Positions 1 to 64,000 of a DNA stretch of 64,000 nucleotides are shown here, piece by piece. Position 1 is the stretch's first letter. Every line of letters starts with the position of its first letter. The stretch is from positions 248,001 through 312,000 of the forward strand of contig NZ_QHHQ01000004.1 of assembly GCF_003258595.1 (NCBI RefSeq), given 5' to 3'. The translations under genes and the position numbers were made by a program. The notes beneath the pieces are model-generated. The model worked only from the letters and a program-made list of their open reading frames with translations. It was not told where the DNA came from and searched no databases. This stretch comes from Acuticoccus sediminis. GTDB taxonomy: Bacteria; Pseudomonadota; Alphaproteobacteria; Rhizobiales; Amorphaceae.

Positions 1-343
1 GCATGTCGAGCGGCGTGACGTAGTCCGCATCGTTGTCCTGGATCCGCTGGAGACGGCCGATATGACCGATCGAGCGAAGCGTCGTGCCGCCCAGCTTGCG
101 CACCCGCTCGGCGATCGCGTCGGTCGTGGCGAAGAGCTGACCGGCCTGATCGTCGAACAGGAGGTGATAGTCGCGGAAATGCGGACCGGAGACGTGCCAG
201 TGAAAGTTCTTCGTCTTGAGGGCGAGCGCGAAGATGTCGGCAAGAAGCGCATTGAGCGCGCCCTGGAGGTCTCGCGTCGCGTCGGCGGAGAAGCTGGACG
301 GCGTCGTCAGCGGGGCGGTACGCCGCTGCTGCGGGGTGCTCAT
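1..343 (-). CDS. dps: Dps-family DNA-binding ferritin, 3' end outside window
   Basis: Dps proteins form dodecamers that oxidise and store iron and shield DNA in starvation or peroxide stress. The 114 visible residues carry the complete ferroxidase set with exact Dps spacing: H48, then H60 (11 residues between), D75 (14 between) and E79 (3 between), around the motif NFHWHVSGPHF. The ATG at 343-341 gives a normal Dps N-terminus (MSTPQQRR). The frame runs off the left edge, so the C-terminal third is missing from view. The next gene on the same strand upstream is a small acidic protein 48 bases away. The family call is firm; whether this one binds DNA cannot be told. Confidence 0.93.
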   Translation of the reverse strand, partial: MSTPQQRRTAPLTTPSSFSADATRDLQGALNALLADIFALALKTKNFHWHVSGPHFRDYHLLFDDQAGQLFATTDAIAERVRKLGGTTLRSIGHIGRLQRIQDNDADYVTPLDM

Positions 344-391
344 GGAACTGTCCTCATTGTTGGGCGCCGCAGCTCACGGCGCCGTGGGAGA

Positions 392-559
392 TCAGTGGCC
401 GACCGCGACGGGGTCGCTCGCGGGAAAAGTCTCGTCGAGCGCTTCATCGAGGAGGTCGCTGCTATGCTGGTCTTCGGCTGACGGTGCGGCCGGAGCACGG
501 GCGGGCGGTTCCGGGTTCGAAGACGGACGCGGCACTGCGTGTGGGACCTTGTCGTCCAT
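392..559 (-). CDS. Small acidic protein with LDEALDETFPASDP motif
   Basis: A 55-residue protein starting MDDKVPHAVPRPS and ending in a DLLDEALDETFPASDPVAV tail. Small proteobacterial proteins of unknown function with a closely similar C-terminal DEALEETFPASDP motif are common; no activity is established that I know of. The ATG at 559-557 is chosen over the longer upstream extension because GGGGAG lies just before it and because the upstream residues are arginine-rich and lack conserved character. It lies 48 bases upstream of dps on the same strand, so the two could be co-transcribed. Short length makes this call moderate, but the motif supports it. Confidence 0.68.
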   Translation of the reverse strand: MDDKVPHAVPRPSSNPEPPARAPAAPSAEDQHSSDLLDEALDETFPASDPVAVGH

Positions 560-779
560 GGGAGCCACTCCCCTTTCCGGGCATGAAGTGTCGGTTCCCT
601 GCACCACCGGTTCCACCCGACTGAGATACGGACGAGGCAGCACTGGTCCGAGAACCCGCAAGACGCTCCATCGGGCCGCCCGCATCCGCGAACGCGGCGC
701 CCGATGTTTCATCTACGGGTTATAAATGTTGTCTCCGAGGGGCCGGGACAATCCATACCTGCGTATGTTCCTCGTCCCG

Positions 780-835
780 CCTTGGCCGCAGTCAGCCTTG
801 GCCGCAGTCAGCCTTTGCCGCAGTCAGCCTTTGCC
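780..835. repeat. 16-bp tandem repeat across the btuD stop codon
   Basis: Three full copies of a 16-bp unit (GCAGTCAGCCTTTGCC at 804-819 and 820-835, GCAGTCAGCCTTGGCC at 788-803) plus a partial copy at 780-787. The btuD stop codon (826-824) lies inside the first copy on the minus strand, and every full copy carries the same TGA. The period is not a multiple of three, so this is a DNA-level duplication of the gene's last bases into its 3' flank rather than a protein repeat. Confidence 0.9.
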
Positions 836-1606
836 GGTCGTCGGCGTCGGCGTCGGCGCCCAGGGCAGGATGTAGCGCTCGTCGCCGACCGCGCCGCGCA
901 CGACGCTGACGCCATAGGCGGCGGCGATCCGCGCGTCGGTCAGCACCGTCTCCGGCGGGCCGTCGGCGGCGACGCCGCCGTCCGACAGCAGGACGACGCG
1001 GTCGCAGAAGCGGGTGGCGAGGGCGAGGTCGTGCAGGACGACGGTGACGGCGGCGCCGCCGCGCGCCGTCCGGCGCAGCAGTTCCATGGCGTGAAGCTGG
1101 TGGAACGGGTCGAGCGCGGTGAGCGGCTCGTCGGCGAAGAGGAACGGCGCCTCCACCGCCAGCGCCCGCGCCAGCAGCACCCGCATGCGTTCGCCGCCCG
1201 ATAGCGCGTCGGCCCGCCGCCCGGCGAGGGCGAGGACGTCCGCCGCCGCCATCGCCCGATCGACGGCAGCGCTCACCGCCCCGGCCCGTTCGCCATGCGG
1301 CAGGCGGCCGAGGGCGACCACCTCGGCCACACGGATCGGCCAGTCGATCGTCGCGCCCTGGGCAAGGTAGGCGACGGTGCGCGCCAGCATGCGCGGCCGC
1401 AGCGCACACAGCGGGCGCCCGTCGATCGCGACCACGCCCCGGGCCGGCCGGGCGAGACCGGCCAGCACCTCCACGAGGGAGGACTTGCCGGCGCCATTCG
1501 GGCCGATCAGCCCGACGAATTCGCCCGGCCGGAGGGTGAGGTTCACGCCGGAGAGGACCGCGCGTCCACCCCTGACGACGTCGACGTCCCGCGCTTCGAG
1601 CGTCAT
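824..1606 (-). CDS. btuD: Cobalamin ABC transporter ATP-binding protein
   Basis: This 260-residue ATPase powers vitamin B12 import through the BtuC channel at the inner membrane. Walker A GPNGAGKS is at 35-42, the Q-loop Gln near 83, the signature LSGGE at 135-139, Walker B FLFADE at 155-160 and the H-loop His at 192. Its ATG overlaps the btuC stop by four bases (ATGA), so it is translationally coupled. It is the last gene of the riboswitch-led operon. The sequence alone fits heme or siderophore (FecE/HmuV) ATPases equally well; the B12 assignment rests on the upstream cobalamin riboswitch and on BtuB and BtuF. Confidence 0.88.
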   Translation of the reverse strand: MTLEARDVDVVRGGRAVLSGVNLTLRPGEFVGLIGPNGAGKSSLVEVLAGLARPARGVVAIDGRPLCALRPRMLARTVAYLAQGATIDWPIRVAEVVALGRLPHGERAGAVSAAVDRAMAAADVLALAGRRADALSGGERMRVLLARALAVEAPFLFADEPLTALDPFHQLHAMELLRRTARGGAAVTVVLHDLALATRFCDRVVLLSDGGVAADGPPETVLTDARIAAAYGVSVVRGAVGDERYILPWAPTPTPTTGKG

Positions 1607-2589
1607 GCCGGTCTCCGGAGGCGCAGGATGAGGGCCAGCAGGAACGGCGCGCCGATGAGCGCCGTCACCACGCCGAGCTTCAGCTCCGGACGCATCGGGA
1701 GGAGGCGCACGGCGATGTCGGCCCCCACGGTGAGCGCGGCGCCTGCGAGGCCGCTGACGAGGAGGAGCCGGCCCGGACGATGCCCCACCAGCGGCCGCAT
1801 CACGTGCGGCGCCACCAGCCCGACGAAGCCGATGGCGCCGGAGACCGCCACCGCGCTCCCCACGGCCAGCGCCGCGCCGGCGATGACCTTGAGCCGCAGC
1901 GACCGCATCCGAAAGCCGAGGCTCTCGGCCGTCGCCTCACCGAGGGTGAGCGCGTCGAGCCCGGAGGCGGCGCGCATCGTCACGAACCAGCCGGCCGCCA
2001 TCAGCGGAGCCGCTAGCGCGACATGCTGCCAGCTCCGGTCCGCGAGCGAACCCATCAGCCAGTAGATGATTTCGAGCGCTGCGTAGGGATTGGGCGACAG
2101 GTTGAGCGCCAGCGAGGTCAGCGCGCCGCAGAGGCTGGACAGCGCGACGCCGGCCAGGATCAGCCCGGTGGTCCCGGTCCGCCGCCCGGCGAGGGCGTAG
2201 ATGGCGAGCGTGCCGAGAAAGGCGCCGCCGATGCCGCCCAGCGGGAGCGCCAGCGCGAAGGTGGCCGCGAGTCCGGAGTAGAACGTCGCCACGGCCCCGA
2301 GTGCCGCGGCGGCCGAGACGCCGATGATACCGGGATCGGCGAGCGGGTTGCGCAGCAGCCCCTGCATCGCCGCACCGACGATGCCGAGGCTGAAGCCGAC
2401 CAGAACGCCCATCACCGCGCGCGGCAGGCGCAGCTCGACGAGGACGATCCGGCCGAGGCTCTCCCGCCCGGCGAACCAGTCGCCGAACGCCGCCCCGATA
2501 TCGAGCGAGGCATAGCCCACCGCCGTGGAGAGCGCGGCGAGCGCCAGCGTCAGGCCGGCCAGCCCGGCGAGGAGGCCCCTCCCCGTCAT
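1603..2589 (-). CDS. btuC: Cobalamin ABC transporter permease
   Basis: A 328-residue FecCD-family permease with about ten hydrophobic segments, the normal BtuC size, forming the inner-membrane path for B12. The family signatures PLADPGIIGVSAAAALGA and the later GFVGLVAPHVMR are present. The start MTGRGLLAGLAGL (ATG 2589-2587) overlaps the btuF stop as ATGA. A longer open frame continues upstream, but it runs antiparallel-coded arginine- and glycine-rich residues inside btuF and is a shadow. It sits between the binding protein and the ATPase, as expected for a complete importer. Confidence 0.9.
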   Translation of the reverse strand: MTGRGLLAGLAGLTLALAALSTAVGYASLDIGAAFGDWFAGRESLGRIVLVELRLPRAVMGVLVGFSLGIVGAAMQGLLRNPLADPGIIGVSAAAALGAVATFYSGLAATFALALPLGGIGGAFLGTLAIYALAGRRTGTTGLILAGVALSSLCGALTSLALNLSPNPYAALEIIYWLMGSLADRSWQHVALAAPLMAAGWFVTMRAASGLDALTLGEATAESLGFRMRSLRLKVIAGAALAVGSAVAVSGAIGFVGLVAPHVMRPLVGHRPGRLLLVSGLAGAALTVGADIAVRLLPMRPELKLGVVTALIGAPFLLALILRLRRPA

Positions 2590-3446
2590 CGGACCGCCCT
2601 CATGGCCCGCGCGCGGCGGGCCGCCTCGGCGAGGATCGTCACCACGTCCCCCATCTGCGGGCCGGCGCAGGTCCAGAGGCGCGCGGGGACCCTCGCCGTC
2701 ACGATCCGCCGCTGCATGTCGCGCAGCGCCGGATGGCGCAGGATGTCGGTCGCGAGGGACGGCAGCGCCTCGGGCTCGGCGTCCACGATGAGGACGTCGA
2801 CGTCGCCGAGGATGACCGTCTCCAGCGGCACCGCGCCGTAACCGGAGACGCCGAGGTCCTGCGCGGAGTTGTCGAGGCCGGCGCGGGCGATGAGCTCTCC
2901 GGCGATGGAGTGCGCGCCGGCGGTGAAGCCGTTCGGGTTGAGGACCAGGGCGCGGGGGCGCCCGATATCCGCCTGGAGCGGCGCCATGGCCTCGTCCATC
3001 TCGCCGACCAGCGCCGCCCCGCGCTCCGGCACGCCGAGGCGGTCGGCGAGGTCGAGGATCGACCGGCGCGCCTCGTCGAGCGTCGCCGGCACGTCCATGA
3101 CGAAGACGTCGACGCCGATGCGCTCCAGGAACGACACCGCCGCCTGCGCGGTGTAGCGCCCGGCGACGACGAGGTCCGGGTCGAAGGCGACCGCCTCCTC
3201 CGCGAGGCCGTGGTTGGCGGGGATCGCGGCCGCCTTCGCGGCGACAGTGGAAGCGGCGTGGTCCTTCCCGAACCATGTGACCGAGGCGACCTCGTCCGGC
3301 ACCAGTCGCATCAGCAGCTCGTCGGCGCAAAGGTTCAGCGACACGATCCGGCGCCCGCCCTCCGCCGCGTCCACCGCCTCGTCGGACCGCGCCCCGTGGG
3401 GCAGCGCCAGGGCGCAGAGGACGGCGATGGCGAGCGGGCGGCGCAT
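2586..3446 (-). CDS. btuF: Periplasmic cobalamin-binding protein
   Basis: A 286-residue class III solute-binding protein (BtuF/FepB fold) that delivers B12 to BtuCD. It has an N-terminal secretion signal (MRRPLAIAVLCALALPHGA) followed by RRIVSLNLCADELLMRLVP, the usual first strand of this family, and AFDPDLVVAGRY typical of its lobe. The ATG at 3446-3444 shares one base with the btuB stop (TGATG). The open frame extends further upstream inside btuB but lacks a signal there, so this start is preferred. The operon context, not the protein alone, identifies the ligand. Confidence 0.87.
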   Translation of the reverse strand: MRRPLAIAVLCALALPHGARSDEAVDAAEGGRRIVSLNLCADELLMRLVPDEVASVTWFGKDHAASTVAAKAAAIPANHGLAEEAVAFDPDLVVAGRYTAQAAVSFLERIGVDVFVMDVPATLDEARRSILDLADRLGVPERGAALVGEMDEAMAPLQADIGRPRALVLNPNGFTAGAHSIAGELIARAGLDNSAQDLGVSGYGAVPLETVILGDVDVLIVDAEPEALPSLATDILRHPALRDMQRRIVTARVPARLWTCAGPQMGDVVTILAEAARRARAMRAVR

Positions 3447-5377
3447 CAGAACGAGAGCCTCAGGCCGGCGACGGCGCTGAAGCCGGGGCTGCCGTAGCCG
3501 TATGCCTGCTCGTAGCGGGTGTTGAAGAGGTTCTCGACACGGCCATAGACCTGCGCGTTCTCGTTGATGTCCCACGACGCGGCCGCGTTGACGACGACAT
3601 AGGGGTCGAGGTCGACGACCCGCGTCGAGTAATCGGCATTGTAGAACAGGTCCGTCTGCTCACCGGTGTAGAGAAGCTCGATGTTCACGTTCGCCCGCTC
3701 CTGCCAGAAGCGGTAGTTCGCGTCGAGGCTCGCCTGATGCATCGGCCGGCGCGTCAGGCGCACACCGCGCGCGTCCTCGCCGTCGGTGTAGGTGTAGCTC
3801 CCCCGGAGCGTGAGTCCCTCGACGGGCGTCGCGGCGACCGCGAGCTCCACGCCGTGGATCTCGGAGGTGCCGGCGACGTTCACCGACGTCTCGCCGCTCC
3901 CCTGGATGAGGTCGGTGATGCGCTGGTTGAAGTAGGTCGCCTGGACCATCAGCCGCTCGCGCCAGAGCCACTGGTCGATGCCGACGTCCCAGCCGGCCGC
4001 CTCCTCCGGCTTCAGGTCGGGGTTGCCGTGGTAGGTATCGGTGTAGCCGTAGAGCTCGAAGAGCGTCGGGTTCTTGACGCCGGTGCCGTAGCTCGCCCGC
4101 AGTTTCGTGCCGGTCTCGTCTATGTTGTAGGCGGCGGTGAGGCGGTAGGTGGTGGCGTCGTCGAACAGCTCGTTGACGTCGTGGCGCAGGCTCCCGGTCA
4201 GGAACAGCCGGTCCCAGACGCCGAGGCGGTACTGGCCTACCACGCTCGTCTCGCCGACGGACCGGTCGAACGTGGAGTAGCCGTCCACCTCCGCCGCGTC
4301 GATCTGGTGCTCCAGGCGGAACGTGAGATCGTGCGTGGCCGACGCGGCCGGCGTCTCGAGCGAGAGGTCCGACTGGTAGTCGAACTTGGTGCGGGTGCCG
4401 AGGTAGGAACTCGTGACGATGCCGCCGTCCAGATAGTCGTTGTCGAACCGGGAGCGGGCGACGCCCGCGGTGTGGCGCCAGCGTCCGTCCCAGAGGTCGA
4501 GCCGGGCCTGGGCGCGGCCGAAGAGCTGCAGGCCCTCCGAGCTTCCGTCCCCGTCCACCGGGCCGATCCCGCCGATGAAGTCGTCGCTCTCGGCGCTGTA
4601 GGAGGTGAGCCTGCCGACGGCGTCGAACCGCAGCGCCTCGATGGGCTGGAAGCCGATCTTGCCGAAGGCGGTGACGTTCTCGTAGCCGTCCTTCTCGTGG
4701 TTGCCTTTCCACTCGGCGGCGCTGGAGAAGCCCTCCGTGCGGAGCCCGCCGAACGAGGCGAAGTAGTCGAACTTGCCGACGCTGCCGCCGGCCGAGAGCC
4801 CGCCGGAGGCGGTTGCGCGCGTCCCCCCCTCGAAGAAGCCGGATGCCGTCGGGGTCCCGTCGGCGCGCCGGGTGACGATGTTGACGACGCCGCCGATGGC
4901 GTCCGACCCGTAGAGCGCGCTTTGCGGACCGCGCAGGACCTCGATGCGGGCGACGCCCTGCGTGAGGAGGTGCGCGAAATCGAACTCCGACCCGCCCGAC
5001 GGATCGTTGACCTCGATGCCGTCGATCATGACGAGGGTCTGGTTGCTCTCCGCGCCGCGGATCCTGAGCTGCGTCTGGTTGCCGACGACGCCGGTGCGGT
5101 TGACGGTAACGCCCGGGACCGTGCGCAGGACGTCGGCGACGACGCGGACCTTGCGGTCCTCCAGCTCCGTCTCGTCGATGATGGTGACGGCGCTGCCGAC
5201 GGCGCGCTCGGCGGTCGGGGTGAGGTTCGACGTCACGACGATCTCCTCGAGGGAGATCACGCCGGACGTTCCGTCCTGAGCATAAGCGGGGGCATGGGCC
5301 GGGATGGCGGCGAGCGCGGCGGCGCAGGCAAGCGGGAGAGCGAATCGGCTGGAACAACCGAAGACGGGTTGGCGCAT
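3446..5377 (-). CDS. btuB: TonB-dependent vitamin B12 outer-membrane receptor
   Basis: A 643-residue beta-barrel receptor that takes cobalamin across the outer membrane using TonB energy. A signal peptide ends near AYAQ, followed by a TonB box (ISLEEIVVTS, about 41-50), the plug domain with GAESNQTLVMIDGIEVND and EVLRGPQSALYGSDAIGGVVNI, and a barrel ending in LRLSF with the terminal aromatic residue needed for barrel assembly. The ATG at 5377-5375 has GAGG just upstream and opens directly into the signal peptide; residues before it are not signal-like. It is the first gene behind the cobalamin riboswitch, so B12 should repress it. Confidence 0.93.
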   Translation of the reverse strand: MRQPVFGCSSRFALPLACAAALAAIPAHAPAYAQDGTSGVISLEEIVVTSNLTPTAERAVGSAVTIIDETELEDRKVRVVADVLRTVPGVTVNRTGVVGNQTQLRIRGAESNQTLVMIDGIEVNDPSGGSEFDFAHLLTQGVARIEVLRGPQSALYGSDAIGGVVNIVTRRADGTPTASGFFEGGTRATASGGLSAGGSVGKFDYFASFGGLRTEGFSSAAEWKGNHEKDGYENVTAFGKIGFQPIEALRFDAVGRLTSYSAESDDFIGGIGPVDGDGSSEGLQLFGRAQARLDLWDGRWRHTAGVARSRFDNDYLDGGIVTSSYLGTRTKFDYQSDLSLETPAASATHDLTFRLEHQIDAAEVDGYSTFDRSVGETSVVGQYRLGVWDRLFLTGSLRHDVNELFDDATTYRLTAAYNIDETGTKLRASYGTGVKNPTLFELYGYTDTYHGNPDLKPEEAAGWDVGIDQWLWRERLMVQATYFNQRITDLIQGSGETSVNVAGTSEIHGVELAVAATPVEGLTLRGSYTYTDGEDARGVRLTRRPMHQASLDANYRFWQERANVNIELLYTGEQTDLFYNADYSTRVVDLDPYVVVNAAASWDINENAQVYGRVENLFNTRYEQAYGYGSPGFSAVAGLRLSF

Positions 5378-5511
5378 CGGGACCTCGTGCGGCACGTACC
5401 AAAACGTCACCGCGATCGAAGGCCGTCCGGACCCCGCCGCCTGGCGAACGTCCGCACCGATCATCTCCCGTCGACACACCCCGTCCGACGATCCCGCGCG
5501 TGACCGCTATG

Positions 5512-5680
5512 CGACGGCAGGTCTCCTGGCTCGCGGGTCGTCCGTCTCGCGTCGCCTTCCCAGACCTGACCGGCCCAGTGGCATGTCGACGGAGACGTCA
5601 CCGCTCACAGTTGCGGGGGCAGCCGCAGAGTCCGGCCAAAGCCATCACTGCGTTCCCTTTTGATCCTCGGAAGGAACCGT
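5512..5680 (-). promoter_or_regulatory. Cobalamin (adenosylcobalamin-type) riboswitch
   Basis: Read on the minus strand, the stretch carries the cobalamin riboswitch landmarks in order: GGTTCC near 5678, AAAGGGAA near 5658, the B12 box GCTGCCCCCGCAACTGT near 5620, GCCACTG and GGGAAGGC in the middle, and the 3' closing element CAGGAGACCTGCC at about 5527-5515. It precedes btuB by about 134 bases, enough for an expression platform. Binding of cobalamin is expected to reduce expression of btuBFCD. Confidence 0.95.
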
Positions 5681-5797
5681 CGCGCGGAAGGTCACATACT
5701 TGATCCGGGGGCGCAACGATCTGAACGCGTTGCGCAACGGACGTGACACTTCGGCCACGTCCGCCATGGAGGACCGGGCGCCGCCCGGCCATTGCCG

Positions 5798-6868
5798 CTA
5801 TTTGGCGGTGTGGTTCATCCCCTCATGATCCATTCCGCCGTGCTTCATTTCACCGTGCTTCATTTCACCGTGGTTCATGCCGCCGTGACCGCCGCCGGCC
5901 GGCTTGGTGGCGCCGATGGGTGCGACCTCCATCATGAGCTCCACGGGGCCGGCATGCTCGAACCGGAGCGTGATCGGCACCGTTTCGCCGGCCTTGGGCG
6001 CACCGGAGAGGCCCAGCATCATGAGGTGGTAGCCGCCCGGCGCCAGCGTCACGGTCTCGCCTGCCGGTATGACGAGGCCGCCTTCGACCTCCTGCATCGT
6101 CATCACCCCGTTGGTGACCGCCATCTCGTGCACCTCGACGGTCCTGGCGAAGCCGATGGTTCCGCCGAGGAGCGTGTCGTCGGTGTCGCCGGTGTTGGTC
6201 ACGGTGAGGTAGCCGCCGGCGACCGACGCCCCCGGAGGCGGCTGGCGCATCCATACGGTCTCGATGTCGAGCGTCGCGGGCACGGCCGCCGCCTGCTCGC
6301 CGTGAGCATGACCCTGACCATGGCCGTGCGCGGGCGCGGGCGCGTCGGACGCCGCGATGGTGACCGTCGGCGCGGGGTGGTCGATGTCGTGCGCGTCCTC
6401 GCCCGGCGCGGCGACGTTGACCCAGGCGACCTGCCCGTCGGGGCACTCCTGCACGACCTTGAAGGGCAGCACGGTACCGGCCTCGAAGCCCGTGATGCGG
6501 CCGCGGAAGACGAACTCGTCGTAGTACTCGTCCGGCAGATCGCCGCCGCTCCACACCACTTCGGTGACGCCCGACGAGACGTCGCTGCCCCACAGATCGT
6601 AGGTTCTGGCGTAGTCGGACGTCTTCGTCGACAGCGTCCAGCCGGCCTTCGGCATCGGCTTCACGTCGATGAAGCCCTCCGGGATGCGGACGGAGACGGT
6701 GTTGGTGGGCTGGCCGTCGCAGCCGTGCGGAACACGCAGGACCGCCTTGTAGGTCGAGTTGGCCGGCGCTTCGCCGATCTCGAACGTGGCGTGGGAGAGC
6801 GCAGGCAGTGTCGTGGCGAGGAGCGCGGCGAGCGCCGTCGCCCCGCCCAGAATGCGGGTGTTGGACAT
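5798..6868 (-). CDS. YcnI (DUF1775)-PCuAC copper chaperone fusion
   Basis: A 356-residue exported copper-handling protein. After the signal peptide, H26 (ALSHATFEIGE) would become residue 1, the position known to bind copper in YcnI proteins. Residues 26-170 are the DUF1775 domain. A His-rich linker (HGHGQGHAHG, 181-190) leads to a PCuAC domain (about 198-320) with the copper ligands H247-x-M249, M256/M258 and H281-x-M283. The tail (327-353) is a run of Met and His (GGMNHGEMKHGEMKH). AGGAG precedes the ATG at 6868. It likely carries periplasmic copper to cytochrome oxidase or acts in copper defence; which one is not shown. A DUF2946-like gene precedes it. Confidence 0.9.
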   Translation of the reverse strand: MSNTRILGGATALAALLATTLPALSHATFEIGEAPANSTYKAVLRVPHGCDGQPTNTVSVRIPEGFIDVKPMPKAGWTLSTKTSDYARTYDLWGSDVSSGVTEVVWSGGDLPDEYYDEFVFRGRITGFEAGTVLPFKVVQECPDGQVAWVNVAAPGEDAHDIDHPAPTVTIAASDAPAPAHGHGQGHAHGEQAAAVPATLDIETVWMRQPPPGASVAGGYLTVTNTGDTDDTLLGGTIGFARTVEVHEMAVTNGVMTMQEVEGGLVIPAGETVTLAPGGYHLMMLGLSGAPKAGETVPITLRFEHAGPVELMMEVAPIGATKPAGGGHGGMNHGEMKHGEMKHGGMDHEGMNHTAK

Positions 6869-6938
6869 GGTTTTCTCCTGAGGAAACGAGCAATTTGCCG
6901 GACGCCGCGGTGCGGTCCGGACGACGTGCAGTCGTGTC

Positions 6939-7319
6939 TCAGGAGATCGGTGGAGCCCGGATGCGGAAGGCATGCGGCGCGGCCGGTCCCGTGACCGCGG
7001 CGACGAGGCGTGACGGCTGCTGCGTGCCGGGAGCGGCGCGGACGGTCAGCGTCGGCACCGCCTCCGGCATCAAGGCGACGACGGCGGAGAAGCAGCAGCT
7101 CTGGAACCGGGGACCGGTGGTCTTGCCGCCGGCATCCGGCGTGACGGGGCCGGCGCCGTGACAGATCAGCCCCGGCGACAGCACCCCGACGCTGAAGGCC
7201 GGGATCCACACGTTCGCGAACAGCAGGACGGCGCAGAGCGTGACGAGCGGCCGCCGAAGCGCCCGAAACGCCGCCGGGACCGACATCCGGTCCGCCGCTA
7301 TGTCATGCCGCTGCCCCAT
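6939..7319 (-). CDS. DUF2946-like small membrane or exported protein
   Basis: A 126-residue protein with one hydrophobic segment (about 25-45, LVTLCAVLLFANVWIPAF), then an ICHG motif and a CC pair (FQSCCFSAV), the pattern of DUF2946 proteins, many of which lie beside copper chaperones and TonB receptors. Their role is unknown; conserved Cys and His suggest metal contact. It lies 70 bases upstream of the YcnI-PCuAC gene on the same strand, forming a likely two-gene unit. The start is uncertain: ATG 7319 gives the longest form and an alternative Met lies 11 residues in; neither has a strong ribosome site. Confidence 0.62.
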   Translation of the reverse strand: MGQRHDIAADRMSVPAAFRALRRPLVTLCAVLLFANVWIPAFSVGVLSPGLICHGAGPVTPDAGGKTTGPRFQSCCFSAVVALMPEAVPTLTVRAAPGTQQPSRLVAAVTGPAAPHAFRIRAPPIS

Positions 7320-7744
7320 CGCGCGGAACCCCTAACAGCTTTGCTCCGCACTGTCTCCGCTGCGTTCCGACACGCCCTGCCGCCCGTTCACGTTTTTCCC
7401 GCACCGGCCCGGAAGCCCCCTATGGGAGTGGGTCGGCGGACGAAGCGGTGCGAGAGATAGTATGGCCCATCATCGACCCGGCTCACGGGCGCGGAATGGG
7501 TCACGAAGCGCAACCGTCGGCACGAAAAATCACGTCGAAGTTCTAAAATCGATCGAAAATGCTGATTCTGACGCAATAATTTTAAATCGTATGCGCGTGA
7601 TTCACGGTTGTGTCACGCTGCATTGCGCCACCCGGGCCTAACGTTCCCTGGCATTCAGATTGTCCAGATGGAGCGCTGACGATGCGTGTGCCGCCCTCGG
7701 GAGACACCGACTGTCGTCCGACCTCCGACTTGGGAGGACAGGCT
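7320..7744. other. Divergent intergenic region, locally AT-rich
   Basis: No convincing gene. It separates the minus-strand copper unit from the plus-strand LuxR gene, so both promoters should lie here. Bases about 7530-7620 are distinctly AT-rich for this window and include the imperfect dyad GTGATTCACGG followed by GTGTCAC (about 7597-7617), a possible regulator site. GGGAGGA at 7732-7738 is the ribosome site of the LuxR gene. Confidence 0.5.
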
Positions 7745-8434
7745 ATGAACGTGATCCCCTTTCCCCAGAAGGCAGACTTCGTCGCCGTCGCAGTCCCCGG
7801 ATATGATGGTCTCGACGACGGGACCGGCGCGCGCGGCGCCACCGGGCTCGCCCCGGGCACACCGGGCCGATGCGGGTCCATCGTGGCCCGTCTGATGCGC
7901 GGCCTGCTGCAGTGCGACGCGGCGTCGGCACGGCGCCTGATCGCCACCGGCCTCTTCGCCTACGGCGGTCCGGACGGCGTGCGGCCGGTCGGCGCGGCCG
8001 TCGAGCGGCGCCTCGCGGATCTGGCCGAGTCGCAGGCGCGGGGCGTGCGCTGCAACGTCGTGATCGGCGACGTGCAGGCGATGCTGGTGGTCGAGACCTT
8101 TCCCGACCCGGACGGAGCGGAACGGCACGGCCTCATCGTCCGCCCGCTCGTCCCGGCGCCGTGGACCACGGCGGCGCTGATGGACACCTTCTCGGTCACG
8201 CAGCGGGAGGCGGACATCGCCCTCGGCCTCCTCGCCGGCCTGTCGATCAACGCCATCGCGAAACGGTTCGCGCTGCGCTCGACCACGGTACGCCAGTACC
8301 TGAAGTCGATCTACCTGAAGACCGGAACATCGAGCCAGGCGCAGCTCGTCGCCCTCCTGAACGGCGCGTTCGCGGACGCGCGGACCGGCGAATGGCCGGT
8401 GCGCGAGGACGATCTCTCGGAGACCGGCCGGTGA
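7745..8434 (+). CDS. LuxR-type transcriptional regulator
   Basis: A 229-residue regulator. The C-terminal LuxR helix-turn-helix spans about 150-207 (FSVTQREADIALGLLAG, then STTVRQYLKSIYLKTG), with the family's order of conserved positions. Residues 45-140 are a sensor-like region with no motif I recognise; the first 45 are low in conservation. The ATG at 7745 has GGGAGGA seven bases upstream, better than the upstream Met at 7682. The stop overlaps a GTG start of the next gene. The signal sensed and targets are unknown; no luxI-like gene is nearby. Confidence 0.86.
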   Translation: MNVIPFPQKADFVAVAVPGYDGLDDGTGARGATGLAPGTPGRCGSIVARLMRGLLQCDAASARRLIATGLFAYGGPDGVRPVGAAVERRLADLAESQARGVRCNVVIGDVQAMLVVETFPDPDGAERHGLIVRPLVPAPWTTAALMDTFSVTQREADIALGLLAGLSINAIAKRFALRSTTVRQYLKSIYLKTGTSSQAQLVALLNGAFADARTGEWPVREDDLSETGR

Positions 8435-8778
8435 GCGGGGACCGCGACGAACAGCCGTGGCTCGACGAGACCGGCGGGCTGACGGGGCACGACGACTGCG
8501 GGCGGCTCGTCTTCCTGTGCGAGCTGCCGCGTCCGCCCCGGCCCGGCGGTGAGCCGGCCGGCCCCGCCCCCTTGGGCTGGAGCACAAGTGCCGCGCTCCC
8601 TCCGGAGGTGCCGGCCATTGCGCCGTGTGCCGTGCCGTCGCCGTGGCTCGTCGTGCAATCCTCGGCGGAACAGCGTGGGATGCGCGACGCCATGGACCTG
8701 CTGCGGCGGGTCATCGAGACCGGGCGAGGCGCGCAGGCCGCGGAGCTCCTGACGAAGCGGCCGTCCGATGTGCCGTAA
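8431..8778 (+). CDS. Hypothetical protein overlapping the LuxR gene
   Basis: A possible 115-residue protein starting at GTG 8431, which overlaps the LuxR stop as GTGA. It has a Pro/Gly-rich middle and a helical C-terminal part (RDAMDLLRRVIETGRGAQAAELL). High G/C at third codon positions and tight coupling support it; no family is recognised. In this GC-rich DNA the opposite strand is also open across the region, so it may be spurious. If real, co-expression with the regulator suggests a partner role. Confidence 0.42.
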   Translation: MSGDRDEQPWLDETGGLTGHDDCGRLVFLCELPRPPRPGGEPAGPAPLGWSTSAALPPEVPAIAPCAVPSPWLVVQSSAEQRGMRDAMDLLRRVIETGRGAQAAELLTKRPSDVP

Positions 8779-8976
8779 GTGCGGTGGCCACGAGCCGGTG
8801 TGGGATGCGACGCTGGTCTCCTCCCGCCTGACCGGACCGTCCCGGATCGGGCGGCGCGACCTTGCCCTGCCGATCGTCTGCCGGCCGCAGCGCCGGACGG
8901 ACAGCTGCCCCTCCATTCATCCGCCCGGCCCCGTGGCCCGGTGCTCCGACCGCCGCCGCCAGCCCCTCGCCGCGGT

Positions 8977-9921
8977 CTAGGACGCGTTGCCCGGCTCCTG
9001 CCCGCGCCCCGTCCGGCGTGGCAGGACGCGTCCGTCCCGGGCCATCCCCGCCGCGCCGTACTCGCGCGCGATCTCGATGAACGCGGCGACCTCCGGCCGC
9101 GCCCGGATGCGCTTGCGGAACACGAGGTGCTCGTGGAGGACGAGGCTCATCTCCGCCTGATGGATCGGCAGGTAGTGCAGCCGCGGGTCCGGCGGACACT
9201 CCGACATGGCAAATGCCGTCACGCCGATCTTGGCCGCCACCGCCTCGCGCAGCGCCTCGCGGTCGCCGATCTCGACGGTCTCGCGCGGACTGATGCCGAG
9301 CTGCGCCAGCGCCTGCTCCACGAGGCCGCGGGTGCGCGAGCTCGCCTCACGCATGAGCAGCACCTCGTCTTCCAGCACGCCGACGCCGACGTGGCGCATC
9401 CGCGTCAGCGGGTGGTCGCGCCAGACGCAGAGGGCAAGACCCTCGCTCTGAAGCGGCAGGCCGATGAAGTCGACGCCGAGGGTCGGCTCGACGGTGATGC
9501 CGACATCCGCCTCGCCATCCTCGAGGCGGGCCATGATGGTCGCCTTCGACGCGACGGTGATCGACACGGCGACATTTCGATGACGATCCCGGAAGCGCTT
9601 GAGGAGCCGGACCGAGAGCGGCGGCGAGTCGGAGACGACGCGCAGATGCCCGCCGTCGAGGCTCCCTTCGTTCGCGAGCGCGTCCTCCACGTCGGCGGCC
9701 GCGCGCATCATCCGCTCCACCGCGGCGAAGACCTGCGCGCCATCGGCAGTCAACACCAGACCGCGCCCGCGCCGCTCGAAGAGGCGCACGTCGGCTTCCG
9801 CCTCCAGCGCCTTCAGATGCTGCGAAATCGTGGGCTGCGAAACGTTCAGCATGTGCGCCGCGCGACCGACCCCGCCTTCCCGAAAGACGTAATAGAAGGC
9901 GCGGATCTGCGCGAAATTCAT
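8977..9921 (-). CDS. LysR-type regulator divergent from the giant exoprotein gene
   Basis: A 314-residue LysR regulator. The winged helix-turn-helix is at residues 1-60 (MNFAQIRAFYYVFREGGVG, then NVSQPTISQHLKALE), followed by a substrate-binding effector domain (about 90-295). It is transcribed away from the giant gene with 107 bases between the starts, the usual LysR layout, making that gene its most likely target. The effector is unknown. ATG 9921 is the only start that retains the complete helix-turn-helix. Confidence 0.9.
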   Translation of the reverse strand: MNFAQIRAFYYVFREGGVGRAAHMLNVSQPTISQHLKALEAEADVRLFERRGRGLVLTADGAQVFAAVERMMRAAADVEDALANEGSLDGGHLRVVSDSPPLSVRLLKRFRDRHRNVAVSITVASKATIMARLEDGEADVGITVEPTLGVDFIGLPLQSEGLALCVWRDHPLTRMRHVGVGVLEDEVLLMREASSRTRGLVEQALAQLGISPRETVEIGDREALREAVAAKIGVTAFAMSECPPDPRLHYLPIHQAEMSLVLHEHLVFRKRIRARPEVAAFIEIAREYGAAGMARDGRVLPRRTGRGQEPGNAS

Positions 9922-10028
9922 AGTCTCAGCCTATATGATGACGAAAGATAATCGATTTGTCCTAACAGCCAAAATGTCAATTGTCGCCTCCGTTAAGCAC
10001 CGCTCGGAAGAGCAGAAGGAGGCGTTTC
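9922..10028. promoter_or_regulatory. Shared promoter region, lysR and giant gene
   Basis: A 107-base divergent gap, AT-rich around 9930-9990 (TATATGATGACGAAAGATAA and nearby), where a LysR site and both promoters must lie. AGAAGGAGG at 10014-10022 is a near-perfect ribosome site seven bases before the giant gene's ATG, which fixes its start at 10029. I cannot assign exact -35/-10 boxes. Confidence 0.55.
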
Positions 10029-13000
10029 ATGGCGCGCGTGTACAATGGCGTCGTGCTGGGCACGACGAGCGAGCTCTCCGTCCCCGGCATCAACGGCGAC
10101 GTCGCCGACATCCTGAAGGCCGACGCCCTGCCGGCCGACCAGTCGCTGCGCATCCGCCCGTCAGAAGCGACGGTCAGCACCTGGGTCCTCGGCATCGACC
10201 TTTATGTCCCGGTGACGAGCGCGAGCTACATCGGCCTCGCCCAGGCGGGCGCGGACAGCGCGGACGGCGACCTCTTCCTGCACGACAACGGCGCCGGCGC
10301 GCTGGGTGTCGGGATCTCCGGCCAGTATGACGGCGCGGTCGAGTTCGATACGTGGACGCGCATCGTCGTCGCCGTCACCGAGGTGGACGGCGAGACGGTG
10401 CTGGAGAAGTACGTCGACGGCGAGCACGTCGGCACGCAGTCGATCGGCACCAGCGACCGCTTCGACATCTCCCCGGCTCTGGGGCTCACCCTCTTCACCG
10501 ACAACGACGGCGAGACCGCGCCGCTATCGGTCTCCGGCGTCTTCTTCTCCTCGGACCTGTCCGACCTCGACGCGCTGCTGGCGGCGGGTGCGACGGCGGA
10601 CGCGGAAGGCTTCCTGACCGGGGCCCCATCCGAAAGCGCCGTCGAGATCGACTTTGCCGGCGCCGACGTCGCGCCGCGCTACGGCGACGCGGCCGTCGAC
10701 CTCGAAGGGCTGACGGCCGAAGGCGAGCCGGTCGCGATCGGTGACAGCGTCATCGGCCTCGCCTCGGAGCTGGGCCTGCCGATGCCGGGCGGCGAGGACA
10801 CCGCGGTCCTCGCCTTCGACAGCTACACGCGCGGCGAGGGCCTGAAGGTCTCGGTGCCGGCCGACGCGGGCGATCTGACGAGCTACACGGCCGTCTGGGA
10901 CATCTACCTCGACGCCTCCTCGGACGAGGCGACGACGCTGCTGCGCGGCGGCAGCATCGGCCGCGCCAACGTCCTGGCCGACCTTGGCCAGGGGATCGGC
11001 GTCGACGGCCAGTACGACGGCACGATCGCCGCCGACACCTGGACGCGCATCGCGGTCTCGGTCGAGGACCGGGGCGACGGAACGTCGGTCCTGTCGAAGT
11101 ACATCGACGGCGTCCTCGTCGGGACGCAGACGGTCGACACCGGCGACTTCACGCTCGATACCGACGACGCGATCGTCCTCCTGGGCGACGAGCTGGGCCA
11201 GTCCGGCACCGGCGCCCTCGCCCACTTCGGCCTCTCCCCGCTGGTCCTGCCGGCGGCGGAGATCGCGACGCTCGGCACCGTGGACGCCGACGGGCCGTTC
11301 GAGGCCAGGCTCGACGGCGACGGCGAGCTGCCCACCAACGTCGTGCGCCTCGTGCCCGAGGTGTCCAGCAAGTCGGGCGCCTTCCACACCAGCGAGGCGG
11401 CCCAGACCGACGGTCTCACCTTCGACGCCTCGTTCCAGTTCCGCGCCACCAACGCGTCGGGCTACAGCGGCGACGGCTTCGCGTTCCGCATCGACGGCGC
11501 GGACAGCGTGGACGGCTACCTCGAGGGAAGCGGCGGCTCCATCGGCATCCCAAGCTCCAGCGACGCCCCGATCCCGACCGTTTCGGTGATCTTCGACTTC
11601 TACGCCAACGGCGGCGAGAGCGGCTCCAACGTCGTGCGCATCGCGGTCGGAACCGACTCCATCGACGACACGGTCGTCACCAGCGCGCGCCTGCCCTACG
11701 GCATGGACAACGGAGCCATCCACAGCGCGTGGGTCGAGTATGACGGCACCACGCTGTCGGTCTACCTCGCCGAGGCCGCGGACGCCGAAAAGCCGGTCGA
11801 GCCGATCATCAGCCAGGAGGTGGACCTCGCGGCGGTCGTCGGCGAGGAGGCCGTGTTCGGCTTCTCGGGTGCCACCGGCGCCAATTCGACCGCGATGGAC
11901 ATCGTCAATCTCGACATCGAGACCAGCGATCCGAACGGCCCATCCGGAGAGCTCCTCGAGACCGGCGCGGACAACATCGAGCTGATCGGCGATGCGGCAC
12001 AGATCGGCCCGGTCGAATTCGACGACGAAGCGCCGATGCAGGTCGGCTTCGACCGCGGCGACGCCACCGTCGAGTTCGGCTTCGCCGACGCCGACGTCGT
12101 CGACCGCGAGACGGTGCGCAACCCGATCGCCGACCTCCTGGTGACGCCGGACGCCGAGACCGTCGCCTACGACCTCACCGACGTCTTCGGCGAGGGCGCC
12201 CACGACTTCGCGGTGACCAACAGCAACGGCGACGTCGTCACGGCGACCATCGAGGACGGCGTCCTGTCGCTCGATTTCGGCGAGACGCTCGACCACTCCG
12301 ACCTCGTCGTCACCGCGATCACCGAGAACGGCACGGCGCTCACCGACAACGTGCGCGTGCGCGTCGCCGGCGAGAACGCCTACACCTTCGCGATCATCCC
12401 CGACACGCAGGACTATCCGACCACCGGCAAGGGCCAGCCGGAGACGATGGGCCACATGATGCAGTGGCTCGCGCAGAACGCGGACGGCAAGTCGATCGAG
12501 TTCGTCTCGAGCGTCGGCGACATCGTCAACAACAACACGGAGGCGGAGTGGCAGATCGCGCGCGACGCCTACGACATCCTGCGTGACGCCGGCATCTCCT
12601 TCTCCGTCGTCTCCGGCAACCACGACATCGGCAACAACGGCTCGTCGGACGTCCGCGACACGGACTACATGCGCGAGTACTTCTCCGTCGAGTACATGTC
12701 CGCCGACCCGACCTACGGCGGCAACTACGACCAGGACGCGACGTCGGCCGACAACAACTACCACCTCTACACCGCGCCCGACGGCACCGACTGGATCATC
12801 CTGAACCTCGAGTTCGGACCGCGCGACGACGTGCTGCGGTGGGCGGACGACGTCCTGACCGAGCACGCGGACCGCAACGCCATCGTCATCGAGCACGCCT
12901 CGAACAACTTCGACGGCCGCCTCGACGCGATCGGCGACGAAGTGGAGGCCGAGCCCGCCGGCTACGACTACGGTCTGCAGAACAGCGACGAGGGCGCCTG

Positions 13001-16000
13001 GGACGGCGAGACGCTGTGGCGCGACGTCGTCTCCCGTCACTCGAACGTGGTGTTCACCTTCGGCGGCCACGTCTTCGGCGACGGCGGTGAGACCACGATC
13101 GACCGGAACGCCTTCGGCTACGACGTCTACCAGATGCTGGTGAACTACCAGAACGGCGTCTCGACGGAGATCACCGGCGACGGCAGCGCGGAGGACGGGG
13201 CCAACGGCGGCAACGGCGCCATCCGCCTGGTGACGATCGATCCCGAGAACGACGCGATCTACACCGAGACCTACCTCACCGAGCTCGACACCTACCTCAC
13301 CGGCTCGCGCGAGACCGAGGAGATGAACCGCGACGGCCTCACCGGGTCGTACGTGGGCCACGAGGAGACCATCGAGGACGCGGGGATCGGCCAGCGCGAC
13401 GCGGAGACCGTCGCGAAGGCCGGCGACGACCAGATCGTGCGCGCCGCGGCGGGCGAGACGACCGCCGAGGTGACCCTTTCGGCCGCCTTCACCGTCGACC
13501 AGCAGGACGACATCAGCGCCTACGTCTGGACCGACGCGGACGGCAACGTCGTCGCCGAGGGTCCGGAGGCGACGGTCGCGCTCCGGGGCGGCGTCCACGA
13601 CATCACGCTGACGGTGGAGACCGCGCACGGTGTCTCCTCCACCGACACGACGCGCGTCATCGTCGAGACCGACGCGACGTACTTCAGCGACAACTTCAAC
13701 GACGGCGATGCCGAGGGCTGGTACGACCCGTCGGTCGGCGACCCGGGCAACCTCGCCACCTTCGGCACCGAGGCCGAACTCGGCCTGCCGGCGATCGAGG
13801 ACGGCACGGACGGCAGCATCGTCAGCATCGAGGCGCTCGCCTCCTCCCAGGCGATCAGGGTGTCGGCCGAGGGCGTCATCGGCGCCATCAACGAGTACAC
13901 GCTCGTCTACGACCTCTACGTCGCCGACGGCCAGGGCTCCTACACCTCGCTGTTCCAGACCGACCTCGCGAACAGCAGCGACGCCGAACTGTTCATCAGG
14001 AACAACGGCAACGGGACCGGCGGCGTCGGCATCTCCGCCGTCTACGAGGGCGCGTTCGAGTACGACGCCTGGAACCGCGTCGCGGTCACGCTGAGCGTCG
14101 TGAACGGCGAGCACGTGATGTCGAAGTACATCAACGGCGAGCTGGTCGGCACGCAGGTGGTCGACGGCGACGTCGCCGACGGATCGCGCTGGCAGTTCGA
14201 CGCCGAAGACGGCTTCTACATCCTCGCCGACAACGACGGCGAGACCTCCGACCTGTCGCTGAGCGCGTTCACCTTCATCGACGGCGCGGCGACGGCCGAC
14301 CAGATCGCCGCCCTCGGCGGCGTGGACGCGGACGGACCGGTCGACACGCTGGCCGGCTACAGCACGCAGTGGAGCTTCGACGGCTCGTTCGACAGCAGGG
14401 ACTTCGGCCCGGCAGAGCTGGAACTCGCCGACATCACGGCGCTCAGCACACCGTTCGACGTGAAGGGCTCGGCCAACTCCCGCAGGGACACGCCGGGGCT
14501 GGAAGGCGTCGAGGGCACGCTCTACGACCTCTCCGACACGCCGGACAACACGTTCATCCGCCAGGGCGAGATGATCGGCGACATGGTCCTCGAGGCGACA
14601 CTGCTGTCGCTGTCGGACGGGACCATGGGCGTCGTCTTCCGCTACGACGAGGCGAGCGGCGACCATTACCGCTTCGAGATGGACAGCGGCGAGAACGTCC
14701 GCCGCCTGGTCCGCGTCGAGGGCAGCGAGGAGACCGTCATCGCCGAGGAGACCGGCGGCTACGGGTTCTACGACGACATCGAGCTCAAGGTCGTCGCGGT
14801 CGACGGCGAGATCGGTGTGTCCCTCGACGGCGTGCAGCTCTTCGGCGGCCGCGTGACGGACGCCGCTCCGCTGGGTGCCGGAACGGTCGGCGTCTACTCC
14901 TCGGACAACGACGGCTCGCTGTTCGACGACATCACCGTGCGTGCCCCGACGGACGAGGCCGACACGGGCGCCGACATTCGCGTCGTCGACTTCGACGGCG
15001 ACGGGTTCGAGGCCGTCACGGTCGACGCGTCCATGTCGACCGGCGCCACACCGGTGATCGGCGCGGGAGCCGGGAGCGTCACCGGCGACCGCCTCGAAAC
15101 GCGGTTCGCCGCCGGCGAGACCACGGTCGAGGTGACGGTCGGCGAGACCGTCGACACGATGACGGTGGACGTCGTCACAGGGGACCGGATCATCGTCGCC
15201 GAGACCTTCGACGACGGCACGATGGACGGCTGGACGATCGTCGACACCACCGAGTTCGACGGCGAGGGCAACGCGGCGACGGGTTCGGCGGACTGGGCGG
15301 TCGTCGACGGCGCTCTCGTGGAGCAGGAGGGCTCCTACAGCCGGGAGCTGACCTGGAACGGCACGGCGAACGCCTCCGACGTCTGGGAGCGGGGCTGGTC
15401 GCCGCAGGGTGACGGCGTCTTCGCCCTCCACAAGGGCACCTACGCCCTCTACGACGGCGACACCCAGCTCGAGGACTACGCGATCGAGGCGGACATCACC
15501 GTCCCCACCGCCGAGGGCGGCGTCGGCTTCATGCTGAACTACGTGGACGCGGACAACTACTACAAGCTCGAGATCGACGCCCACGCCAACCTCACGACGC
15601 TGGTCGAGGTGGTCGACGGCTACGAGAGCTTCGTCGGCCGCGTGCGCACCACCTACACGCCGGGGGAGACCTTCCACCTCTCCGCCGAGAGCGTCGACGG
15701 GGCGATGCAGGTCACCGTCGACGGTCACGAGATCTTCGCCTACGACCTCGAGGCGCGGTACGCCGAAGCGGGCTCGGCGGGCGTCTACGCCTGGGGGGCG
15801 GCGGGCGCGACGTTCGACAACGTGGCGATCATCGACCTCTCGGAGCAGGAGGCGGACGCGATCGTCGTCGACACCCTGCGCGACCGCGTGGCCGACGACG
15901 GGCTCACCTCGCTGCGCGAGGCGATCCTGCTCGCCAACGAGAGCGACGGCGCCGACACGATCGTCTTCGACGAGGCGCTGGCCGGCGGCACCATGTCGCT

Positions 16001-17087
16001 GCGCGGCGGCGTCCTCGGCATCACCGACGACGTGACAATCGACGGCGCGGACGTCACCATCGACGCCAACCGCACCGGCCGCATTTTCGAGATCGGCGAC
16101 GGGACCAGCGTGGAACTCTCAGACCTCACCCTCGAGGACGGGCGGATCGTCATGCGGCCGGTCTCGGACGCTGACGGGGGCTCCATCCTCGCCGGCGACG
16201 ACGTCGCGCTGACGCTCGAGGGCGTCGAGATGACGGGCAGCACCGCCTACTCGGACGGCGGCGCGATCGCGATGGGCGACAACGCGGTGATCACGATCGT
16301 CGGCGGCGAGTACACCGACAATCGCGGCATCGGCCATGGCGGCGTCATCGTGGCTGGAGACGGCGCGACCCTCTCGGTGGAGGGCGCGGTGTTCGACGGC
16401 AACACGTCGAGCGGCGACGGCGGTGTCTTCGCGCTCGGCGACGATGCGGTGGTGAGGTTCGTCGACATCGAGGCGACGGCCAACATCGCCTGGGGCGAAG
16501 GGGGCGTGGTGTCGGCGGGCGACGGCGCCAGCCTCACCGTCGAAGGGGGCGAGTTCGCGCGCAACAAGGCGATCTCCAACGGCGGCGTGTTCGCCTTCGG
16601 CGACGGCCTCGACGCGAGCCTCTCCGACGCGGACTTCACCTGGAACCGGGCGATCGCCGGCCAGCGTGACGGCGGTGTCCTCTACGTCGCGGGCGGCGAG
16701 GCGGACATCGACGCCTCCGGCCTCTACGCGGTGCGCAACAGCGCGGGCGACAACGGCGGCGTCTTCGCCATCGGCGAGACGGAAGGCGCGGTGCTCGACC
16801 TCTCGGTCACCGGCAGCACGCTCCAGCGCAATTCCGCCGGCGACAGCGGTGGCGTCGTGTTCGGCGGCGACGACCCCATGATCGTTCTGGCGGAGAGCGA
16901 CGTGCGCCGCAACGTGGCCGAAAACGACGGCGGCGTGATCGCGATCGGCGACGACGGGACGGTGACGCTGGAGGACGACGTCCTGCGCCTCAACGATGCG
17001 GGCGACGAGGGACCGGTGCTCTTCCACGGCGACGATGTCACCCTCATCGGCAGCATCTCCCAGTGGGGCGACTTCGCGATCCTCTGA
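10029..17087 (+). CDS. Giant cysteine-free secreted protein: lectin-like modules, metallophosphoesterase, repeat solenoid
   Basis: A 2,352-residue, strongly acidic protein with no cysteine that I can find and no N-terminal signal peptide, as in type I secreted proteins. Domains in order: two related laminin-G-like modules (about 1-200, 238-424; shared cores GVGISGQYDG and KYVDG-VGTQ); an L-type lectin-like domain (435-634); a calcineurin-like metallophosphoesterase (785-1090) with D792-T-Q, G830-D831, G863-N-H-D866, H956 and G1012-G-H1014; a PKD-like domain (1130-1215); a third module copy (1218-1441); two further concanavalin-like domains (1476-1641, 1723-1937); a CSLREA-like TSLREAILLAN (about 1958); and eleven 27-residue repeats (2049-2345). 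It ends in a short hydrophobic tail (WGDFAIL). The start follows AGAAGGAGG. The likely role is extracellular carbohydrate or phosphoester binding and hydrolysis; the substrate is unknown. Confidence 0.88.
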   Translation: MARVYNGVVLGTTSELSVPGINGDVADILKADALPADQSLRIRPSEATVSTWVLGIDLYVPVTSASYIGLAQAGADSADGDLFLHDNGAGALGVGISGQYDGAVEFDTWTRIVVAVTEVDGETVLEKYVDGEHVGTQSIGTSDRFDISPALGLTLFTDNDGETAPLSVSGVFFSSDLSDLDALLAAGATADAEGFLTGAPSESAVEIDFAGADVAPRYGDAAVDLEGLTAEGEPVAIGDSVIGLASELGLPMPGGEDTAVLAFDSYTRGEGLKVSVPADAGDLTSYTAVWDIYLDASSDEATTLLRGGSIGRANVLADLGQGIGVDGQYDGTIAADTWTRIAVSVEDRGDGTSVLSKYIDGVLVGTQTVDTGDFTLDTDDAIVLLGDELGQSGTGALAHFGLSPLVLPAAEIATLGTVDADGPFEARLDGDGELPTNVVRLVPEVSSKSGAFHTSEAAQTDGLTFDASFQFRATNASGYSGDGFAFRIDGADSVDGYLEGSGGSIGIPSSSDAPIPTVSVIFDFYANGGESGSNVVRIAVGTDSIDDTVVTSARLPYGMDNGAIHSAWVEYDGTTLSVYLAEAADAEKPVEPIISQEVDLAAVVGEEAVFGFSGATGANSTAMDIVNLDIETSDPNGPSGELLETGADNIELIGDAAQIGPVEFDDEAPMQVGFDRGDATVEFGFADADVVDRETVRNPIADLLVTPDAETVAYDLTDVFGEGAHDFAVTNSNGDVVTATIEDGVLSLDFGETLDHSDLVVTAITENGTALTDNVRVRVAGENAYTFAIIPDTQDYPTTGKGQPETMGHMMQWLAQNADGKSIEFVSSVGDIVNNNTEAEWQIARDAYDILRDAGISFSVVSGNHDIGNNGSSDVRDTDYMREYFSVEYMSADPTYGGNYDQDATSADNNYHLYTAPDGTDWIILNLEFGPRDDVLRWADDVLTEHADRNAIVIEHASNNFDGRLDAIGDEVEAEPAGYDYGLQNSDEGAWDGETLWRDVVSRHSNVVFTFGGHVFGDGGETTIDRNAFGYDVYQMLVNYQNGVSTEITGDGSAEDGANGGNGAIRLVTIDPENDAIYTETYLTELDTYLTGSRETEEMNRDGLTGSYVGHEETIEDAGIGQRDAETVAKAGDDQIVRAAAGETTAEVTLSAAFTVDQQDDISAYVWTDADGNVVAEGPEATVALRGGVHDITLTVETAHGVSSTDTTRVIVETDATYFSDNFNDGDAEGWYDPSVGDPGNLATFGTEAELGLPAIEDGTDGSIVSIEALASSQAIRVSAEGVIGAINEYTLVYDLYVADGQGSYTSLFQTDLANSSDAELFIRNNGNGTGGVGISAVYEGAFEYDAWNRVAVTLSVVNGEHVMSKYINGELVGTQVVDGDVADGSRWQFDAEDGFYILADNDGETSDLSLSAFTFIDGAATADQIAALGGVDADGPVDTLAGYSTQWSFDGSFDSRDFGPAELELADITALSTPFDVKGSANSRRDTPGLEGVEGTLYDLSDTPDNTFIRQGEMIGDMVLEATLLSLSDGTMGVVFRYDEASGDHYRFEMDSGENVRRLVRVEGSEETVIAEETGGYGFYDDIELKVVAVDGEIGVSLDGVQLFGGRVTDAAPLGAGTVGVYSSDNDGSLFDDITVRAPTDEADTGADIRVVDFDGDGFEAVTVDASMSTGATPVIGAGAGSVTGDRLETRFAAGETTVEVTVGETVDTMTVDVVTGDRIIVAETFDDGTMDGWTIVDTTEFDGEGNAATGSADWAVVDGALVEQEGSYSRELTWNGTANASDVWERGWSPQGDGVFALHKGTYALYDGDTQLEDYAIEADITVPTAEGGVGFMLNYVDADNYYKLEIDAHANLTTLVEVVDGYESFVGRVRTTYTPGETFHLSAESVDGAMQVTVDGHEIFAYDLEARYAEAGSAGVYAWGAAGATFDNVAIIDLSEQEADAIVVDTLRDRVADDGLTSLREAILLANESDGADTIVFDEALAGGTMSLRGGVLGITDDVTIDGADVTIDANRTGRIFEIGDGTSVELSDLTLEDGRIVMRPVSDADGGSILAGDDVALTLEGVEMTGSTAYSDGGAIAMGDNAVITIVGGEYTDNRGIGHGGVIVAGDGATLSVEGAVFDGNTSSGDGGVFALGDDAVVRFVDIEATANIAWGEGGVVSAGDGASLTVEGGEFARNKAISNGGVFAFGDGLDASLSDADFTWNRAIAGQRDGGVLYVAGGEADIDASGLYAVRNSAGDNGGVFAIGETEGAVLDLSVTGSTLQRNSAGDSGGVVFGGDDPMIVLAESDVRRNVAENDGGVIAIGDDGTVTLEDDVLRLNDAGDEGPVLFHGDDVTLIGSISQWGDFAIL
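16173..17060 (+). repeat. Eleven 27-residue solenoid repeats in the giant protein
   Basis: Residues 2049-2345 form about eleven units of 27 residues, each opening DGG-V/A-hydrophobic-A-hydrophobic-GD and closing near a conserved Asn (for example DGGAIAMGDNAVITI and HGGVIVAGDGATLSV). The even spacing and alternating hydrophobic pattern fit a parallel beta-helix, as in adhesins and polymorphic membrane proteins. One unit (about 2165-2195) is a few residues longer. Confidence 0.85.
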
Positions 17088-17132
17088 CACTACGGCCGGC
17101 CGGGCCCCCTGCCCGGCCCTTCCCCTGAAACG

Positions 17133-17169
17133 AAGACGCCGAGCCGACACGCTGTCGGCTCGGCGTCTT
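17133..17169. terminator. 17-bp perfect hairpin between convergent genes
   Basis: A perfect 17-bp inverted repeat (17133-17149 pairing with 17153-17169) around a CGC loop, with AA at the 5' end and TT at the 3' end, so it reads similarly on both strands. It lies 46 bases after the giant gene and 45 after paoC, which converge here. The T-run is short, so full Rho-independence is uncertain, but position and stability fit a bidirectional terminator. Confidence 0.85.
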
Positions 17170-17213
17170 GCGTTGGACCCGCCACCGCTGCCGGAGACGG
17201 GTCGGCGCCGGCG

Positions 17214-19394
17214 TCAGATCGCCGGGAGGCGGTCCAGCATCTTGTCGAGCGTGACGGGATAGTCCCGAACGCGGATGCCGGTGGCGTTGTAGGCGGCGTT
17301 GGCGATCGCCGCGGCGACGCCGCACAGGCCGAGCTCGCCGATGCCCTTCGCCTTCAGCGGCGTCGACACGGGGTCGAGCGTGTCGAGGAAGATCACCTCC
17401 TGCGCGCCGACGTCGGCGTGGACGGCGACCTCGTAGCCGGCGAGGTCGTGGTTGACGAAGAAGGCCCGGCCCGTGTCCACCGCCAGCTCCTCCGACAGTG
17501 CCCCGCCGAGGCCCATCACCATGGCGCCGATCACCTGGCTGCGGGCGGTGACGGGGTTCAGGATGCGGCCCGAGTCGCACACCGCCAGCATCCGCCGCAC
17601 GCGGATCTCGCCGGTGCCGACGTGGACGCCCACCTCGACGAAGTGCGCGCCGAAGGTGGCGAGCACGTAGTCGCCCTTGAAGTCGCCGAACGTCATCGTG
17701 TCCTCGGCGACGAGCTCCTCGTTGGAGATCTCGGACAGCGGCCGGTCGATCTCCTCGGCGAGCACGCGGCCGTCCTCGAACCGGGCCTCGTCGACGCCGA
17801 GCCGTTCGCAGATCATCCGCTGCAACGCCACGCACGCGGCGTAGGTGCCGGCGGTGGAACTCGACGCGCCGAACTGGCCGCCCGAGCCGGAGGACACCGG
17901 GTAGGCGCTGTTGCCGAGCTTCACCTCCACCGCCTCCAGCGGCAGGCCCATCGTCTCGGCCGCCGTCTGGGCGATGATCGTGTACGCGCCGGTGCCGATG
18001 TCGGTCATGTCGGTCTCGACCGTGAGGCGGCCGCCGGAGAGCCTTACCCGCGCGCCGGAGTCGAGCGTCGGACTGCCCCGGTAGGCACCGGCCATGCCGT
18101 GCCCGATCAGCCACATCCCGTCGCGCGTGGCGCCCGGAGCGGTGTTGCGCCCGGCCCAGCCGAACGCCTCGGCTCCCGTGTCGAGGCACTCGACGAAGTG
18201 ACGGTCGGAGAACGGCACGTCGGGGTCGGACGGATCGACCTGGGTGTCGTTGACCTTGCGGAACTCGACCGGGTCCATCCCGAGCTTCTCGGCCATCTCG
18301 TCCATGGCGATCTCGAGCGCCATGAGGCCAGACGTCTCGCCCGGGGCGCGCATGTCCGACGCTTCGGGGAGGTTCATGTCCACGAGGTGGTGGATCACGC
18401 GGCGGTTCGGGGCGGCGTAGAAGTACGGCGTCTGCGCCGTCGCGTCCTCGCCGCGGCCGCCCGGAAGCGTGTGCGAGGCGGCCTCGTGGTCGATCGCCGT
18501 CAGACGCCCGTCCGCGTCCGCCGCGAGGCGGATGCGCTGGACGGTGCCGGAACGGTGGGTCGTGTTGTTGATCATGAACGGGCGCGGCAGCGCGATCTTC
18601 ACCGGCCGCCCCGCCGCGCGCGAGCCGAGCGCGCCGAGCACCTCGTCCGCCCGCAGCCACAGCTTGCCGCCGAAGCCACCGCCGATATAGGGGCTCTCGA
18701 CGCGGATCCTGTCGATGTCGATCCCGAACGTCGTCGCCAGCGCCTGACGGTTCCAGTTGATCATCTGGTTCGAGGTCCAGATCGTCATCTGCCCGCCGTC
18801 CGACCAGTCCACGATGGAGGCGTGCGGCTCCATCATCGCGTGGGTCTGCGACGGGGTGCGGTACATCTCGTCGAGCGTCACCGCCGCCTCGGCGAAGGCC
18901 GTCTCGACGTCGCCCACCATGGTGGAGGGCTCGCCGGTGCCGAGGAGCCGGTCGAAGGCGGCGTCGAGGTCGACGTCGGCCTCCTCCGCCTCGTAGGTGG
19001 CGCTCACGAGCGCCGCCGCGGCGCGCGCCTGCTCGAACGTGTCGGCGACCACGACGGCGATCGCCTGGTGGTAGTGCTCGACCACGTCGCCGCCGAACAG
19101 GCGGGCGACGTTGTAGTCCCAGATGCCGAGCGGCTCGATCTCGAGCGTCGTCACCACCGCGTGGACACCGGGAGCAGCGCGCGCGGCCTCCGCGTCGATC
19201 GCCGTGACGCGTCCTTTCGGGATCGCCGCGCCGACGGGGTAGCCGTAGAGCTGCCCGTCGACGACGTCGTGCCGCTCGTAGGCGTAGGGCGCGGTTCCGG
19301 AGACCTTCAGCGGGCCGTCGATCCGGGGATGCGCCTTGCCGACGATCCGCGCGTTGTCGAAGATGTTGTTGCCTGCGGGCTCTCTGAATTCCAT
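17214..19394 (-). CDS. paoC: Aldehyde oxidoreductase, molybdenum-binding subunit
   Basis: A 726-residue xanthine-oxidase-family large subunit that binds molybdopterin cytosine dinucleotide and oxidises aldehydes to acids. It has the GGGFGGK motif (SPYIGGGFGGK) and the catalytic glutamate in KGIGELGL at residue 687, close to Glu692 of E. coli PaoC. RAPGETSG lies in the substrate region. Start MEFREPAG (ATG 19394-19392) follows GGGGTGAG, four bases after the paoB stop; upstream open sequence is a shadow of paoB. It completes a paoA-paoB-paoC operon. Aromatic aldehyde detoxification is the role in E. coli; the substrate here is unproven. No xdhC/paoD-type chaperone follows within the window. Confidence 0.93.
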   Translation of the reverse strand: MEFREPAGNNIFDNARIVGKAHPRIDGPLKVSGTAPYAYERHDVVDGQLYGYPVGAAIPKGRVTAIDAEAARAAPGVHAVVTTLEIEPLGIWDYNVARLFGGDVVEHYHQAIAVVVADTFEQARAAAALVSATYEAEEADVDLDAAFDRLLGTGEPSTMVGDVETAFAEAAVTLDEMYRTPSQTHAMMEPHASIVDWSDGGQMTIWTSNQMINWNRQALATTFGIDIDRIRVESPYIGGGFGGKLWLRADEVLGALGSRAAGRPVKIALPRPFMINNTTHRSGTVQRIRLAADADGRLTAIDHEAASHTLPGGRGEDATAQTPYFYAAPNRRVIHHLVDMNLPEASDMRAPGETSGLMALEIAMDEMAEKLGMDPVEFRKVNDTQVDPSDPDVPFSDRHFVECLDTGAEAFGWAGRNTAPGATRDGMWLIGHGMAGAYRGSPTLDSGARVRLSGGRLTVETDMTDIGTGAYTIIAQTAAETMGLPLEAVEVKLGNSAYPVSSGSGGQFGASSSTAGTYAACVALQRMICERLGVDEARFEDGRVLAEEIDRPLSEISNEELVAEDTMTFGDFKGDYVLATFGAHFVEVGVHVGTGEIRVRRMLAVCDSGRILNPVTARSQVIGAMVMGLGGALSEELAVDTGRAFFVNHDLAGYEVAVHADVGAQEVIFLDTLDPVSTPLKAKGIGELGLCGVAAAIANAAYNATGIRVRDYPVTLDKMLDRLPAI

Positions 19395-19398
19395 CGTC

Positions 19399-20349
19399 TC
19401 ACCCCTCGGCCAGCATCGCCGCGAGCGTGCGCTCGGCGAGCGTGATCTTGAATGCGTTCTCCTCGGTCGGGCGGGCGCCCTCCAGGAGGCGGGCCATGAC
19501 GGCACGGGCCCCGTTGGGGAGTTCGGCGTCCGCCTCCGCCCGGCGCCACGGCTTGGGCGCGACGCCGCCGAGGGCGACGCGGCCGGACCCGTCCGGCAGG
19601 CGGATCAGGGCGACCGAGACCAGCGCGAAGGCATAGGACGCGCGGTCGCGGGCCTTGTGGTAGGCGTGGCGCCCGCCCACCGGCGCGGGCAGCGTCACCG
19701 CGGTGACGAGTTCGCCCGGCTCCAGCACCGTTTCCGTTTGCGGCGTGTCGCCCGGGAGGCGGTGGAAGTCCTCCAGCGGGATCGCCCGCGTGTCGCCGGC
19801 AGGCGTCACCGTCTCGACCACGGCGTCGAGGGCGCGGAGCGCGACGGCCATGTCGGACGGATGCGTCGCGATGCAGGCCTCCGATGTGCCGATGATGCCG
19901 AGCTGGCGAGAGAACGCCCCCTCCGAGAGCGCCGCGCAGCCCGCGCCGGGGGTGCGTTTGTTGCACGGCATCGCGGTGTCGTAGAAGTACGGGCAGCGGG
20001 TGCGCTGCAACAGGTTGCCCGCGGTCGTCGCCTTGTTGCGAAGCTGGCCGGAGGCGCCGGCCACCAGCGCACGCGTCAGGACGGCGTAGTCGCGCCGGAC
20101 GCGCTGGTCGGCGGCGAGCGCGGTGTTCTTCACCAGCGCCCCGATCCTGAGGCCGCCGTCTTCGGTCTCGGTGATCTCGTCGAGACCCGTGCCGGAGACG
20201 TCGATGAGGTGGACCGGCGTCTCGATCTCGAGTTTCATGAGGTCGAGGAGGTTGGTGCCGCCGGCGATGTACCTGGCGCCCTCGACCTCAGCCGCACGGC
20301 GCGCCGCCGCGGCCGGGTCGCTCGCCCGCTCGTAGGAAAACGCCCTCAC
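19399..20349 (-). CDS. paoB: Aldehyde oxidoreductase, FAD and [4Fe-4S] subunit
   Basis: A 316-residue FAD-binding subunit (CO-dehydrogenase medium-chain fold). The FAD loop is at 27-39 ([13 protein letters not shown]) and [10 protein letters not shown] at 108-117. It has the PaoB-specific cysteine set for an extra 4Fe-4S cluster: C119, C129, C138 and C159, in [20 protein letters not shown] and SEACIATH. This insert separates PaoB from ordinary xanthine-dehydrogenase FAD subunits. It starts at GTG 20349, overlapping the paoA stop as GTGA. It passes electrons between the molybdenum and 2Fe-2S subunits. Confidence 0.93.
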
Positions 20350-21005
20350 GCCTCGTCCTCCGCAACCTGTGTGATGGCCGCCAGGATGTTGGCGTACGCG
20401 CCGCAGCGGCAGATGTTGCCGGACATCCGCTCGCGGATCTCGGCGTCCGTCATGGCGATGGCGGCCGTCAGGTCACCGGTGACGTGGCTCGGGATACCGG
20501 CCTTGATCTCCTCGATCACGGCGCGCGCAGAGGTGACCTGACCGGGCGTGCAGTAGCCGCACTGGTAACCGTCGTGCTCGACGAAGGCTGCCTGCATCGG
20601 GTCGAGGTTCTCCGGCGTGCCGATGCCTTCGATCGTGGTCACCTCGTCGCCCTCGTGCATGACGGCGAGGCTGAGGCAGGCGTTCACGCGCTCGCCGTTG
20701 ACCATCACGGTGCAGGCGCCGCACTGGCCGTGGTCGCAGCCCTTCTTCGCACCGGTGAGGTGCATGTGCTCGCGCAGCGCGTCGAGGAGCGTGGTGCGGT
20801 TGTCGAGGGTCAGCGCCCGCGCCTCGCCGTTGACCGTGACGTTGACGGTCGACTGCACCGGGCCGGCGGGAACGGCGGCCGCGGCAGCACCGGCCGCGCC
20901 GGTCCGGGCGCGCGCGGACCGGGCCATCCCGGCGGTGACGGCGGTCGCCACGGTGCCGACGAGCAACGTCCGGCGCCGCATTTCGAATTCGAGAGGTGGG
21001 CTCAT
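20346..21005 (-). CDS. paoA: Aldehyde oxidoreductase, 2Fe-2S subunit with Tat signal
   Basis: A 219-residue iron-sulfur subunit. A twin-arginine-like signal ([17 protein letters not shown], about 10-27) indicates that the folded complex is exported by Tat, as in E. coli PaoABC. The plant-ferredoxin cluster uses C90, C95, C98, C110; the second uses C149, C152, C199, C201 ([11 protein letters not shown] and NICRCG). The ATG at 21005 has AGGAAGG seven bases upstream; an ATG six codons earlier is possible but lacks a ribosome site. First gene of the paoABC operon. Confidence 0.93.
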
Positions 21006-21574
21006 GGCAGGCCTTCCTGTCACTGACGCATCAATCCGGAACTGGAATTGTATGAAGTCGAACTAGGGCGTACCGCGGCGGCCGATTAGGGCCGTCCCGT
21101 TCAACACGGCCATGAGCCCGCTTCATGGATCGATGACCGGGTCCGGCCATCCGGCACCCTGATCGCCGCCGGACCGCAAGCGATCGTGCCGATCGACCAG
21201 GTCGACGAACGGCGGGGAGCTCCCGATGCCGCGGGGGATCGCGTAAGTTGGTCGCAGCGCCCGCGGGACCGCGTCCGGGTCCGCGATCCCGCGTGCGGCG
21301 ACACGCGTCCCCTTTCCGCAAGACCCCGGCGACCTTCCGCAGGATCCCGTCCTGTGGCATCATCGCGCCGTGACGCGTACTCAAGACATTTCATGACCGG
21401 CGCCTCGGGGCAGGCACCGGCGATAGTGGACTCGGACCCCGCAAGGTCCTGATTTTCTTTTTTGGTTTTGCAGTCTGGCCTGGAGGGGCGGACGGTCTGC
21501 GGTTGTCGGACACGGCGCGGCGGGCGATAGTCCCCGACACGGCAACGCGGCCGGGCCAGTGGGCGGAGGCTGAG
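21006..21574. other. Gene-free divergent region with possible hairpin
   Basis: No supported gene in 569 bases between paoA (minus) and the DUF3302 gene (plus). The operon promoters should lie here. On the plus strand, a 5-bp stem (GGACC 21434-21438 with GGTCC 21445-21449) is followed by a T-rich tract at 21453-21463, a weak terminator or attenuator candidate ahead of the DUF3302 gene. The rest is GC-rich with no motif I recognise. Confidence 0.4.
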
Positions 21575-21817
21575 GTGCAACCGATCGATATCTTCTCGCT
21601 CGTCGTTCTGTCGGTCGTCGGCCTCTCGGTGCTGATCATCTTCATCGTGCTGGCACGGATGCCGGGCGTGATCGCCCGGCGGCGCGGCCACCCGCAGGCG
21701 GACGCGATCGCCGTCGGCGGCTGGCTCGGCCTGCTCTTCGGCGGCATCCTGTGGCCGATCATGATGATCTGGGCGCACACCCGCACCGACGCCACGCCCC
21801 GATCCGGGCACGACTGA
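21575..21817 (+). CDS. DUF3302 inner-membrane protein (YiaW-like)
   Basis: An 80-residue protein with two membrane segments (about 6-28 and 47-68: IFSLVVLSVVGLSVLIIF and GGWLGLLFGGILWPIMMIWA). The ARRRGHPQADAIAVGGW loop between them matches the YiaW/DUF3302 pattern. GTG 21575 is preferred over an upstream TTG because GGAGG lies five bases before it and the family begins close to the first helix. The HlyD-like gene follows 21 bases later, repeating the E. coli yiaW-yiaV pairing. Function is unknown; a role with the membrane-fusion partner in export or envelope maintenance is inferred. Confidence 0.78.
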   Translation: MQPIDIFSLVVLSVVGLSVLIIFIVLARMPGVIARRRGHPQADAIAVGGWLGLLFGGILWPIMMIWAHTRTDATPRSGHD

Positions 21818-21838
21818 CGCGGCCCAGGGAGCGCGGCG

Positions 21839-22777
21839 ATGATCATCTTTCTCACCATCATCTGGCTCGGGCTGATCGCCCTCCTCGTCGGCATCAAGGT
21901 GCTGCCGAACAAGCCGGCGAGCTGGCTGTCGACCGTCGTCGTCTTCATCGCGCTGAACATCTTCCTGCTGATCCCGCTGCAATGGTCCGCGCCGACGGGC
22001 GACGCGGCGGTCATCGTCAACACCGTGCCGATCGTGCCCAACGTCGCCGGTCAGGTGACGGAGGTCGTCGCCGAGCGGAACGTGCCCGTGAAAGCCGGCG
22101 ACGAGCTCTTCCGGATCGACCCGGTCCCGTACCAGGCGCGGCTCGACGCGCTGGACGCCCAGCTCGAGCTCGCACGGCTGCGCGTCGAGCAGTTCAAGGA
22201 GCTTGGACAGGGCCCCGCCGGCCGTCGCTTCGACCTCGAGGAGGCGCAGACCGCCATGCGCCAGCTGGAGGCGCAGCACACGGCCGCCGCCTACGACCTC
22301 GAGCAGACGACGGTCGTGGCGCCCGCGGACGGGTTCGTCACGACGCTCGCCCTCCGCCCCGGCCAGCGGGTCACCACCGCCCCCATCGCACCGGTCATGA
22401 CCTTCATCGAGACTGAAGGCATCGTCGTCGCCGCGCAGATCGCGCAGAACGCGATACGGTTCGTGGAGCCGGGACAGCCGGTGGAACTCGCCTTCAAGAC
22501 GCGCCCCGGCCAGATCTTCACAGGCACCGTGGACTCGGTGGTCGAGGTCAACGCTCAGGGCCAGGTCATGACGAGCGGGACGGTGATCGCCACGCGCAAC
22601 CTGCAGTCGGTCCCCTACTTCGTCCGGATCCAGATGGACGATCCGAACATCCTGAAGGCCCTGCGCGGGGGTGCGGCCGGGACGGCCGTTATCTTCACGC
22701 CGAAGCTGCAGGTCGCGCACATCATCCGCCGTGTCATGCTGCGGATGGAGAGCTACCTCAACTTCGTCGTCCCGTAA
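21839..22777 (+). CDS. HlyD/EmrA-family membrane fusion protein (YiaV-like)
   Basis: A 312-residue periplasmic adaptor. Two N-terminal membrane segments (about 3-20 and 29-48) precede a biotinyl-lipoyl half-motif (VPIVPNVAGQVTEVVAERN), a short coiled hairpin (about 100-150) and the second half (VVAPADGFVTTLALRPGQRV), then a beta-barrel domain. AGGGAG precedes the ATG. It follows the DUF3302 gene. HlyD-type proteins bridge inner-membrane pumps to the outer membrane, but no pump gene lies nearby, as is also true of yiaV in E. coli. Confidence 0.88.
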   Translation: MIIFLTIIWLGLIALLVGIKVLPNKPASWLSTVVVFIALNIFLLIPLQWSAPTGDAAVIVNTVPIVPNVAGQVTEVVAERNVPVKAGDELFRIDPVPYQARLDALDAQLELARLRVEQFKELGQGPAGRRFDLEEAQTAMRQLEAQHTAAAYDLEQTTVVAPADGFVTTLALRPGQRVTTAPIAPVMTFIETEGIVVAAQIAQNAIRFVEPGQPVELAFKTRPGQIFTGTVDSVVEVNAQGQVMTSGTVIATRNLQSVPYFVRIQMDDPNILKALRGGAAGTAVIFTPKLQVAHIIRRVMLRMESYLNFVVP

Positions 22778-22795
22778 TCGCGACGCGCCCGCCCG

Positions 22796-23461
22796 TCAGC
22801 CGAGCCGTGCGAGGACCCTTGCCGTGGCGCCGGTCGCCTCGCCGAGCCTGGCGCCCTGCCGCACCGCCTCCTCGCGCGCCTTGCCGACCTCCTGGCGCTT
22901 CAGTGCCGCCTCGGCCTCCCCGCGCACCTCCCCGGGGCGCAGGACGACGACGCCGGACTCGTCCGCCAGCACCGCATCGCCCGGCATCACGACGGTGTTG
23001 CCGCACGAGACGGGCACGTTGATCGCCCCGCCGAGGTCGTAGAGCCGTGTGGTGATCGGCGAGAGGCCCCGGCACCACATGGGAAAGTCCGACGCACGGA
23101 TCTCCTCGAGGTCCGTGCAGGGCCCGTCGACCGCCGCACCCACCGCGCCCGCCGCCTTCGCCGCGACCGTCACGCCGCCGCCCCAGCAGGCGTAGCGGTC
23201 GTCGTGGAGACGGTCGACGACGACGAAGTCGCCCGGCCGCAGCAGCCCCATGAGGTGATGGAGCAGCGTCGAGTCCGGCCCGGGGATGGCGATCGTCACT
23301 GCCGTGCCGACGACCCGGCGGCCGGGGATCAGCGGCTGGATCGCCGTGTGCAGGAAGCCGAAGTGGCGCCAGTGGCCGAGCGTCGCCGTCTCCACGCCGC
23401 TCAGGAGGTCGAGGTCATCCTTGGGAACCTGCGCGGGCATGTCACGAATGATATAGGTCAT
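22796..23461 (-). CDS. RraA-like protein (HMG/oxaloacetate aldolase-type fold)
   Basis: A 221-residue RraA/MenG-superfamily protein. Members include 4-hydroxy-4-methyl-2-oxoglutarate aldolase and RNase E regulators. The core GDFVVVDRLHDDRYACWGG and GAAVDGPCTDLEEIRASDFP (about 109-127) align with the family. The usual Arg-Asp pair reads T116-D117, so the arginine that contacts pyruvate appears replaced. The start at ATG 23461 keeps the normal N-terminus; the long frame upstream is a shadow. It lies 92 bases behind the 2-hydroxyacid dehydrogenase on the same strand, suggesting joint action on a 2-oxo or 2-hydroxy acid. Confidence 0.82.
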   Translation of the reverse strand: MTYIIRDMPAQVPKDDLDLLSGVETATLGHWRHFGFLHTAIQPLIPGRRVVGTAVTIAIPGPDSTLLHHLMGLLRPGDFVVVDRLHDDRYACWGGGVTVAAKAAGAVGAAVDGPCTDLEEIRASDFPMWCRGLSPITTRLYDLGGAINVPVSCGNTVVMPGDAVLADESGVVVLRPGEVRGEAEAALKRQEVGKAREEAVRQGARLGEATGATARVLARLG

Positions 23462-23553
23462 GGTCCGATCCAAGCTGAGCGGCCGGCGCCGCGGCACCCC
23501 GTGCCCAGCAAGGCCCGTTCCGCGCCCCCGGACCGGCCCGCGCGGCGACCCGA

Positions 23554-24525
23554 TCAGACCAGGACGTCGAGCTCCGGCACCGGTTCGCCGGCGGCGACCC
23601 GCGCGAGATTGTCCAGCATGCGGTTGACGGTCTTGCCGAAATTGTCGGCGGCGAGTGCCGCGATATGCGGCGTGGTGACGACGCCCTTCAACCCGACCAG
23701 ACGATTCTCCGGCGGCACGGGCTCGGTCTCGTAGACGTCGATGCCCGCGCCCCGGATGTGCCCGCTCTCGATCGCGTCGGCGAGGGCGTTCTCGTCGAGA
23801 ATCCCGCCACGGGCCGTGTTGACGATGATCGCGCCCTGCTTCATCGCCGCCAGCGCCTCCCGGCCGATCAGCCCCATGGTCTCGGGCGTCAGGGCGCAGT
23901 GGAGCGAGACCACGTCGCTCTCCGCCAGGAGCGTCGCGAGGGGGACGTGGGCCGCGTTGAGCCCGGCTTCCTCCGCCGGCGAGAGCGGCGTCGGCTTGGT
24001 GTAAAGCGTGCGGCAGCCGAACCCGGTCAGCAGCCGCGCCAGCGCCTTGCCGATATAGCCGAGGCCGACGAGGCCGACGGTCTTGCCGGAGAGGGTGTAG
24101 ATCCGCGGCCCCAGCTCCCCCTTCAGCCACTTGCCGTCGAGGACGCCGATGTGGCCGGCGACCGTCTGCCGGTTGACCGCCAGCATCAGCGCGAGGGCGG
24201 ACTCGGCCACCGCGACGGAATTGCCGCCGGTCGTGCGGAAGACCCGCACGCCTGCCGCCCGAGCCGCGTCGAGGTCGATGTTGTCGTACCCGACGCCCCA
24301 CTTGTGGACCGCCTCGAGGCCGCCGGCCGCGCCCTCGCGCATCATCCGCGCGGTGACCGGGACGTCACCGGTGATCGCGAAACGGGCCCCCTGCAGCGCG
24401 TGGAGCTGGTCGTCCGCCGCGCGGCTCGCCGCCGTCGTCACGGCGAAGCGCGGCGAGGCGAACTGCTCGAGCCGCGCAAGGCGCTCGGGGGACATGGGGT
24501 CGAGAAAGACGATGGTGTCCATCAT
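23554..24525 (-). CDS. D-isomer-specific 2-hydroxyacid dehydrogenase
   Basis: A 323-residue NAD(P)-dependent enzyme interconverting D-2-hydroxy acids and 2-oxo acids. The nucleotide-binding motif GLGYIG is at 154-159, and the catalytic triad is R239 (NTARGG), E268 (YETEP) and H287 (TTPHIA). It is closest in style to phosphoglycerate/glyoxylate-hydroxypyruvate reductase relatives; the substrate is not determined. Two adjacent ATG codons (24525 and 24522) are possible starts. It lies between a LysR gene and the RraA-like gene, all on the minus strand, facing the hydantoinase operon. Confidence 0.9.
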   Translation of the reverse strand: MMDTIVFLDPMSPERLARLEQFASPRFAVTTAASRAADDQLHALQGARFAITGDVPVTARMMREGAAGGLEAVHKWGVGYDNIDLDAARAAGVRVFRTTGGNSVAVAESALALMLAVNRQTVAGHIGVLDGKWLKGELGPRIYTLSGKTVGLVGLGYIGKALARLLTGFGCRTLYTKPTPLSPAEEAGLNAAHVPLATLLAESDVVSLHCALTPETMGLIGREALAAMKQGAIIVNTARGGILDENALADAIESGHIRGAGIDVYETEPVPPENRLVGLKGVVTTPHIAALAADNFGKTVNRMLDNLARVAAGEPVPELDVLV

Positions 24526-24730
24526 GGTGATCGCTCAGGGCCTTCGTGTTCGTGGTGGCGCGTCCCGGCTTCCGGTCGGGGGCAGGCGGTTGGGCAATGG
24601 CGTCCGACCGGGGCCCGCACGGTCTGGGACCGGCGGGGTCGGGACATGCGCCTTCCGGGACGGCGGGTCGTGCCGAGTCTCTCCTCTGGCAACCACTGTG
24701 CCATCGCGCTGGCAAGTCCCGCCGGCGGCA

Positions 24731-25648
24731 TCAGCCAAGCGAGCCGGCCGTTCCCAGCGCCCGCGCCACCGCCCTCACCTCGGCCGCGAGGGCGATGGCG
24801 GCGGAGGACGGCGCGCCGGCGGTCGAGACCAGGAGCTTCGACACGTTCTCGATCCGCGGCGTCAGCGGACGTCCGGAGAGGTCTGGATAGGCCGTGGCGA
24901 AGGGCACGAAGGTGTCGACGAGGCCGACGCCCTGCCCGTTGCGGATCATGTCGAGCACCAGCGGCGTGCTCGACAGGATGATCGCGGGGACGAGCTCATG
25001 CTGCTCGGCGTGGAACTGGCGCCGCAGCGCGGCGCCCGTCGGCGATGATTCCGAATAGGTCAGCAGCGTCTCGCCGGCGAGGTCGCGCGGCGAGACCGTC
25101 GGCAGTCCCTCCAGCCGATGCCCCGACGGAAAGACGCAGGCGCACGCCCAGGCGCCGACATCCTCGATGACGAGCTGGGAGTGGTGCAGCGGGCCGTAGG
25201 AGAGGCCGATGTCGACGTGCCCGCTGACGACGCTCGTCACGGTCTCGTTCGGCGGGAGCACGATCAGCGAGACGCTGATCTCCGGCCGGACGCTGCGCAG
25301 CCGGGTCGCGGCGCGGGCGGCGAGCGCGGAGATCAGCGTGTGGTTGCCGGCGATGCTGACCTGGCCGCCCGATCCGCGGCCGACCGCCTCCGCCCCGCGG
25401 TTCAGCCGGTCGAGCTCGCCCAGGACGCGCTCGGCGAGCGGCATCAGCGCCAGCGCCTCGGGAGTCGGGGCGAGGCGCCGGCCGCTGCGGCGGAACAGGC
25501 GGTAGCCGAGCTCGTCCTCCATGCCGGCGATGATCTTGCTCACCGCGGGCTGGCTGATCGCCAGGGTCTCCGCGGCGGCGGATGCGCTGCCGCCCCGCAC
25601 GATCGCCGCGAGCGCCCTGATTTGCCGGAGATCCAGACGCACGGCCAT
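24731..25648 (-). CDS. LysR-type regulator of the hydantoinase-like locus
   Basis: A 305-residue LysR protein: helix-turn-helix at about 5-60 (LDLRQIRALAAIVRGGSASAAA, then SQPAVSKIIAGME) and an effector-binding domain at about 95-295. It is divergent from hyuA with 121 bases between starts, and the dehydrogenase and RraA-like genes lie behind it, so it probably controls both arms. The effector may be a substrate or product of the pathway. Confidence 0.9.
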   Translation of the reverse strand: MAVRLDLRQIRALAAIVRGGSASAAAETLAISQPAVSKIIAGMEDELGYRLFRRSGRRLAPTPEALALMPLAERVLGELDRLNRGAEAVGRGSGGQVSIAGNHTLISALAARAATRLRSVRPEISVSLIVLPPNETVTSVVSGHVDIGLSYGPLHHSQLVIEDVGAWACACVFPSGHRLEGLPTVSPRDLAGETLLTYSESSPTGAALRRQFHAEQHELVPAIILSSTPLVLDMIRNGQGVGLVDTFVPFATAYPDLSGRPLTPRIENVSKLLVSTAGAPSSAAIALAAEVRAVARALGTAGSLG

Positions 25649-25769
25649 CGCGGCCCTCCCAACACTTCACCTGCGGTTATACGGGAGTGAGGATTTGCCA
25701 TTTGATTACAGCGCCGACGATTGCAACGCTCGCGAACCAGAACAGACCTTAGCGTAAAGGACACGCTCA
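25649..25769. promoter_or_regulatory. Divergent lysR/hyuA control region
   Basis: A 121-base gap between divergent starts where a LysR-type operator is expected. It is richer in A/T than its surroundings (about 25675-25715, TTATACGGGAG and TTTGATTACAG). AAAGGA (25755-25760) is the hyuA ribosome site. Exact boxes cannot be assigned by eye. Confidence 0.45.
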
Positions 25770-27809
25770 ATGGGACTTCTGGTGAGCGTCGATACCGGCG
25801 GCACGCATACCGATATCGTCGTGCTCGACGGCGCCAACCGTTCCCTTGTGACACATAAGGTTCCGACCCGGCCGGGTGCGCTCGCCGCTGCCGTGCTCGA
25901 GGGCGTCGAGACCACGCTCGCCCGCGCCGACAAGACGCTCGCCGAGGTGGACCGCCTCGTCTACGGGACCACGCTCGTCACCAACATCATCCTGGAGCGC
26001 GACGCCGTTCCCGTGGGCCTTATAACCACGAGGAATTTCCGCGACGTCCTCGCCATCGGCCGCGCCTACCGCAACGAGAACATCTACGACATCCGCTGGC
26101 GCCCGCCCGAGCCGCTGGTCCCGCGGCGGCTCCGCTTCGGCGTCACCGAGCGCATCGACGCGCGCGGCCACGTCGTCGAGCCGCTCGACGAGGACGACGT
26201 GCGCGAGGCGCTCGCCGCGATCGTCGCCGCCGGGGTCGACACCGTCGCGGTCTGCCTCATCAACGGCTACGTCAACCCGGTGCACGAGCAGCGCATCGCC
26301 GCCGTCGCCCGGGCGGAGTTCCCGGCGCTGCGCCTCTCCGTCTCGTCCGACATCCTGCGCGAGTTCCGCGAGTTCGAGCGCACCTCCACGACCGTCGCCA
26401 ACGCCTTCGTCATGAAGCCCATCGACGAGCACTTCGCCGAGCTCGAGGCGGGGCTGCGCGGCGCCGGACTTGCCAACGCGCCGTGCATCATGCGCGCGAA
26501 CGGCGGCATCATGAGCTTCGCCGCCGGCCGCCGGCAGCCCGTCGCCCTCACCCATTCCGGGCCGATGGGCGGGATCGTCGGCTCGGCCGTCATCGCCCGC
26601 GAGGCGGACCTTCCCGGCATCATCACCTTCGACATGGGCGGCACCTCGTCCGACGTCTCGCTCGTCTCCAACGCGACCCCGACCATGACGACGAAGAGCA
26701 CCGTGGCGGGGCTGCCGGTGAAGCTGCCGAGCCTCGACCTCGTGACGGTCGGCGCGGGCGGCGGCTCGATTGCCTGGATCGACGCGGCGGGCGCCCTCAA
26801 GGTCGGCCCGAAGAGCGCCGGCGCGCGGCCGGGCCCGGCGTGCTACGGCAACGGCGGCACACAGCCGACCGTGACCGACGCCAACCTGCTCCTCGGCCGG
26901 CTCAATCCCGATTGGTTCCTCGCCGGTGCCGGCACGCTCGACATCGACCTCGCCCGGAAGGCTGTCGGCGACCTCGCGGACCGCCTCGGCCTCGGGCTGA
27001 TGGAGGCCGCGCTCGGCATCGTGCGCATCTCCGAATCGCACATGGTCAACGCGATCAAGCTTTCGTCGGTGAAGCGGGGCGTCGATCCGCGCGGCATGAC
27101 GCTCGTCGGCTTCGGCGGCGCGGGGCCACTGCACGCCATCGGCCTCGCCCGGGAGCTCGGCATCCGCCGCGCCGTCGTGCCGTGCGCGCCGGGCAACATG
27201 TCCGCCCTCGGCATGCTGTCGGCGGACCTGACGCAGGACTTCGTCCTCAGCCTCGTGCGGCCGCTCGCGGCGCTCGACGCCGACACCCTGCCGCGCGAGC
27301 TCGCTGCGCTGCTCGAGACCGGCGCGGCCTGGCTCGAGGAGGAGACGCGCGACCGGATGGAGCCCCTCCTCCTCGCGAGCGTCGACCTGCGCTACCGGGG
27401 CCAGACGCATGAGCTCAACCTGCCGCTGACCGACGCCGCCGACCTCGACGCGCTCGCCGCCGCCTTCCACGACCGGCACCTTGAGCGCTACGGCTACAAC
27501 ATGCCCGCGATCGGCGTGGAGCTGACCAACATCCGCGTCAGCGCCGTCGGCCGCCTGCCCCGCGAGAGCTTCATGCGCACCCCGGACGCCGCGCTCGCCG
27601 CGCCGCAGGGCGCCCGGGAGGTGTGGTTCGACGCCTCAGGCCCCGTCACCGCCACCGTCTGGCGGCACGAGGGACTGGCGCCGGGCGTGCGCATCGCCGG
27701 ACCCGCCGTGGTCGAGTTCACCGGGTCCACCTTCATCGCCCCGCCCGGCTGGTCGTTCGAAGCCGACGCCGCCGGCCATCTCCATATCGAGGCGCAGACT
27801 GCACAATGA
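25770..27809 (+). CDS. hyuA: Hydantoinase/oxoprolinase family protein, subunit A
   Basis: A 679-residue HyuA-family protein (hydantoinase A, 5-oxoprolinase, acetone carboxylase beta relatives), an ATP-dependent cyclic-amide hydrolase or carboxylase subunit. The N-terminal actin-like ATP site begins VDTGGTHTDIVVLD (7-19). ALTHSGPMGGIVGSAVIA and IITFDMGGTSSDVSLV (about 285-300) are the other conserved ATPase blocks. Its last codons overlap hyuB as ATGA. Within this family sequence does not fix the substrate: N-methylhydantoin, 5-oxoproline or other lactams are candidates. The DadA-like oxidoreductase downstream suggests an amino-acid-derived compound. Confidence 0.9.
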   Translation: MGLLVSVDTGGTHTDIVVLDGANRSLVTHKVPTRPGALAAAVLEGVETTLARADKTLAEVDRLVYGTTLVTNIILERDAVPVGLITTRNFRDVLAIGRAYRNENIYDIRWRPPEPLVPRRLRFGVTERIDARGHVVEPLDEDDVREALAAIVAAGVDTVAVCLINGYVNPVHEQRIAAVARAEFPALRLSVSSDILREFREFERTSTTVANAFVMKPIDEHFAELEAGLRGAGLANAPCIMRANGGIMSFAAGRRQPVALTHSGPMGGIVGSAVIAREADLPGIITFDMGGTSSDVSLVSNATPTMTTKSTVAGLPVKLPSLDLVTVGAGGGSIAWIDAAGALKVGPKSAGARPGPACYGNGGTQPTVTDANLLLGRLNPDWFLAGAGTLDIDLARKAVGDLADRLGLGLMEAALGIVRISESHMVNAIKLSSVKRGVDPRGMTLVGFGGAGPLHAIGLARELGIRRAVVPCAPGNMSALGMLSADLTQDFVLSLVRPLAALDADTLPRELAALLETGAAWLEEETRDRMEPLLLASVDLRYRGQTHELNLPLTDAADLDALAAAFHDRHLERYGYNMPAIGVELTNIRVSAVGRLPRESFMRTPDAALAAPQGAREVWFDASGPVTATVWRHEGLAPGVRIAGPAVVEFTGSTFIAPPGWSFEADAAGHLHIEAQTAQ

Positions 27810-29509
27810 GCGTCGACCCGATCACCCTCGAGATCCTGCAGAACAAGCTGCTGACCGTCGCGGCCGGAATGAGCGAGCGCCTCGTGCGCGCCGGCCAGTC
27901 CTTCATGATCAAGGAGATGGAGGACTGCTCGGCCTCCCTCTTCGACGTGGACTGCCGCCTCCTCGCCGAGTCGGCCAACATCCCGATCCACCTCAACTGC
28001 GTCGGCATCGTCCTGAGGTCGATCCTCGACCACCACATCCCGCGCGAGGCGTGGAGACCCGGCGACATCGTCGTCACCAACGACCCGTACCTCGGCGGCG
28101 GCTCCCTCGGCAGCGCACACACGAACGACATCGTCACCTACGCGCCGGTGTTCGTGGACGGCGCGCTGGTCGGCTTCACCGGGCTGATGGCGCACCACCT
28201 CGACGTCGGCGCGATGACGATGGGCACGCGCGGCTGGAACACCGAGATCCAGCAGGAGGGCCTTCTCATTCCGCCGCTGAAGATGGTGGAGGAAGGCCGC
28301 CCGGTGCCGCAGGTGATGGACCTCATCCTGCGCAACACCCGCGTGCCGGCGGCGCTCGAGAACGACCTCTACGCCCAGAACGGCAGCCTCGTCGCCGCCG
28401 CGGAGGAGCTGGCCGCGATCTTCGTCGAGCACGGCGACGCGATGGGCGAGATCGTCGACCTCCTGATCCGCCACGGCGCCACGCGGTCACGCCAGGAAAT
28501 CGCGGCGATCCCCGACGGCGTCTACCGCGGCGAGGTGCCGATCCTCGACGACGGCTATGCCGGCGGGCCTCACATGATCCGCGTCGCGATCCACAAGACC
28601 GGAGCCGAGATCACGTTCGACTTCACCGGCACCGACCCGCAGATCTCCGGCCCCGTGAACGCGCCGCTCTCGACCACGATGTCGGCGATCTACTACGTGA
28701 TGCGCTGCCTCACGGACCCGTCGCTGCCAAACTCGGAGGGGTGCCGCGAGCCGATCACGGTGATCGCGCCGGAGGGCTCGCTCGTGAATGCCCGCCAGCC
28801 CGCCGCCGTCTACCAGCGCATGGTGTGCTGCCACGCGATCGTGGACCTCGTGATGGGCGCCCTCGCCGACGCCGTGCCGGACCGGGTGATGGCCGACTCC
28901 TGCGGCTGCCAGTACAACTACACTTCCGTCCACGACCCGGCGACGAACCGATGGTACGGCTTCGGCGAAGTGACGCCCGGCGGCCTCGGCGCCACCGCCG
29001 ACCTCGACGGCATCGACGTCATGGCCTGCCACGTCACCAACTGCTCGCTTCCGCCGGTGGAGGCGACCGAGATCGAATCCCCCGTCCTCTTCCTGAAGCG
29101 CGAGTACCAGACCGACACCGGCGGCGCCGGCTACCGACGCGGCGGCGTCGGCCAGACGATCGCCTACCAGGTCCTGCAGGGCGGCGGGATCTTCACCCAC
29201 ACGTCGCAGAAGTCGGTGATCCGCCCGCGCGGCTTCGGCGGCGGTCTCGCCGGGGCGGGCGGAACCTGGGTCATCAACGAGGGCCGCGAGGGCGAGCGGC
29301 GCCTGCCGCACGCGATGGGTGACGTCGAGCACCTGCGGGCGGGCGACACCGTGACGTTCCACACCACGGCGGGCGGCGGCTACGGCGACCCGCGCGAGCG
29401 CGAACGCGAGCGGGTCAGGGCGGACCTCGCCGACGGCTTCATCTCCGAGGACGCGGCGCGGGAGGTCTACGGTCTCGAGCCCGCCGCGGCGGAGCGCGAG
29501 GACGCGTGA
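27806..29509 (+). CDS. hyuB: Hydantoinase/oxoprolinase family protein, subunit B
   Basis: A 567-residue HyuB-family subunit, the partner of HyuA. The family opening DPITLEILQNKLLTVA is at 4-19, with ANIPIHLNCVG and the metal/substrate region NDPYLGGGSLGSAHTND. RRGGVGQTIAYQV and GGGYGDP near the C-terminus are also typical. Both subunits are needed for the ATP-dependent reaction. It overlaps hyuA by four bases and the oxidoreductase gene by four bases (GTGA), so the three are likely made as one coupled unit. Confidence 0.9.
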   Translation: MSVDPITLEILQNKLLTVAAGMSERLVRAGQSFMIKEMEDCSASLFDVDCRLLAESANIPIHLNCVGIVLRSILDHHIPREAWRPGDIVVTNDPYLGGGSLGSAHTNDIVTYAPVFVDGALVGFTGLMAHHLDVGAMTMGTRGWNTEIQQEGLLIPPLKMVEEGRPVPQVMDLILRNTRVPAALENDLYAQNGSLVAAAEELAAIFVEHGDAMGEIVDLLIRHGATRSRQEIAAIPDGVYRGEVPILDDGYAGGPHMIRVAIHKTGAEITFDFTGTDPQISGPVNAPLSTTMSAIYYVMRCLTDPSLPNSEGCREPITVIAPEGSLVNARQPAAVYQRMVCCHAIVDLVMGALADAVPDRVMADSCGCQYNYTSVHDPATNRWYGFGEVTPGGLGATADLDGIDVMACHVTNCSLPPVEATEIESPVLFLKREYQTDTGGAGYRRGGVGQTIAYQVLQGGGIFTHTSQKSVIRPRGFGGGLAGAGGTWVINEGREGERRLPHAMGDVEHLRAGDTVTFHTTAGGGYGDPRERERERVRADLADGFISEDAAREVYGLEPAAAEREDA

Positions 29510-30753
29510 GCGACGCTCCTGCAGACGTCCTGGTGGTGGGCGCCGGCATCGTCGGCGTGATGACGGCGCTCACGCTGCAACAGCGCGGCCACGCCACGAT
29601 CCTGGTGGACCGCGAGGGGCCGGCCACGGGCTGCTCCTTCGGCAACGGCGGCGCCATCGGCCCCAACACCGCGACCCCGTTCGCGATGCCCGGTATCCTG
29701 CGCAAGGTGCCCAAATGGTACGTCGACCCCGACGGGCCGGTGACCGTCCGGCCGAACTGGGCGGTCCGCTCGGCGCCCTTCGTGCTGCGCTGGATCCGCG
29801 CCTCGCGTCTCGACCAGGCGCGCCGTTCGGCCGGGGGCATGCGCTTCCTGCATGCGGGTTGCCTCGACGCCTACCGCGCCGCGCTGGGCCCCACGGCGGC
29901 GGCCGACCTCCTGCGGGAGGACGGCTACCTCTACGTCTACGAGAGCGAGGCGCCGGGCGAGAACGAGCTCACCGTCGCCGCCCTTCGCGAGGATCTCGGC
30001 ATCCCGGCGCAGGACCTCACCGCCGACGAGGTGCGGGAGGCCGAACCCTCGCTCGGACCGGCGATCCGCCGGGCGACGTACCTGCCGGGAAATGGTCATA
30101 CCGTGAACCCGAAGCGCCTCGTCGAGACGCTGTTCGAGGTGTTCCGCGGCCTCGGCGGCGCCTTCCGGCGCGCCACCGTCGAGGAGATCCGTCCTGGCGA
30201 GACCATCGCGGTGCGCACCCGCGAAGGGGGCGAACTGCTCGCGAGGCGGCTCGTCCTGTGCACCGGTGTCTGGTCGCGGCCGTTCGCGGCCGCCCTCGGG
30301 GTGCGGCTGCCGCTCGTCGCCGAGCGCGGCTACCACGTCACGTTCACCGAGTGCCACGTGCCGCTGAACCACAAGATCATGAACGGCACCCGCGGCTTCG
30401 GCGCCACCGCGATGGAGACCGGGCTTCAGGTGACGGGCACCGTCGAGCTCGACGACCCGGACGCACCGCCGAACTGGAATCGCGCGGACGCGCTCGCCCG
30501 CAACGCGCAGCGCCTCTTCAGGACACCGCCCGGCGGCGCGACGACCCGCTGGATGGGCCCGCGCCCGTCCCTGCCGGACAGCCTGCCGGTCGTCGACCGC
30601 GCGCCGGCGGCGGCCAACATCGTCTTCAACTTCGGCCATGCGCACTGGGGCCTGTCGGGCGCGCCGCGCTCGGCGGCGATTGCGGCGGACATCATCGACG
30701 GCCGGGACCTGCCGCCCGAGACGAACCTGCTGCGCGCGGGCCGATTCGGGTGA
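29506..30753 (+). CDS. FAD-dependent oxidoreductase, DadA-like
   Basis: A 415-residue DAO-superfamily flavoprotein resembling the small subunit of D-amino acid dehydrogenase. The FAD dinucleotide site is DVLVVGAGIVG (7-17), followed by an acidic residue at the end of strand 2 (ILVDRE); GHAHWGLSGAPRSA near the C-terminus is the second FAD contact. It starts at GTG 29506, overlapping hyuB. Expected reaction: oxidative deamination of a D-amino acid or N-methyl amino acid to a 2-oxo acid, feeding electrons to the respiratory chain. A D-2-hydroxyacid dehydrogenase in the facing arm could use the resulting 2-oxo acid. Confidence 0.85.
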   Translation: MSDAPADVLVVGAGIVGVMTALTLQQRGHATILVDREGPATGCSFGNGGAIGPNTATPFAMPGILRKVPKWYVDPDGPVTVRPNWAVRSAPFVLRWIRASRLDQARRSAGGMRFLHAGCLDAYRAALGPTAAADLLREDGYLYVYESEAPGENELTVAALREDLGIPAQDLTADEVREAEPSLGPAIRRATYLPGNGHTVNPKRLVETLFEVFRGLGGAFRRATVEEIRPGETIAVRTREGGELLARRLVLCTGVWSRPFAAALGVRLPLVAERGYHVTFTECHVPLNHKIMNGTRGFGATAMETGLQVTGTVELDDPDAPPNWNRADALARNAQRLFRTPPGGATTRWMGPRPSLPDSLPVVDRAPAAANIVFNFGHAHWGLSGAPRSAAIAADIIDGRDLPPETNLLRAGRFG

Positions 30754-30831
30754 GCGCCGGGCGGGTTGCCGCGCCCGGCACGGCATATGCCTCTCTTAAC
30801 GTCACGCACGAGTCAGGAAAGGGGATACGAC

Positions 30832-31842
30832 ATGAGGCCTATCGCTAGGGGCTTTGCATTCGGGATCGCCGCGGCGCTCTCGGTTCTGTCGGCACTCGCG
30901 CCGGCCAGCGCCCAGGAGGTGACGCTGCGCATGGCGACGCAGATGCCCTCCGACTCGGTCGAAGGCCGGGTGCACGAGCGCTTCGCCGAGCTCGTCAAGG
31001 AGTACTCGAACGGCGAGGTCGAGATCGCGCTCTACCCCAACGACCAGCTCGGCAAGCTCGACTCCGTGCTCGAGCAGCTGCAGATGGGCACGGTCCACAT
31101 CTTCGCGGAAGGCGCCGGCTTCATGAAGAAGTGGTCGCCGGACATGAACTGGCTCGCCGCTCCGTTCCTGTTCAAGAGCCGGGAGGACTGGGTCGCGTTC
31201 ATGAAGTCGGACACCGTGCGCGGCTGGTTCGCGGAGGCCGAGAAGGCCGCCGGAGTGATCACGCTCGGCACCTCGACGGAGATCCTGCGCGGCCCCTACC
31301 GCGTCCTCGTCACGACACGCCCGGTCGACACGCTGGACGACCTCTCGGGCCTTCGCCTGCGGCTCTTCTCCAACAAGACCCAGGTGGACGCCTGGACCTA
31401 TCTCGGCGCCTCCGTGAAGGTGATCCCGTGGACCGAGGTCTACTCCTCGATGCAGTCCGGCCTCGTCGAGGGCACGACGAGCCCGATCTCCCTCGTGCGC
31501 TCCATGCGCTTCAACGAGGTGGCGCCCTACGTGCGTCGGACCGACGAATACTTCCAGTCGGTCGCCTACATGGTGAACGCGCGCGCCTGGAACGGGATGA
31601 CGGAGGCGCAGCAGCAGGCGGTCACCAAGGCCTACATGGACGTCGCGTCCTACGCCGACGAGCTGATCAACACCGAGGGTGACGAGATGGTCGCGGCGCT
31701 GGAGGCCGAGGGCGCGCACTTCGCCGTCCTCGACACCGCGCCCTTCGTGGAGCGGATGGCGTCCTTCTACGAGAACCTGCAGGACGCCGGCGAGCTGCCC
31801 GAGGGCTTCCTTGCCGCCGTCAACGCGAGCCGCACGAATTGA
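30832..31842 (+). CDS. TRAP transporter solute receptor (DctP family)
   Basis: A 336-residue periplasmic receptor for organic acids. Signal peptide at 1-26 (AAALSVLSALAPASAQ), then EVTLRMATQMPSDS. The conserved arginine region is DLSGLRLRLFSNKTQ, in place of the common LKGLKIRV. Start ATG 30832 follows AGGAAAGGGG and opens directly into the signal. Its stop overlaps the DctQ start. The presence of TRAP genes straight behind hyuAB and the oxidoreductase suggests the ligand is the pathway's substrate, such as a carboxylated cyclic amide or D-amino acid derivative. Confidence 0.9.
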   Translation: MRPIARGFAFGIAAALSVLSALAPASAQEVTLRMATQMPSDSVEGRVHERFAELVKEYSNGEVEIALYPNDQLGKLDSVLEQLQMGTVHIFAEGAGFMKKWSPDMNWLAAPFLFKSREDWVAFMKSDTVRGWFAEAEKAAGVITLGTSTEILRGPYRVLVTTRPVDTLDDLSGLRLRLFSNKTQVDAWTYLGASVKVIPWTEVYSSMQSGLVEGTTSPISLVRSMRFNEVAPYVRRTDEYFQSVAYMVNARAWNGMTEAQQQAVTKAYMDVASYADELINTEGDEMVAALEAEGAHFAVLDTAPFVERMASFYENLQDAGELPEGFLAAVNASRTN

Positions 31843-32390
31843 TCGGGGGACCCGCGGGGCGCGCGCTGACGCGCCTCGACGCCGTGCTCGGCGTTCTGGG
31901 CGTCGTCTTCCGCCAGCTCGCCATCATCTGCCTGCTGCTGATGCTGACCGTCACGGCGGTCACCATCCTCCTGCGCCCCTTCGACATCGCGTACTACTGG
32001 ATGTGGCCGTGGACGATGATCCTGTTCGTCTGGATGACGTTCTTCGGCCTCTTCGCCGTCTACCGCTTCCGCAAGGACATCGTGATCGACATCGTCGTGC
32101 GCCGGCTCACATCGGGCCCAGCCGCGGCGATGCTGCGCACGCTGCCGCCGCTGGTGCTGCTCGCCGTCTCGCTGACGGTGCTGTCGCAGATCCCGGCGCT
32201 GATCGCGGTGCAGGGCGGGCCGATCGACGGGGCGCTGCTGCCGGGCGGTGGTGAGCTGAGCCGCCTGTTCCTCACGGTGCCGATGGCGCTGTCCATGTCG
32301 CTGGTTGCGCTTCAGTCGGTGGTCGACCTGCTCCTTGCCCGGCCGACCGGGGCCCGCGCGGCGGACGCGGCACAGGTCGGGGAGCCCTAG
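31839..32390 (+). CDS. TRAP transporter small permease (DctQ)
   Basis: A 183-residue four-helix membrane subunit linking receptor and large permease. Helices lie at about 24-45, 58-78, 98-118 and 138-158; WPWTMILFVWMTFFGLFAVYRFRKDI matches the DctQ core with its conserved Trp and charged loop. The start is TTG 31839, overlapping the receptor stop as TTGA; no ATG or better GTG is available before the first helix. The rare start codon implies coupling to the receptor's translation and low output. Confidence 0.86.
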   Translation: MIGGPAGRALTRLDAVLGVLGVVFRQLAIICLLLMLTVTAVTILLRPFDIAYYWMWPWTMILFVWMTFFGLFAVYRFRKDIVIDIVVRRLTSGPAAAMLRTLPPLVLLAVSLTVLSQIPALIAVQGGPIDGALLPGGGELSRLFLTVPMALSMSLVALQSVVDLLLARPTGARAADAAQVGEP

Positions 32391-32393
32391 GGC

Positions 32394-33689
32394 ATGGCCG
32401 TCGTCCTCTTCCCGGCGTTCCTCGCCCTCCTGCTCCTCGGCGTTCCGGTCGCGATGGCGGTGGGCGCGGCGACGATCCTCGCCTTCCTGACGTCCGACTT
32501 CTCGGACAGCCTCTACGTCGTGCCGCTGCAGATCCTCGACGGCGTGGACAATCCCTCCCTCCTGTCGGTGCCGTTCTTCATCCTCGCCGGCAACCTGATG
32601 AACGCCGGCGGCGTGACGGACCGGATCTTCAACTTCGCCAACGCGCTGGTCGGCCACTTCCGTGCCGGTCTCGCGCAGGTGAACGTCCTCTCCTCGATGA
32701 TCTTCGCGGGCGTCTCGGGCGCTGCGGTCGCCGACTGCGCGGGCCTCGGCACCATCGAGATCAAGGCGATGCGCGAGCGCGGCTACCGGCCGGAGTTCGC
32801 CGCGGCGGTGACGGTCGCCTCCTCCGTCGTGGGGCCGCTGATCCCGCCGTCGGTCGGCCTCGTGATCTACGCCTTCCTGGCCGAGCAGTCGGTGCAGAGG
32901 ATGTTCCTCGCCGGCGTGGTGCCGGGGCTGCTGGTGGGGCTGTCGCTGATGGTCTTCAACCGCGTCCTGGCGTCGGTGCACGACTTCCCAACCCAGCCCC
33001 GCGCACCGACGCGGGAGGTGCTTCGGCTCGGCGTCGATGGCGTCCTCGCGCTGATGGCGCCGGGGATCATCATCGTCGCGATATTCACCGGCTGGGTGAC
33101 CGCGACCGAGGCCGGGGTGCTCGCCTGCCTCTACTCGATCGTGCTCGGCGTCCTCGTCTACCGGAGCCTCGACTGGCGCGGCTTCTGGAAGGCGCTCGAC
33201 GAGACGATGATGATGACGGCGGTGATCATGATCATCATCGGGTTCTCGATCGCGATGGGCTGGCTCCTCGCCATCGAGCAGGCCCCGCAGGCGCTCGCCA
33301 GGGAACTCTTCTCGCTGACCGAGGACCGCTGGGTGTTCCTGGCGCTGATGCTGGGCTTCATCCTGGTGGTGGGCTGCGTCGTCGAAGGCGTCCCGGCCAA
33401 GCTGATGCTGGTGCCGACGCTGCTGCCGATCGCGGACGCCTACGGGGTCGACCGGGTGCACCTCGGTCTCATCCTGCAGCTCGGCCTCCTGATCGGCATC
33501 GCGACACCGCCGATGGGCGTCGGCCTCTACATCATGGTCGAGGTCGGCAAGGTGCCGTTCGAGAAGGTGGCGATCGCCGTGCTCCCCTTCCTGGTCCCGC
33601 TCATCGCGGTCCTCCTGGCGATCACCTACCTGCCGGAGCTCGTCCTGTGGCTCCCGGACCTCGTGATGGGGCCGCAGGCACCGCACTGA
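32394..33689 (+). CDS. TRAP transporter large permease (DctM)
   Basis: A 431-residue sodium-coupled permease of the DctM family with about twelve membrane segments. Characteristic blocks: SVPFFILAGNLMNAGGVTDRI, IFAGVSGAAVADCAGLGTIE and SSVVGPLIPPSVGLVIYA; the second half repeats with LILQLGLLIGIATPPMGVGLY. It follows DctQ by three bases. A hairpin follows the stop at 33703, separating this unit from the TTT transporter genes. Confidence 0.92.
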   Translation: MAVVLFPAFLALLLLGVPVAMAVGAATILAFLTSDFSDSLYVVPLQILDGVDNPSLLSVPFFILAGNLMNAGGVTDRIFNFANALVGHFRAGLAQVNVLSSMIFAGVSGAAVADCAGLGTIEIKAMRERGYRPEFAAAVTVASSVVGPLIPPSVGLVIYAFLAEQSVQRMFLAGVVPGLLVGLSLMVFNRVLASVHDFPTQPRAPTREVLRLGVDGVLALMAPGIIIVAIFTGWVTATEAGVLACLYSIVLGVLVYRSLDWRGFWKALDETMMMTAVIMIIIGFSIAMGWLLAIEQAPQALARELFSLTEDRWVFLALMLGFILVVGCVVEGVPAKLMLVPTLLPIADAYGVDRVHLGLILQLGLLIGIATPPMGVGLYIMVEVGKVPFEKVAIAVLPFLVPLIAVLLAITYLPELVLWLPDLVMGPQAPH

Positions 33690-33702
33690 GCAACCGTGCC
33701 GT

Positions 33703-33727
33703 CGGAGGGGCGCGTCCGTCCCCTCCG
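33703..33727 (+). terminator. Hairpin after TRAP permease gene
   Basis: CGGAGGGG (33703-33710) pairs with CCCCTCCG (33720-33727) around a nine-base loop, 14 bases after the DctM stop. No T-run follows, so it may act as an mRNA stabiliser or partial terminator between the TRAP genes and the TctC gene. Confidence 0.5.
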
Positions 33728-34038
33728 TCCGATAGCGGGGGCATCGGGCTCGCCCCGGACGGCCGGGCCGCCTTGCGCCGCGCGGGCATCCTCTTCCTGC
33801 CACACGCTCGATGTTTGGTGCTCGACCGGGGGTGGTTCCTGGGGCAGAGTTGCGCCTCGGGGCTGCCCCGCAACGGGCCGACCCGCCGGCGTGCGCCGGC
33901 CGCCGCCAGAGCGCCGGTGTCGTCCGGTCCTCCGACGGACGGCCGGTCTGTGCGCGGACCGAGGCACGGCGGGCGAACCCGCACGGCCACCACAACGACC
34001 GACCGGCCAGAAACGGACCGGCGGCACTGGAGGAAACG
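33728..34038. other. Gene-free gap before the TTT transporter
   Basis: About 310 GC-rich bases without a supported gene. It probably carries a promoter or leader for tctC, but I see no clear boxes. GGAGGAAA just before 34039 is the tctC ribosome site. Confidence 0.4.
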
Positions 34039-35004
34039 ATGCGAAACACTCTTGCCTGCCTGGCGATTCTCGCCGGCGCGCTCCCGCTCATGACCGCGCC
34101 CGGCCAGGCGCAGGACTACCCGGCGAAGGACGTCAGGGTGGTCGTGCCCTGGGGTGCCGGCGGCGGCACGGACGCCATCACGCGCAAGATCACGACCATC
34201 GCCGAGAGTGAGCTCGGCGGGACGATGTACGTCGAGAACGTCGAAGGCGGCGCCAGCGCGACCGGCGTCATGGAGGTCATGAACTCCACGGCGGACGGCT
34301 ACACCGTCGGCGCCCTCACCTACGACAGCGTCGTCACCGTACCGCGGCAGGGGCTCCTCTCCAGCTACTCGCTGGACAAGCTGGTCCCGATCGCCCGGAT
34401 CACCTCCGAGCCCGACGCGCTCATGGTCGGCAAGAACGCCCCGTTCCAGACGTACGACGAGATGATCGCCGCCGCGAAGGACGCCCCGGGTGAGGTGCGC
34501 GTCGGCATCCAGAACATCGGCTCGCGCACGCACCTCGCGATGCTGCGCCTGCAGGAGCTGACCGGGACCGAGTTCGACCTCATCGCCTACCCCGGCGGCG
34601 CCGCGCCGCAGAAGGAGGCGCTGCTGTCCGGCGAGGTGGACGCGGTCGTCACCAGCCTCGGCGACTTCGCCCCGCTGATCCAGTCGGGCGACGCGAAGGG
34701 CGTCATCGAGTTCTCCGAGTCGCGCAACCCGACCTACTCCGACGTGCCGACCACGAAGGAGAAGGACCTCGACCTGCAGATCGGCAGCTTCATCCTCCTC
34801 GCCGTCCCCGCCGACACGCCGGAGGCCGCCCGCACCGCGCTGACGAACGCCTACAAGACGGCCTACGACAGCGACGCGTTCCAGAGCTGGGTGTCCGACA
34901 TCGGCGTCACGCCGAGCTGGATCGCCGGGGACGACGCCGGGAAATGGGTCGAGTCCACCCAGACGGAGCTGTTCCAGCTGATGGACGAGATCGAGGGCAA
35001 GTAG
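34039..35004 (+). CDS. Tripartite tricarboxylate transporter receptor (TctC family)
   Basis: A 321-residue periplasmic receptor of the TctC/Bug family. Signal peptide at 1-24 (ending APGQAQ), then DYPAKDVRVVVPWGAGGGTDAITR, the classic Bug-family ligand loop; GGAAPQKEALLSGEVDAVV is the second ligand-contact block. ATG 34039 follows GGAGGAAA. It pairs with tctB and tctA downstream. Bug receptors bind carboxylates and also amides or amino acids, so this could serve the same pathway as the neighbouring TRAP system. Confidence 0.92.
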   Translation: MRNTLACLAILAGALPLMTAPGQAQDYPAKDVRVVVPWGAGGGTDAITRKITTIAESELGGTMYVENVEGGASATGVMEVMNSTADGYTVGALTYDSVVTVPRQGLLSSYSLDKLVPIARITSEPDALMVGKNAPFQTYDEMIAAAKDAPGEVRVGIQNIGSRTHLAMLRLQELTGTEFDLIAYPGGAAPQKEALLSGEVDAVVTSLGDFAPLIQSGDAKGVIEFSESRNPTYSDVPTTKEKDLDLQIGSFILLAVPADTPEAARTALTNAYKTAYDSDAFQSWVSDIGVTPSWIAGDDAGKWVESTQTELFQLMDEIEGK

Positions 35005-35248
35005 GCCCCTCCGTCCCCGCTCCGGCGCCACGCGCCGTTCGGTCCGGAGCCGGCACGCGGCACGGATCGCGATCGCTCGTCCCCTCGCGATGCGGATCGG
35101 CCGTCGCCGGCCTTCGCCGCAGCCGCTCGCCCGTTCCGCCCGGTCCCGCGGGCAGCGGCCAACCACGCCGGTCCGGCCACCGCCGGGCCGCAGCGCCCGC
35201 CGGTCGGCTGGCGACACCATCCATGATCGCAATCACCCGGCAGTGACC

Positions 35249-35839
35249 ATGCAATTCCTTGCGTCCCTCCTCGCGCGCGCCCTCGTCCCGCTGGGGCTCG
35301 CGGTGTTTGCCGTGATCTACTTCGATCAGGCCGGCAAGATCCGCTCGCTCTACAATATCGGCCCGGTCGGCCCGAGCGACTATCCCAAGCTCCTCGCCGT
35401 CGCCCTCGGCCTCGCGCTCGTCGCCGTCGTCGTGACGGACGCGTCGAGCCGCCGCCGCAAGGACGAGGTCCGGACCGCGCCGGTCGACTGGGGCGGCCTC
35501 GCGGCGGCCGGACTCGTCATCGTGGCCTCCGCGCTCTACGTCGCGCTCTTCCGGACCACGGGCTTCCTGATCTCCACCGGCCTTTACGCGCTGGCGCTCC
35601 TCGCCATCTTCTCCCGGCTCACCCTGAGGCCCGTGAGGGCGATCGTTCAGGCCGCCGTGCTGGTCGGGCTCGTCTATTTCCTCTTCGGCGTCCTCTTCGA
35701 CGTGCGGCTCCCCGAGAGCCCGTCGGTCGACGCCCTCCTCTCGCGCATCGAGGCGCTGGTCTCCGGTCCCGACGCCGCGCCCCCTGCCGCCGGGACGGGC
35801 GCGGCCTCCGGCACCCCTGCCAAGGGGGACGCGCGATGA
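35249..35839 (+). CDS. Tripartite tricarboxylate transporter small subunit (TctB family)
   Basis: A 196-residue membrane protein with four helices (about 7-25, 47-63, 83-102, 105-150). IYFDQAGKIRSLYNIGPVGPSDYPKLLAV resembles the TctB N-terminal region with its conserved G-P-S/D-PK stretch. ATG 35249 is chosen; GTG 35243 two codons earlier is possible, and neither has a strong ribosome site. The soluble Pro/Ala-rich tail (about 165-196) is longer than needed. Its stop overlaps tctA as ATGA. A 244-base gap separates it from tctC. Confidence 0.82.
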   Translation: MQFLASLLARALVPLGLAVFAVIYFDQAGKIRSLYNIGPVGPSDYPKLLAVALGLALVAVVVTDASSRRRKDEVRTAPVDWGGLAAAGLVIVASALYVALFRTTGFLISTGLYALALLAIFSRLTLRPVRAIVQAAVLVGLVYFLFGVLFDVRLPESPSVDALLSRIEALVSGPDAAPPAAGTGAASGTPAKGDAR

Positions 35840-37356
35840 CCTACCTCGTCGACGTCCTCTCCGGCGGCGCGGCGCTGTTCCAGCCGGCGGTGCTCGGCTT
35901 CATGGTGCTGGGCTTCCTGATCGGCACCTTCTTCGGCGCCGTGCCCGGGCTGACGGCGGTGCTCGCCATCGCGCTGCTGCTCCCCTTCACGTACAGCCTC
36001 GACCCGGTCAGCGCGCTCGTCATGTGCGCGTCGATCTTCATGGCGGGAATGTACGCCGGGTCCATCACCGCGACGACGGTCAACATCCCCGGCGCGCCCT
36101 CCTCGGTAATGACCGCGATCGAGGGCTACCGCCTGATGCAGCGCGGCGAAGGGGCGAACGCGCTGGGGCACGCCGCGTTCGCCTCCATGCTCGGCGGGGC
36201 GGTCGGGGCGGTGCTCCTCCTCGTCTCGATGCCGATCACGGCCGAGCTCGCCCTTCTCATCAAGACGCCGGGCAAGTTCTCGCTGATCCTCTTCGCGCTC
36301 GTCGTCATCGTCGTGGCGCAGCGCGGCGAGGTGGCGAAGGCGTCGGTCGCGGCGATCCTCGGCGCGATGATCGCCACCATCGGCGTCGACGTGATGCAGC
36401 CGGTGCCGCGGTTCGCGTTCGGGACCGAGACGCTGGTGGAGGGCATCGACCTCATGCCGCTCATCATCGGAACGTTCGCGATCAGCGAGATCATGATCCA
36501 GGCGCAGACGCGCGACGACCCCGCCCTCATCGCCGCCGCGGGACGGGCGGCGCGCGCGCTCCGCCGCCGCGACTTCGTGCCGAAATGGCGCGAGATCCGC
36601 GAGATCGGCCTCTTCACCTACGCCAAGAGCGCGCTGATCGGCTACTTCGTCGGCGTGCTGCCGGGGGCCGGCGGGTCGATGGCCGCGTTCGTCTCCTACG
36701 CCGAGGCGATGCGGGTCTCGAAGTCGAGCGGCCAGTTCGGCAAGGGGAGCCGGGAAGGGATCGCCGCCGCCGAGTGCGCCAACAACTCGATGTGCGGCGG
36801 CGCCTTCGTGCCGATGCTGATGTTCGGCATTCCCGGCGATCCGACCACGGCCGTGGTGCTCGGCGTCCTCGTCATCAACGGGCTGCAGCCGGGACCGCAG
36901 CTCCTGACGAACCAGACGGAGCTCATCGGGCCGATGATCGGCTCGCTGTTCTTCAGCGCGCTGGTCCTGATCCCGCTGTCGCTGTTCCTGTTCGGCCCGT
37001 TCTTCGTGCGGATCGTGTCGATCAGCCGGCCGCCGCTCTATACGGCGATCGCGCTGGTGGCGCTGGTCGGCGCCTATGTGGCGACCACGTCGATCGTGCA
37101 GATGGCGCTGACGCTGGTGTTCGGCGTGCTGGCGTTCATCTTGCGCCGCGCGGGCTACCCGACCGTAACGCTGCTGCTCGGCTTCATCCTCGGGCCGAGC
37201 CTCGAGGAATATCTCCGACGGTCGCTATCGCTCAGCAAGGGCGACCCGACGATCTTCCTGACGAGCCCGGACAGCCTCGCCTTCCTGGCGCTGACGGTGG
37301 TGTTCGTCGTCATGCTGACCCGGCCGCGCCGCCCTGCCCCGCTCGAGCCGGCCTGA
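35836..37356 (+). CDS. Tripartite tricarboxylate transporter large permease (TctA family)
   Basis: A 506-residue permease with about twelve membrane segments. Both TctA signatures are clear: GTFFGAVPGLTAVLAIALLLPFTY near the N-terminus and YFVGVLPGAGGSMAAFVSYAEA in the middle, with MAGMYAGSITATTVNIPGAPSS and FGIPGDPTTAVVLGVLVINGLQPGP completing the inverted-repeat core. It overlaps tctB by four bases. It ends this plus-strand run; the next gene is 331 bases away behind a palindrome. Confidence 0.94.
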   Translation: MTYLVDVLSGGAALFQPAVLGFMVLGFLIGTFFGAVPGLTAVLAIALLLPFTYSLDPVSALVMCASIFMAGMYAGSITATTVNIPGAPSSVMTAIEGYRLMQRGEGANALGHAAFASMLGGAVGAVLLLVSMPITAELALLIKTPGKFSLILFALVVIVVAQRGEVAKASVAAILGAMIATIGVDVMQPVPRFAFGTETLVEGIDLMPLIIGTFAISEIMIQAQTRDDPALIAAAGRAARALRRRDFVPKWREIREIGLFTYAKSALIGYFVGVLPGAGGSMAAFVSYAEAMRVSKSSGQFGKGSREGIAAAECANNSMCGGAFVPMLMFGIPGDPTTAVVLGVLVINGLQPGPQLLTNQTELIGPMIGSLFFSALVLIPLSLFLFGPFFVRIVSISRPPLYTAIALVALVGAYVATTSIVQMALTLVFGVLAFILRRAGYPTVTLLLGFILGPSLEEYLRRSLSLSKGDPTIFLTSPDSLAFLALTVVFVVMLTRPRRPAPLEPA

Positions 37357-37687
37357 GGCGGCCGGCCAGGCGCCGCCGCGACGGGAGACGGTCGCCGCGC
37401 TCCGCCAGGCGGCGAGACGGGCCGGGGCCGGCGTTTCGCACCCGTCCGGCGTGACCACGATCATGGCGTCGATGCGGGTGGCGCCGACTTCGGGCGGGAT
37501 GATCATCGGCTCCATGCGGACGCCCATGCCGGCCCCGACCACGGCCGCGCATAGCCGCGACGATCGGGCAAGTTATTGCCCAATCGAGCGGCAGATCCGG
37601 CAGGTGACCAATTCGTTGACAGGTCCGGCGCGGTGTGGTCGTGTCGCGTCACATTCGCGCCGAAATCCCTGGGAGTTGGGTCCGCAC
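37357..37687. other. Intergenic control region of the NitT-type ABC operon
   Basis: No gene in 331 bases. It holds the dyad at 37561-37586 and, 29 bases beyond it, TTGACA (37616-37621) with a weak -10 (TCGTGT, 37639-37644) at 17-base spacing, a plausible promoter for the ABC transporter. GGGAG lies near 37673 before the ATG at 37688. Confidence 0.45.
37561..37586. promoter_or_regulatory. 26-bp dyad, candidate operator
   Basis: GGGCAA (37566-37571), four-base centre GTTA, TTGCCC (37576-37581), with flanking CGAT/ATCG arms (37561-37564, 37583-37586) and one mismatch pair. It lies just upstream of a TTGACA box and about 100 bases before the solute-binding protein gene. The regulator is unknown; no regulator gene is adjacent. 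Confidence 0.6.
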
Positions 37688-38638
37688 ATGCGTCAGAATT
37701 TCATCCGCACCTTGGCCGTTGCCGCCACCGCCAGCATGGGTCTGACCGCTACGGCCTCAGCCGCCGACGTGGCCATCGGCATGAGCGGGTGGACCGGGTT
37801 CGGCCCCCTCACGCTGGCCAAGGAAGCCGGCCTCTTCGAGAAGGCGGGCGTCGACGTCGACATCAAGAAGATCCCGCAGAAGGACCGCCACCTCGCCATC
37901 GCCTCGGGCGACATCCAGTGCGCGGCGACCACGGTGGAGACCTTCATGATCTGGAACGCCAACGGCGTGCCGATCAAGCAGCTCTTCCAGCTCGACATGT
38001 CGCACGGCGCCGACGGCATGGCGACGCGGAGCGACATCGCCTCGATCGCCGACCTCAAGGGCAAGACCATCGCCGCCTCCGCCCCCGGCACCTCGCCCTA
38101 CTTCGTGCTCGCGTGGATGCTGAACGAGAACGGCCTCACCCTCGACGACGTGACGGTCGTGAACCTCGAGCCGTCGGCCGCGGCGCAGGCCTTCATCGCC
38201 GGCCAGAACGACGCCGCGATGACCTACGAGCCGTACCTCTCCGCCGTGCGTGACGCGCCGGACTCCGGCAAGATCATGGCAACCACCCTCGACTACCCGG
38301 TCGTGATGGACACCTTCGGCTGCACGCCCGACTTCATCGAGGAGCATCCCGACCTCGTCCGCGCGCTCGCCGACGGCTACTACGCCGCGCTCGACATGAT
38401 CGAGAGCGACCCGGAGAAGGCCTACGAGATCATGGGCGCGGACGTGAACCAGTCCGGCGAGGCGTTCGGCAAGTCGGCCGGCTACCTGGAGTGGCAGGGC
38501 CGCGAGGCGAGCGACGCCTTCATGTCCGGCGGCATCCAGGAGTTCTACTCCAAGGCCGGCCCGCTCCTGATGGAGATCGGCACCATCCGCGAGATCCCGG
38601 ACACCGACTCGCTGATCGACACGAGCTGGAAGAACTGA
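37688..38638 (+). CDS. NitT/TauT-type ABC transporter substrate-binding protein
   Basis: A 316-residue periplasmic receptor of the SsuA/TauA/ThiY fold. Signal peptide at 1-25 (GLTATASAAD), then VAIGMSGWTGFGPLTLAKEAGLFEKAG and SGDIQCAATTVETFMIW, typical of this family. ATG 37688 follows GGGAG. With the permease and ATPase downstream it forms a full importer. Family members take taurine, sulfonates, nitrate, urea or pyrimidines; the aldehyde dehydrogenase downstream hints at a compound degraded through an aldehyde, such as a sulfonate or amine, but this is inference. Confidence 0.88.
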   Translation: MRQNFIRTLAVAATASMGLTATASAADVAIGMSGWTGFGPLTLAKEAGLFEKAGVDVDIKKIPQKDRHLAIASGDIQCAATTVETFMIWNANGVPIKQLFQLDMSHGADGMATRSDIASIADLKGKTIAASAPGTSPYFVLAWMLNENGLTLDDVTVVNLEPSAAAQAFIAGQNDAAMTYEPYLSAVRDAPDSGKIMATTLDYPVVMDTFGCTPDFIEEHPDLVRALADGYYAALDMIESDPEKAYEIMGADVNQSGEAFGKSAGYLEWQGREASDAFMSGGIQEFYSKAGPLLMEIGTIREIPDTDSLIDTSWKN

Positions 38639-38669
38639 ACCTGACCCGCTGAAGGCCGGCCCGGACCTC

Positions 38670-39527
38670 GTGAACCAATCTCCTGTCGGCGCCGACGACG
38701 GCGCCAGTGAAGTCGCCGGGCCCGAGGCTCCGGCGCCGAGGCGGTCGTGGCGCATGCGCCCGCTGACGCCGGTATCCTCCTCGGCGCGGGTCGTCCTCGG
38801 CCTCGCCTTCTTCGTTCTTTTCGTCGTGGGCTGGTCGATCGCGACCTTCGGCGGCTTCGTCTCCACCATCTTCCTGGCGAGCCCGGTGAAGATGGTGAAC
38901 GAGGGCTGGCTGCTCCTCACCAAGTACGGCTTCTCCTACGACATCGCGATCACCGTCTGGCGCGTGTTCGGCGGCTTCGTCATGGCGACGGTGATCGCCG
39001 TGCCGCTCGGCATCCTGATGGGCGCATACAAGCCGATCGAGGCGTTCTTCGAGCCGTTCGTCTCGTTCGCGCGCTATCTGCCCGCGTCGGCCTTCATTCC
39101 GCTCCTCATCCTGTGGGCGGGCATCGGCGAGATGCAGAAGCTCCTCGTCATCTTCATCGGCGCGGTGTTCCAGATCATCCTGATGGTCGCGGTCGCGGTC
39201 GGCTCGACGCGGCGCGACCTCGTCGAGGCGGCCTACACGCTCGGCACCGGCGACACGGGCGTGGTGCGCCACGTGATGCTTCCCTACGCGGCGCCGCAGA
39301 TCGCGGAGATCCTGCGCCTCGTCCTCGGTTGGGCGTGGACCTACGTCATCGTCGCCGAGCTGATCGGCTCCTCCGCCGGCATCGGCCACATGATCGTCGA
39401 CAGTCAGGCGCTCCTGAACACTGGGCAGATCATCTTCGGCATCATCGTCATCGGCCTCATCGGCCTCGTTTCCGACTTCGCGTTCAAGGCGCTGAACCGC
39501 CGGCTCTTCCCGTGGAGCCTCGCGTGA
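38670..39527 (+). CDS. NitT/TauT-type ABC transporter permease
   Basis: A 285-residue BPD-type permease with six membrane segments. VWRVFGGFVMATVIAVPLGILMG is the first conserved block, and EAAYTLGTGDTGVVRHVMLPYAAPQI is the EAA loop that docks the ATPase. GTG 38670 is the start; it sits 31 bases after the binding-protein stop. Its stop overlaps the ATPase start as GTGA. Confidence 0.92.
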   Translation: MNQSPVGADDGASEVAGPEAPAPRRSWRMRPLTPVSSSARVVLGLAFFVLFVVGWSIATFGGFVSTIFLASPVKMVNEGWLLLTKYGFSYDIAITVWRVFGGFVMATVIAVPLGILMGAYKPIEAFFEPFVSFARYLPASAFIPLLILWAGIGEMQKLLVIFIGAVFQIILMVAVAVGSTRRDLVEAAYTLGTGDTGVVRHVMLPYAAPQIAEILRLVLGWAWTYVIVAELIGSSAGIGHMIVDSQALLNTGQIIFGIIVIGLIGLVSDFAFKALNRRLFPWSLA

Positions 39528-40315
39528 ACGGGCCCGCCGCGACGCACGTCTCCATCGAGGGCGTGCGGCGGACCTTCCCGGCCAAGCGGGGCGGCACGCC
39601 GACCGAGGCGCTCTCCCCCATCGACCTCACCGTCCGGCGCAACGACTTCGTGACGATCCTCGGCCCGTCGGGATGCGGCAAGTCCACGTTGCTGCGCATC
39701 GTCGCCGGGCTCGACACCCCGACCGCCGGGCGCGTCAGTGTCGCGGGGCGCGTGGTGACGGGGCCGGGCCCCGACCGCGGGATGGTGTTCCAGTCCTACA
39801 CGCTGTTCCCCTGGCTGACGGTGGCGGACAACATCGCCTTCGGACTGCGCCGCAAGGGCGTGCCGAAACGGCGGCAGCAGGAGACCGTCGACTTCTACCT
39901 CGACAAGACGGGCCTCTCCGGTTTCGCCAATCACCTCCCCCGCGAGCTGTCGGGCGGCATGCAGCAGCGCGTCGCCATCGCCCGCGCCCTCGCCAACGAT
40001 CCGGACATCCTGCTTCTGGACGAGCCGTTCGGCGCGCTCGACAACCAGACCCGCGGCCTGATGCAGGAGCTGCTCCTCAAGATCTGGGAGGAGGACCAGA
40101 AGACCGTCCTCTTCGTCACCCATGACATCGAGGAGGCGATCTTCCTCGCCAGCCGCTGCATCGTCATGACGGCGCGCCCGGGCCGCATCAAGGCCGACGT
40201 CACGATCGACCTCGGCCGCCCGCGCGACTACCACATGAAGACCGCGCCGGAGCTCCTCGCCTACAAGGAGCAGCTCACGGAGGAGATCCGCGCCGAGGCG
40301 ATCAAGGCCCTCTGA
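39524..40315 (+). CDS. NitT/TauT-type ABC transporter ATP-binding protein
   Basis: A 263-residue ATPase. Walker A GPSGCGKST (about 47-55), Q-loop MVFQSYTLFPWLTV, signature LSGGMQQR, Walker B DILLLDEPFGALD and the H-loop VTHDIEEA are all present, in the SsuB/TauB style. GTG 39524 overlaps the permease stop; the longer frame upstream is the permease's shadow. It completes the importer. Confidence 0.94.
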   Translation: MNGPAATHVSIEGVRRTFPAKRGGTPTEALSPIDLTVRRNDFVTILGPSGCGKSTLLRIVAGLDTPTAGRVSVAGRVVTGPGPDRGMVFQSYTLFPWLTVADNIAFGLRRKGVPKRRQQETVDFYLDKTGLSGFANHLPRELSGGMQQRVAIARALANDPDILLLDEPFGALDNQTRGLMQELLLKIWEEDQKTVLFVTHDIEEAIFLASRCIVMTARPGRIKADVTIDLGRPRDYHMKTAPELLAYKEQLTEEIRAEAIKAL

Positions 40316-40520
40316 CGCGCGCCCCGCAGGGCCGGACCCGGGTGCTCCCCGCCGGGCGGGCCGCGCGCCGGCCGCCGAGATGCCGGCGTGTACGACCGCG
40401 CAGCGATTGCTCTATGGAAGGTGGCGTGACACACCGCCGCCGGGGTCGCACCCGGCCGTGCGTCCCGTCCATCCCGCACCCGGTCCTTGTGCCGGGCGCA
40501 TCAGACATCGAGCGCAAACC

Positions 40521-41900
40521 ATGACTGTCCTGAAGTGTATCTCGCCTATCGACGGAGCGGTGGTCGCGACCCGTGAGACGCTGGGCACCGACGAGGCCCG
40601 GGCGCGCGTCGCGGCGGCGCGTAAGGCCCAGGCGGAGTGGGCCGCGCGGCCGCTTCGGGAGCGCGTTGAGCTCGTCCAGGCCGGTGTCGCCGCCGTCGGC
40701 GCGATGAACGACGAGATCGTCCCGGAGCTCGCCCGGATGATGGGCCGGCCGGTGCGCTACGGCGGCGAGTTCCGCGGCGTCGAGGAACGCGCGAGCTACA
40801 TGGCCGGCATCGCGCAGGAGGCGCTGGCCGACATCGAGGTCGGCGACGACGCGAACTTCCGGCGCCTGATCAAGCGCGTGCCGCACGGGCTCGTCCTCGT
40901 CATCGCGCCGTGGAACTACCCCTACATGACGGCCATCAACAGCGTCGCCCCGGCGCTGATCGCCGGCAATGCGGTGATGCTGAAGCACGCGACGCAGACG
41001 CTCCTCGTCGGCGAGCGGATGGCCCGCGCCTTCGCCTCGGCGGGCGTTCCCGAGGCGGTGTTCCAGAACGTCTTCCTCACCCACGAGACCGCCGCGGAGC
41101 TCATCGCCGGGGGCGCGTTCGACTTCATCAACTTCACCGGTTCGGTCGCGGGCGGCAAGGCGATCGAGACGGCGGCGGCCGGCACCTTCACCGGCCTCGG
41201 CCTCGAGCTCGGCGGCAAGGATCCGGGCTACGTCATGGAGGACGCCGACCTCGACGCGGCGGCGGACACGCTGATCGACGGCGCGATGTTCAACTCGGGC
41301 CAGTGCTGCTGCGGGATCGAGCGCATCTACGTCCACGAGAGCCGCTTCGACGCCTTCCTGGAGAAGGCCGTCGCCATCGTTCGCGGCTACCGCCTCGGCG
41401 ATCCCCTCGACCCGGAGACGACGATCGGCCCGATGGCGCACGTGCGCTTCGCCAGGACCGTGCGCGATCAGGTCGGCGAGGCGCTGGCCGCCGGCGCGGC
41501 AGCCCACATCCCGACGCTGCCGGGTGACGACGGCGGCGCGTACCTCTCGCCGCAGATCCTGAGGAACGTCACGCACGACATGCGGGTGATGCGGGAGGAG
41601 ACCTTCGGCCCGGTGGTCGGCATCATGCCGGTGCGCGACGACGACGAGGCCGTCCGCCTGATGAACGACAGCGACTACGGCCTGACCGCCTCGCTCTGGA
41701 CCCGCGACATCGACCGCGCGATGCGGGTGGGCGACAGGGTCGAGACCGGGACGGTCTTCATGAACCGCGCCGACTACCTGGACCCGAGCCTGTGCTGGAC
41801 CGGGTGCAAGGACACCGGCCGCGGCGGATCGCTGTCGATCATCGGCTACCACAACCTCACGCGGCCGAAGTCCTTCCACCTGAAGAAGCCGGCGCAGTAA
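40521..41900 (+). CDS. NAD(P)-dependent aldehyde dehydrogenase
   Basis: A 459-residue aldehyde dehydrogenase. The substrate Asn is N132 (APWNYP), the general base E229 (LELGGKDPGY) and the nucleophile C263 in SGQCCCGIER, where three consecutive cysteines occupy 262-264. ATG 40521 is used; the upstream open frame lacks a family N-terminus. It lies 205 bases after the ABC transporter ATPase on the same strand and may oxidise an aldehyde derived from the imported compound. Substrate is unknown. Confidence 0.88.
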   Translation: MTVLKCISPIDGAVVATRETLGTDEARARVAAARKAQAEWAARPLRERVELVQAGVAAVGAMNDEIVPELARMMGRPVRYGGEFRGVEERASYMAGIAQEALADIEVGDDANFRRLIKRVPHGLVLVIAPWNYPYMTAINSVAPALIAGNAVMLKHATQTLLVGERMARAFASAGVPEAVFQNVFLTHETAAELIAGGAFDFINFTGSVAGGKAIETAAAGTFTGLGLELGGKDPGYVMEDADLDAAADTLIDGAMFNSGQCCCGIERIYVHESRFDAFLEKAVAIVRGYRLGDPLDPETTIGPMAHVRFARTVRDQVGEALAAGAAAHIPTLPGDDGGAYLSPQILRNVTHDMRVMREETFGPVVGIMPVRDDDEAVRLMNDSDYGLTASLWTRDIDRAMRVGDRVETGTVFMNRADYLDPSLCWTGCKDTGRGGSLSIIGYHNLTRPKSFHLKKPAQ

Positions 41901-42109
41901 CCGGACGATCCGGTTCAGCCGTCCCGGCCCACGGCGCCGACCATTCAAGGCTCGGCCGGCGTCCGCCCCCGCGGGCGCGCGGCAGCGCCGGCACAGATCC
42001 CCGCCCCACGTCCCAAGGAACCGATGACGAGGCCGGCCTCCCCCGGTGGACATTGACCCGAATTCTTTTCAAGATGCCGGTTCGATAATAATATAGGGAG
42101 GCTAATGCC

Positions 42110-43207
42110 ATGAAAAGACGTACATTTCTGAAGACCGCGGGTGGCGTCGCCGCCGTCGCTAGCAGCGCTAGTCTTGCCACACCCGCGATTTCTCAGAATC
42201 GCGTCGAATGGCGAATGGTGACGACCTGGCCGAAGAACTTCCCGGGCCAGGGCACGAGCGCGGAACGCCTGGCCAAGACGATCGGCGAGGCGACGGATGG
42301 CCGGCTGACCATCAAGGTCTACGGCGCCGGCGAGCTCGTCCCGGCGTTCGAGAGCTTCGACGCGGTGGTCAGCGGCGCGGCCGACTGCATGCACGCCACG
42401 CCCTACTACTGGAAGAACAAGTCCGCCGCGCTGAACTTCTTCTCCACCGTCCCCTACGGCCTCACCACCATCGAATTGAACTCGTGGCTGAAGTTCGGCG
42501 GCGGCCAGGAGCTGTGGGACCGGGTGTACGACCAGTTCGGCCTCAAGGCGTGGTCCGCCGGGTCGACGGGCGTGCAGATGGGAGGCTGGTACAACAAGGA
42601 GATCAACTCCGTCGCCGACCTCCAGGGCCTCAAGATGCGCATCCCCGGCCTCGGCGGCGAGGCGCTGCAGAAGCTGGGCGTGACCACGATCAGCCTCCCC
42701 GTCGGCGAGATCTTCTCCTCGCTGCAGTCCGGCGCGATCGACGCGACAGAGTGGGTCGGCCCGTTCAACGACCTCGCCCCCGGCTTCTACAAGGTGGCGA
42801 AGTACTACTACTGGCCCGGCATGCACGAGCCCGGCACCGGTGCGGAGTTCACCGTCTCGAAGGAGAAGTTCGCCGCGCTTCCGAAGGACGTGCAGGTCAT
42901 CGTCGCCGCCTGCGCCGGTGACGAGAGCGAGCGCTTCTCGGCCGAGTTCCACTATCGCAACGGTGGCGCCCTCGACACGCTGGTGCGCGAGCACGGCGTG
43001 CAGCTGAAGCGCTTCCCCAAGGACGTCCTCGAGGCGTGGGGCCAGGCCTCGGGAGAGGTGATCGCGGCGCTGCGCGAGTCCGACGACGAGCTGACCCGCG
43101 AGACGGTCGAGTCCTTCCTGAAGGCGCGGCGCGAGCTGATGGCCTGGAGCCGCATCGGCGACCAGGCGTTCATGAACGCGCGTCTCCTCGACTACCAGTA
43201 CGGCTGA
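42110..43207 (+). CDS. TRAP solute receptor, TakP-like, Tat-exported
   Basis: A 365-residue DctP-family receptor resembling TakP, which binds 2-oxo acids. A twin-arginine signal (KRRTFLKTAGG, 2-12) indicates Tat export. MVTTWPKNFPGQGTSAERLAK, NSVADLQGLKMRIPGLGG and GSTGVQMGGWYNKEI are strongly TakP-like, with the receptor's conserved arginine in KMRIPG. GGGAGG at 42095-42100 precedes the ATG. It converges with the dctM/dctQ pair at 43250-45489; as no other free permease exists here, they probably work together. The upstream 100 bases are AT-rich (GATAATAATATA near 42084). Confidence 0.9.
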   Translation: MKRRTFLKTAGGVAAVASSASLATPAISQNRVEWRMVTTWPKNFPGQGTSAERLAKTIGEATDGRLTIKVYGAGELVPAFESFDAVVSGAADCMHATPYYWKNKSAALNFFSTVPYGLTTIELNSWLKFGGGQELWDRVYDQFGLKAWSAGSTGVQMGGWYNKEINSVADLQGLKMRIPGLGGEALQKLGVTTISLPVGEIFSSLQSGAIDATEWVGPFNDLAPGFYKVAKYYYWPGMHEPGTGAEFTVSKEKFAALPKDVQVIVAACAGDESERFSAEFHYRNGGALDTLVREHGVQLKRFPKDVLEAWGQASGEVIAALRESDDELTRETVESFLKARRELMAWSRIGDQAFMNARLLDYQYG

Positions 43208-43249
43208 GCCGAACTCGCCGGGCCGCCCACGGCGGCCCGGCGTCCCTGA

Positions 43250-44917
43250 TCAGTCGGGGACCATCAGCTCCTCATTCTTGAGGAGATCGTCGAGGACCGA
43301 GCCGCTCGACTGCTTCTGCCGCCGCTCGCCCGCCGGCGCGCCGCTCCCGCCACCGGAACCGCCTTCCTCCTCGTCCGGCAGCATCAGGTCCTGTCCGCCG
43401 AGGAGATCGTCGAGCACCGAGCCGCCACCGCTCTCCGACCCTGCGGCCGGAGACTCCAGCGTCGGATCGGAGTCGAGGCCGCCGTCGTCGGGGGTGACCG
43501 GCGCATCGCGCACCACGTTCCGCCCCTCGCCGAAGATCACCTCCGGCAGCCAGGTGGCCGACTGCGGGACGGTCCAGATGAAGACCATCGCCAGCATCTG
43601 CAGTCCCACGAAGGGGACGATGCCGCGGTAGATGTGCCCGGTCGTCACCTGCGGCGGTGCGACACCGCGCAGGTAGAAGAGCGCGAACCCGACCGGCGGC
43701 GTCAGGAAGCTCGTCTGCAGGTTCACGCCGATCATCACGCCCAGCCAGATCGGATCGACGTCCAGCCCCAGAAGCACGGGCGCGGTGATCGGCACGACGA
43801 TCAGGATGATCTCGAACGTGTCGAGGAAGAAGCCAAGCACGAACATCAGCGCCATCACGGCGAGGACGGCCCCGCCCGCCCCGCCGGGCATCGCGCTCAG
43901 CACGTCGTCGACCAGCAGCTCGCCGCCGAGGCCGCGGAAGACGAGGGAAAAGACCGATGCGCCCAGCACGATGACAAAGACGAGCGAGCTGATCATCATC
44001 GTCGAGCGCATGACGTCGCGAAGGTTCACCCAGGTGAGCTGCCGCTTGGTGGCGGCGAGCAGCATCGCGCCCAGCGCGCCGATGGACGCCGACTCGGTGG
44101 GCGTCGCGATCCCGGAGAGGATGGAACCGAGGACCGCGATGATGAGGAGCAGCGGCGGTATGAGGGCCGACAGCACCCTCAGCGGCAGCGTGCGCCGCTC
44201 CTCCGCGGTCATGACCAGCGGCGGGCAGCTCTTCGGATTCACGATCGCCTGGAAGATGACGTAGCCGATGTAGATGCAGACCAGCATCATGCCGGGGATC
44301 ATCGCCCCGGCGAAGAGGTCGCCCACCGAGACCGGATCGGGCGAGAAGTTGCCCTTGGCGAGCTGGGCCATGGTGTTGGCACTGGCGAGGATGTCGCCGA
44401 GGAAGATCAGCACCACCGACGGCGGCACGATTTGACCCAACGTCCCCGACGCGCAGACGACGCCCGTCGCAAGGCGCGGGTCGTAGCCTGCCCGCAGCAT
44501 CGCCGGGAGGCTGAGGAGGCCCATCGTGACCACCGTCGCGCCGACGATGCCGGTCGATGCCGCGAGAAGCGCGCCCACCAAGACCACCGAGATGCCGAGG
44601 CCGCCGCGCAGCGGCCCGAAGAGCTGGCCCATCGTCTCCAGGAGCGCCGTCGCGATCTTCGAGCGCTCCAGCATCACGCCCATGAAGACGAAGAGCGGCA
44701 CGGCGACGAGCACCTCGTTCACCATCGTGCCGTAGTAGCGCGAGGGAAGGCCGAAGAAGAGCGTGAAGTCGAAGGTCCCGAACAGGTGCCCGATGACCGC
44801 GAAGATCAGCGACATGCCCGCCAGCGTGAAGGCGACGGGGAAGCCGATCATCACGCCGCCGATGGTGGCGGCGAACAGGAGAACCGCGAGGACCTCCCCG
44901 ACATGCGAGCCCATCAT
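43250..44917 (-). CDS. TRAP large permease (DctM) with duplicated acidic tail
   Basis: A 555-residue DctM permease, about 100 residues longer than usual. The membrane part (about 1-455) carries VAVPLFVFMGVMLERS, STGIVGATVVTMGLLSLPAML and ASGTLGQIVPPSVVLIFLGD, and the second half NLQTSFLTPPVGFALFYLRGV. The extra C-terminal tail (about 460-555) is acidic and Gly/Ser-rich and contains a 17-residue element twice (499-515 and 539-555, both GSVLDDLL...LM.PD). ATG 44917 shares one base with the dctQ stop (TGATG); a second ATG follows at once. It likely pairs with the convergent TakP-like receptor. Confidence 0.9.
   Translation of the reverse strand: MMGSHVGEVLAVLLFAATIGGVMIGFPVAFTLAGMSLIFAVIGHLFGTFDFTLFFGLPSRYYGTMVNEVLVAVPLFVFMGVMLERSKIATALLETMGQLFGPLRGGLGISVVLVGALLAASTGIVGATVVTMGLLSLPAMLRAGYDPRLATGVVCASGTLGQIVPPSVVLIFLGDILASANTMAQLAKGNFSPDPVSVGDLFAGAMIPGMMLVCIYIGYVIFQAIVNPKSCPPLVMTAEERRTLPLRVLSALIPPLLLIIAVLGSILSGIATPTESASIGALGAMLLAATKRQLTWVNLRDVMRSTMMISSLVFVIVLGASVFSLVFRGLGGELLVDDVLSAMPGGAGGAVLAVMALMFVLGFFLDTFEIILIVVPITAPVLLGLDVDPIWLGVMIGVNLQTSFLTPPVGFALFYLRGVAPPQVTTGHIYRGIVPFVGLQMLAMVFIWTVPQSATWLPEVIFGEGRNVVRDAPVTPDDGGLDSDPTLESPAAGSESGGGSVLDDLLGGQDLMLPDEEEGGSGGGSGAPAGERRQKQSSGSVLDDLLKNEELMVPD
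43253..43423 (-). repeat. Duplicated C-terminal segment in dctM
   Basis: Two copies of a 17-codon element (43373-43423 and 43253-43303) encode GSVLDDLLGGQDLMLPD and GSVLDDLLKNEELMVPD, 12 of 17 residues identical. The DNA shares GAGGAGATCGTCGAG and ACCGAGCCGC blocks separated by one changed base, so the duplication is recent or under strong selection. Confidence 0.88.
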
Positions 44918-45489
44918 CAGATGGCACCCGTGGGAGTCGACTCGTCCTCGCCGGCCGCCTCGCTCAGGACCACGTCGGGCTCGTCCCGGCCGGTCAGCGT
45001 CAGGATGCTGCGGCCGGCGAGGGCGAGGCCCTGAAGCCCCAGAAGCAGGCAGAAGACGAGGAGGACCGACTTCAGGAGATAGACCGCCGGCATCCCGAAG
45101 GACTGCGCCGACCCCTCCCCCAGCCGCCATGACGCGCGCACGTAGGGGATCGACGTCCAGGCCGTCAGCGCCAGCCACGGCAGCAGGAAGACGAAGGCCC
45201 CGAACAGGTTGACGATGGCGCGGGTGCGGGCGGACGCCTCGGCATAGAAGATGTCGACGCGCACGTGGCCCTCGTGCAGCAGGGTGTACCCGGCACCCAG
45301 CATGAAGACGCAGGCATAGGCCCAGACGTAGAGCTCCTGCATCCACACGAAGCCGATGCTGAACGCGTAGCGGAGGACGACGACGACGGCGCAGACGATG
45401 ACGGTGACCAGCGTCAGCCACGCGGCGGCGCGCCCCACCGCCTCGTTCAACCGATCGACGGCGTGCACGAATCCCACGATTGCTCTCAT
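44917..45489 (-). CDS. TRAP small permease (DctQ)
   Basis: A 190-residue four-helix DctQ protein. AAAWLTLVTVIVCAVVVVLRYAF, FVWMQELYVWAYACVFMLGAGYTLLHEGHVRVDIFY and later helices match the family, with the conserved W-x-x-E and H/R-V-D-I elements. MRAIVGF (ATG 45489) follows GGGGAGGAC; the longer frame upstream lacks family features. Its stop overlaps the dctM start by one base. It lies 405 bases from the other dctM upstream, so it likely has its own promoter. Confidence 0.88.
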   Translation of the reverse strand: MRAIVGFVHAVDRLNEAVGRAAAWLTLVTVIVCAVVVVLRYAFSIGFVWMQELYVWAYACVFMLGAGYTLLHEGHVRVDIFYAEASARTRAIVNLFGAFVFLLPWLALTAWTSIPYVRASWRLGEGSAQSFGMPAVYLLKSVLLVFCLLLGLQGLALAGRSILTLTGRDEPDVVLSEAAGEDESTPTGAI

Positions 45490-45894
45490 CGCGTCCCAGT
45501 CCTCCCCATGAGTGTCCGGTCTGTTGCCGGTTTCCCCGAAGGTTACAGGTACGCGGACGATTGCCAATGGCCCCCGTGGTGTCGCTTTGGTCGCGACGGC
45601 GGCGCGCGGTCCCGGGACGGATCGCGTCAACGACTATGACGTTGCATCGCGCCTGCGGGGACAGCGCCGGTTTACGACCCCGGCAAGACATCGCGCGGGG
45701 GATCACTATTGCGGGGATACGCGCGGATATTTTTGGGGTGCGGCGGGTGCAGCGCCTCCGGGCCGGCAACGCGCAGCGCCATCGCGGCGCGGGCAGTCCG
45801 AACCGTGTGCAGGCCGGGCCGTGGCCGTCGTGCCACGGTCCCGGGACGCGCGGCGCGGGGTGCAGGCTGGCGGGGGAGCCAGCCCGCGTTCTCG
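45490..45894. other. Gene-free gap between two TRAP permease pairs
   Basis: No supported gene in 405 bases. It contains the hairpin at 45862-45887 next to the upstream dctM stop and probably a minus-strand promoter for the dctQ at 45489. A short AT-rich patch (GATATTTTTGGGG, about 45727-45739) is the only local composition change. Confidence 0.4.
45862..45887 (-). terminator. GC-rich hairpin after dctM
   Basis: GGCTGGC (45865-45871) pairs with GCCAGCC (45878-45884) around a six-base loop; GC/GC pairs extend it past one mismatch. It begins eight bases beyond the dctM stop on the minus strand. No T-run follows, so termination is inferred from position. Confidence 0.55.
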
Positions 45895-47217
45895 TCAGCG
45901 GCCGGTGATCCCCGGGAAGAAGAGGAGCACCGCGACGGCGAGGATCTGCAGCCCGATGAACGGCAGCAGAGAGCGGAAGATCGTCCCGAGGGGGATGTCC
46001 GTCACGCTCTTCAGGTAGAAGGCGGCGGGGCCGAACGGCGGCGACAGGAAGGACACCTGCATGTTCATGCAGAAGAGCACGCCGAACCACACCGGGTCAT
46101 AGCCGAGGTCCTTGATGATCGGCACGAAGATCGGCATCGTCAGCAGCGCGATGCCGACCCAGTCGAGGAACGCGCCGAGGAAGAACAGGATCCCCATCAT
46201 GACGAGCACGACGACGATCGGCTCGTCGGAGATGCCGGTCAGCAGGCCGGAGACGAACGTCACGCCGCCCATCAGGTTGTAGACGCCGACGATGGCGGTC
46301 GCGCCGATGCCGATCCAGACGATCATGCCCACCGTGGCGAGCGTCTGCAGCGCCGAGTCGCGGATCAGGCGGTAGGTGAACTCACCGCGCAGGATGGTCG
46401 ACAGGATCACGCCACCGACGCCGATGGCCGAGGCCTCCGTCACCGAGGCGATGCCGCCGTAGATCGACCCCAGCACGAACACCACCACGAGGATGGGAAG
46501 CACCAGCCCCTTGAGGAGCTTGATCTTCTCGGCGGCCGGTATCGGCTGCGGATCCGGGTCCGGCACGATGCCCTTGCGGAAGTAGGCCGTGAACAGGATG
46601 TAGGCGACGTAGAACATCGCCAGCATGAAGCCGGGGATGAACGACGCCGAGAACAGCTCGCCGATCGAGACGTTGGCGGTAAGGCCGTAGACGATGAGGA
46701 CGATCGAGGGCGGAATCATCGTGCCGAGCGAACCGCCGGCGCAGACGACGCCGATCGCGAGCGAGCGGTCGTAGCCGAGGCGCAGCATCTGCGGCAGCGC
46801 GATGAGGCCGAGAAGCACGATCTCGCCGCCGATGATGCCGCTCATCGCCGCCAGGATGATCGAGACGAAGATCGTCTGGACGGCGACGCCGCCGCGCAGG
46901 CGGCCGGCGAAGAGCTTCATGGCGTCGAACAGGTCGCGGGCGATTCCCGACCGGTCGAGGATCGCCGCCATCAGCACGAACATCGGCACCGAGACGAACA
47001 CGAAGTTCGACACGAACGAGTAGACGCGGCTCGTGATCAGCGGGATCGACATCGGCCCGAACCAGCCGAGCGCGAAGATCAGCGCCACGAGCAGCGTCAC
47101 GAACGCCAGCGGCATGCCGGTGATGAGGAGCGCCACCAGCATGCCGAACATCAGCAGGGTGCCGTACTCGATCCCGAGCTGGGAGAGATCGATCCCGAGC
47201 GAGAGGAAGCTGTTCAT
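45895..47217 (-). CDS. TRAP large permease (DctM)
   Basis: A 440-residue DctM permease with about twelve helices: SVPMFVLMAAILDRSG, SGIIGGEIVLLGLIALPQMLR, AGGSLGTMIPPSIVLIVYGL and MQVSFLSPPFGPAAFYLKSV are the family blocks. Its ATG overlaps the dctQ stop as ATGA. It closes the gntR-dctP-dctQ-dctM operon, whose solute is probably a sugar acid judged from the divergent dehydratase and dehydrogenase genes. Confidence 0.92.
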   Translation of the reverse strand: MNSFLSLGIDLSQLGIEYGTLLMFGMLVALLITGMPLAFVTLLVALIFALGWFGPMSIPLITSRVYSFVSNFVFVSVPMFVLMAAILDRSGIARDLFDAMKLFAGRLRGGVAVQTIFVSIILAAMSGIIGGEIVLLGLIALPQMLRLGYDRSLAIGVVCAGGSLGTMIPPSIVLIVYGLTANVSIGELFSASFIPGFMLAMFYVAYILFTAYFRKGIVPDPDPQPIPAAEKIKLLKGLVLPILVVVFVLGSIYGGIASVTEASAIGVGGVILSTILRGEFTYRLIRDSALQTLATVGMIVWIGIGATAIVGVYNLMGGVTFVSGLLTGISDEPIVVVLVMMGILFFLGAFLDWVGIALLTMPIFVPIIKDLGYDPVWFGVLFCMNMQVSFLSPPFGPAAFYLKSVTDIPLGTIFRSLLPFIGLQILAVAVLLFFPGITGR

Positions 47218-47786
47218 CGGGTCGTCCGGCGGATGGTGTTGATGGCGAGGATCACGAACTGGATCGCGAGCAGCAGCATCGTGATGAAGATGAAGGACTT
47301 GATGAGCGCCGGCGTCGGGGGCGACCAGGCCGAGCCCGTGGTCTCGAGGCGGATGCCGCCGGTCGGCGCGAACACCGCGCGCGAGGCCATCTGATACGCC
47401 GCGTAGGCGAAGAAGAGGCTGGCGACGGCCGACACGAGGAAGATCACCACGTCCGCCGCGCGGCGCGCCGTCGGCCCGAGCTGATCGTAGATCAAGACCA
47501 CGCGGATGTGGCTGTTGCGGGCGGTGCAGTAGAGCCCGCCGTAGATGAAGGCGAGGCCGGAGAGGAAGATCGTGGTTTCGTGCGCCCAGATCGTCGGGCT
47601 GTTGAACACGTAGCGAAGGAACACTTCGATCAGCAGGATCACGGCACCGGCGACGATTCCGGCCGCGAACACGTAGCCGAGGCGGTCGATGACGCGCCCC
47701 ATCACTCCCGCTTCGGGGAGCACCGCGCGCCCCGTCCCCTCACTCGTCGCCGCGAGGTCGATGTCCTCGCGTTCGGTCTCTGACAT
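47214..47786 (-). CDS. TRAP small permease (DctQ)
   Basis: A 190-residue four-helix subunit. VAGAVILLIEVFLRYVFNSPTIWAHE, LSGLAFIYGGLYCTARNSHIRV and the terminal helix ITMLLLAIQFVILAINTI fit DctQ. ATG 47786 (MSETERED) has GAGGTGG six bases upstream; an in-frame GTG three codons earlier lies within that ribosome site. It overlaps dctM by four bases and is 134 bases from dctP across a hairpin. Confidence 0.88.
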   Translation of the reverse strand: MSETEREDIDLAATSEGTGRAVLPEAGVMGRVIDRLGYVFAAGIVAGAVILLIEVFLRYVFNSPTIWAHETTIFLSGLAFIYGGLYCTARNSHIRVVLIYDQLGPTARRAADVVIFLVSAVASLFFAYAAYQMASRAVFAPTGGIRLETTGSAWSPPTPALIKSFIFITMLLLAIQFVILAINTIRRTTR

Positions 47787-47882
47787 GGTCGCCACCTCTG
47801 TCCATCTCGTCTCGATGGCCGTCTCGCGCCGGGTTCAGTCGAAGGCCGGAAGCGACGCGAGGCGGCTCGCTCAAAAGGTGAG

Positions 47883-47906
47883 GCCGGACACGAAAGCGTG
47901 CCCGGC
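47883..47906 (-). terminator. Hairpin between dctP and dctQ
   Basis: GCCGG (47883-47887) pairs with CCGGC (47902-47906) and CACG (47889-47892) with CGTG (47897-47900), one mismatch between, AAAG loop. It begins 15 bases after the dctP stop. Such hairpins often leave the receptor made in excess over the permeases by partial termination or transcript protection. Confidence 0.55.
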
Positions 47907-47920
47907 GTCAACGTCAGATG

Positions 47921-48943
47921 TTATTGGGCGAGGAGGCCCTTTTCGGAGAGGTAGGCGCTCAGCGCGTCGTAGACCTTCTGCGACATGGGCGAATTGGCGG
48001 CGACCTTCTCCCACTCACCCTGCGCGATCGTGCGGAACTTCGCGCGGTCCTCGGCGGACCAGTCGTGGACGGTGATGTCCGGGTTGGCCTCGGCCTCCTT
48101 GAGGGCGGCGAGGTCACGCTCCTTCAGACCGTTGACCTGGGTCTGCTGGAACTCCTTCACCGTCTCCTCGAGCATCGCCTTGATGTCGTCCGGGAGCGCG
48201 TCCCACTTCGCCTTGTTCATCGAGACCTCGACGAGCGGCAGGGAGTGGAAGCCGGGATAGACCGGGTTCGGGGCGACATCGTTGAGGCCCTGCGCCTGGT
48301 TCACGGAGAACACCGAGTAGTCGGCGGCGTCCACCACACCCTTGTCGAGGGAGGTGTACACCTCGGAGGCCGGCAGGTTCACCGGCGCCGCGCCGGCGGC
48401 CGCGAACACCGCACCGATGAGGCCTTCCGGCGCACGCACCTTCACGCCCTTCAGGTCGTCGACGCCGTCGAGCGGCACGCGCGAGACGAACGCCTCGAGG
48501 CCCGGCGTCGAAACGCCGATGAAGTGCAGGCCGTAGGGCTCGAGAAGCTCGCCCATCAGCTCCTTGCCGCCACCGTTCTCGACGAAGTCGATCATCTGCG
48601 ACGGGTCGGACCACGCGCCGACCGGGTTGGCGATGAGACCGAACGCCGGGTCGCGGCCGGCCCAGTAGGACGTGTCGCAGATCTGGCCGTCGAGGATGCC
48701 GGCGCCGACCGCCTCGAGCGTCTCGTTGTACTCGACGACGGAGCCGACCGGCAGCAGCTCGATCTTCACCTTGCCGCCCGACTTCTCGGCGACGAGATCG
48801 GTCCAGCCCTTCTGGTACTCGAAGTTCGGGTTGCCCGCCGGATCCGAGGACTGGAAGCGGAAGGTGTATTCCTGCGCGCTGGCGCCCGTCGTCAGGGCGA
48901 GGCCGATCGCCAGACCGGCGAGGCCGGACCATTTGAAGGTCAT
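47921..48943 (-). CDS. TRAP solute receptor (DctP family)
   Basis: A 340-residue periplasmic receptor. Signal peptide at 1-23 (GLALTTGASAQ), then EYTFRFQSSDPAGNPNFEYQKGW. VDDLKGVKVRAPEGL carries the conserved ligand-binding arginine, and PASEVYTSLDKGVVDAADYS is the next family block. The ATG at 48943 overlaps the gntR stop as ATGA and has GGAGGACA upstream, inside the end of gntR. Regulated with gntR; solute likely a sugar acid or related carboxylate. Confidence 0.9.
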   Translation of the reverse strand: MTFKWSGLAGLAIGLALTTGASAQEYTFRFQSSDPAGNPNFEYQKGWTDLVAEKSGGKVKIELLPVGSVVEYNETLEAVGAGILDGQICDTSYWAGRDPAFGLIANPVGAWSDPSQMIDFVENGGGKELMGELLEPYGLHFIGVSTPGLEAFVSRVPLDGVDDLKGVKVRAPEGLIGAVFAAAGAAPVNLPASEVYTSLDKGVVDAADYSVFSVNQAQGLNDVAPNPVYPGFHSLPLVEVSMNKAKWDALPDDIKAMLEETVKEFQQTQVNGLKERDLAALKEAEANPDITVHDWSAEDRAKFRTIAQGEWEKVAANSPMSQKVYDALSAYLSEKGLLAQ

Positions 48944-49797
48944 GGGGTGTCCTCCTTAGTTTGTCTGGGAGAGAGATTCGGATGCCCCTCGTCGGAGGAG
49001 AATCCGGAGGCTGGCTGCGCCGCCGTGCGTTTGTCGGCGGGCCGGCCGAGACCGACGTCGAGGAGCATCGGATCGACGCCGTCCGATAGATCATCGACAT
49101 AGGACTGCGACAGATCGATGAGGGCGTCCGACGCTTTTGTCGCACGCGCCACGTCGCCGGAGACGACCGCATCGAGAATCGCGAGGTGCCGCTCGTAGGT
49201 GTCGGCGATGCCCGCGTCGCGACCGAGGCTTTCGATGCAGATGTAGCCGATGCGGCGCGCGAAGGCGTGCAACGGGCGGACGGTTCGCTGCAGGAAAGGC
49301 TCGCCCGCGGCTGCGATCAGCAGCGTGTCGAACGCACGATCGAAGCGGTTGAAGGTGTGGATGTCGATCCCCTCGCCGATCGCCACCAGAGCCCGGCGCA
49401 GGTGCATGAAGCCGGCGCGGTGGTTGAAGGAGAGGCGCTTGGCCGCCTCCTCCACCACGAAGCGGTCCATGCTGCGCCTGAGGTCGGCGAGGCGCCGTTC
49501 GCGCGTGAGGTCGACGGGGGCAATGGTGAGTCCGTCGCGCGGGCGGATTCGGATCAGGGTCTCAGACCCGGCGCGCCGCACCGCCTGATGCACCGGGGTC
49601 CGGCCGAGGTCGACGAGGGTCTGCAGGTCCTGCATGCGCACGAAGGCGCCGGGCGGCAGAGACGTGTCGACGAACAGCGCTTCGATCCGGTCGTAGGCGC
49701 GCTCGGCGAGGCTTTGCTTTGCCGCACCAAGGTTCCAGTCGAGATCGAAGACGTCCGCCTCGCCCACGTCCACCCGGTCCACTCCTGCCGCGTTCAT
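48940..49797 (-). CDS. GntR-family (FCD) transcriptional regulator
   Basis: A 285-residue regulator. The winged helix-turn-helix is at about 28-92 (SLAERAYDRIEALFV, then DLGRTPVHQAVRRAGS) and an all-helical effector domain follows (about 105-245), with metal-contact His residues plausible in ADTYERHLAILDAV. It heads its own TRAP operon by overlapping dctP, and is divergent from the dehydratase gene. FCD regulators usually sense the organic acid being used and release DNA. The ATG at 49797 lacks a strong ribosome site; a later start is possible but would begin near the first helix. Confidence 0.86.
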   Translation of the reverse strand: MNAAGVDRVDVGEADVFDLDWNLGAAKQSLAERAYDRIEALFVDTSLPPGAFVRMQDLQTLVDLGRTPVHQAVRRAGSETLIRIRPRDGLTIAPVDLTRERRLADLRRSMDRFVVEEAAKRLSFNHRAGFMHLRRALVAIGEGIDIHTFNRFDRAFDTLLIAAAGEPFLQRTVRPLHAFARRIGYICIESLGRDAGIADTYERHLAILDAVVSGDVARATKASDALIDLSQSYVDDLSDGVDPMLLDVGLGRPADKRTAAQPASGFSSDEGHPNLSPRQTKEDTP

Positions 49798-49872
49798 CCC
49801 GTCGGTGCACGCTGGTTTTCATCCGGCAACACAATCCAAATTCGGCGTTGCGTTGCCAGAGATACGTCGTGT

Positions 49873-49905
49873 ACTCGTCTTGTTACATCGTGATATTTCA
49901 CGAGT
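49873..49905. promoter_or_regulatory. Inverted repeat in the gntR/dehydratase gap
   Basis: ACTCGT (49873-49878) and ACGAGT (49900-49905) form a 6-bp dyad with 21 bases between; the centre (CTTGTTACATCGTGA and following) is AT-rich. It lies in the 170-base divergent gap and is a candidate GntR site overlapping one or both promoters. Confidence 0.45.
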
Positions 49906-49967
49906 GGGATGCGCTGGCAAGCGCCGATCCGCTCGCGTCGCAAAATAGGCTCTGTTGGCAGGACGAC

Positions 49968-51164
49968 ATGAGGATCACCGCAATCGAGACGCTGCGAACC
50001 GAAGAGTTCGCGAACGTCATCTGGGTCCGGATCCATACCGACGCCGGCATCATCGGCCTCGGTGAAACCTTCTACGGCGCCGGCGCCGTCGAGGCTCACA
50101 TCCACGACACCCTCGCCGGCCGCCTCCTCGGCAAGAGCGCGCTCACCATCGAGGCGCACAGCCGCGAGATGGTGAACCTGCCGATGGCGCAGGCCTCCAC
50201 CGGCGTCGAATACCGCGCCGCCTCCGCCATCGACCTCGCCCTCTGGGACGCCTTCGGCAAGCTCGTCGACCAGCCGGTGCACCAGCTCCTCGGCGGCCTC
50301 TGCCGCGACAAGCTGAAGGTCTACAACACCTGCGCCGGCACGCGGTACGTCAGCTCCAAGAACATCAAGCCGGTGGAGAACTGGGACCCGCAGGCCCGTG
50401 GGCGCTACGAGGACCTCGACGGCTTCATGAACCGAGCCGGCGAGCTCGCCGAGGACCTCCTCTCCGAGGGCATCACGGCGATGAAGATCTGGCCGTTCGA
50501 CCCGATCGCGCACGAGACGCAGGGCCTCTCCATCGATGCCGCGCAGATGCGCCGGGCGTGCGAGCCGTTCGAGAAGATCCGCAAGGCCGTCGGCGACAAG
50601 ATGGACATCATGGTGGAGTTCCACTCCCTGTGGAACCTGCCGACCGCGAAGGTGATCGCCCGGGAACTCGAGCAGTACAAGCCGTACTGGTACGAGGACC
50701 CGATCCGCATGAACTCGCCGCAGGCGCTCGCCGAGCTGGCGCGCCACACGGACGTGTGGATCACCGCCTCCGAGACGCTCGGCAGCCGCTGGCCCTTCAA
50801 GGACATGCTCGACGTCGACGCGCTGTCCGTGGCGATGGTCGACATCGTCTGGTCCGGCGGGCTGACCGAGGCGCGCAAGATCGCCTCGCTCGCCGAGACC
50901 TGGCACCGCCCCTTCGCGCCGCACGACTGCACCGGACCGGTCGCCTTCGCCGCCGCCGTCCACGCGTCCTTCTCCCAGCCCAACACGCTGATCCAGGAGT
51001 CGGTCCGCGCCTTCTACCGCGGCTGGTACACCGAGCTCGTCGACACCGTGCCGCGGATCGAGAACGGCTATGTCTACCCGATGGAGGGGGCCGGCCTCGG
51101 CATCGACCTGCTGCCGGCAGTGTTCGAGCGTTCAGACCTCATCGTCCGCCGATCGGAGCTCTAG
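49968..51164 (+). CDS. Enolase-superfamily (mandelate racemase-like) sugar-acid dehydratase
   Basis: A 398-residue barrel enzyme expected to dehydrate an aldonic or uronic-type acid to a 2-keto-3-deoxy acid. Metal ligands are E217 (IMVEFHS), E243 (WYEDPI) and E269 (TASETLG); H319-D320 (FAPHDCTGP) is the catalytic His region. The usual second lysine of the KxK motif is Trp here (AMKIW, K173/W175), so substrate class is open. ATG 49968 follows GCAGGACGAC; upstream frame is not family-like. It is followed three bases later by the IdnO-like gene and is divergent from gntR. Confidence 0.88.
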   Translation: MRITAIETLRTEEFANVIWVRIHTDAGIIGLGETFYGAGAVEAHIHDTLAGRLLGKSALTIEAHSREMVNLPMAQASTGVEYRAASAIDLALWDAFGKLVDQPVHQLLGGLCRDKLKVYNTCAGTRYVSSKNIKPVENWDPQARGRYEDLDGFMNRAGELAEDLLSEGITAMKIWPFDPIAHETQGLSIDAAQMRRACEPFEKIRKAVGDKMDIMVEFHSLWNLPTAKVIARELEQYKPYWYEDPIRMNSPQALAELARHTDVWITASETLGSRWPFKDMLDVDALSVAMVDIVWSGGLTEARKIASLAETWHRPFAPHDCTGPVAFAAAVHASFSQPNTLIQESVRAFYRGWYTELVDTVPRIENGYVYPMEGAGLGIDLLPAVFERSDLIVRRSEL

Positions 51165-51167
51165 AAA

Positions 51168-51932
51168 ATGTCCGCTCTCTTCGACCTCACCGGCAAGACC
51201 GCCCTCGTCACCGGCTCCTCGCGCGGCCTCGGCTTCGCGATCGCACAGGGACTCGCGGAGGCGGGCGCGGCGCTGATCCTGAACGGCGTCAACGAAGAGC
51301 GGCTGAAGGCGGCCGCCGAGAGCCTCTCGGCGAAGGGCTTCAGCGTCCGCGCCCTCGCGTTCGACGTCAACGACGAGGCCGCCGTGGTCGCCGCGTTCGA
51401 GAGCCTCGACGCCGAGGGCGTCGCGGTCGACATCCTCGTCAACAACGCCGGAATCCAGTACCGCAAGCCGATGGTCGAGCTCTCGACCGCCGACTGGCAG
51501 CGGGTCATCGACACCAACCTGACGAGCGCGTTCGTCGTCGGCCGCGAGGCGGCCAAGCGGATGATCGCGCGCAAGGCCGGCAAGGTCATCAACATCGGCT
51601 CGCTGACGTCCGACCTCGCCCGCGCCACGGTGACCCCGTACACGGTGGCCAAAGGCGGCATCAAGATGCTCACCAAGGGCATGGCCGCCGAGTGGGGCGA
51701 GCACGGCATCAACGCCAACGCCATCGGTCCCGGCTACATGCTGACCGACATGAACGAGGCGCTGATCAGCAATCCCCAGTTCGACGCATGGGTGAAGGGC
51801 CGCACGCCGCAGCGCCGCTGGGGCAAGCCGGAGGAGCTCGTCGGCGCCGCCGTCTTCCTCGCCGCCCCCGCCTCGAACTACGTGAACGGCCAGATCATCT
51901 ACGTCGACGGCGGGATGATCTCCGTCCTCTGA
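51168..51932 (+). CDS. SDR oxidoreductase, gluconate 5-dehydrogenase-like
   Basis: A 254-residue short-chain dehydrogenase most like IdnO/gluconate 5-dehydrogenase. NAD(P) site TGSSRGLG at 15-22, NNAG at 92-95, catalytic S145, Y158 and K162 (S-x12-Y-x3-K), and DILVNNAGIQYRKPMVE typical of that group. It would interconvert a sugar acid and its 5-keto form. Its ATG is three bases after the dehydratase stop, so the pair form one operon controlled with the GntR/TRAP genes. Confidence 0.9.
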   Translation: MSALFDLTGKTALVTGSSRGLGFAIAQGLAEAGAALILNGVNEERLKAAAESLSAKGFSVRALAFDVNDEAAVVAAFESLDAEGVAVDILVNNAGIQYRKPMVELSTADWQRVIDTNLTSAFVVGREAAKRMIARKAGKVINIGSLTSDLARATVTPYTVAKGGIKMLTKGMAAEWGEHGINANAIGPGYMLTDMNEALISNPQFDAWVKGRTPQRRWGKPEELVGAAVFLAAPASNYVNGQIIYVDGGMISVL

Positions 51933-52288
51933 CGGGATCGGCCGCCGGCACGCTGCGGGCAGGACCCCCGTGCGAGATGGTCGCCCGCGCCGCCGGCCGC
52001 GGCGCGGCGCCCACGCTCCGCGTCGCCGCCCGCCCGGGGCGGAGCGTCGGCGACCAGGCTGTCGGGGACCGAGATCGCCGAGGCCGTCGACAACGTGCCG
52101 ATCAACGTGTTCCCTGCCACCATGCAGTCGAACACACTTCCGATCGTCACCTGCCATCCCATGCGAAGCTTCGATGACCCTCCGGTCGCGCTCGCGGCGG
52201 CCCTCCCGCCGCGCCTCACCCTGAGCCTCGCCATGCTCCCGGGCCGCCTCGTCGGGCCCGACCGGGCGCAGGCCCGGGAGGGCGGGCG
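51933..52288. other. Gap with one weak small reading frame
   Basis: A 356-base stretch without a firm gene. A plus-strand frame from GTG 52095 (65 residues, VPINVFPATMQSNTLPIVTC near its start) ends at 52292, overlapping the next ATG as ATGA. The opposite strand is also open over 52080-52180 with protein-like composition. Neither matches a family I know; a decayed gene is possible. Confidence 0.3.
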
Positions 52289-53476
52289 ATGACCGGGCAT
52301 CCCGCCATGCACCGCGCCTACGCCGCCATCGAGGCCGGCTTCGACACCTTTCTCGACGACCTCGTGATGCTGACGGAAGTCCCCGCTCCGCCGTTCGGAG
52401 AGGCGGCCCGCGGCGAGGCGTTCAAAACGAGGATCGCGGCCTGCGGGATGGACACCGTCACCGTGGACGCCGTCGGCAACGTCGTCGCGCTCAGGCGCGG
52501 GACGGGGCGCGGGAAGGTCGCCATCGCGGCGCATCTCGATACGGTGTTTCCCGCCGGGACCGACGTCACCGTCCGCCGCGAGGGAACGCGCCTCTATGCC
52601 CCCGGCGTCGGCGACGATACGCGCGGCCTCGCCGCCATCCTCGCCGTCGCCCGGGCGCTGGACGCGGCGGACGTGCGCACGGAGGCGGACCTTCTCGTCG
52701 TCGCGGACGTCGGTGAGGAGGGTCTCGGCGACCTCCGCGGGGTGCGCCACCTGTTCGAGGCGGGCGAGCACGCCGGCACCATCGACGCCTTCTTCAGCTT
52801 CGACGGCTCGGACATGGAAAAGCTCGTCACCGGAGGCATCGGTTCGCTGCGCTACCGGATCGTCTTCCGGGGGCCCGGCGGGCACAGCTTCATCGACTTC
52901 GGGCGCGTGAACCCGTCCAATGCGCTGGGCGCCGTGGTTGCGGAGCTTGCCCGTACGCCGGTCCCGGACGAGCCGCGCACGACGTTCTCGTCGAGCGTCC
53001 TCGGCGGCGGCTCCTCGATCAACGCCATCCCCGAGGAGGTGTTCGTCGAGGTGGACCTCCGCTCCGCCGATCCCGGCCCCCTCGCCGACCTCGACGCGCG
53101 GCTGCGCCGCCTCGTCGCACAGGCGGTCGAGGAGGAAAACGGCCGCGCCAGACTTTCGGCGGGAATGCTGACGGCCGAGATCGTCCCGATCGGCAACCGC
53201 CCGGCGGCACCGCTCCGCGAGAATGGCCGGGTCATCGACGAGACGCGGGCCGCGCACCTCGAGTTCGGCTTCTCCCCGCGCGTCACCGCCTCGTCGACCG
53301 ACGCGAACGTGCCCCTCGCCCTCGACATCCCGTCGGTGACGCTCGGGTCCGGCCCCGGGGCGGGCGGCGTCCACACCCTCGGCGAATGGGTGGACGTGGA
53401 GCGCGACGGCTCGGTTCGGGCGCTCAAGGCGGGCCTCTCCGCCGTGCTCCGGGTGGCGGGGATCGCGGCGGGATAG
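52289..53476 (+). CDS. M20-family metallopeptidase
   Basis: A 395-residue zinc amidohydrolase/peptidase (PepT/ArgE/CPG2 clan). Metal site residues: H82-x-D84 (AAHLDTVF), D109/D110 (GVGDDTRGLA), E143-E144 (DVGEEG); a C-terminal metal His in GGVHTLGEW (about 371-380). The dimerisation lid is at about 185-295 (GPGGHSFIDFG). A role in cleaving small peptides or N-acyl amino acids is likely. No transporter or partner is adjacent; the IdnO-like gene lies 356 bases upstream. Confidence 0.9.
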   Translation: MTGHPAMHRAYAAIEAGFDTFLDDLVMLTEVPAPPFGEAARGEAFKTRIAACGMDTVTVDAVGNVVALRRGTGRGKVAIAAHLDTVFPAGTDVTVRREGTRLYAPGVGDDTRGLAAILAVARALDAADVRTEADLLVVADVGEEGLGDLRGVRHLFEAGEHAGTIDAFFSFDGSDMEKLVTGGIGSLRYRIVFRGPGGHSFIDFGRVNPSNALGAVVAELARTPVPDEPRTTFSSSVLGGGSSINAIPEEVFVEVDLRSADPGPLADLDARLRRLVAQAVEEENGRARLSAGMLTAEIVPIGNRPAAPLRENGRVIDETRAAHLEFGFSPRVTASSTDANVPLALDIPSVTLGSGPGAGGVHTLGEWVDVERDGSVRALKAGLSAVLRVAGIAAG

Positions 53477-53879
53477 CCGCGCACCGCCGGGATTCGAGCG
53501 CGAAACGGGGCACCGTGCCTCCGACGGGCCGGCCATCCGCCCGGACGTGTCGAAGAAGGGGCCGAACGCCATCCGGGTCCGCACGTCGCTCACGGTGCTC
53601 GCCATCGTGTCGCGCTCCACCGACGACCGCTGCGGCAGACCGGCATGATCCGGCAGGCGAGCGCAATCCAGGACGTCGCCGGATGCGGACGCACCTCATC
53701 CATGGGTTCGATGCCGGCATATCGCGCCGCTCCGTGGCCGTCAGCGCGCCGCTCGCAACCCCTCACAACGCATAACACGCGCTGCGGCACGGCCCTCCCT
53801 ACGTAGCGGGGAGCGGACCGGACCGCCTCGCCTCGCATCGGCTCGTCCGCACGCCCATCCGCTCCAAAGGAGGTCGGCG
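53477..53879. other. Gene-free gap before the hydrolase
   Basis: No supported gene in 403 bases. A short minus-strand frame (from ATG about 53620, MASTVSDVRTRMAFGPFFD) looks somewhat protein-like but runs into shadow sequence inside the peptidase gene. AAAGGAGG at 53868-53875 is a strong ribosome site for the next gene. Confidence 0.35.
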
Positions 53880-54932
53880 ATGACCGACAGCACGCCCGAG
53901 ACCATCGACATCCGCCGCCGCCGGATCGTCGGCGCCGCCGCTCTCACCTTCGCCGCCGCGGCGTTCGGCGCCGTCCGGCCGGCCGCCGCCGAAACGACGG
54001 CCCGCCCGGCCCGTGCGAGAGTAGACGCCGGCCTCCCTGCGGTGCGGCAGATCCACGCCGGCGACCTTGACGTCGGCTATGTCGACGCGGGACCGGCGGA
54101 CGGCCAGGCGGTCCTCCTGCTGCACGGCTGGCCCTACGACATCCACAGCTACGAGGTCGTCGCGCCGGAGCTCGCCGCGGCAGGGTACCGGGTGATCGTG
54201 CCCTACCTGCGCGGCTACGGGTCGACGCGCTTCCTGTCCACCGAGACGCCCCGCAACGCGCAGCAGACCGTGATGGCGGTCGACGCGATCGCGCTGATGG
54301 ACGCCCTCGGCATCCGGTCGGCGATTGTCGCCGGGTTCGACTGGGGCGCGCGCACCGCCAACATCATGGCGACGCTCTGGCCGGACCGCTGCACGGCAAT
54401 GGTGTCGGTCAGCGGCTATCTCGTCGGCAACCAGGCGGCTGGCGCCGAGCCGCTGCCGCCGACGGCCGAGCACGAGTGGTGGTACCAGTACTACTTCGCG
54501 ACCGACCGCGGCCGCGCCGGCTATGCCCGCTACACCGACGAGTTCGCCAGGCTGATCTGGCGCCTCGCCTCGCCGGACTGGCGCTTCGACGAATCGACCT
54601 TCGACCGGTCCGCGGCCGCGCTCGCCAATCCCGACCATGTGGACATCGTCATCGACAACTACCGCTGGCGGCTCGGGCTCGCCACGGGCGAGCGCCGGTT
54701 CGATGCGCTGGAGAAGCGCCTCGCGCTGACGCCGACCATCGCCGTGCCGACGGTGACGCTCGAGGGCGACGCGAACGGCGCGCCGCATCCCGATCCGGCC
54801 AGCTACGCCAGTCGCTTCACCGGCAAGTACGCGCACCACCTGATCGCCGGCGGCGTCGGCCACAACCTGCCGCAGGAGGCGCCGGAGGCCTTCGTGTCCG
54901 CGGTCGTCGAAGCCGCCGGCTTCGCCGCGTGA
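53880..54932 (+). CDS. Exported alpha/beta hydrolase, epoxide-hydrolase-like
   Basis: A 350-residue alpha/beta hydrolase with a Tat-type signal (RRRRIVGAAALTFAAAAFG, 12-30). The oxyanion motif HGWP is at 82-85 and the nucleophile is D154 in AGFDWGART, an aspartate as in epoxide hydrolases and haloalkane dehalogenases rather than the serine of esterases. The catalytic His is in GGVGHNLPQEAP near the C-terminus. A strong AGGAGG site precedes the ATG. Its stop overlaps the cytochrome P460 gene as GTGA, which suggests a shared periplasmic process. Substrate is unknown. Confidence 0.86.
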   Translation: MTDSTPETIDIRRRRIVGAAALTFAAAAFGAVRPAAAETTARPARARVDAGLPAVRQIHAGDLDVGYVDAGPADGQAVLLLHGWPYDIHSYEVVAPELAAAGYRVIVPYLRGYGSTRFLSTETPRNAQQTVMAVDAIALMDALGIRSAIVAGFDWGARTANIMATLWPDRCTAMVSVSGYLVGNQAAGAEPLPPTAEHEWWYQYYFATDRGRAGYARYTDEFARLIWRLASPDWRFDESTFDRSAAALANPDHVDIVIDNYRWRLGLATGERRFDALEKRLALTPTIAVPTVTLEGDANGAPHPDPASYASRFTGKYAHHLIAGGVGHNLPQEAPEAFVSAVVEAAGFAA

Positions 54933-55432
54933 CCGGGCTCGCGAGGGCGGCCACCGCCGTCTGCGCGGCCACTGCCATGGCGGGGCTCGCGGCGGTCGCC
55001 GTCCGGGCGGACGATGGCGCGTCGCCGATCTTCGGCGTCACCCTTCCCGCCGGCTATCGCGACTGGCGCCTCGTGGCGCCGGCGCTGGAGGCGCCTCCGC
55101 TCGACGAGATCCGGGCCGTGGTCGGCAACGACACCGCCATCGACGCCTACCGCGGGGGAACGGTGCCGTTCCCGGACGGCACGGTCCTCGTCAAGCTCGC
55201 CTGGAAGCGCGTGCCCTCGCCCGCGTTTCCGCCGGCCGCCATCCCGGGCGCACCGACCACGGTGCAGGTCATGGTGAAGGACAGCGCCCGCTGGCCCGAG
55301 ACCGGCGGCTGGGGCTTCGGCCGCTTCGTCGGCGGACGTCCGGTCGACGAAGCGCAGCACGAGACCTGCTTCGCCTGCCACGAGGCGCGGGCGAAGGACC
55401 ACGACTTCGTCTTCACCCGGTACGCGCCATGA
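54929..55432 (+). CDS. Cytochrome P460-family exported heme protein
   Basis: A 167-residue protein starting at GTG 54929 with a signal peptide (about 1-26). It ends with one heme-binding C147-F-A-C-H151 near the C-terminus and the family tail AKDHDFVFTRYAP. The P460 fold region YRDWRLVAPALE and TVLVKLAWKRV are typical. P460 proteins oxidise hydroxylamine or have unknown roles; the diagnostic heme-lysine crosslink cannot be confirmed here. It is translationally coupled to the epoxide-hydrolase-like gene. Confidence 0.85.
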   Translation: MTGLARAATAVCAATAMAGLAAVAVRADDGASPIFGVTLPAGYRDWRLVAPALEAPPLDEIRAVVGNDTAIDAYRGGTVPFPDGTVLVKLAWKRVPSPAFPPAAIPGAPTTVQVMVKDSARWPETGGWGFGRFVGGRPVDEAQHETCFACHEARAKDHDFVFTRYAP

Positions 55433-55523
55433 GCGGCGCCGGCGATCGCGTGGAGGGCGATGGCCCCTCGACGGAGCGCTCGGTGGCCCGGACCAGCCTT
55501 TCATCTCATTCCAGGTGACTCTC

Positions 55524-56939
55524 ATGGATCGACTCGATCAGGTGTACATCGCCGGCCGGTTTCGCGCCGCGCACGGGCGCGAGGAACTGGAGCGCATCGA
55601 CCCCACGACCGAAGAGCCGACGGGCATCCTCGTCATGGCCGACGCCCACGACGCGGGCCTTGCCGTCGACAGCGCACGCGATGCCTTCGCCGGCTTTTCC
55701 CGGACGAGCAGGCGCGAGCGGATCGACCTCCTCCATGCGCTCGCAGACGCGGTCGCCGCGCGCGCCGGGGCCCTGACGGAGGCCACCGTCGCCGAGTATG
55801 GCGCGCCGATGGAACAGGCCCGCTGGCGGGCCGGCCTCGCCGCCGGGAACTTCCGGCTCGCGGCCCGACTGCTCGAGGACTTCGCGTTCGAACGACGGGT
55901 CGGCGGCAGCACCGTGATCGCACAGCCGGTCGGCGTCGCCGTCCACATCGTGCCGTGGAACAGCGTCTACAACGCCATCAGCGTGAAGCTCGCCGGCGCA
56001 CTGGCGGCGGGTTGCACCGTCGTCGTGAAGGCCAGCGAATTCAGCGGTCTGCAGAACCAGCTGTTCGCCGAGTGCCTTGATGCGGCCGGCATGCCGCCCG
56101 GTGTCGTCAACATCGTCTCGGGGCGGGGCGACGTCGTCGGCGAGGCGCTGACGGGTCATCCGGATGTCCGCAAGATCTCGTTCACCGGCTCCAATGCGGT
56201 CGGCAAGTCCATCCTTCGCAAGTCGGCGGATCGCCTGCCGCGGGTGACGCTCGAGCTCGGCGGCAAGGCGCCGACGGTCGTGCTCGATGACGCCGACCTC
56301 GCGGATGCCGCCGTGAAGGCCCTCGCCATCGCCTTTGCCAACAACGGACAGGCCTGCATCGCCGGAACGCGGGCGCTGGTCCAGCGGCGACAACTGGCAT
56401 CGTTCTGCACCGCGATCGAGGCGGCGTCGTCGACGATCGTGACCGGCGATCCCCGTGAGCCGGGGACGACGATGGGCCCGCTCGTCAATCGCCGGCAGTT
56501 CGAACGGGTGCAGGGCTACATTCGCATGGGACTTGCCGACGGCGCGCGGCCGGTGATCGGCGGCGAAGGGCGGCCACGCGGGCTGGATCGCGGCTACTTC
56601 GTCCGGCCGACGGTGTTCACCGACGTCACCAGCGACATGACGATCGCGCGTGAGGAGATCTTCGGGCCGGTCCTGTGCGTGATCGGCTACGAGGACGAGG
56701 ATCATGCCGCGCAAATCGCCAACGACACGCCGTTCGGGTTGCACGCCTACGTGATCGGGGAGGACGATCGCGCGCGGGCGTTCGCGCGCCGCATCGACGC
56801 GGGGCGGGTGGCGATCAACGGCGTCGCCCACGACCCGGAGGCTCCCTTCGGGGGCTTCAGGGAATCGGGCATCGGGCGGGAGTACGGCGTCTTCGGCATC
56901 GAGGATCACCTGGAGCTGAAGGCGATCCTCGGTCGCTGA
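55524..56939 (+). CDS. Aldehyde dehydrogenase family protein
   Basis: A 471-residue NAD(P)-dependent aldehyde dehydrogenase with all catalytic residues: N146 (VPWNSV), K169 (VVKASE), E244 (LELGGKAP) and C278 (NNGQACIAGTR). The C-terminal PFGGFRESGIGREYG loop is standard. ATG 55524 has AGGTGA six bases upstream; a GTG three codons earlier lies in that site. It follows the P460 gene by 91 bases. The substrate is not indicated by its neighbours. Confidence 0.9.
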   Translation: MDRLDQVYIAGRFRAAHGREELERIDPTTEEPTGILVMADAHDAGLAVDSARDAFAGFSRTSRRERIDLLHALADAVAARAGALTEATVAEYGAPMEQARWRAGLAAGNFRLAARLLEDFAFERRVGGSTVIAQPVGVAVHIVPWNSVYNAISVKLAGALAAGCTVVVKASEFSGLQNQLFAECLDAAGMPPGVVNIVSGRGDVVGEALTGHPDVRKISFTGSNAVGKSILRKSADRLPRVTLELGGKAPTVVLDDADLADAAVKALAIAFANNGQACIAGTRALVQRRQLASFCTAIEAASSTIVTGDPREPGTTMGPLVNRRQFERVQGYIRMGLADGARPVIGGEGRPRGLDRGYFVRPTVFTDVTSDMTIAREEIFGPVLCVIGYEDEDHAAQIANDTPFGLHAYVIGEDDRARAFARRIDAGRVAINGVAHDPEAPFGGFRESGIGREYGVFGIEDHLELKAILGR

Positions 56940-57130
56940 ACGCCCGCCTCCGAACGATCAGCCGCCCCAACGGCGGACGACGCGAGACCGTTCCCTGGTA
57001 CCCGGCCAGAGAACCTCCCCTATTCGAAGTCGCGCGCGCATCACATCTCCTCGCCCCGCCGGAGCGCAACACGACTTCCGAAGCGGACAAGGTTCGAGGG
57101 GCTTGAGTAGCGACGCTGGCGTTCGCCTGT

Positions 57131-58012
57131 TCAGAGCGCGGAGTGGGCAAACCGCTCCAGCAGAAGTTCGGTGAGTGCGCGCACCTTGGCGGGAGCGGGG
57201 CCCGCGGACGGAGGGCGGACGACGTAGAGCCCGATCTCGGGCGACCCGTACTGCGGCAGCAGCACCTCGAGCGCGCCCGACTCGATCGCCGGCGCGCACA
57301 GGAAGAGCGGCAGCCGGGCGATCCCGACGCCCGCCAGGACCGCCGCCAGCAGGACATGCCCGCTGTCGGCGACGAACCGCGCGCGAGGCGACACCGTGAC
57401 CTCGCGCCCTCCGTCGAGAAGGCGCCAGACTTCGTGCTCCTGCGCCACGATCGCATGGTCGCGGAGGTCGGCGAGCGTGTGCGGACCGGGACGCCCCGCA
57501 AGGTAGGCCGGGCTCGCGACGACGACGGCCCGGATCGACGCGATCCGCCGCGCGACGAGGCTGGAGTCGCGCAGGGCGCCCAGACGGATCGCAGCGTCGA
57601 GCCGCTCGCCGGCGAGGTCCACGAGGCGATCGCTGAAGGTCGCCTGGATCTCGAGCTGCGGGTGCCGCAGCGCAAACTCCGCCAGCACCGGCGCGAGGTG
57701 GGTGGCCCCGAACGACGTCGACGCGGAGATCCTGAGGCGTCCGACGATCGCAGACCCGTCGTCCCTGACGGCATCGCGGCCGGCCTCGAACTGGGCGAGC
57801 ATCTGCTCCGCGTGCGGCTTGAACGCCTCTCCGGCCGGCGTCAGGGTCGCGCCTCTCGTCGTGCGATTGACGAGCCGGGCGCCCAGTTCGGCCTCCAGCC
57901 GCGCCAGCCGCCGGCTGACGACCGACTTGGACGCGCCGATCCGGCGCGCAGCCGGCGTGACCCCACCAGCCTCGCAGATCTCCACGAAGCTCCGAACGTC
58001 GTCGACATCCAT
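57131..58012 (-). CDS. LysR-type regulator of the FMN-reductase gene
   Basis: A 293-residue LysR regulator: helix-turn-helix at 1-60 (VDDVRSFVEICEAGGVTPAARR, then SKSVVSRRLARLE) and effector domain (about 92-290). It is divergent from the azoreductase-like gene with 94 bases between starts, a common pairing in which quinones or electrophiles induce the reductase. The effector is not shown. Confidence 0.9.
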   Translation of the reverse strand: MDVDDVRSFVEICEAGGVTPAARRIGASKSVVSRRLARLEAELGARLVNRTTRGATLTPAGEAFKPHAEQMLAQFEAGRDAVRDDGSAIVGRLRISASTSFGATHLAPVLAEFALRHPQLEIQATFSDRLVDLAGERLDAAIRLGALRDSSLVARRIASIRAVVVASPAYLAGRPGPHTLADLRDHAIVAQEHEVWRLLDGGREVTVSPRARFVADSGHVLLAAVLAGVGIARLPLFLCAPAIESGALEVLLPQYGSPEIGLYVVRPPSAGPAPAKVRALTELLLERFAHSAL

Positions 58013-58106
58013 CGTTGCAAAATCCGAAACACGGCGGTGCGGATTATGAGGCTACCGTCGCCAGCCCCGCAACGCCAGATCCAGCGTCGCCAATGAGGAG
58101 GTTCAA

Positions 58107-58739
58107 ATGCGTGTTCTTGTCATCAACAGCAGTGCCGACCTGACGAACGCGGTGTCCCGCCGGATCGTCAAGGCAGCCGTCGAACGGCTTGCGGATCGCG
58201 ATCCGCAGCTCGAGATCGATGTGCGGGACGTCGCGGTCGATCCGGTCCCGCACCTCGTCCCCGGAACCATTTCGGGCGTTCGGGGCGGTGCCGAGTCCAC
58301 TGCGGAGGAAGCCGCCGCGCGGGCGCTCTCCGACACGCTGATCGACGAGCTGCGCGCCGCCGACCTCGTCGTGATCGGCGTTCCGATGTACAATTTCGGC
58401 GTCCCCACGGTCCTGCGCTCCTGGTTCGACCATGTTCTGCGCGCCGGCGAGACCTTCCGCTACAGCGAGGCGGGTCCGGAGGGGCTCCTGCGCGGGAAGC
58501 GGGTGCTCGTGGTCGAAAGCCGCGGCGGCCTCTACAGCGAGGGCCCCGCGAAGGTTGCGGACTTCCAGGAACCCTACCTGCGCCAGCTCCTCGGTTTCAT
58601 CGGCCTCACAGACGTGACGTTCGTCCGTGCCGAAAGGATCGGCTTCGGCGACGAGGCGCGCGACGCGGCCATCGCCAGCGCGCTGTCGGACGTCGACGGC
58701 TGGGTCGCCGGCCTCGCGCTGACCGACGTGGCGGCCTGA
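58107..58739 (+). CDS. FMN-dependent NADH-azoreductase/quinone reductase
   Basis: A 210-residue flavodoxin-fold reductase of the AzoR family. MRVLVINSSADLTNAVS at 1-17 is the FMN phosphate loop, VVIGVPMYNFGVPTVLRSWFDHVLRAG binds the flavin ring and VVESRGGLYSEG is the second contact. It reduces quinones or azo compounds with NADH by two-electron transfer, protecting against thiol stress. GAGGAGG lies upstream of the ATG. The divergent LysR gene likely regulates it. Confidence 0.9.
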   Translation: MRVLVINSSADLTNAVSRRIVKAAVERLADRDPQLEIDVRDVAVDPVPHLVPGTISGVRGGAESTAEEAAARALSDTLIDELRAADLVVIGVPMYNFGVPTVLRSWFDHVLRAGETFRYSEAGPEGLLRGKRVLVVESRGGLYSEGPAKVADFQEPYLRQLLGFIGLTDVTFVRAERIGFGDEARDAAIASALSDVDGWVAGLALTDVAA

Positions 58740-59192
58740 CTGCAGCGGAGTTCCAACCGCTGGCCACGCCGGACCGGCGCTGCCATGTCCTCGGGTCGCT
58801 GGCCGATCAGGACCGGACAGGCGCCCTGTTCGTGAGGGACGCCGGTTCCGCGCTGTGTTGTCGACCCGGGTGCAGAGCCCGGCCGTAACCTGAAGACAGG
58901 TCGAGGTTTGTGATGATGTCCGGCCGTCTCGGCCGGGCGCGGTCCGTGGAGACCGGAGGCAAGCCCGGCTCCTCCGCCGACGACTGGTGCCTTACCCGGC
59001 AGCCGCGCAACTCCACCCGCAGCGCCGCACGGCCATCCAACAGCCTCAGGAAGCCGCACCGCGTCCCAAGCTCGCGAAGCTGCCCAAGGCGTCACAGTTG
59101 CTGAATGAGCGGAGCGCATGACGCGAGCGCACGACAGAAAAGCCACGAAACCGCCGGCTACCGTCGTCTCGATGCAGACTGGAAATTCTGGA
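58740..59192. other. Unassigned, hairpin-rich intergenic region
   Basis: No supported gene in 453 bases. It holds several inverted repeats: CCGGG/CCCGG (about 58866-58882), a perfect 7-bp stem CCGGCCG-tct-CGGCCGG (58920-58936) and CGGAGG/CCTCCG (about 58954-58976). Such clustering could mark a structured RNA. I cannot match it to a known family; it lacks cobalamin-riboswitch landmarks. Confidence 0.35.
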
Positions 59193-59282
59193 TGGCGGAG
59201 AGAGAGGGATTCGAACCCTCGGTACGGTTACCCGTACAACGGTTTTCGAGACCGCCCCGTTCAACCACTCCGGCACCTCTCC
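59193..59282 (-). tRNA. tRNA-Ser, anticodon CGA
   Basis: Read on the minus strand, 59282 to 59193 folds as a 90-base serine tRNA: acceptor GGAGAGG/TCTCTCC, discriminator G, encoded CCA, an anticodon loop CTCGAAA giving CGA, a long variable arm (GTACGGGTAACCGTAC) typical of tRNA-Ser, and the T arm GAGGGTTCGAATCCCTC. It decodes UCG codons, which are frequent in this genome. Confidence 0.96.
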
Positions 59283-59515
59283 CGCGCCGCGCAACCTAAT
59301 CATCCCGGACGGCTTCGGCAAGTGATTGTCGCGCCTTCCATCGCGATCGCTGTGCATGACTTCCCCGCGCCTGCGCATGGCAGGCCGTCCGGCCATGAAT
59401 CGCGGGGGGATCGGCACTTTCCTCGCGTCCGGACGGGGCCTCCGTCTGTCCAAGCCTCCCCTTTCCGTGCAGTTTGCCGCAAAAGCACAAGACGGAAACG
59501 ACCACGGAGATCCCC

Positions 59516-60664
59516 ATGTCATTCGCGCCCGAAGACCAGCGCGCCACCCTGCTCGGCCGGGCCTTCCGCCCCGGCATCGGCCCGTCGGTCGTCACCGTCC
59601 GCGACGGCGCCGTCATCGACATCACCAGCAAGGCCTACCCCACCGTGCGCGACGTCACCGAGGCGGACGACCCGGTCGCCGTCGTCCGCGGCGCGAAGGG
59701 CGAGGCCATCGGTGACGTCGGCACGCTGACGGCCCAGACCGCGGCGACGCGCACGGCCGACGCTCCCTACCTCCTCGCCCCGGTCGACCTCCACGCCGTC
59801 AAGGCGTCGGGCGTCACGTTCGTCGCGAGCCTCATGGAGCGCGTCATCGAGGAGCAGGCGCGGGGCGACCTCTCCAAGGCGGCGGCGCTCCGGTCGGAGA
59901 TCACCGGGCTCATCGGCACGGACCTCTCCCGGCTGAAGCCCGGCTCCGAGCAGGCGATGGCCCTCAAGGAGGCGCTGATCGCCAAGAAGGCCTGGTCGCA
60001 GTACCTCGAGGTCGGCATCGGGCCGGACGCGGAGATCTTCACCAAGGCGCAGCCGATGAGCGCGGTCGGACCGGGCGCCTATGTCGGCCTCCACCCGGTC
60101 TCCTCGTGGAACAATCCGGAGCCGGAGATCGTCATCGTCATCGCCTCCACCGGGCGGATCGTCGGCGCCACGCTCGGCAACGACGTCAACCTTCGGGACG
60201 TCGAGGGACGCTCGGCGCTCCTTCTCGGCAAGGCGAAGGACAACAACGCGTCCGCCGCGCTCGGCCCCTTCATCCGCCTCTACGACGAGAGCTTCGGCGC
60301 GGCCGACGTCGCGGCGGCGGAGGTGAGCCTGACCGTCACCGGCGAGGACGGGTTCGAGCTCTCCGGCCGCTCCTCGATGCGGCAGATCAGCCGGTCGCCG
60401 GAGGAGCTCGCCGGCGCCACCATCGGCAGCCACCATCAGTACCCGGACGGGCTCGTCCTCTATCTCGGCACCATGTTCGCCCCGGTGGAGGACCGCGACG
60501 CGCCGGGCCAGGGGTTCACGCACCACCCCGGCGACGTCGTCACCATCGCGACCGAGACGCTGGGCGCCCTCAGCAACACGGTCACCTATTCGACCGAGGC
60601 TCCGCCGTGGACGTTCGGCATGCGCGAGCTGATGGCGAACCTCGCCGGCCGCGGCCTCCTCTAG
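59516..60664 (+). CDS. Fumarylacetoacetate hydrolase family protein
   Basis: A 382-residue FAH-superfamily enzyme. The FAH fold region is C-terminal: the metal ligands lie in NNPEPEIVIVI (about 200-210) and ATLGNDVNLRDVEG (about 217-230), with the preceding PVDLHAVKASGVTFVASLMER block seen in the longer members that act on 2-keto-3-deoxy sugar acids. ATG 59516 follows CGGAGA; an upstream Met is not family-like. The likely reaction is dehydration or C-C cleavage of a 2-keto-3-deoxy acid. That would fit the enolase-type dehydratase 9 kb away, but the link is inference. Confidence 0.86.
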   Translation: MSFAPEDQRATLLGRAFRPGIGPSVVTVRDGAVIDITSKAYPTVRDVTEADDPVAVVRGAKGEAIGDVGTLTAQTAATRTADAPYLLAPVDLHAVKASGVTFVASLMERVIEEQARGDLSKAAALRSEITGLIGTDLSRLKPGSEQAMALKEALIAKKAWSQYLEVGIGPDAEIFTKAQPMSAVGPGAYVGLHPVSSWNNPEPEIVIVIASTGRIVGATLGNDVNLRDVEGRSALLLGKAKDNNASAALGPFIRLYDESFGAADVAAAEVSLTVTGEDGFELSGRSSMRQISRSPEELAGATIGSHHQYPDGLVLYLGTMFAPVEDRDAPGQGFTHHPGDVVTIATETLGALSNTVTYSTEAPPWTFGMRELMANLAGRGLL

Positions 60665-60810
60665 GGCCCCGGGCCGCCGCCCTGCGGAGCGGCGGCGGCT
60701 TCCCCCGTCCGGCACCACGCCGGCGGCCTGTCGATCCTGGTGACGCCCGGACCGCCGCGACGGCGACGGCTTGACGAGCGCCCTCCCCCGGGAGCAGGCT
60801 TGAGGCCTTC

Positions 60811-63624
<2,814 letters not shown>

Positions 63625-63628
<4 letters not shown>

Positions 63629-64000
63629 AGACCTTCGACCTGTCCCTCTATCTCGTCCTCGATCCAGGCCTGTGCGCCGGGACCGGCATGATCGAGACCG
63701 CACGCGCGGCCGTCGCCGGCGGCGCGACCATGGTGCAGCTGCGTGACAAGACCGGCGGCACCGACCGGCTGGTCGAGACCGGCCGCGATCTGATGGACGC
63801 TCTCGCCGGCACGCCCGCCAGGGTGATCGTCAACGACGACGTGACCGCAGCCATCACCATCGGCGCCCACGGCCTTCACATCGGTCAGGGGGATGGTGCC
63901 GCCGACGAGGCGCGGGCGCGGATCGGTCCGGCCATGATCCTCGGCCTCAGTGTGGAGCGGCCGGACCTCGCAGCCGGCGTCGATCCGGCGGTCGTCGACT
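63625..64000 (+). CDS. thiE: Thiamine-phosphate synthase, 3' end outside window
   Basis: The first 125 residues of ThiE, which joins HMP-PP and thiazole phosphate. YLVLDPGLCAG at 9-19, GGATMVQLRDKTGG (about 34-47), RVIVNDDVTAA and GAHGLHIGQGD are the classic barrel strands with the pyrophosphate-binding residues. ATG 63625 overlaps the thiM stop by four bases. The gene continues past the right edge. Confidence 0.95.

Follow-up and report, generated by a model that had tools for sequence, protein, structure and literature searches.

The window, by which we mean the whole stretch of 64,000 nucleotides of Acuticoccus sediminis DNA that was analysed, contains a large open reading frame whose product (244.8 kDa, pI 4.05) starts at the same point as its homologs. 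The initial annotation had described this product as a cysteine-free protein of 2,352 residues, and this was borne out, with 0 Cys over the entire length; an N-terminal hydrophobic leader was not seen by eye, and a comparison with PHROGs gave no match. A divergent LysR gene and a putative operator lie upstream, and all features of the locus are listed in Table 1. On the opposite strand of the main gene, an antisense frame of 1,734 residues is present (10524-15728, minus strand), which is probably a shadow frame of GC-rich coding DNA, the window having 70% GC. Elsewhere in the window, a cobalamin riboswitch (5499-5696, minus strand, 132 bits), a TPP riboswitch (60804-60933, plus strand, 64.1 bits) and a tRNA-Ser with the anticodon CGA (59193-59282, minus strand) were found.

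Table 1. Features of the locus in window coordinates; residue numbers of the main protein are given in brackets.
Feature	Position	Strand	Basis
Divergent LysR, phn_lysR-like, conserved partner of the family	8977..9921	-	
Conserved element in divergent promoter, CCTA ... ATTTGnnCnA, putative LysR operator	9930..9964	.	
Shine-Dalgarno-like AAGGAGG	10016..10022	+	sequence; precedes ATG at 10029
Main ORF, 2,352 aa, no cysteine, no signal peptide	10029..17087	+	
LamG-like module a (1-200)	10029..10628	+	module relatedness, segment Pfam search
LamG-like module b (205-425)	10641..11303	+	PF13385 3e-11 on 1-425
L-type (legume-like) lectin domain (430-665)	11316..12023	+	PF00139 3.2e-18; PDB lectins 1.1e-6
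Ig/cadherin-like (CAD) domain (668-780)	12030..12368	+	fold class inferred
Metallophosphoesterase (MPE) domain (781-1110): D792, Q794, D831, N864, H865, H956, H1014, F1016	12369..13358	+	
PKD domain (1120-1212)	13386..13664	+	PKD_4 match; family profile
LamG-like module c (1215-1450)	13671..14378	+	relatedness to modules a/b
Jelly-roll-like domain 1, JR1 (1451-1652)	14379..14984	+	related to JR2 at 1.9e-10
Second PKD/Ig-like linker (1650-1715)	14976..15173	+	PKD match here in relatives
Jelly-roll-like domain 2, JR2 (1716-1936), PF06439 / levanase-module-like	15174..15836	+	Pfam, family profile
CSLREA-like motif (1945-1970)	15861..15938	+	TIGR04214 18.1 bits
27-residue-period repeats (2050-2327), GGxxxxGD / xxxN pattern, predicted beta-solenoid	16176..17009	+	periodicity; fold inferred
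Type-I-like C-terminal tail (last 26 residues, ends WGDFAIL)	17007..17084	+	

Distribution and modular composition of the family

The window's genome was compared with seven further genomes of the genus, and the full-length protein was found in two of these eight, the window's own and genome G004. The G004 ortholog likewise has 2,352 residues and no cysteine and is 68% identical to the window protein, with 85-93% identity in stretches of the MPE domain (961-1080) and 33-52% in stretches of the lectin domain. Six genomes of a class sample of 385, including the window's own, gave a match at E 1e-5, and a scan of genome contigs with the MPE alignment yielded 64 loci, 61 of which are alphaproteobacterial, with six genomes represented twice judging by their titles. 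The loci L123, L124 and L125, which are not alphaproteobacterial, were excluded from all counts based on 61 loci; counts based on 53 leave out L117, the frame of which is broken, and seven loci cut at the 3' end, and counts based on 50 further leave out three loci cut at the 5' end. Since the loci are related by descent, such counts are not independent of each other. The family proteins are 1,562-2,502 residues long, and no paper on the family appeared in searches of open-licence papers.

The three laminin-G-like (LamG) modules, for which a common relationship had been claimed, are indeed mutually related (BLASTP E 2.8e-18, 2.0e-29 and 8.6e-22), and the PF13385 match obtained with residues 1-425 searched alone lies above the cut-off of that model. 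The proposed L-type lectin-like domain was also recovered, as the whole protein matches the legume lectin family PF00139 above its cut-off; among the 66 family sequences (window, G004 and the 64 loci), this domain is present in the window, G004 and L066 only. The PKD-like domain is weak in Pfam, where the whole protein matches PKD_4 at 9.1e-5 and thus below the cut-off, and is well supported by its family profile, which matches the PKD chains of collagenases at 3.3e-8. Two further jelly-roll-like domains had been suggested, of which JR2 matches PF06439 (4.6e-5 with the whole protein, 7.1e-8 with the segment alone) and, as a family profile, the carbohydrate-module chains of levanases (6.6e-8); JR1 alone belongs to no meaningful Pfam family and was assigned through its relatedness to JR2. 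The Ig/cadherin-like domain gave no Pfam match above the cut-off. A comparison of the domain order across genomes, as proposed in the initial annotation, revealed a CAD-MPE core, the Ig/cadherin-like domain immediately preceding the MPE domain in 61 of 61 alphaproteobacterial loci. A PKD domain follows closely in 56 of 61 loci and both jelly rolls are present in 60 of 61, the exception being the frame-broken L117, while a LamG-like module ahead of the core occurs in 33 of 61.

The metallophosphoesterase domain and its metal site

Searched alone, the MPE segment of the window protein has no Pfam match at E up to 10; PF00149 is matched by five of six aligned homologs. Its membership in the superfamily is therefore based on the family profile, which matches the six canonical MPEs of the window's genome in hhalign with a probability of 96.7% (E 3.7e-10), as compared with 0.04% for an unrelated profile used as negative control, and in which the D, GD, GNHD and GH blocks are in register with those of the canonical enzymes. 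The protein carries the signature of the metallo-dependent phosphatase superfamily, DX[H/X], GD, GNH[D/E], H and GHX[H/X], as printed in an excerpt of PMC4334965. The initial annotation had described a complete calcineurin-like phosphoesterase with D792, D831, H865, H956 and H1014. These five residues are in place; completeness does not apply, as the protein has DTQ in place of the DxH and GHVF in place of the GHxH that define a canonical dinuclear PF00149 enzyme and occur in each of the six canonical MPEs encoded in the window's genome. That genome also has a second DTQ-type MPE (L012 985-3159, G000:C1:359542-360339), with 724 residues, no cysteine and, by eye, no LamG modules.

The altered site is conserved. 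All 66 sequences share D792, Q794, D831, N864 and H865, so that DxQ is universal in the set, and H956 and H1014 are kept in 65, the exception again being L117, whereas position 1016 is occupied by Phe in 59 of 66 and by His in none. DTQ without the second histidine was also found in four distant records, from Haladaptatus, Sphingomonas, Streptomyces and Sphingobium. Taken with the pattern of the 66 sequences, these records indicate that the change to DxQ/GHxF belongs to an MPE subfamily and not to the window protein alone. A precedent for the first replacement exists in an active family, as Gln27 of human ADPRibase-Mn coordinates metal 1 in a docking model described in the excerpt of PMC4334965; a described example in which the partner in GHxH is lost together with that in DxH was not found in a non-exhaustive search. 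In the PDB, sequence searches based on the MPE profiles gave only weak MPE matches, the best at 0.032 and 0.033.

As both metal-1 ligands are replaced, the activity of the domain could be low or absent. The protein might then be exported as an adhesin or matrix component that uses a degenerate MPE fold for binding, and the loss of both histidines (Q794, F1016), the fact that Pfam no longer recognises the domain and the predominance of lectin-like modules in the chain would all agree with this. We nevertheless consider such a non-enzyme unlikely, because the remaining metal-site residues are nearly invariant across the 66 sequences, because relatives from archaea, actinobacteria, sphingomonads and planctomycetes retain the signature residues as well, and because DxQ is found in the active human enzyme named above. 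An active phosphoesterase, with its metal site modified at the metal-1 position, is the reading that we regard as probable for this domain.

C-terminal repeats and probable export route

The CSLREA-like motif reported in the initial annotation was found and, at 18.1 bits, scores below the TIGR04214 cut-off of 25. The eleven 27-residue repeats proposed to follow it were slightly idealised: the period of 27 is correct (mean BLOSUM score of 0.59, as opposed to a best value of -0.20 among 500 shuffles), and the domain is made up of ten units of 27-31 residues and a partial eleventh. No convincing Pfam or PDB match was obtained for these repeats, which are predicted from their periodicity to form a right-handed beta-solenoid. 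RTX nonapeptide repeats were searched for with PF00353 and not matched at E up to 1, so that the window protein is not classed as an RTX protein, and the case for its export rests on its tail and on its relatives.

Among these relatives, 39 of 53 proteins with a visible end show at least three RTX-like matches, counted with a regular expression, in their last 40%. A strict DF tail ends 29 of 53 family proteins, and the window tail also fits this pattern, compared with 16 of 613 neighbour ORFs, a control set of mechanical predictions that includes other type I proteins. When tails were scored with a home-made score against the small set of six CSLREA-protein tails of the genus, the window tail reached 22.0, a value attained by three of the 613 control ORFs (mean -0.4, s.d. 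5.4), and 48 of 53 family tails exceeded the 95th percentile of this background. Cysteine is absent from 39 of 50 complete family proteins, while the neighbour ORFs contain a mean of 8.5 Cys per 1,000 residues; in eight of the 11 proteins with cysteine, it is confined to the first 50 residues, which perhaps are over-extended starts. In L076 and L103, both from Pseudochelatococcus lubricantis, the last 230 residues are identical and the DF tail is missing.

PrtD homologs, counted at 200 bits or more with lower matches dropped, occur at 23 of 61 loci, and at 12 of 61 PrtD lies directly downstream of the family gene on the same strand, within about 240 bp. At the remaining 38 loci, some with short flanks, PrtD was not found at this threshold. 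The window's genome of 7.76 Mb has two PrtD above the cut-off, a density that predicts a PrtD in about 0.5% of 20-kb stretches. On an annotated plasmid of Rhizobium daejeonense, genes for HlyD, a type I permease/ATPase, a LysR and the family protein stand in a row. The initial annotation had noted no linked ABC/HlyD export genes apart from a YiaV-like adaptor 5 kb away, and the lack of a linked exporter in the window was confirmed. The YiaV-like gene was tried as a linked exporter component and rejected, with 34.2 bits against the HlyD model as opposed to a cut-off of 208.65. A genome search for type I and TolC genes, as suggested there, revealed PrtD/HlyD pairs at C1:482843-485962 and C3:140838-143851, both unlinked to the window gene, the latter adjoined by TolC at C3:139140-140372. 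ABC exporter, adaptor and TolC are thus all encoded in the genome, which also contains 183 RTX-repeat matches.

The RTX and DF tails, the lack of cysteine and the nearby PrtD in relatives support type I export well, though indirectly, and together with the exporter genes of the own genome they make type I export, one of the leaderless routes suggested in the initial annotation, likely for the window protein. An autotransporter, two-partner secretion, Tat or a cytoplasmic location would be suggested by the absence of a linked exporter from the window and by the PMP-like repeats, which are known from autotransporters. Such alternatives appear very improbable, as neither a hydrophobic leader at the N-terminus nor a C-terminal barrel region after the repeats is seen, and the relatives adjoin PrtD/HlyD and end in RTX and DF tails.

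The CSLREA-repeat module is present only in the window and G004 among the 66 sequences, seven of which are cut before the tail. In an MPE tree of 63 rows, both cluster with the RTX-bearing protein of Pseudorhizobium pelagicum (L066), which has a long branch, in a clade with a support of 100/100 nested in a clade of 13 rows, the branching order inside the trio being weakly supported (89/61). Because most relatives, inside this clade and beyond it, have C-termini of the RTX or an RTX-like kind, the most economical interpretation would be that RTX was replaced by the CSLREA-repeat module in the window genus and the type-I-like tail was kept. Several relatives, e.g., L119 and L107, lack the repeat module and show few RTX matches, which suggests that the tail region is exchangeable more widely. 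The C-terminus of L107, from Pseudoroseomonas, consists of other tandem repeats (FDAxFYLxxNxDVAxAG...), neither RTX nor a solenoid of the window type. That the 27-residue solenoid took over the role of RTX, a folding block driven by calcium, in export and folding within one genus, on a phosphoesterase with a changed metal-1 site (DxQ, GHxF), is a more specific proposal, which we put forward tentatively.

A related question is whether the protein is released. After type I export it might be retained at the cell surface, with the repeat domain as an anchor for the enzyme and not merely as a substitute for a folding aid; solenoid repeats and lectins suit attachment, and the repeat domain is specific to the genus among the 66 sequences. 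We consider this rather doubtful, as relatives without the repeat domain are RTX exoproteins and an unsystematic inspection gave no known anchor motif.

Stand-alone proteins with the motif also occur in the genus: six CSLREA-motif ORFs were found at same-genus loci, five of them without cysteine and four with DF tails. In the stand-alone proteins L030, L031, L032, L033 and L023, no cysteine follows the motif, and four of these five end in DF plus hydrophobic residues. On a single Xanthobacteraceae contig, giant RTX proteins (L104 2545-7731 and 14872-17226; L114 1417-9120 and 14934-19787) agree almost completely at their C-termini, as would be expected of a tail that is exchanged as a cassette.

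Divergent LysR, possible phosphorus use and relation to known systems

A LysR related to that of the window was found at 33 of 61 loci, i.e., 32 clustered loci and L066, which was added by hand (64% over 158 residues); the LysR of L129, 7 kb upstream with 32% identity, was left out. At 26 of the 53 assessable loci, the related LysR is divergent and within 1 kb, while for G004 none was found in the flanking DNA examined. With 95 LysR matches in the 7.76 Mb of the own genome, chance adjacency should be rare, though the loci share descent. The best NCBIfam model for the window LysR is TIGR03339 phn_lysR, with 226 bits as opposed to a cut-off of 341.1 and to 135.9 bits for the next model, and the window LysR is the best phn_lysR match of the 95; the model is matched by 22 of 22 aligned LysR members of the family, as are many other LysR models. 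In the promoter, seven of 27 loci scanned have CCTA and ATTTGnnCnA at constant distances from the start of LysR (offsets 8 and 33), and ATTTG is kept in nine of nine chosen close loci in an alignment; outside the close clade, the element was absent from the scanned loci.

The affinity of the LysR to phn_lysR is a hint to phosphorus use. Six proteins were chosen for a domain scan and five have domains that point in this direction: giant RTX-type neighbours carry GDPD at L104 and Exo_endo_phos plus 5'-nucleotidase at L088, L114 and L115, with L104 and L114 on one contig, and G325 has a neighbour of the 5'-nucleotidase type. The distant Haladaptatus relative adjoins phoX and ppk1. The neighbours within the window, as far as examined, do not point to phosphorus, and a convincing Pho box was not found in the upstream regions (mean best match of 9.37 as opposed to 8.62 of 14 in shuffles, and a match of 13 in one of 59 regions only). 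For organophosphate degraders, a lead given by relatives on Sphingobium plasmids, no literature link to the MPE family was found. A role in phosphorus scavenging is thus conceivable and somewhat short of probable.

Taken together, the product of the gene is likely to be a phosphoesterase that acts outside the cell and reaches it in a single step through a type I secretion system. The divergent LysR, which is linked to the gene, would control it via the conserved promoter element, and the leaderless, cysteine-free and very acidic chain would be recognised at its uncleaved C-terminal tail. It would pass unfolded through PrtD-HlyD-TolC encoded elsewhere in the genome and fold outside the cell, probably with calcium. 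There, the lectin, LamG and jelly-roll modules may hold polysaccharide or cell debris and the MPE domain may hydrolyse phosphoester, most likely phosphodiester, bonds for phosphorus uptake, so that the combination of polysaccharide binding and phosphoester cleavage suggested in the initial annotation is plausible. The RTX block that is usual in the family would be swapped in the window genus for the CSLREA-type repeat domain with a type-I-like tail.

Three observations go beyond the initial annotation: the large family, the divergent LysR as a conserved partner and the repeat domain where relatives have RTX. They connect the giant proteins of a family widespread in alphaproteobacteria with type I export, with a phn_lysR-like regulator and, as a likely role, with the extracellular use of organic phosphorus. 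For enzymology, the DxQ/GHxF metal site, which several phyla share, offers a defined target. If the exchange of RTX for a solenoid is true, it would show RTX to be a module that can be replaced, and one could test which features other than the tail have to stand in for RTX so that a 245-kDa chain is exported and folds. RTX phosphoesterases have been predicted before, with putative RTX nucleases, nucleotidases, phosphodiesterases and phosphatases named in a review (PMC3034196); what deserves testing here is the replacement of RTX by a solenoid and the DxQ/GHxF site.

With regard to known systems, the family shares DxQ with the ADPRibase-Mn-like variant of the PF00149 superfamily (excerpt of PMC4334965) and differs from the superfamily by GHxF instead of GHxH, and the solved MPE structures are not close to it in sequence. 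The aminoethylphosphonate-associated LysR model TIGR03339 (phn_lysR) is the best model for the window LysR, yet the match lies below its cut-off. Like RTX exoenzymes exported by type I systems, which are leaderless, Cys-poor and large and have an uncleaved C-terminal signal, the window protein is large and without leader or cysteine and has a tail that may act as such a signal, and its relatives have RTX and adjacent PrtD/HlyD, whereas the window protein and G004 have a CSLREA-type repeat domain in place of an RTX block. In this respect they resemble the CSLREA-domain proteins (TIGR04214), in which a CSLREA-like motif is also followed by long repeats; however, the CSLREA proteins of the genus stand alone, whereas the module of the window protein is fused behind a phosphoesterase core.
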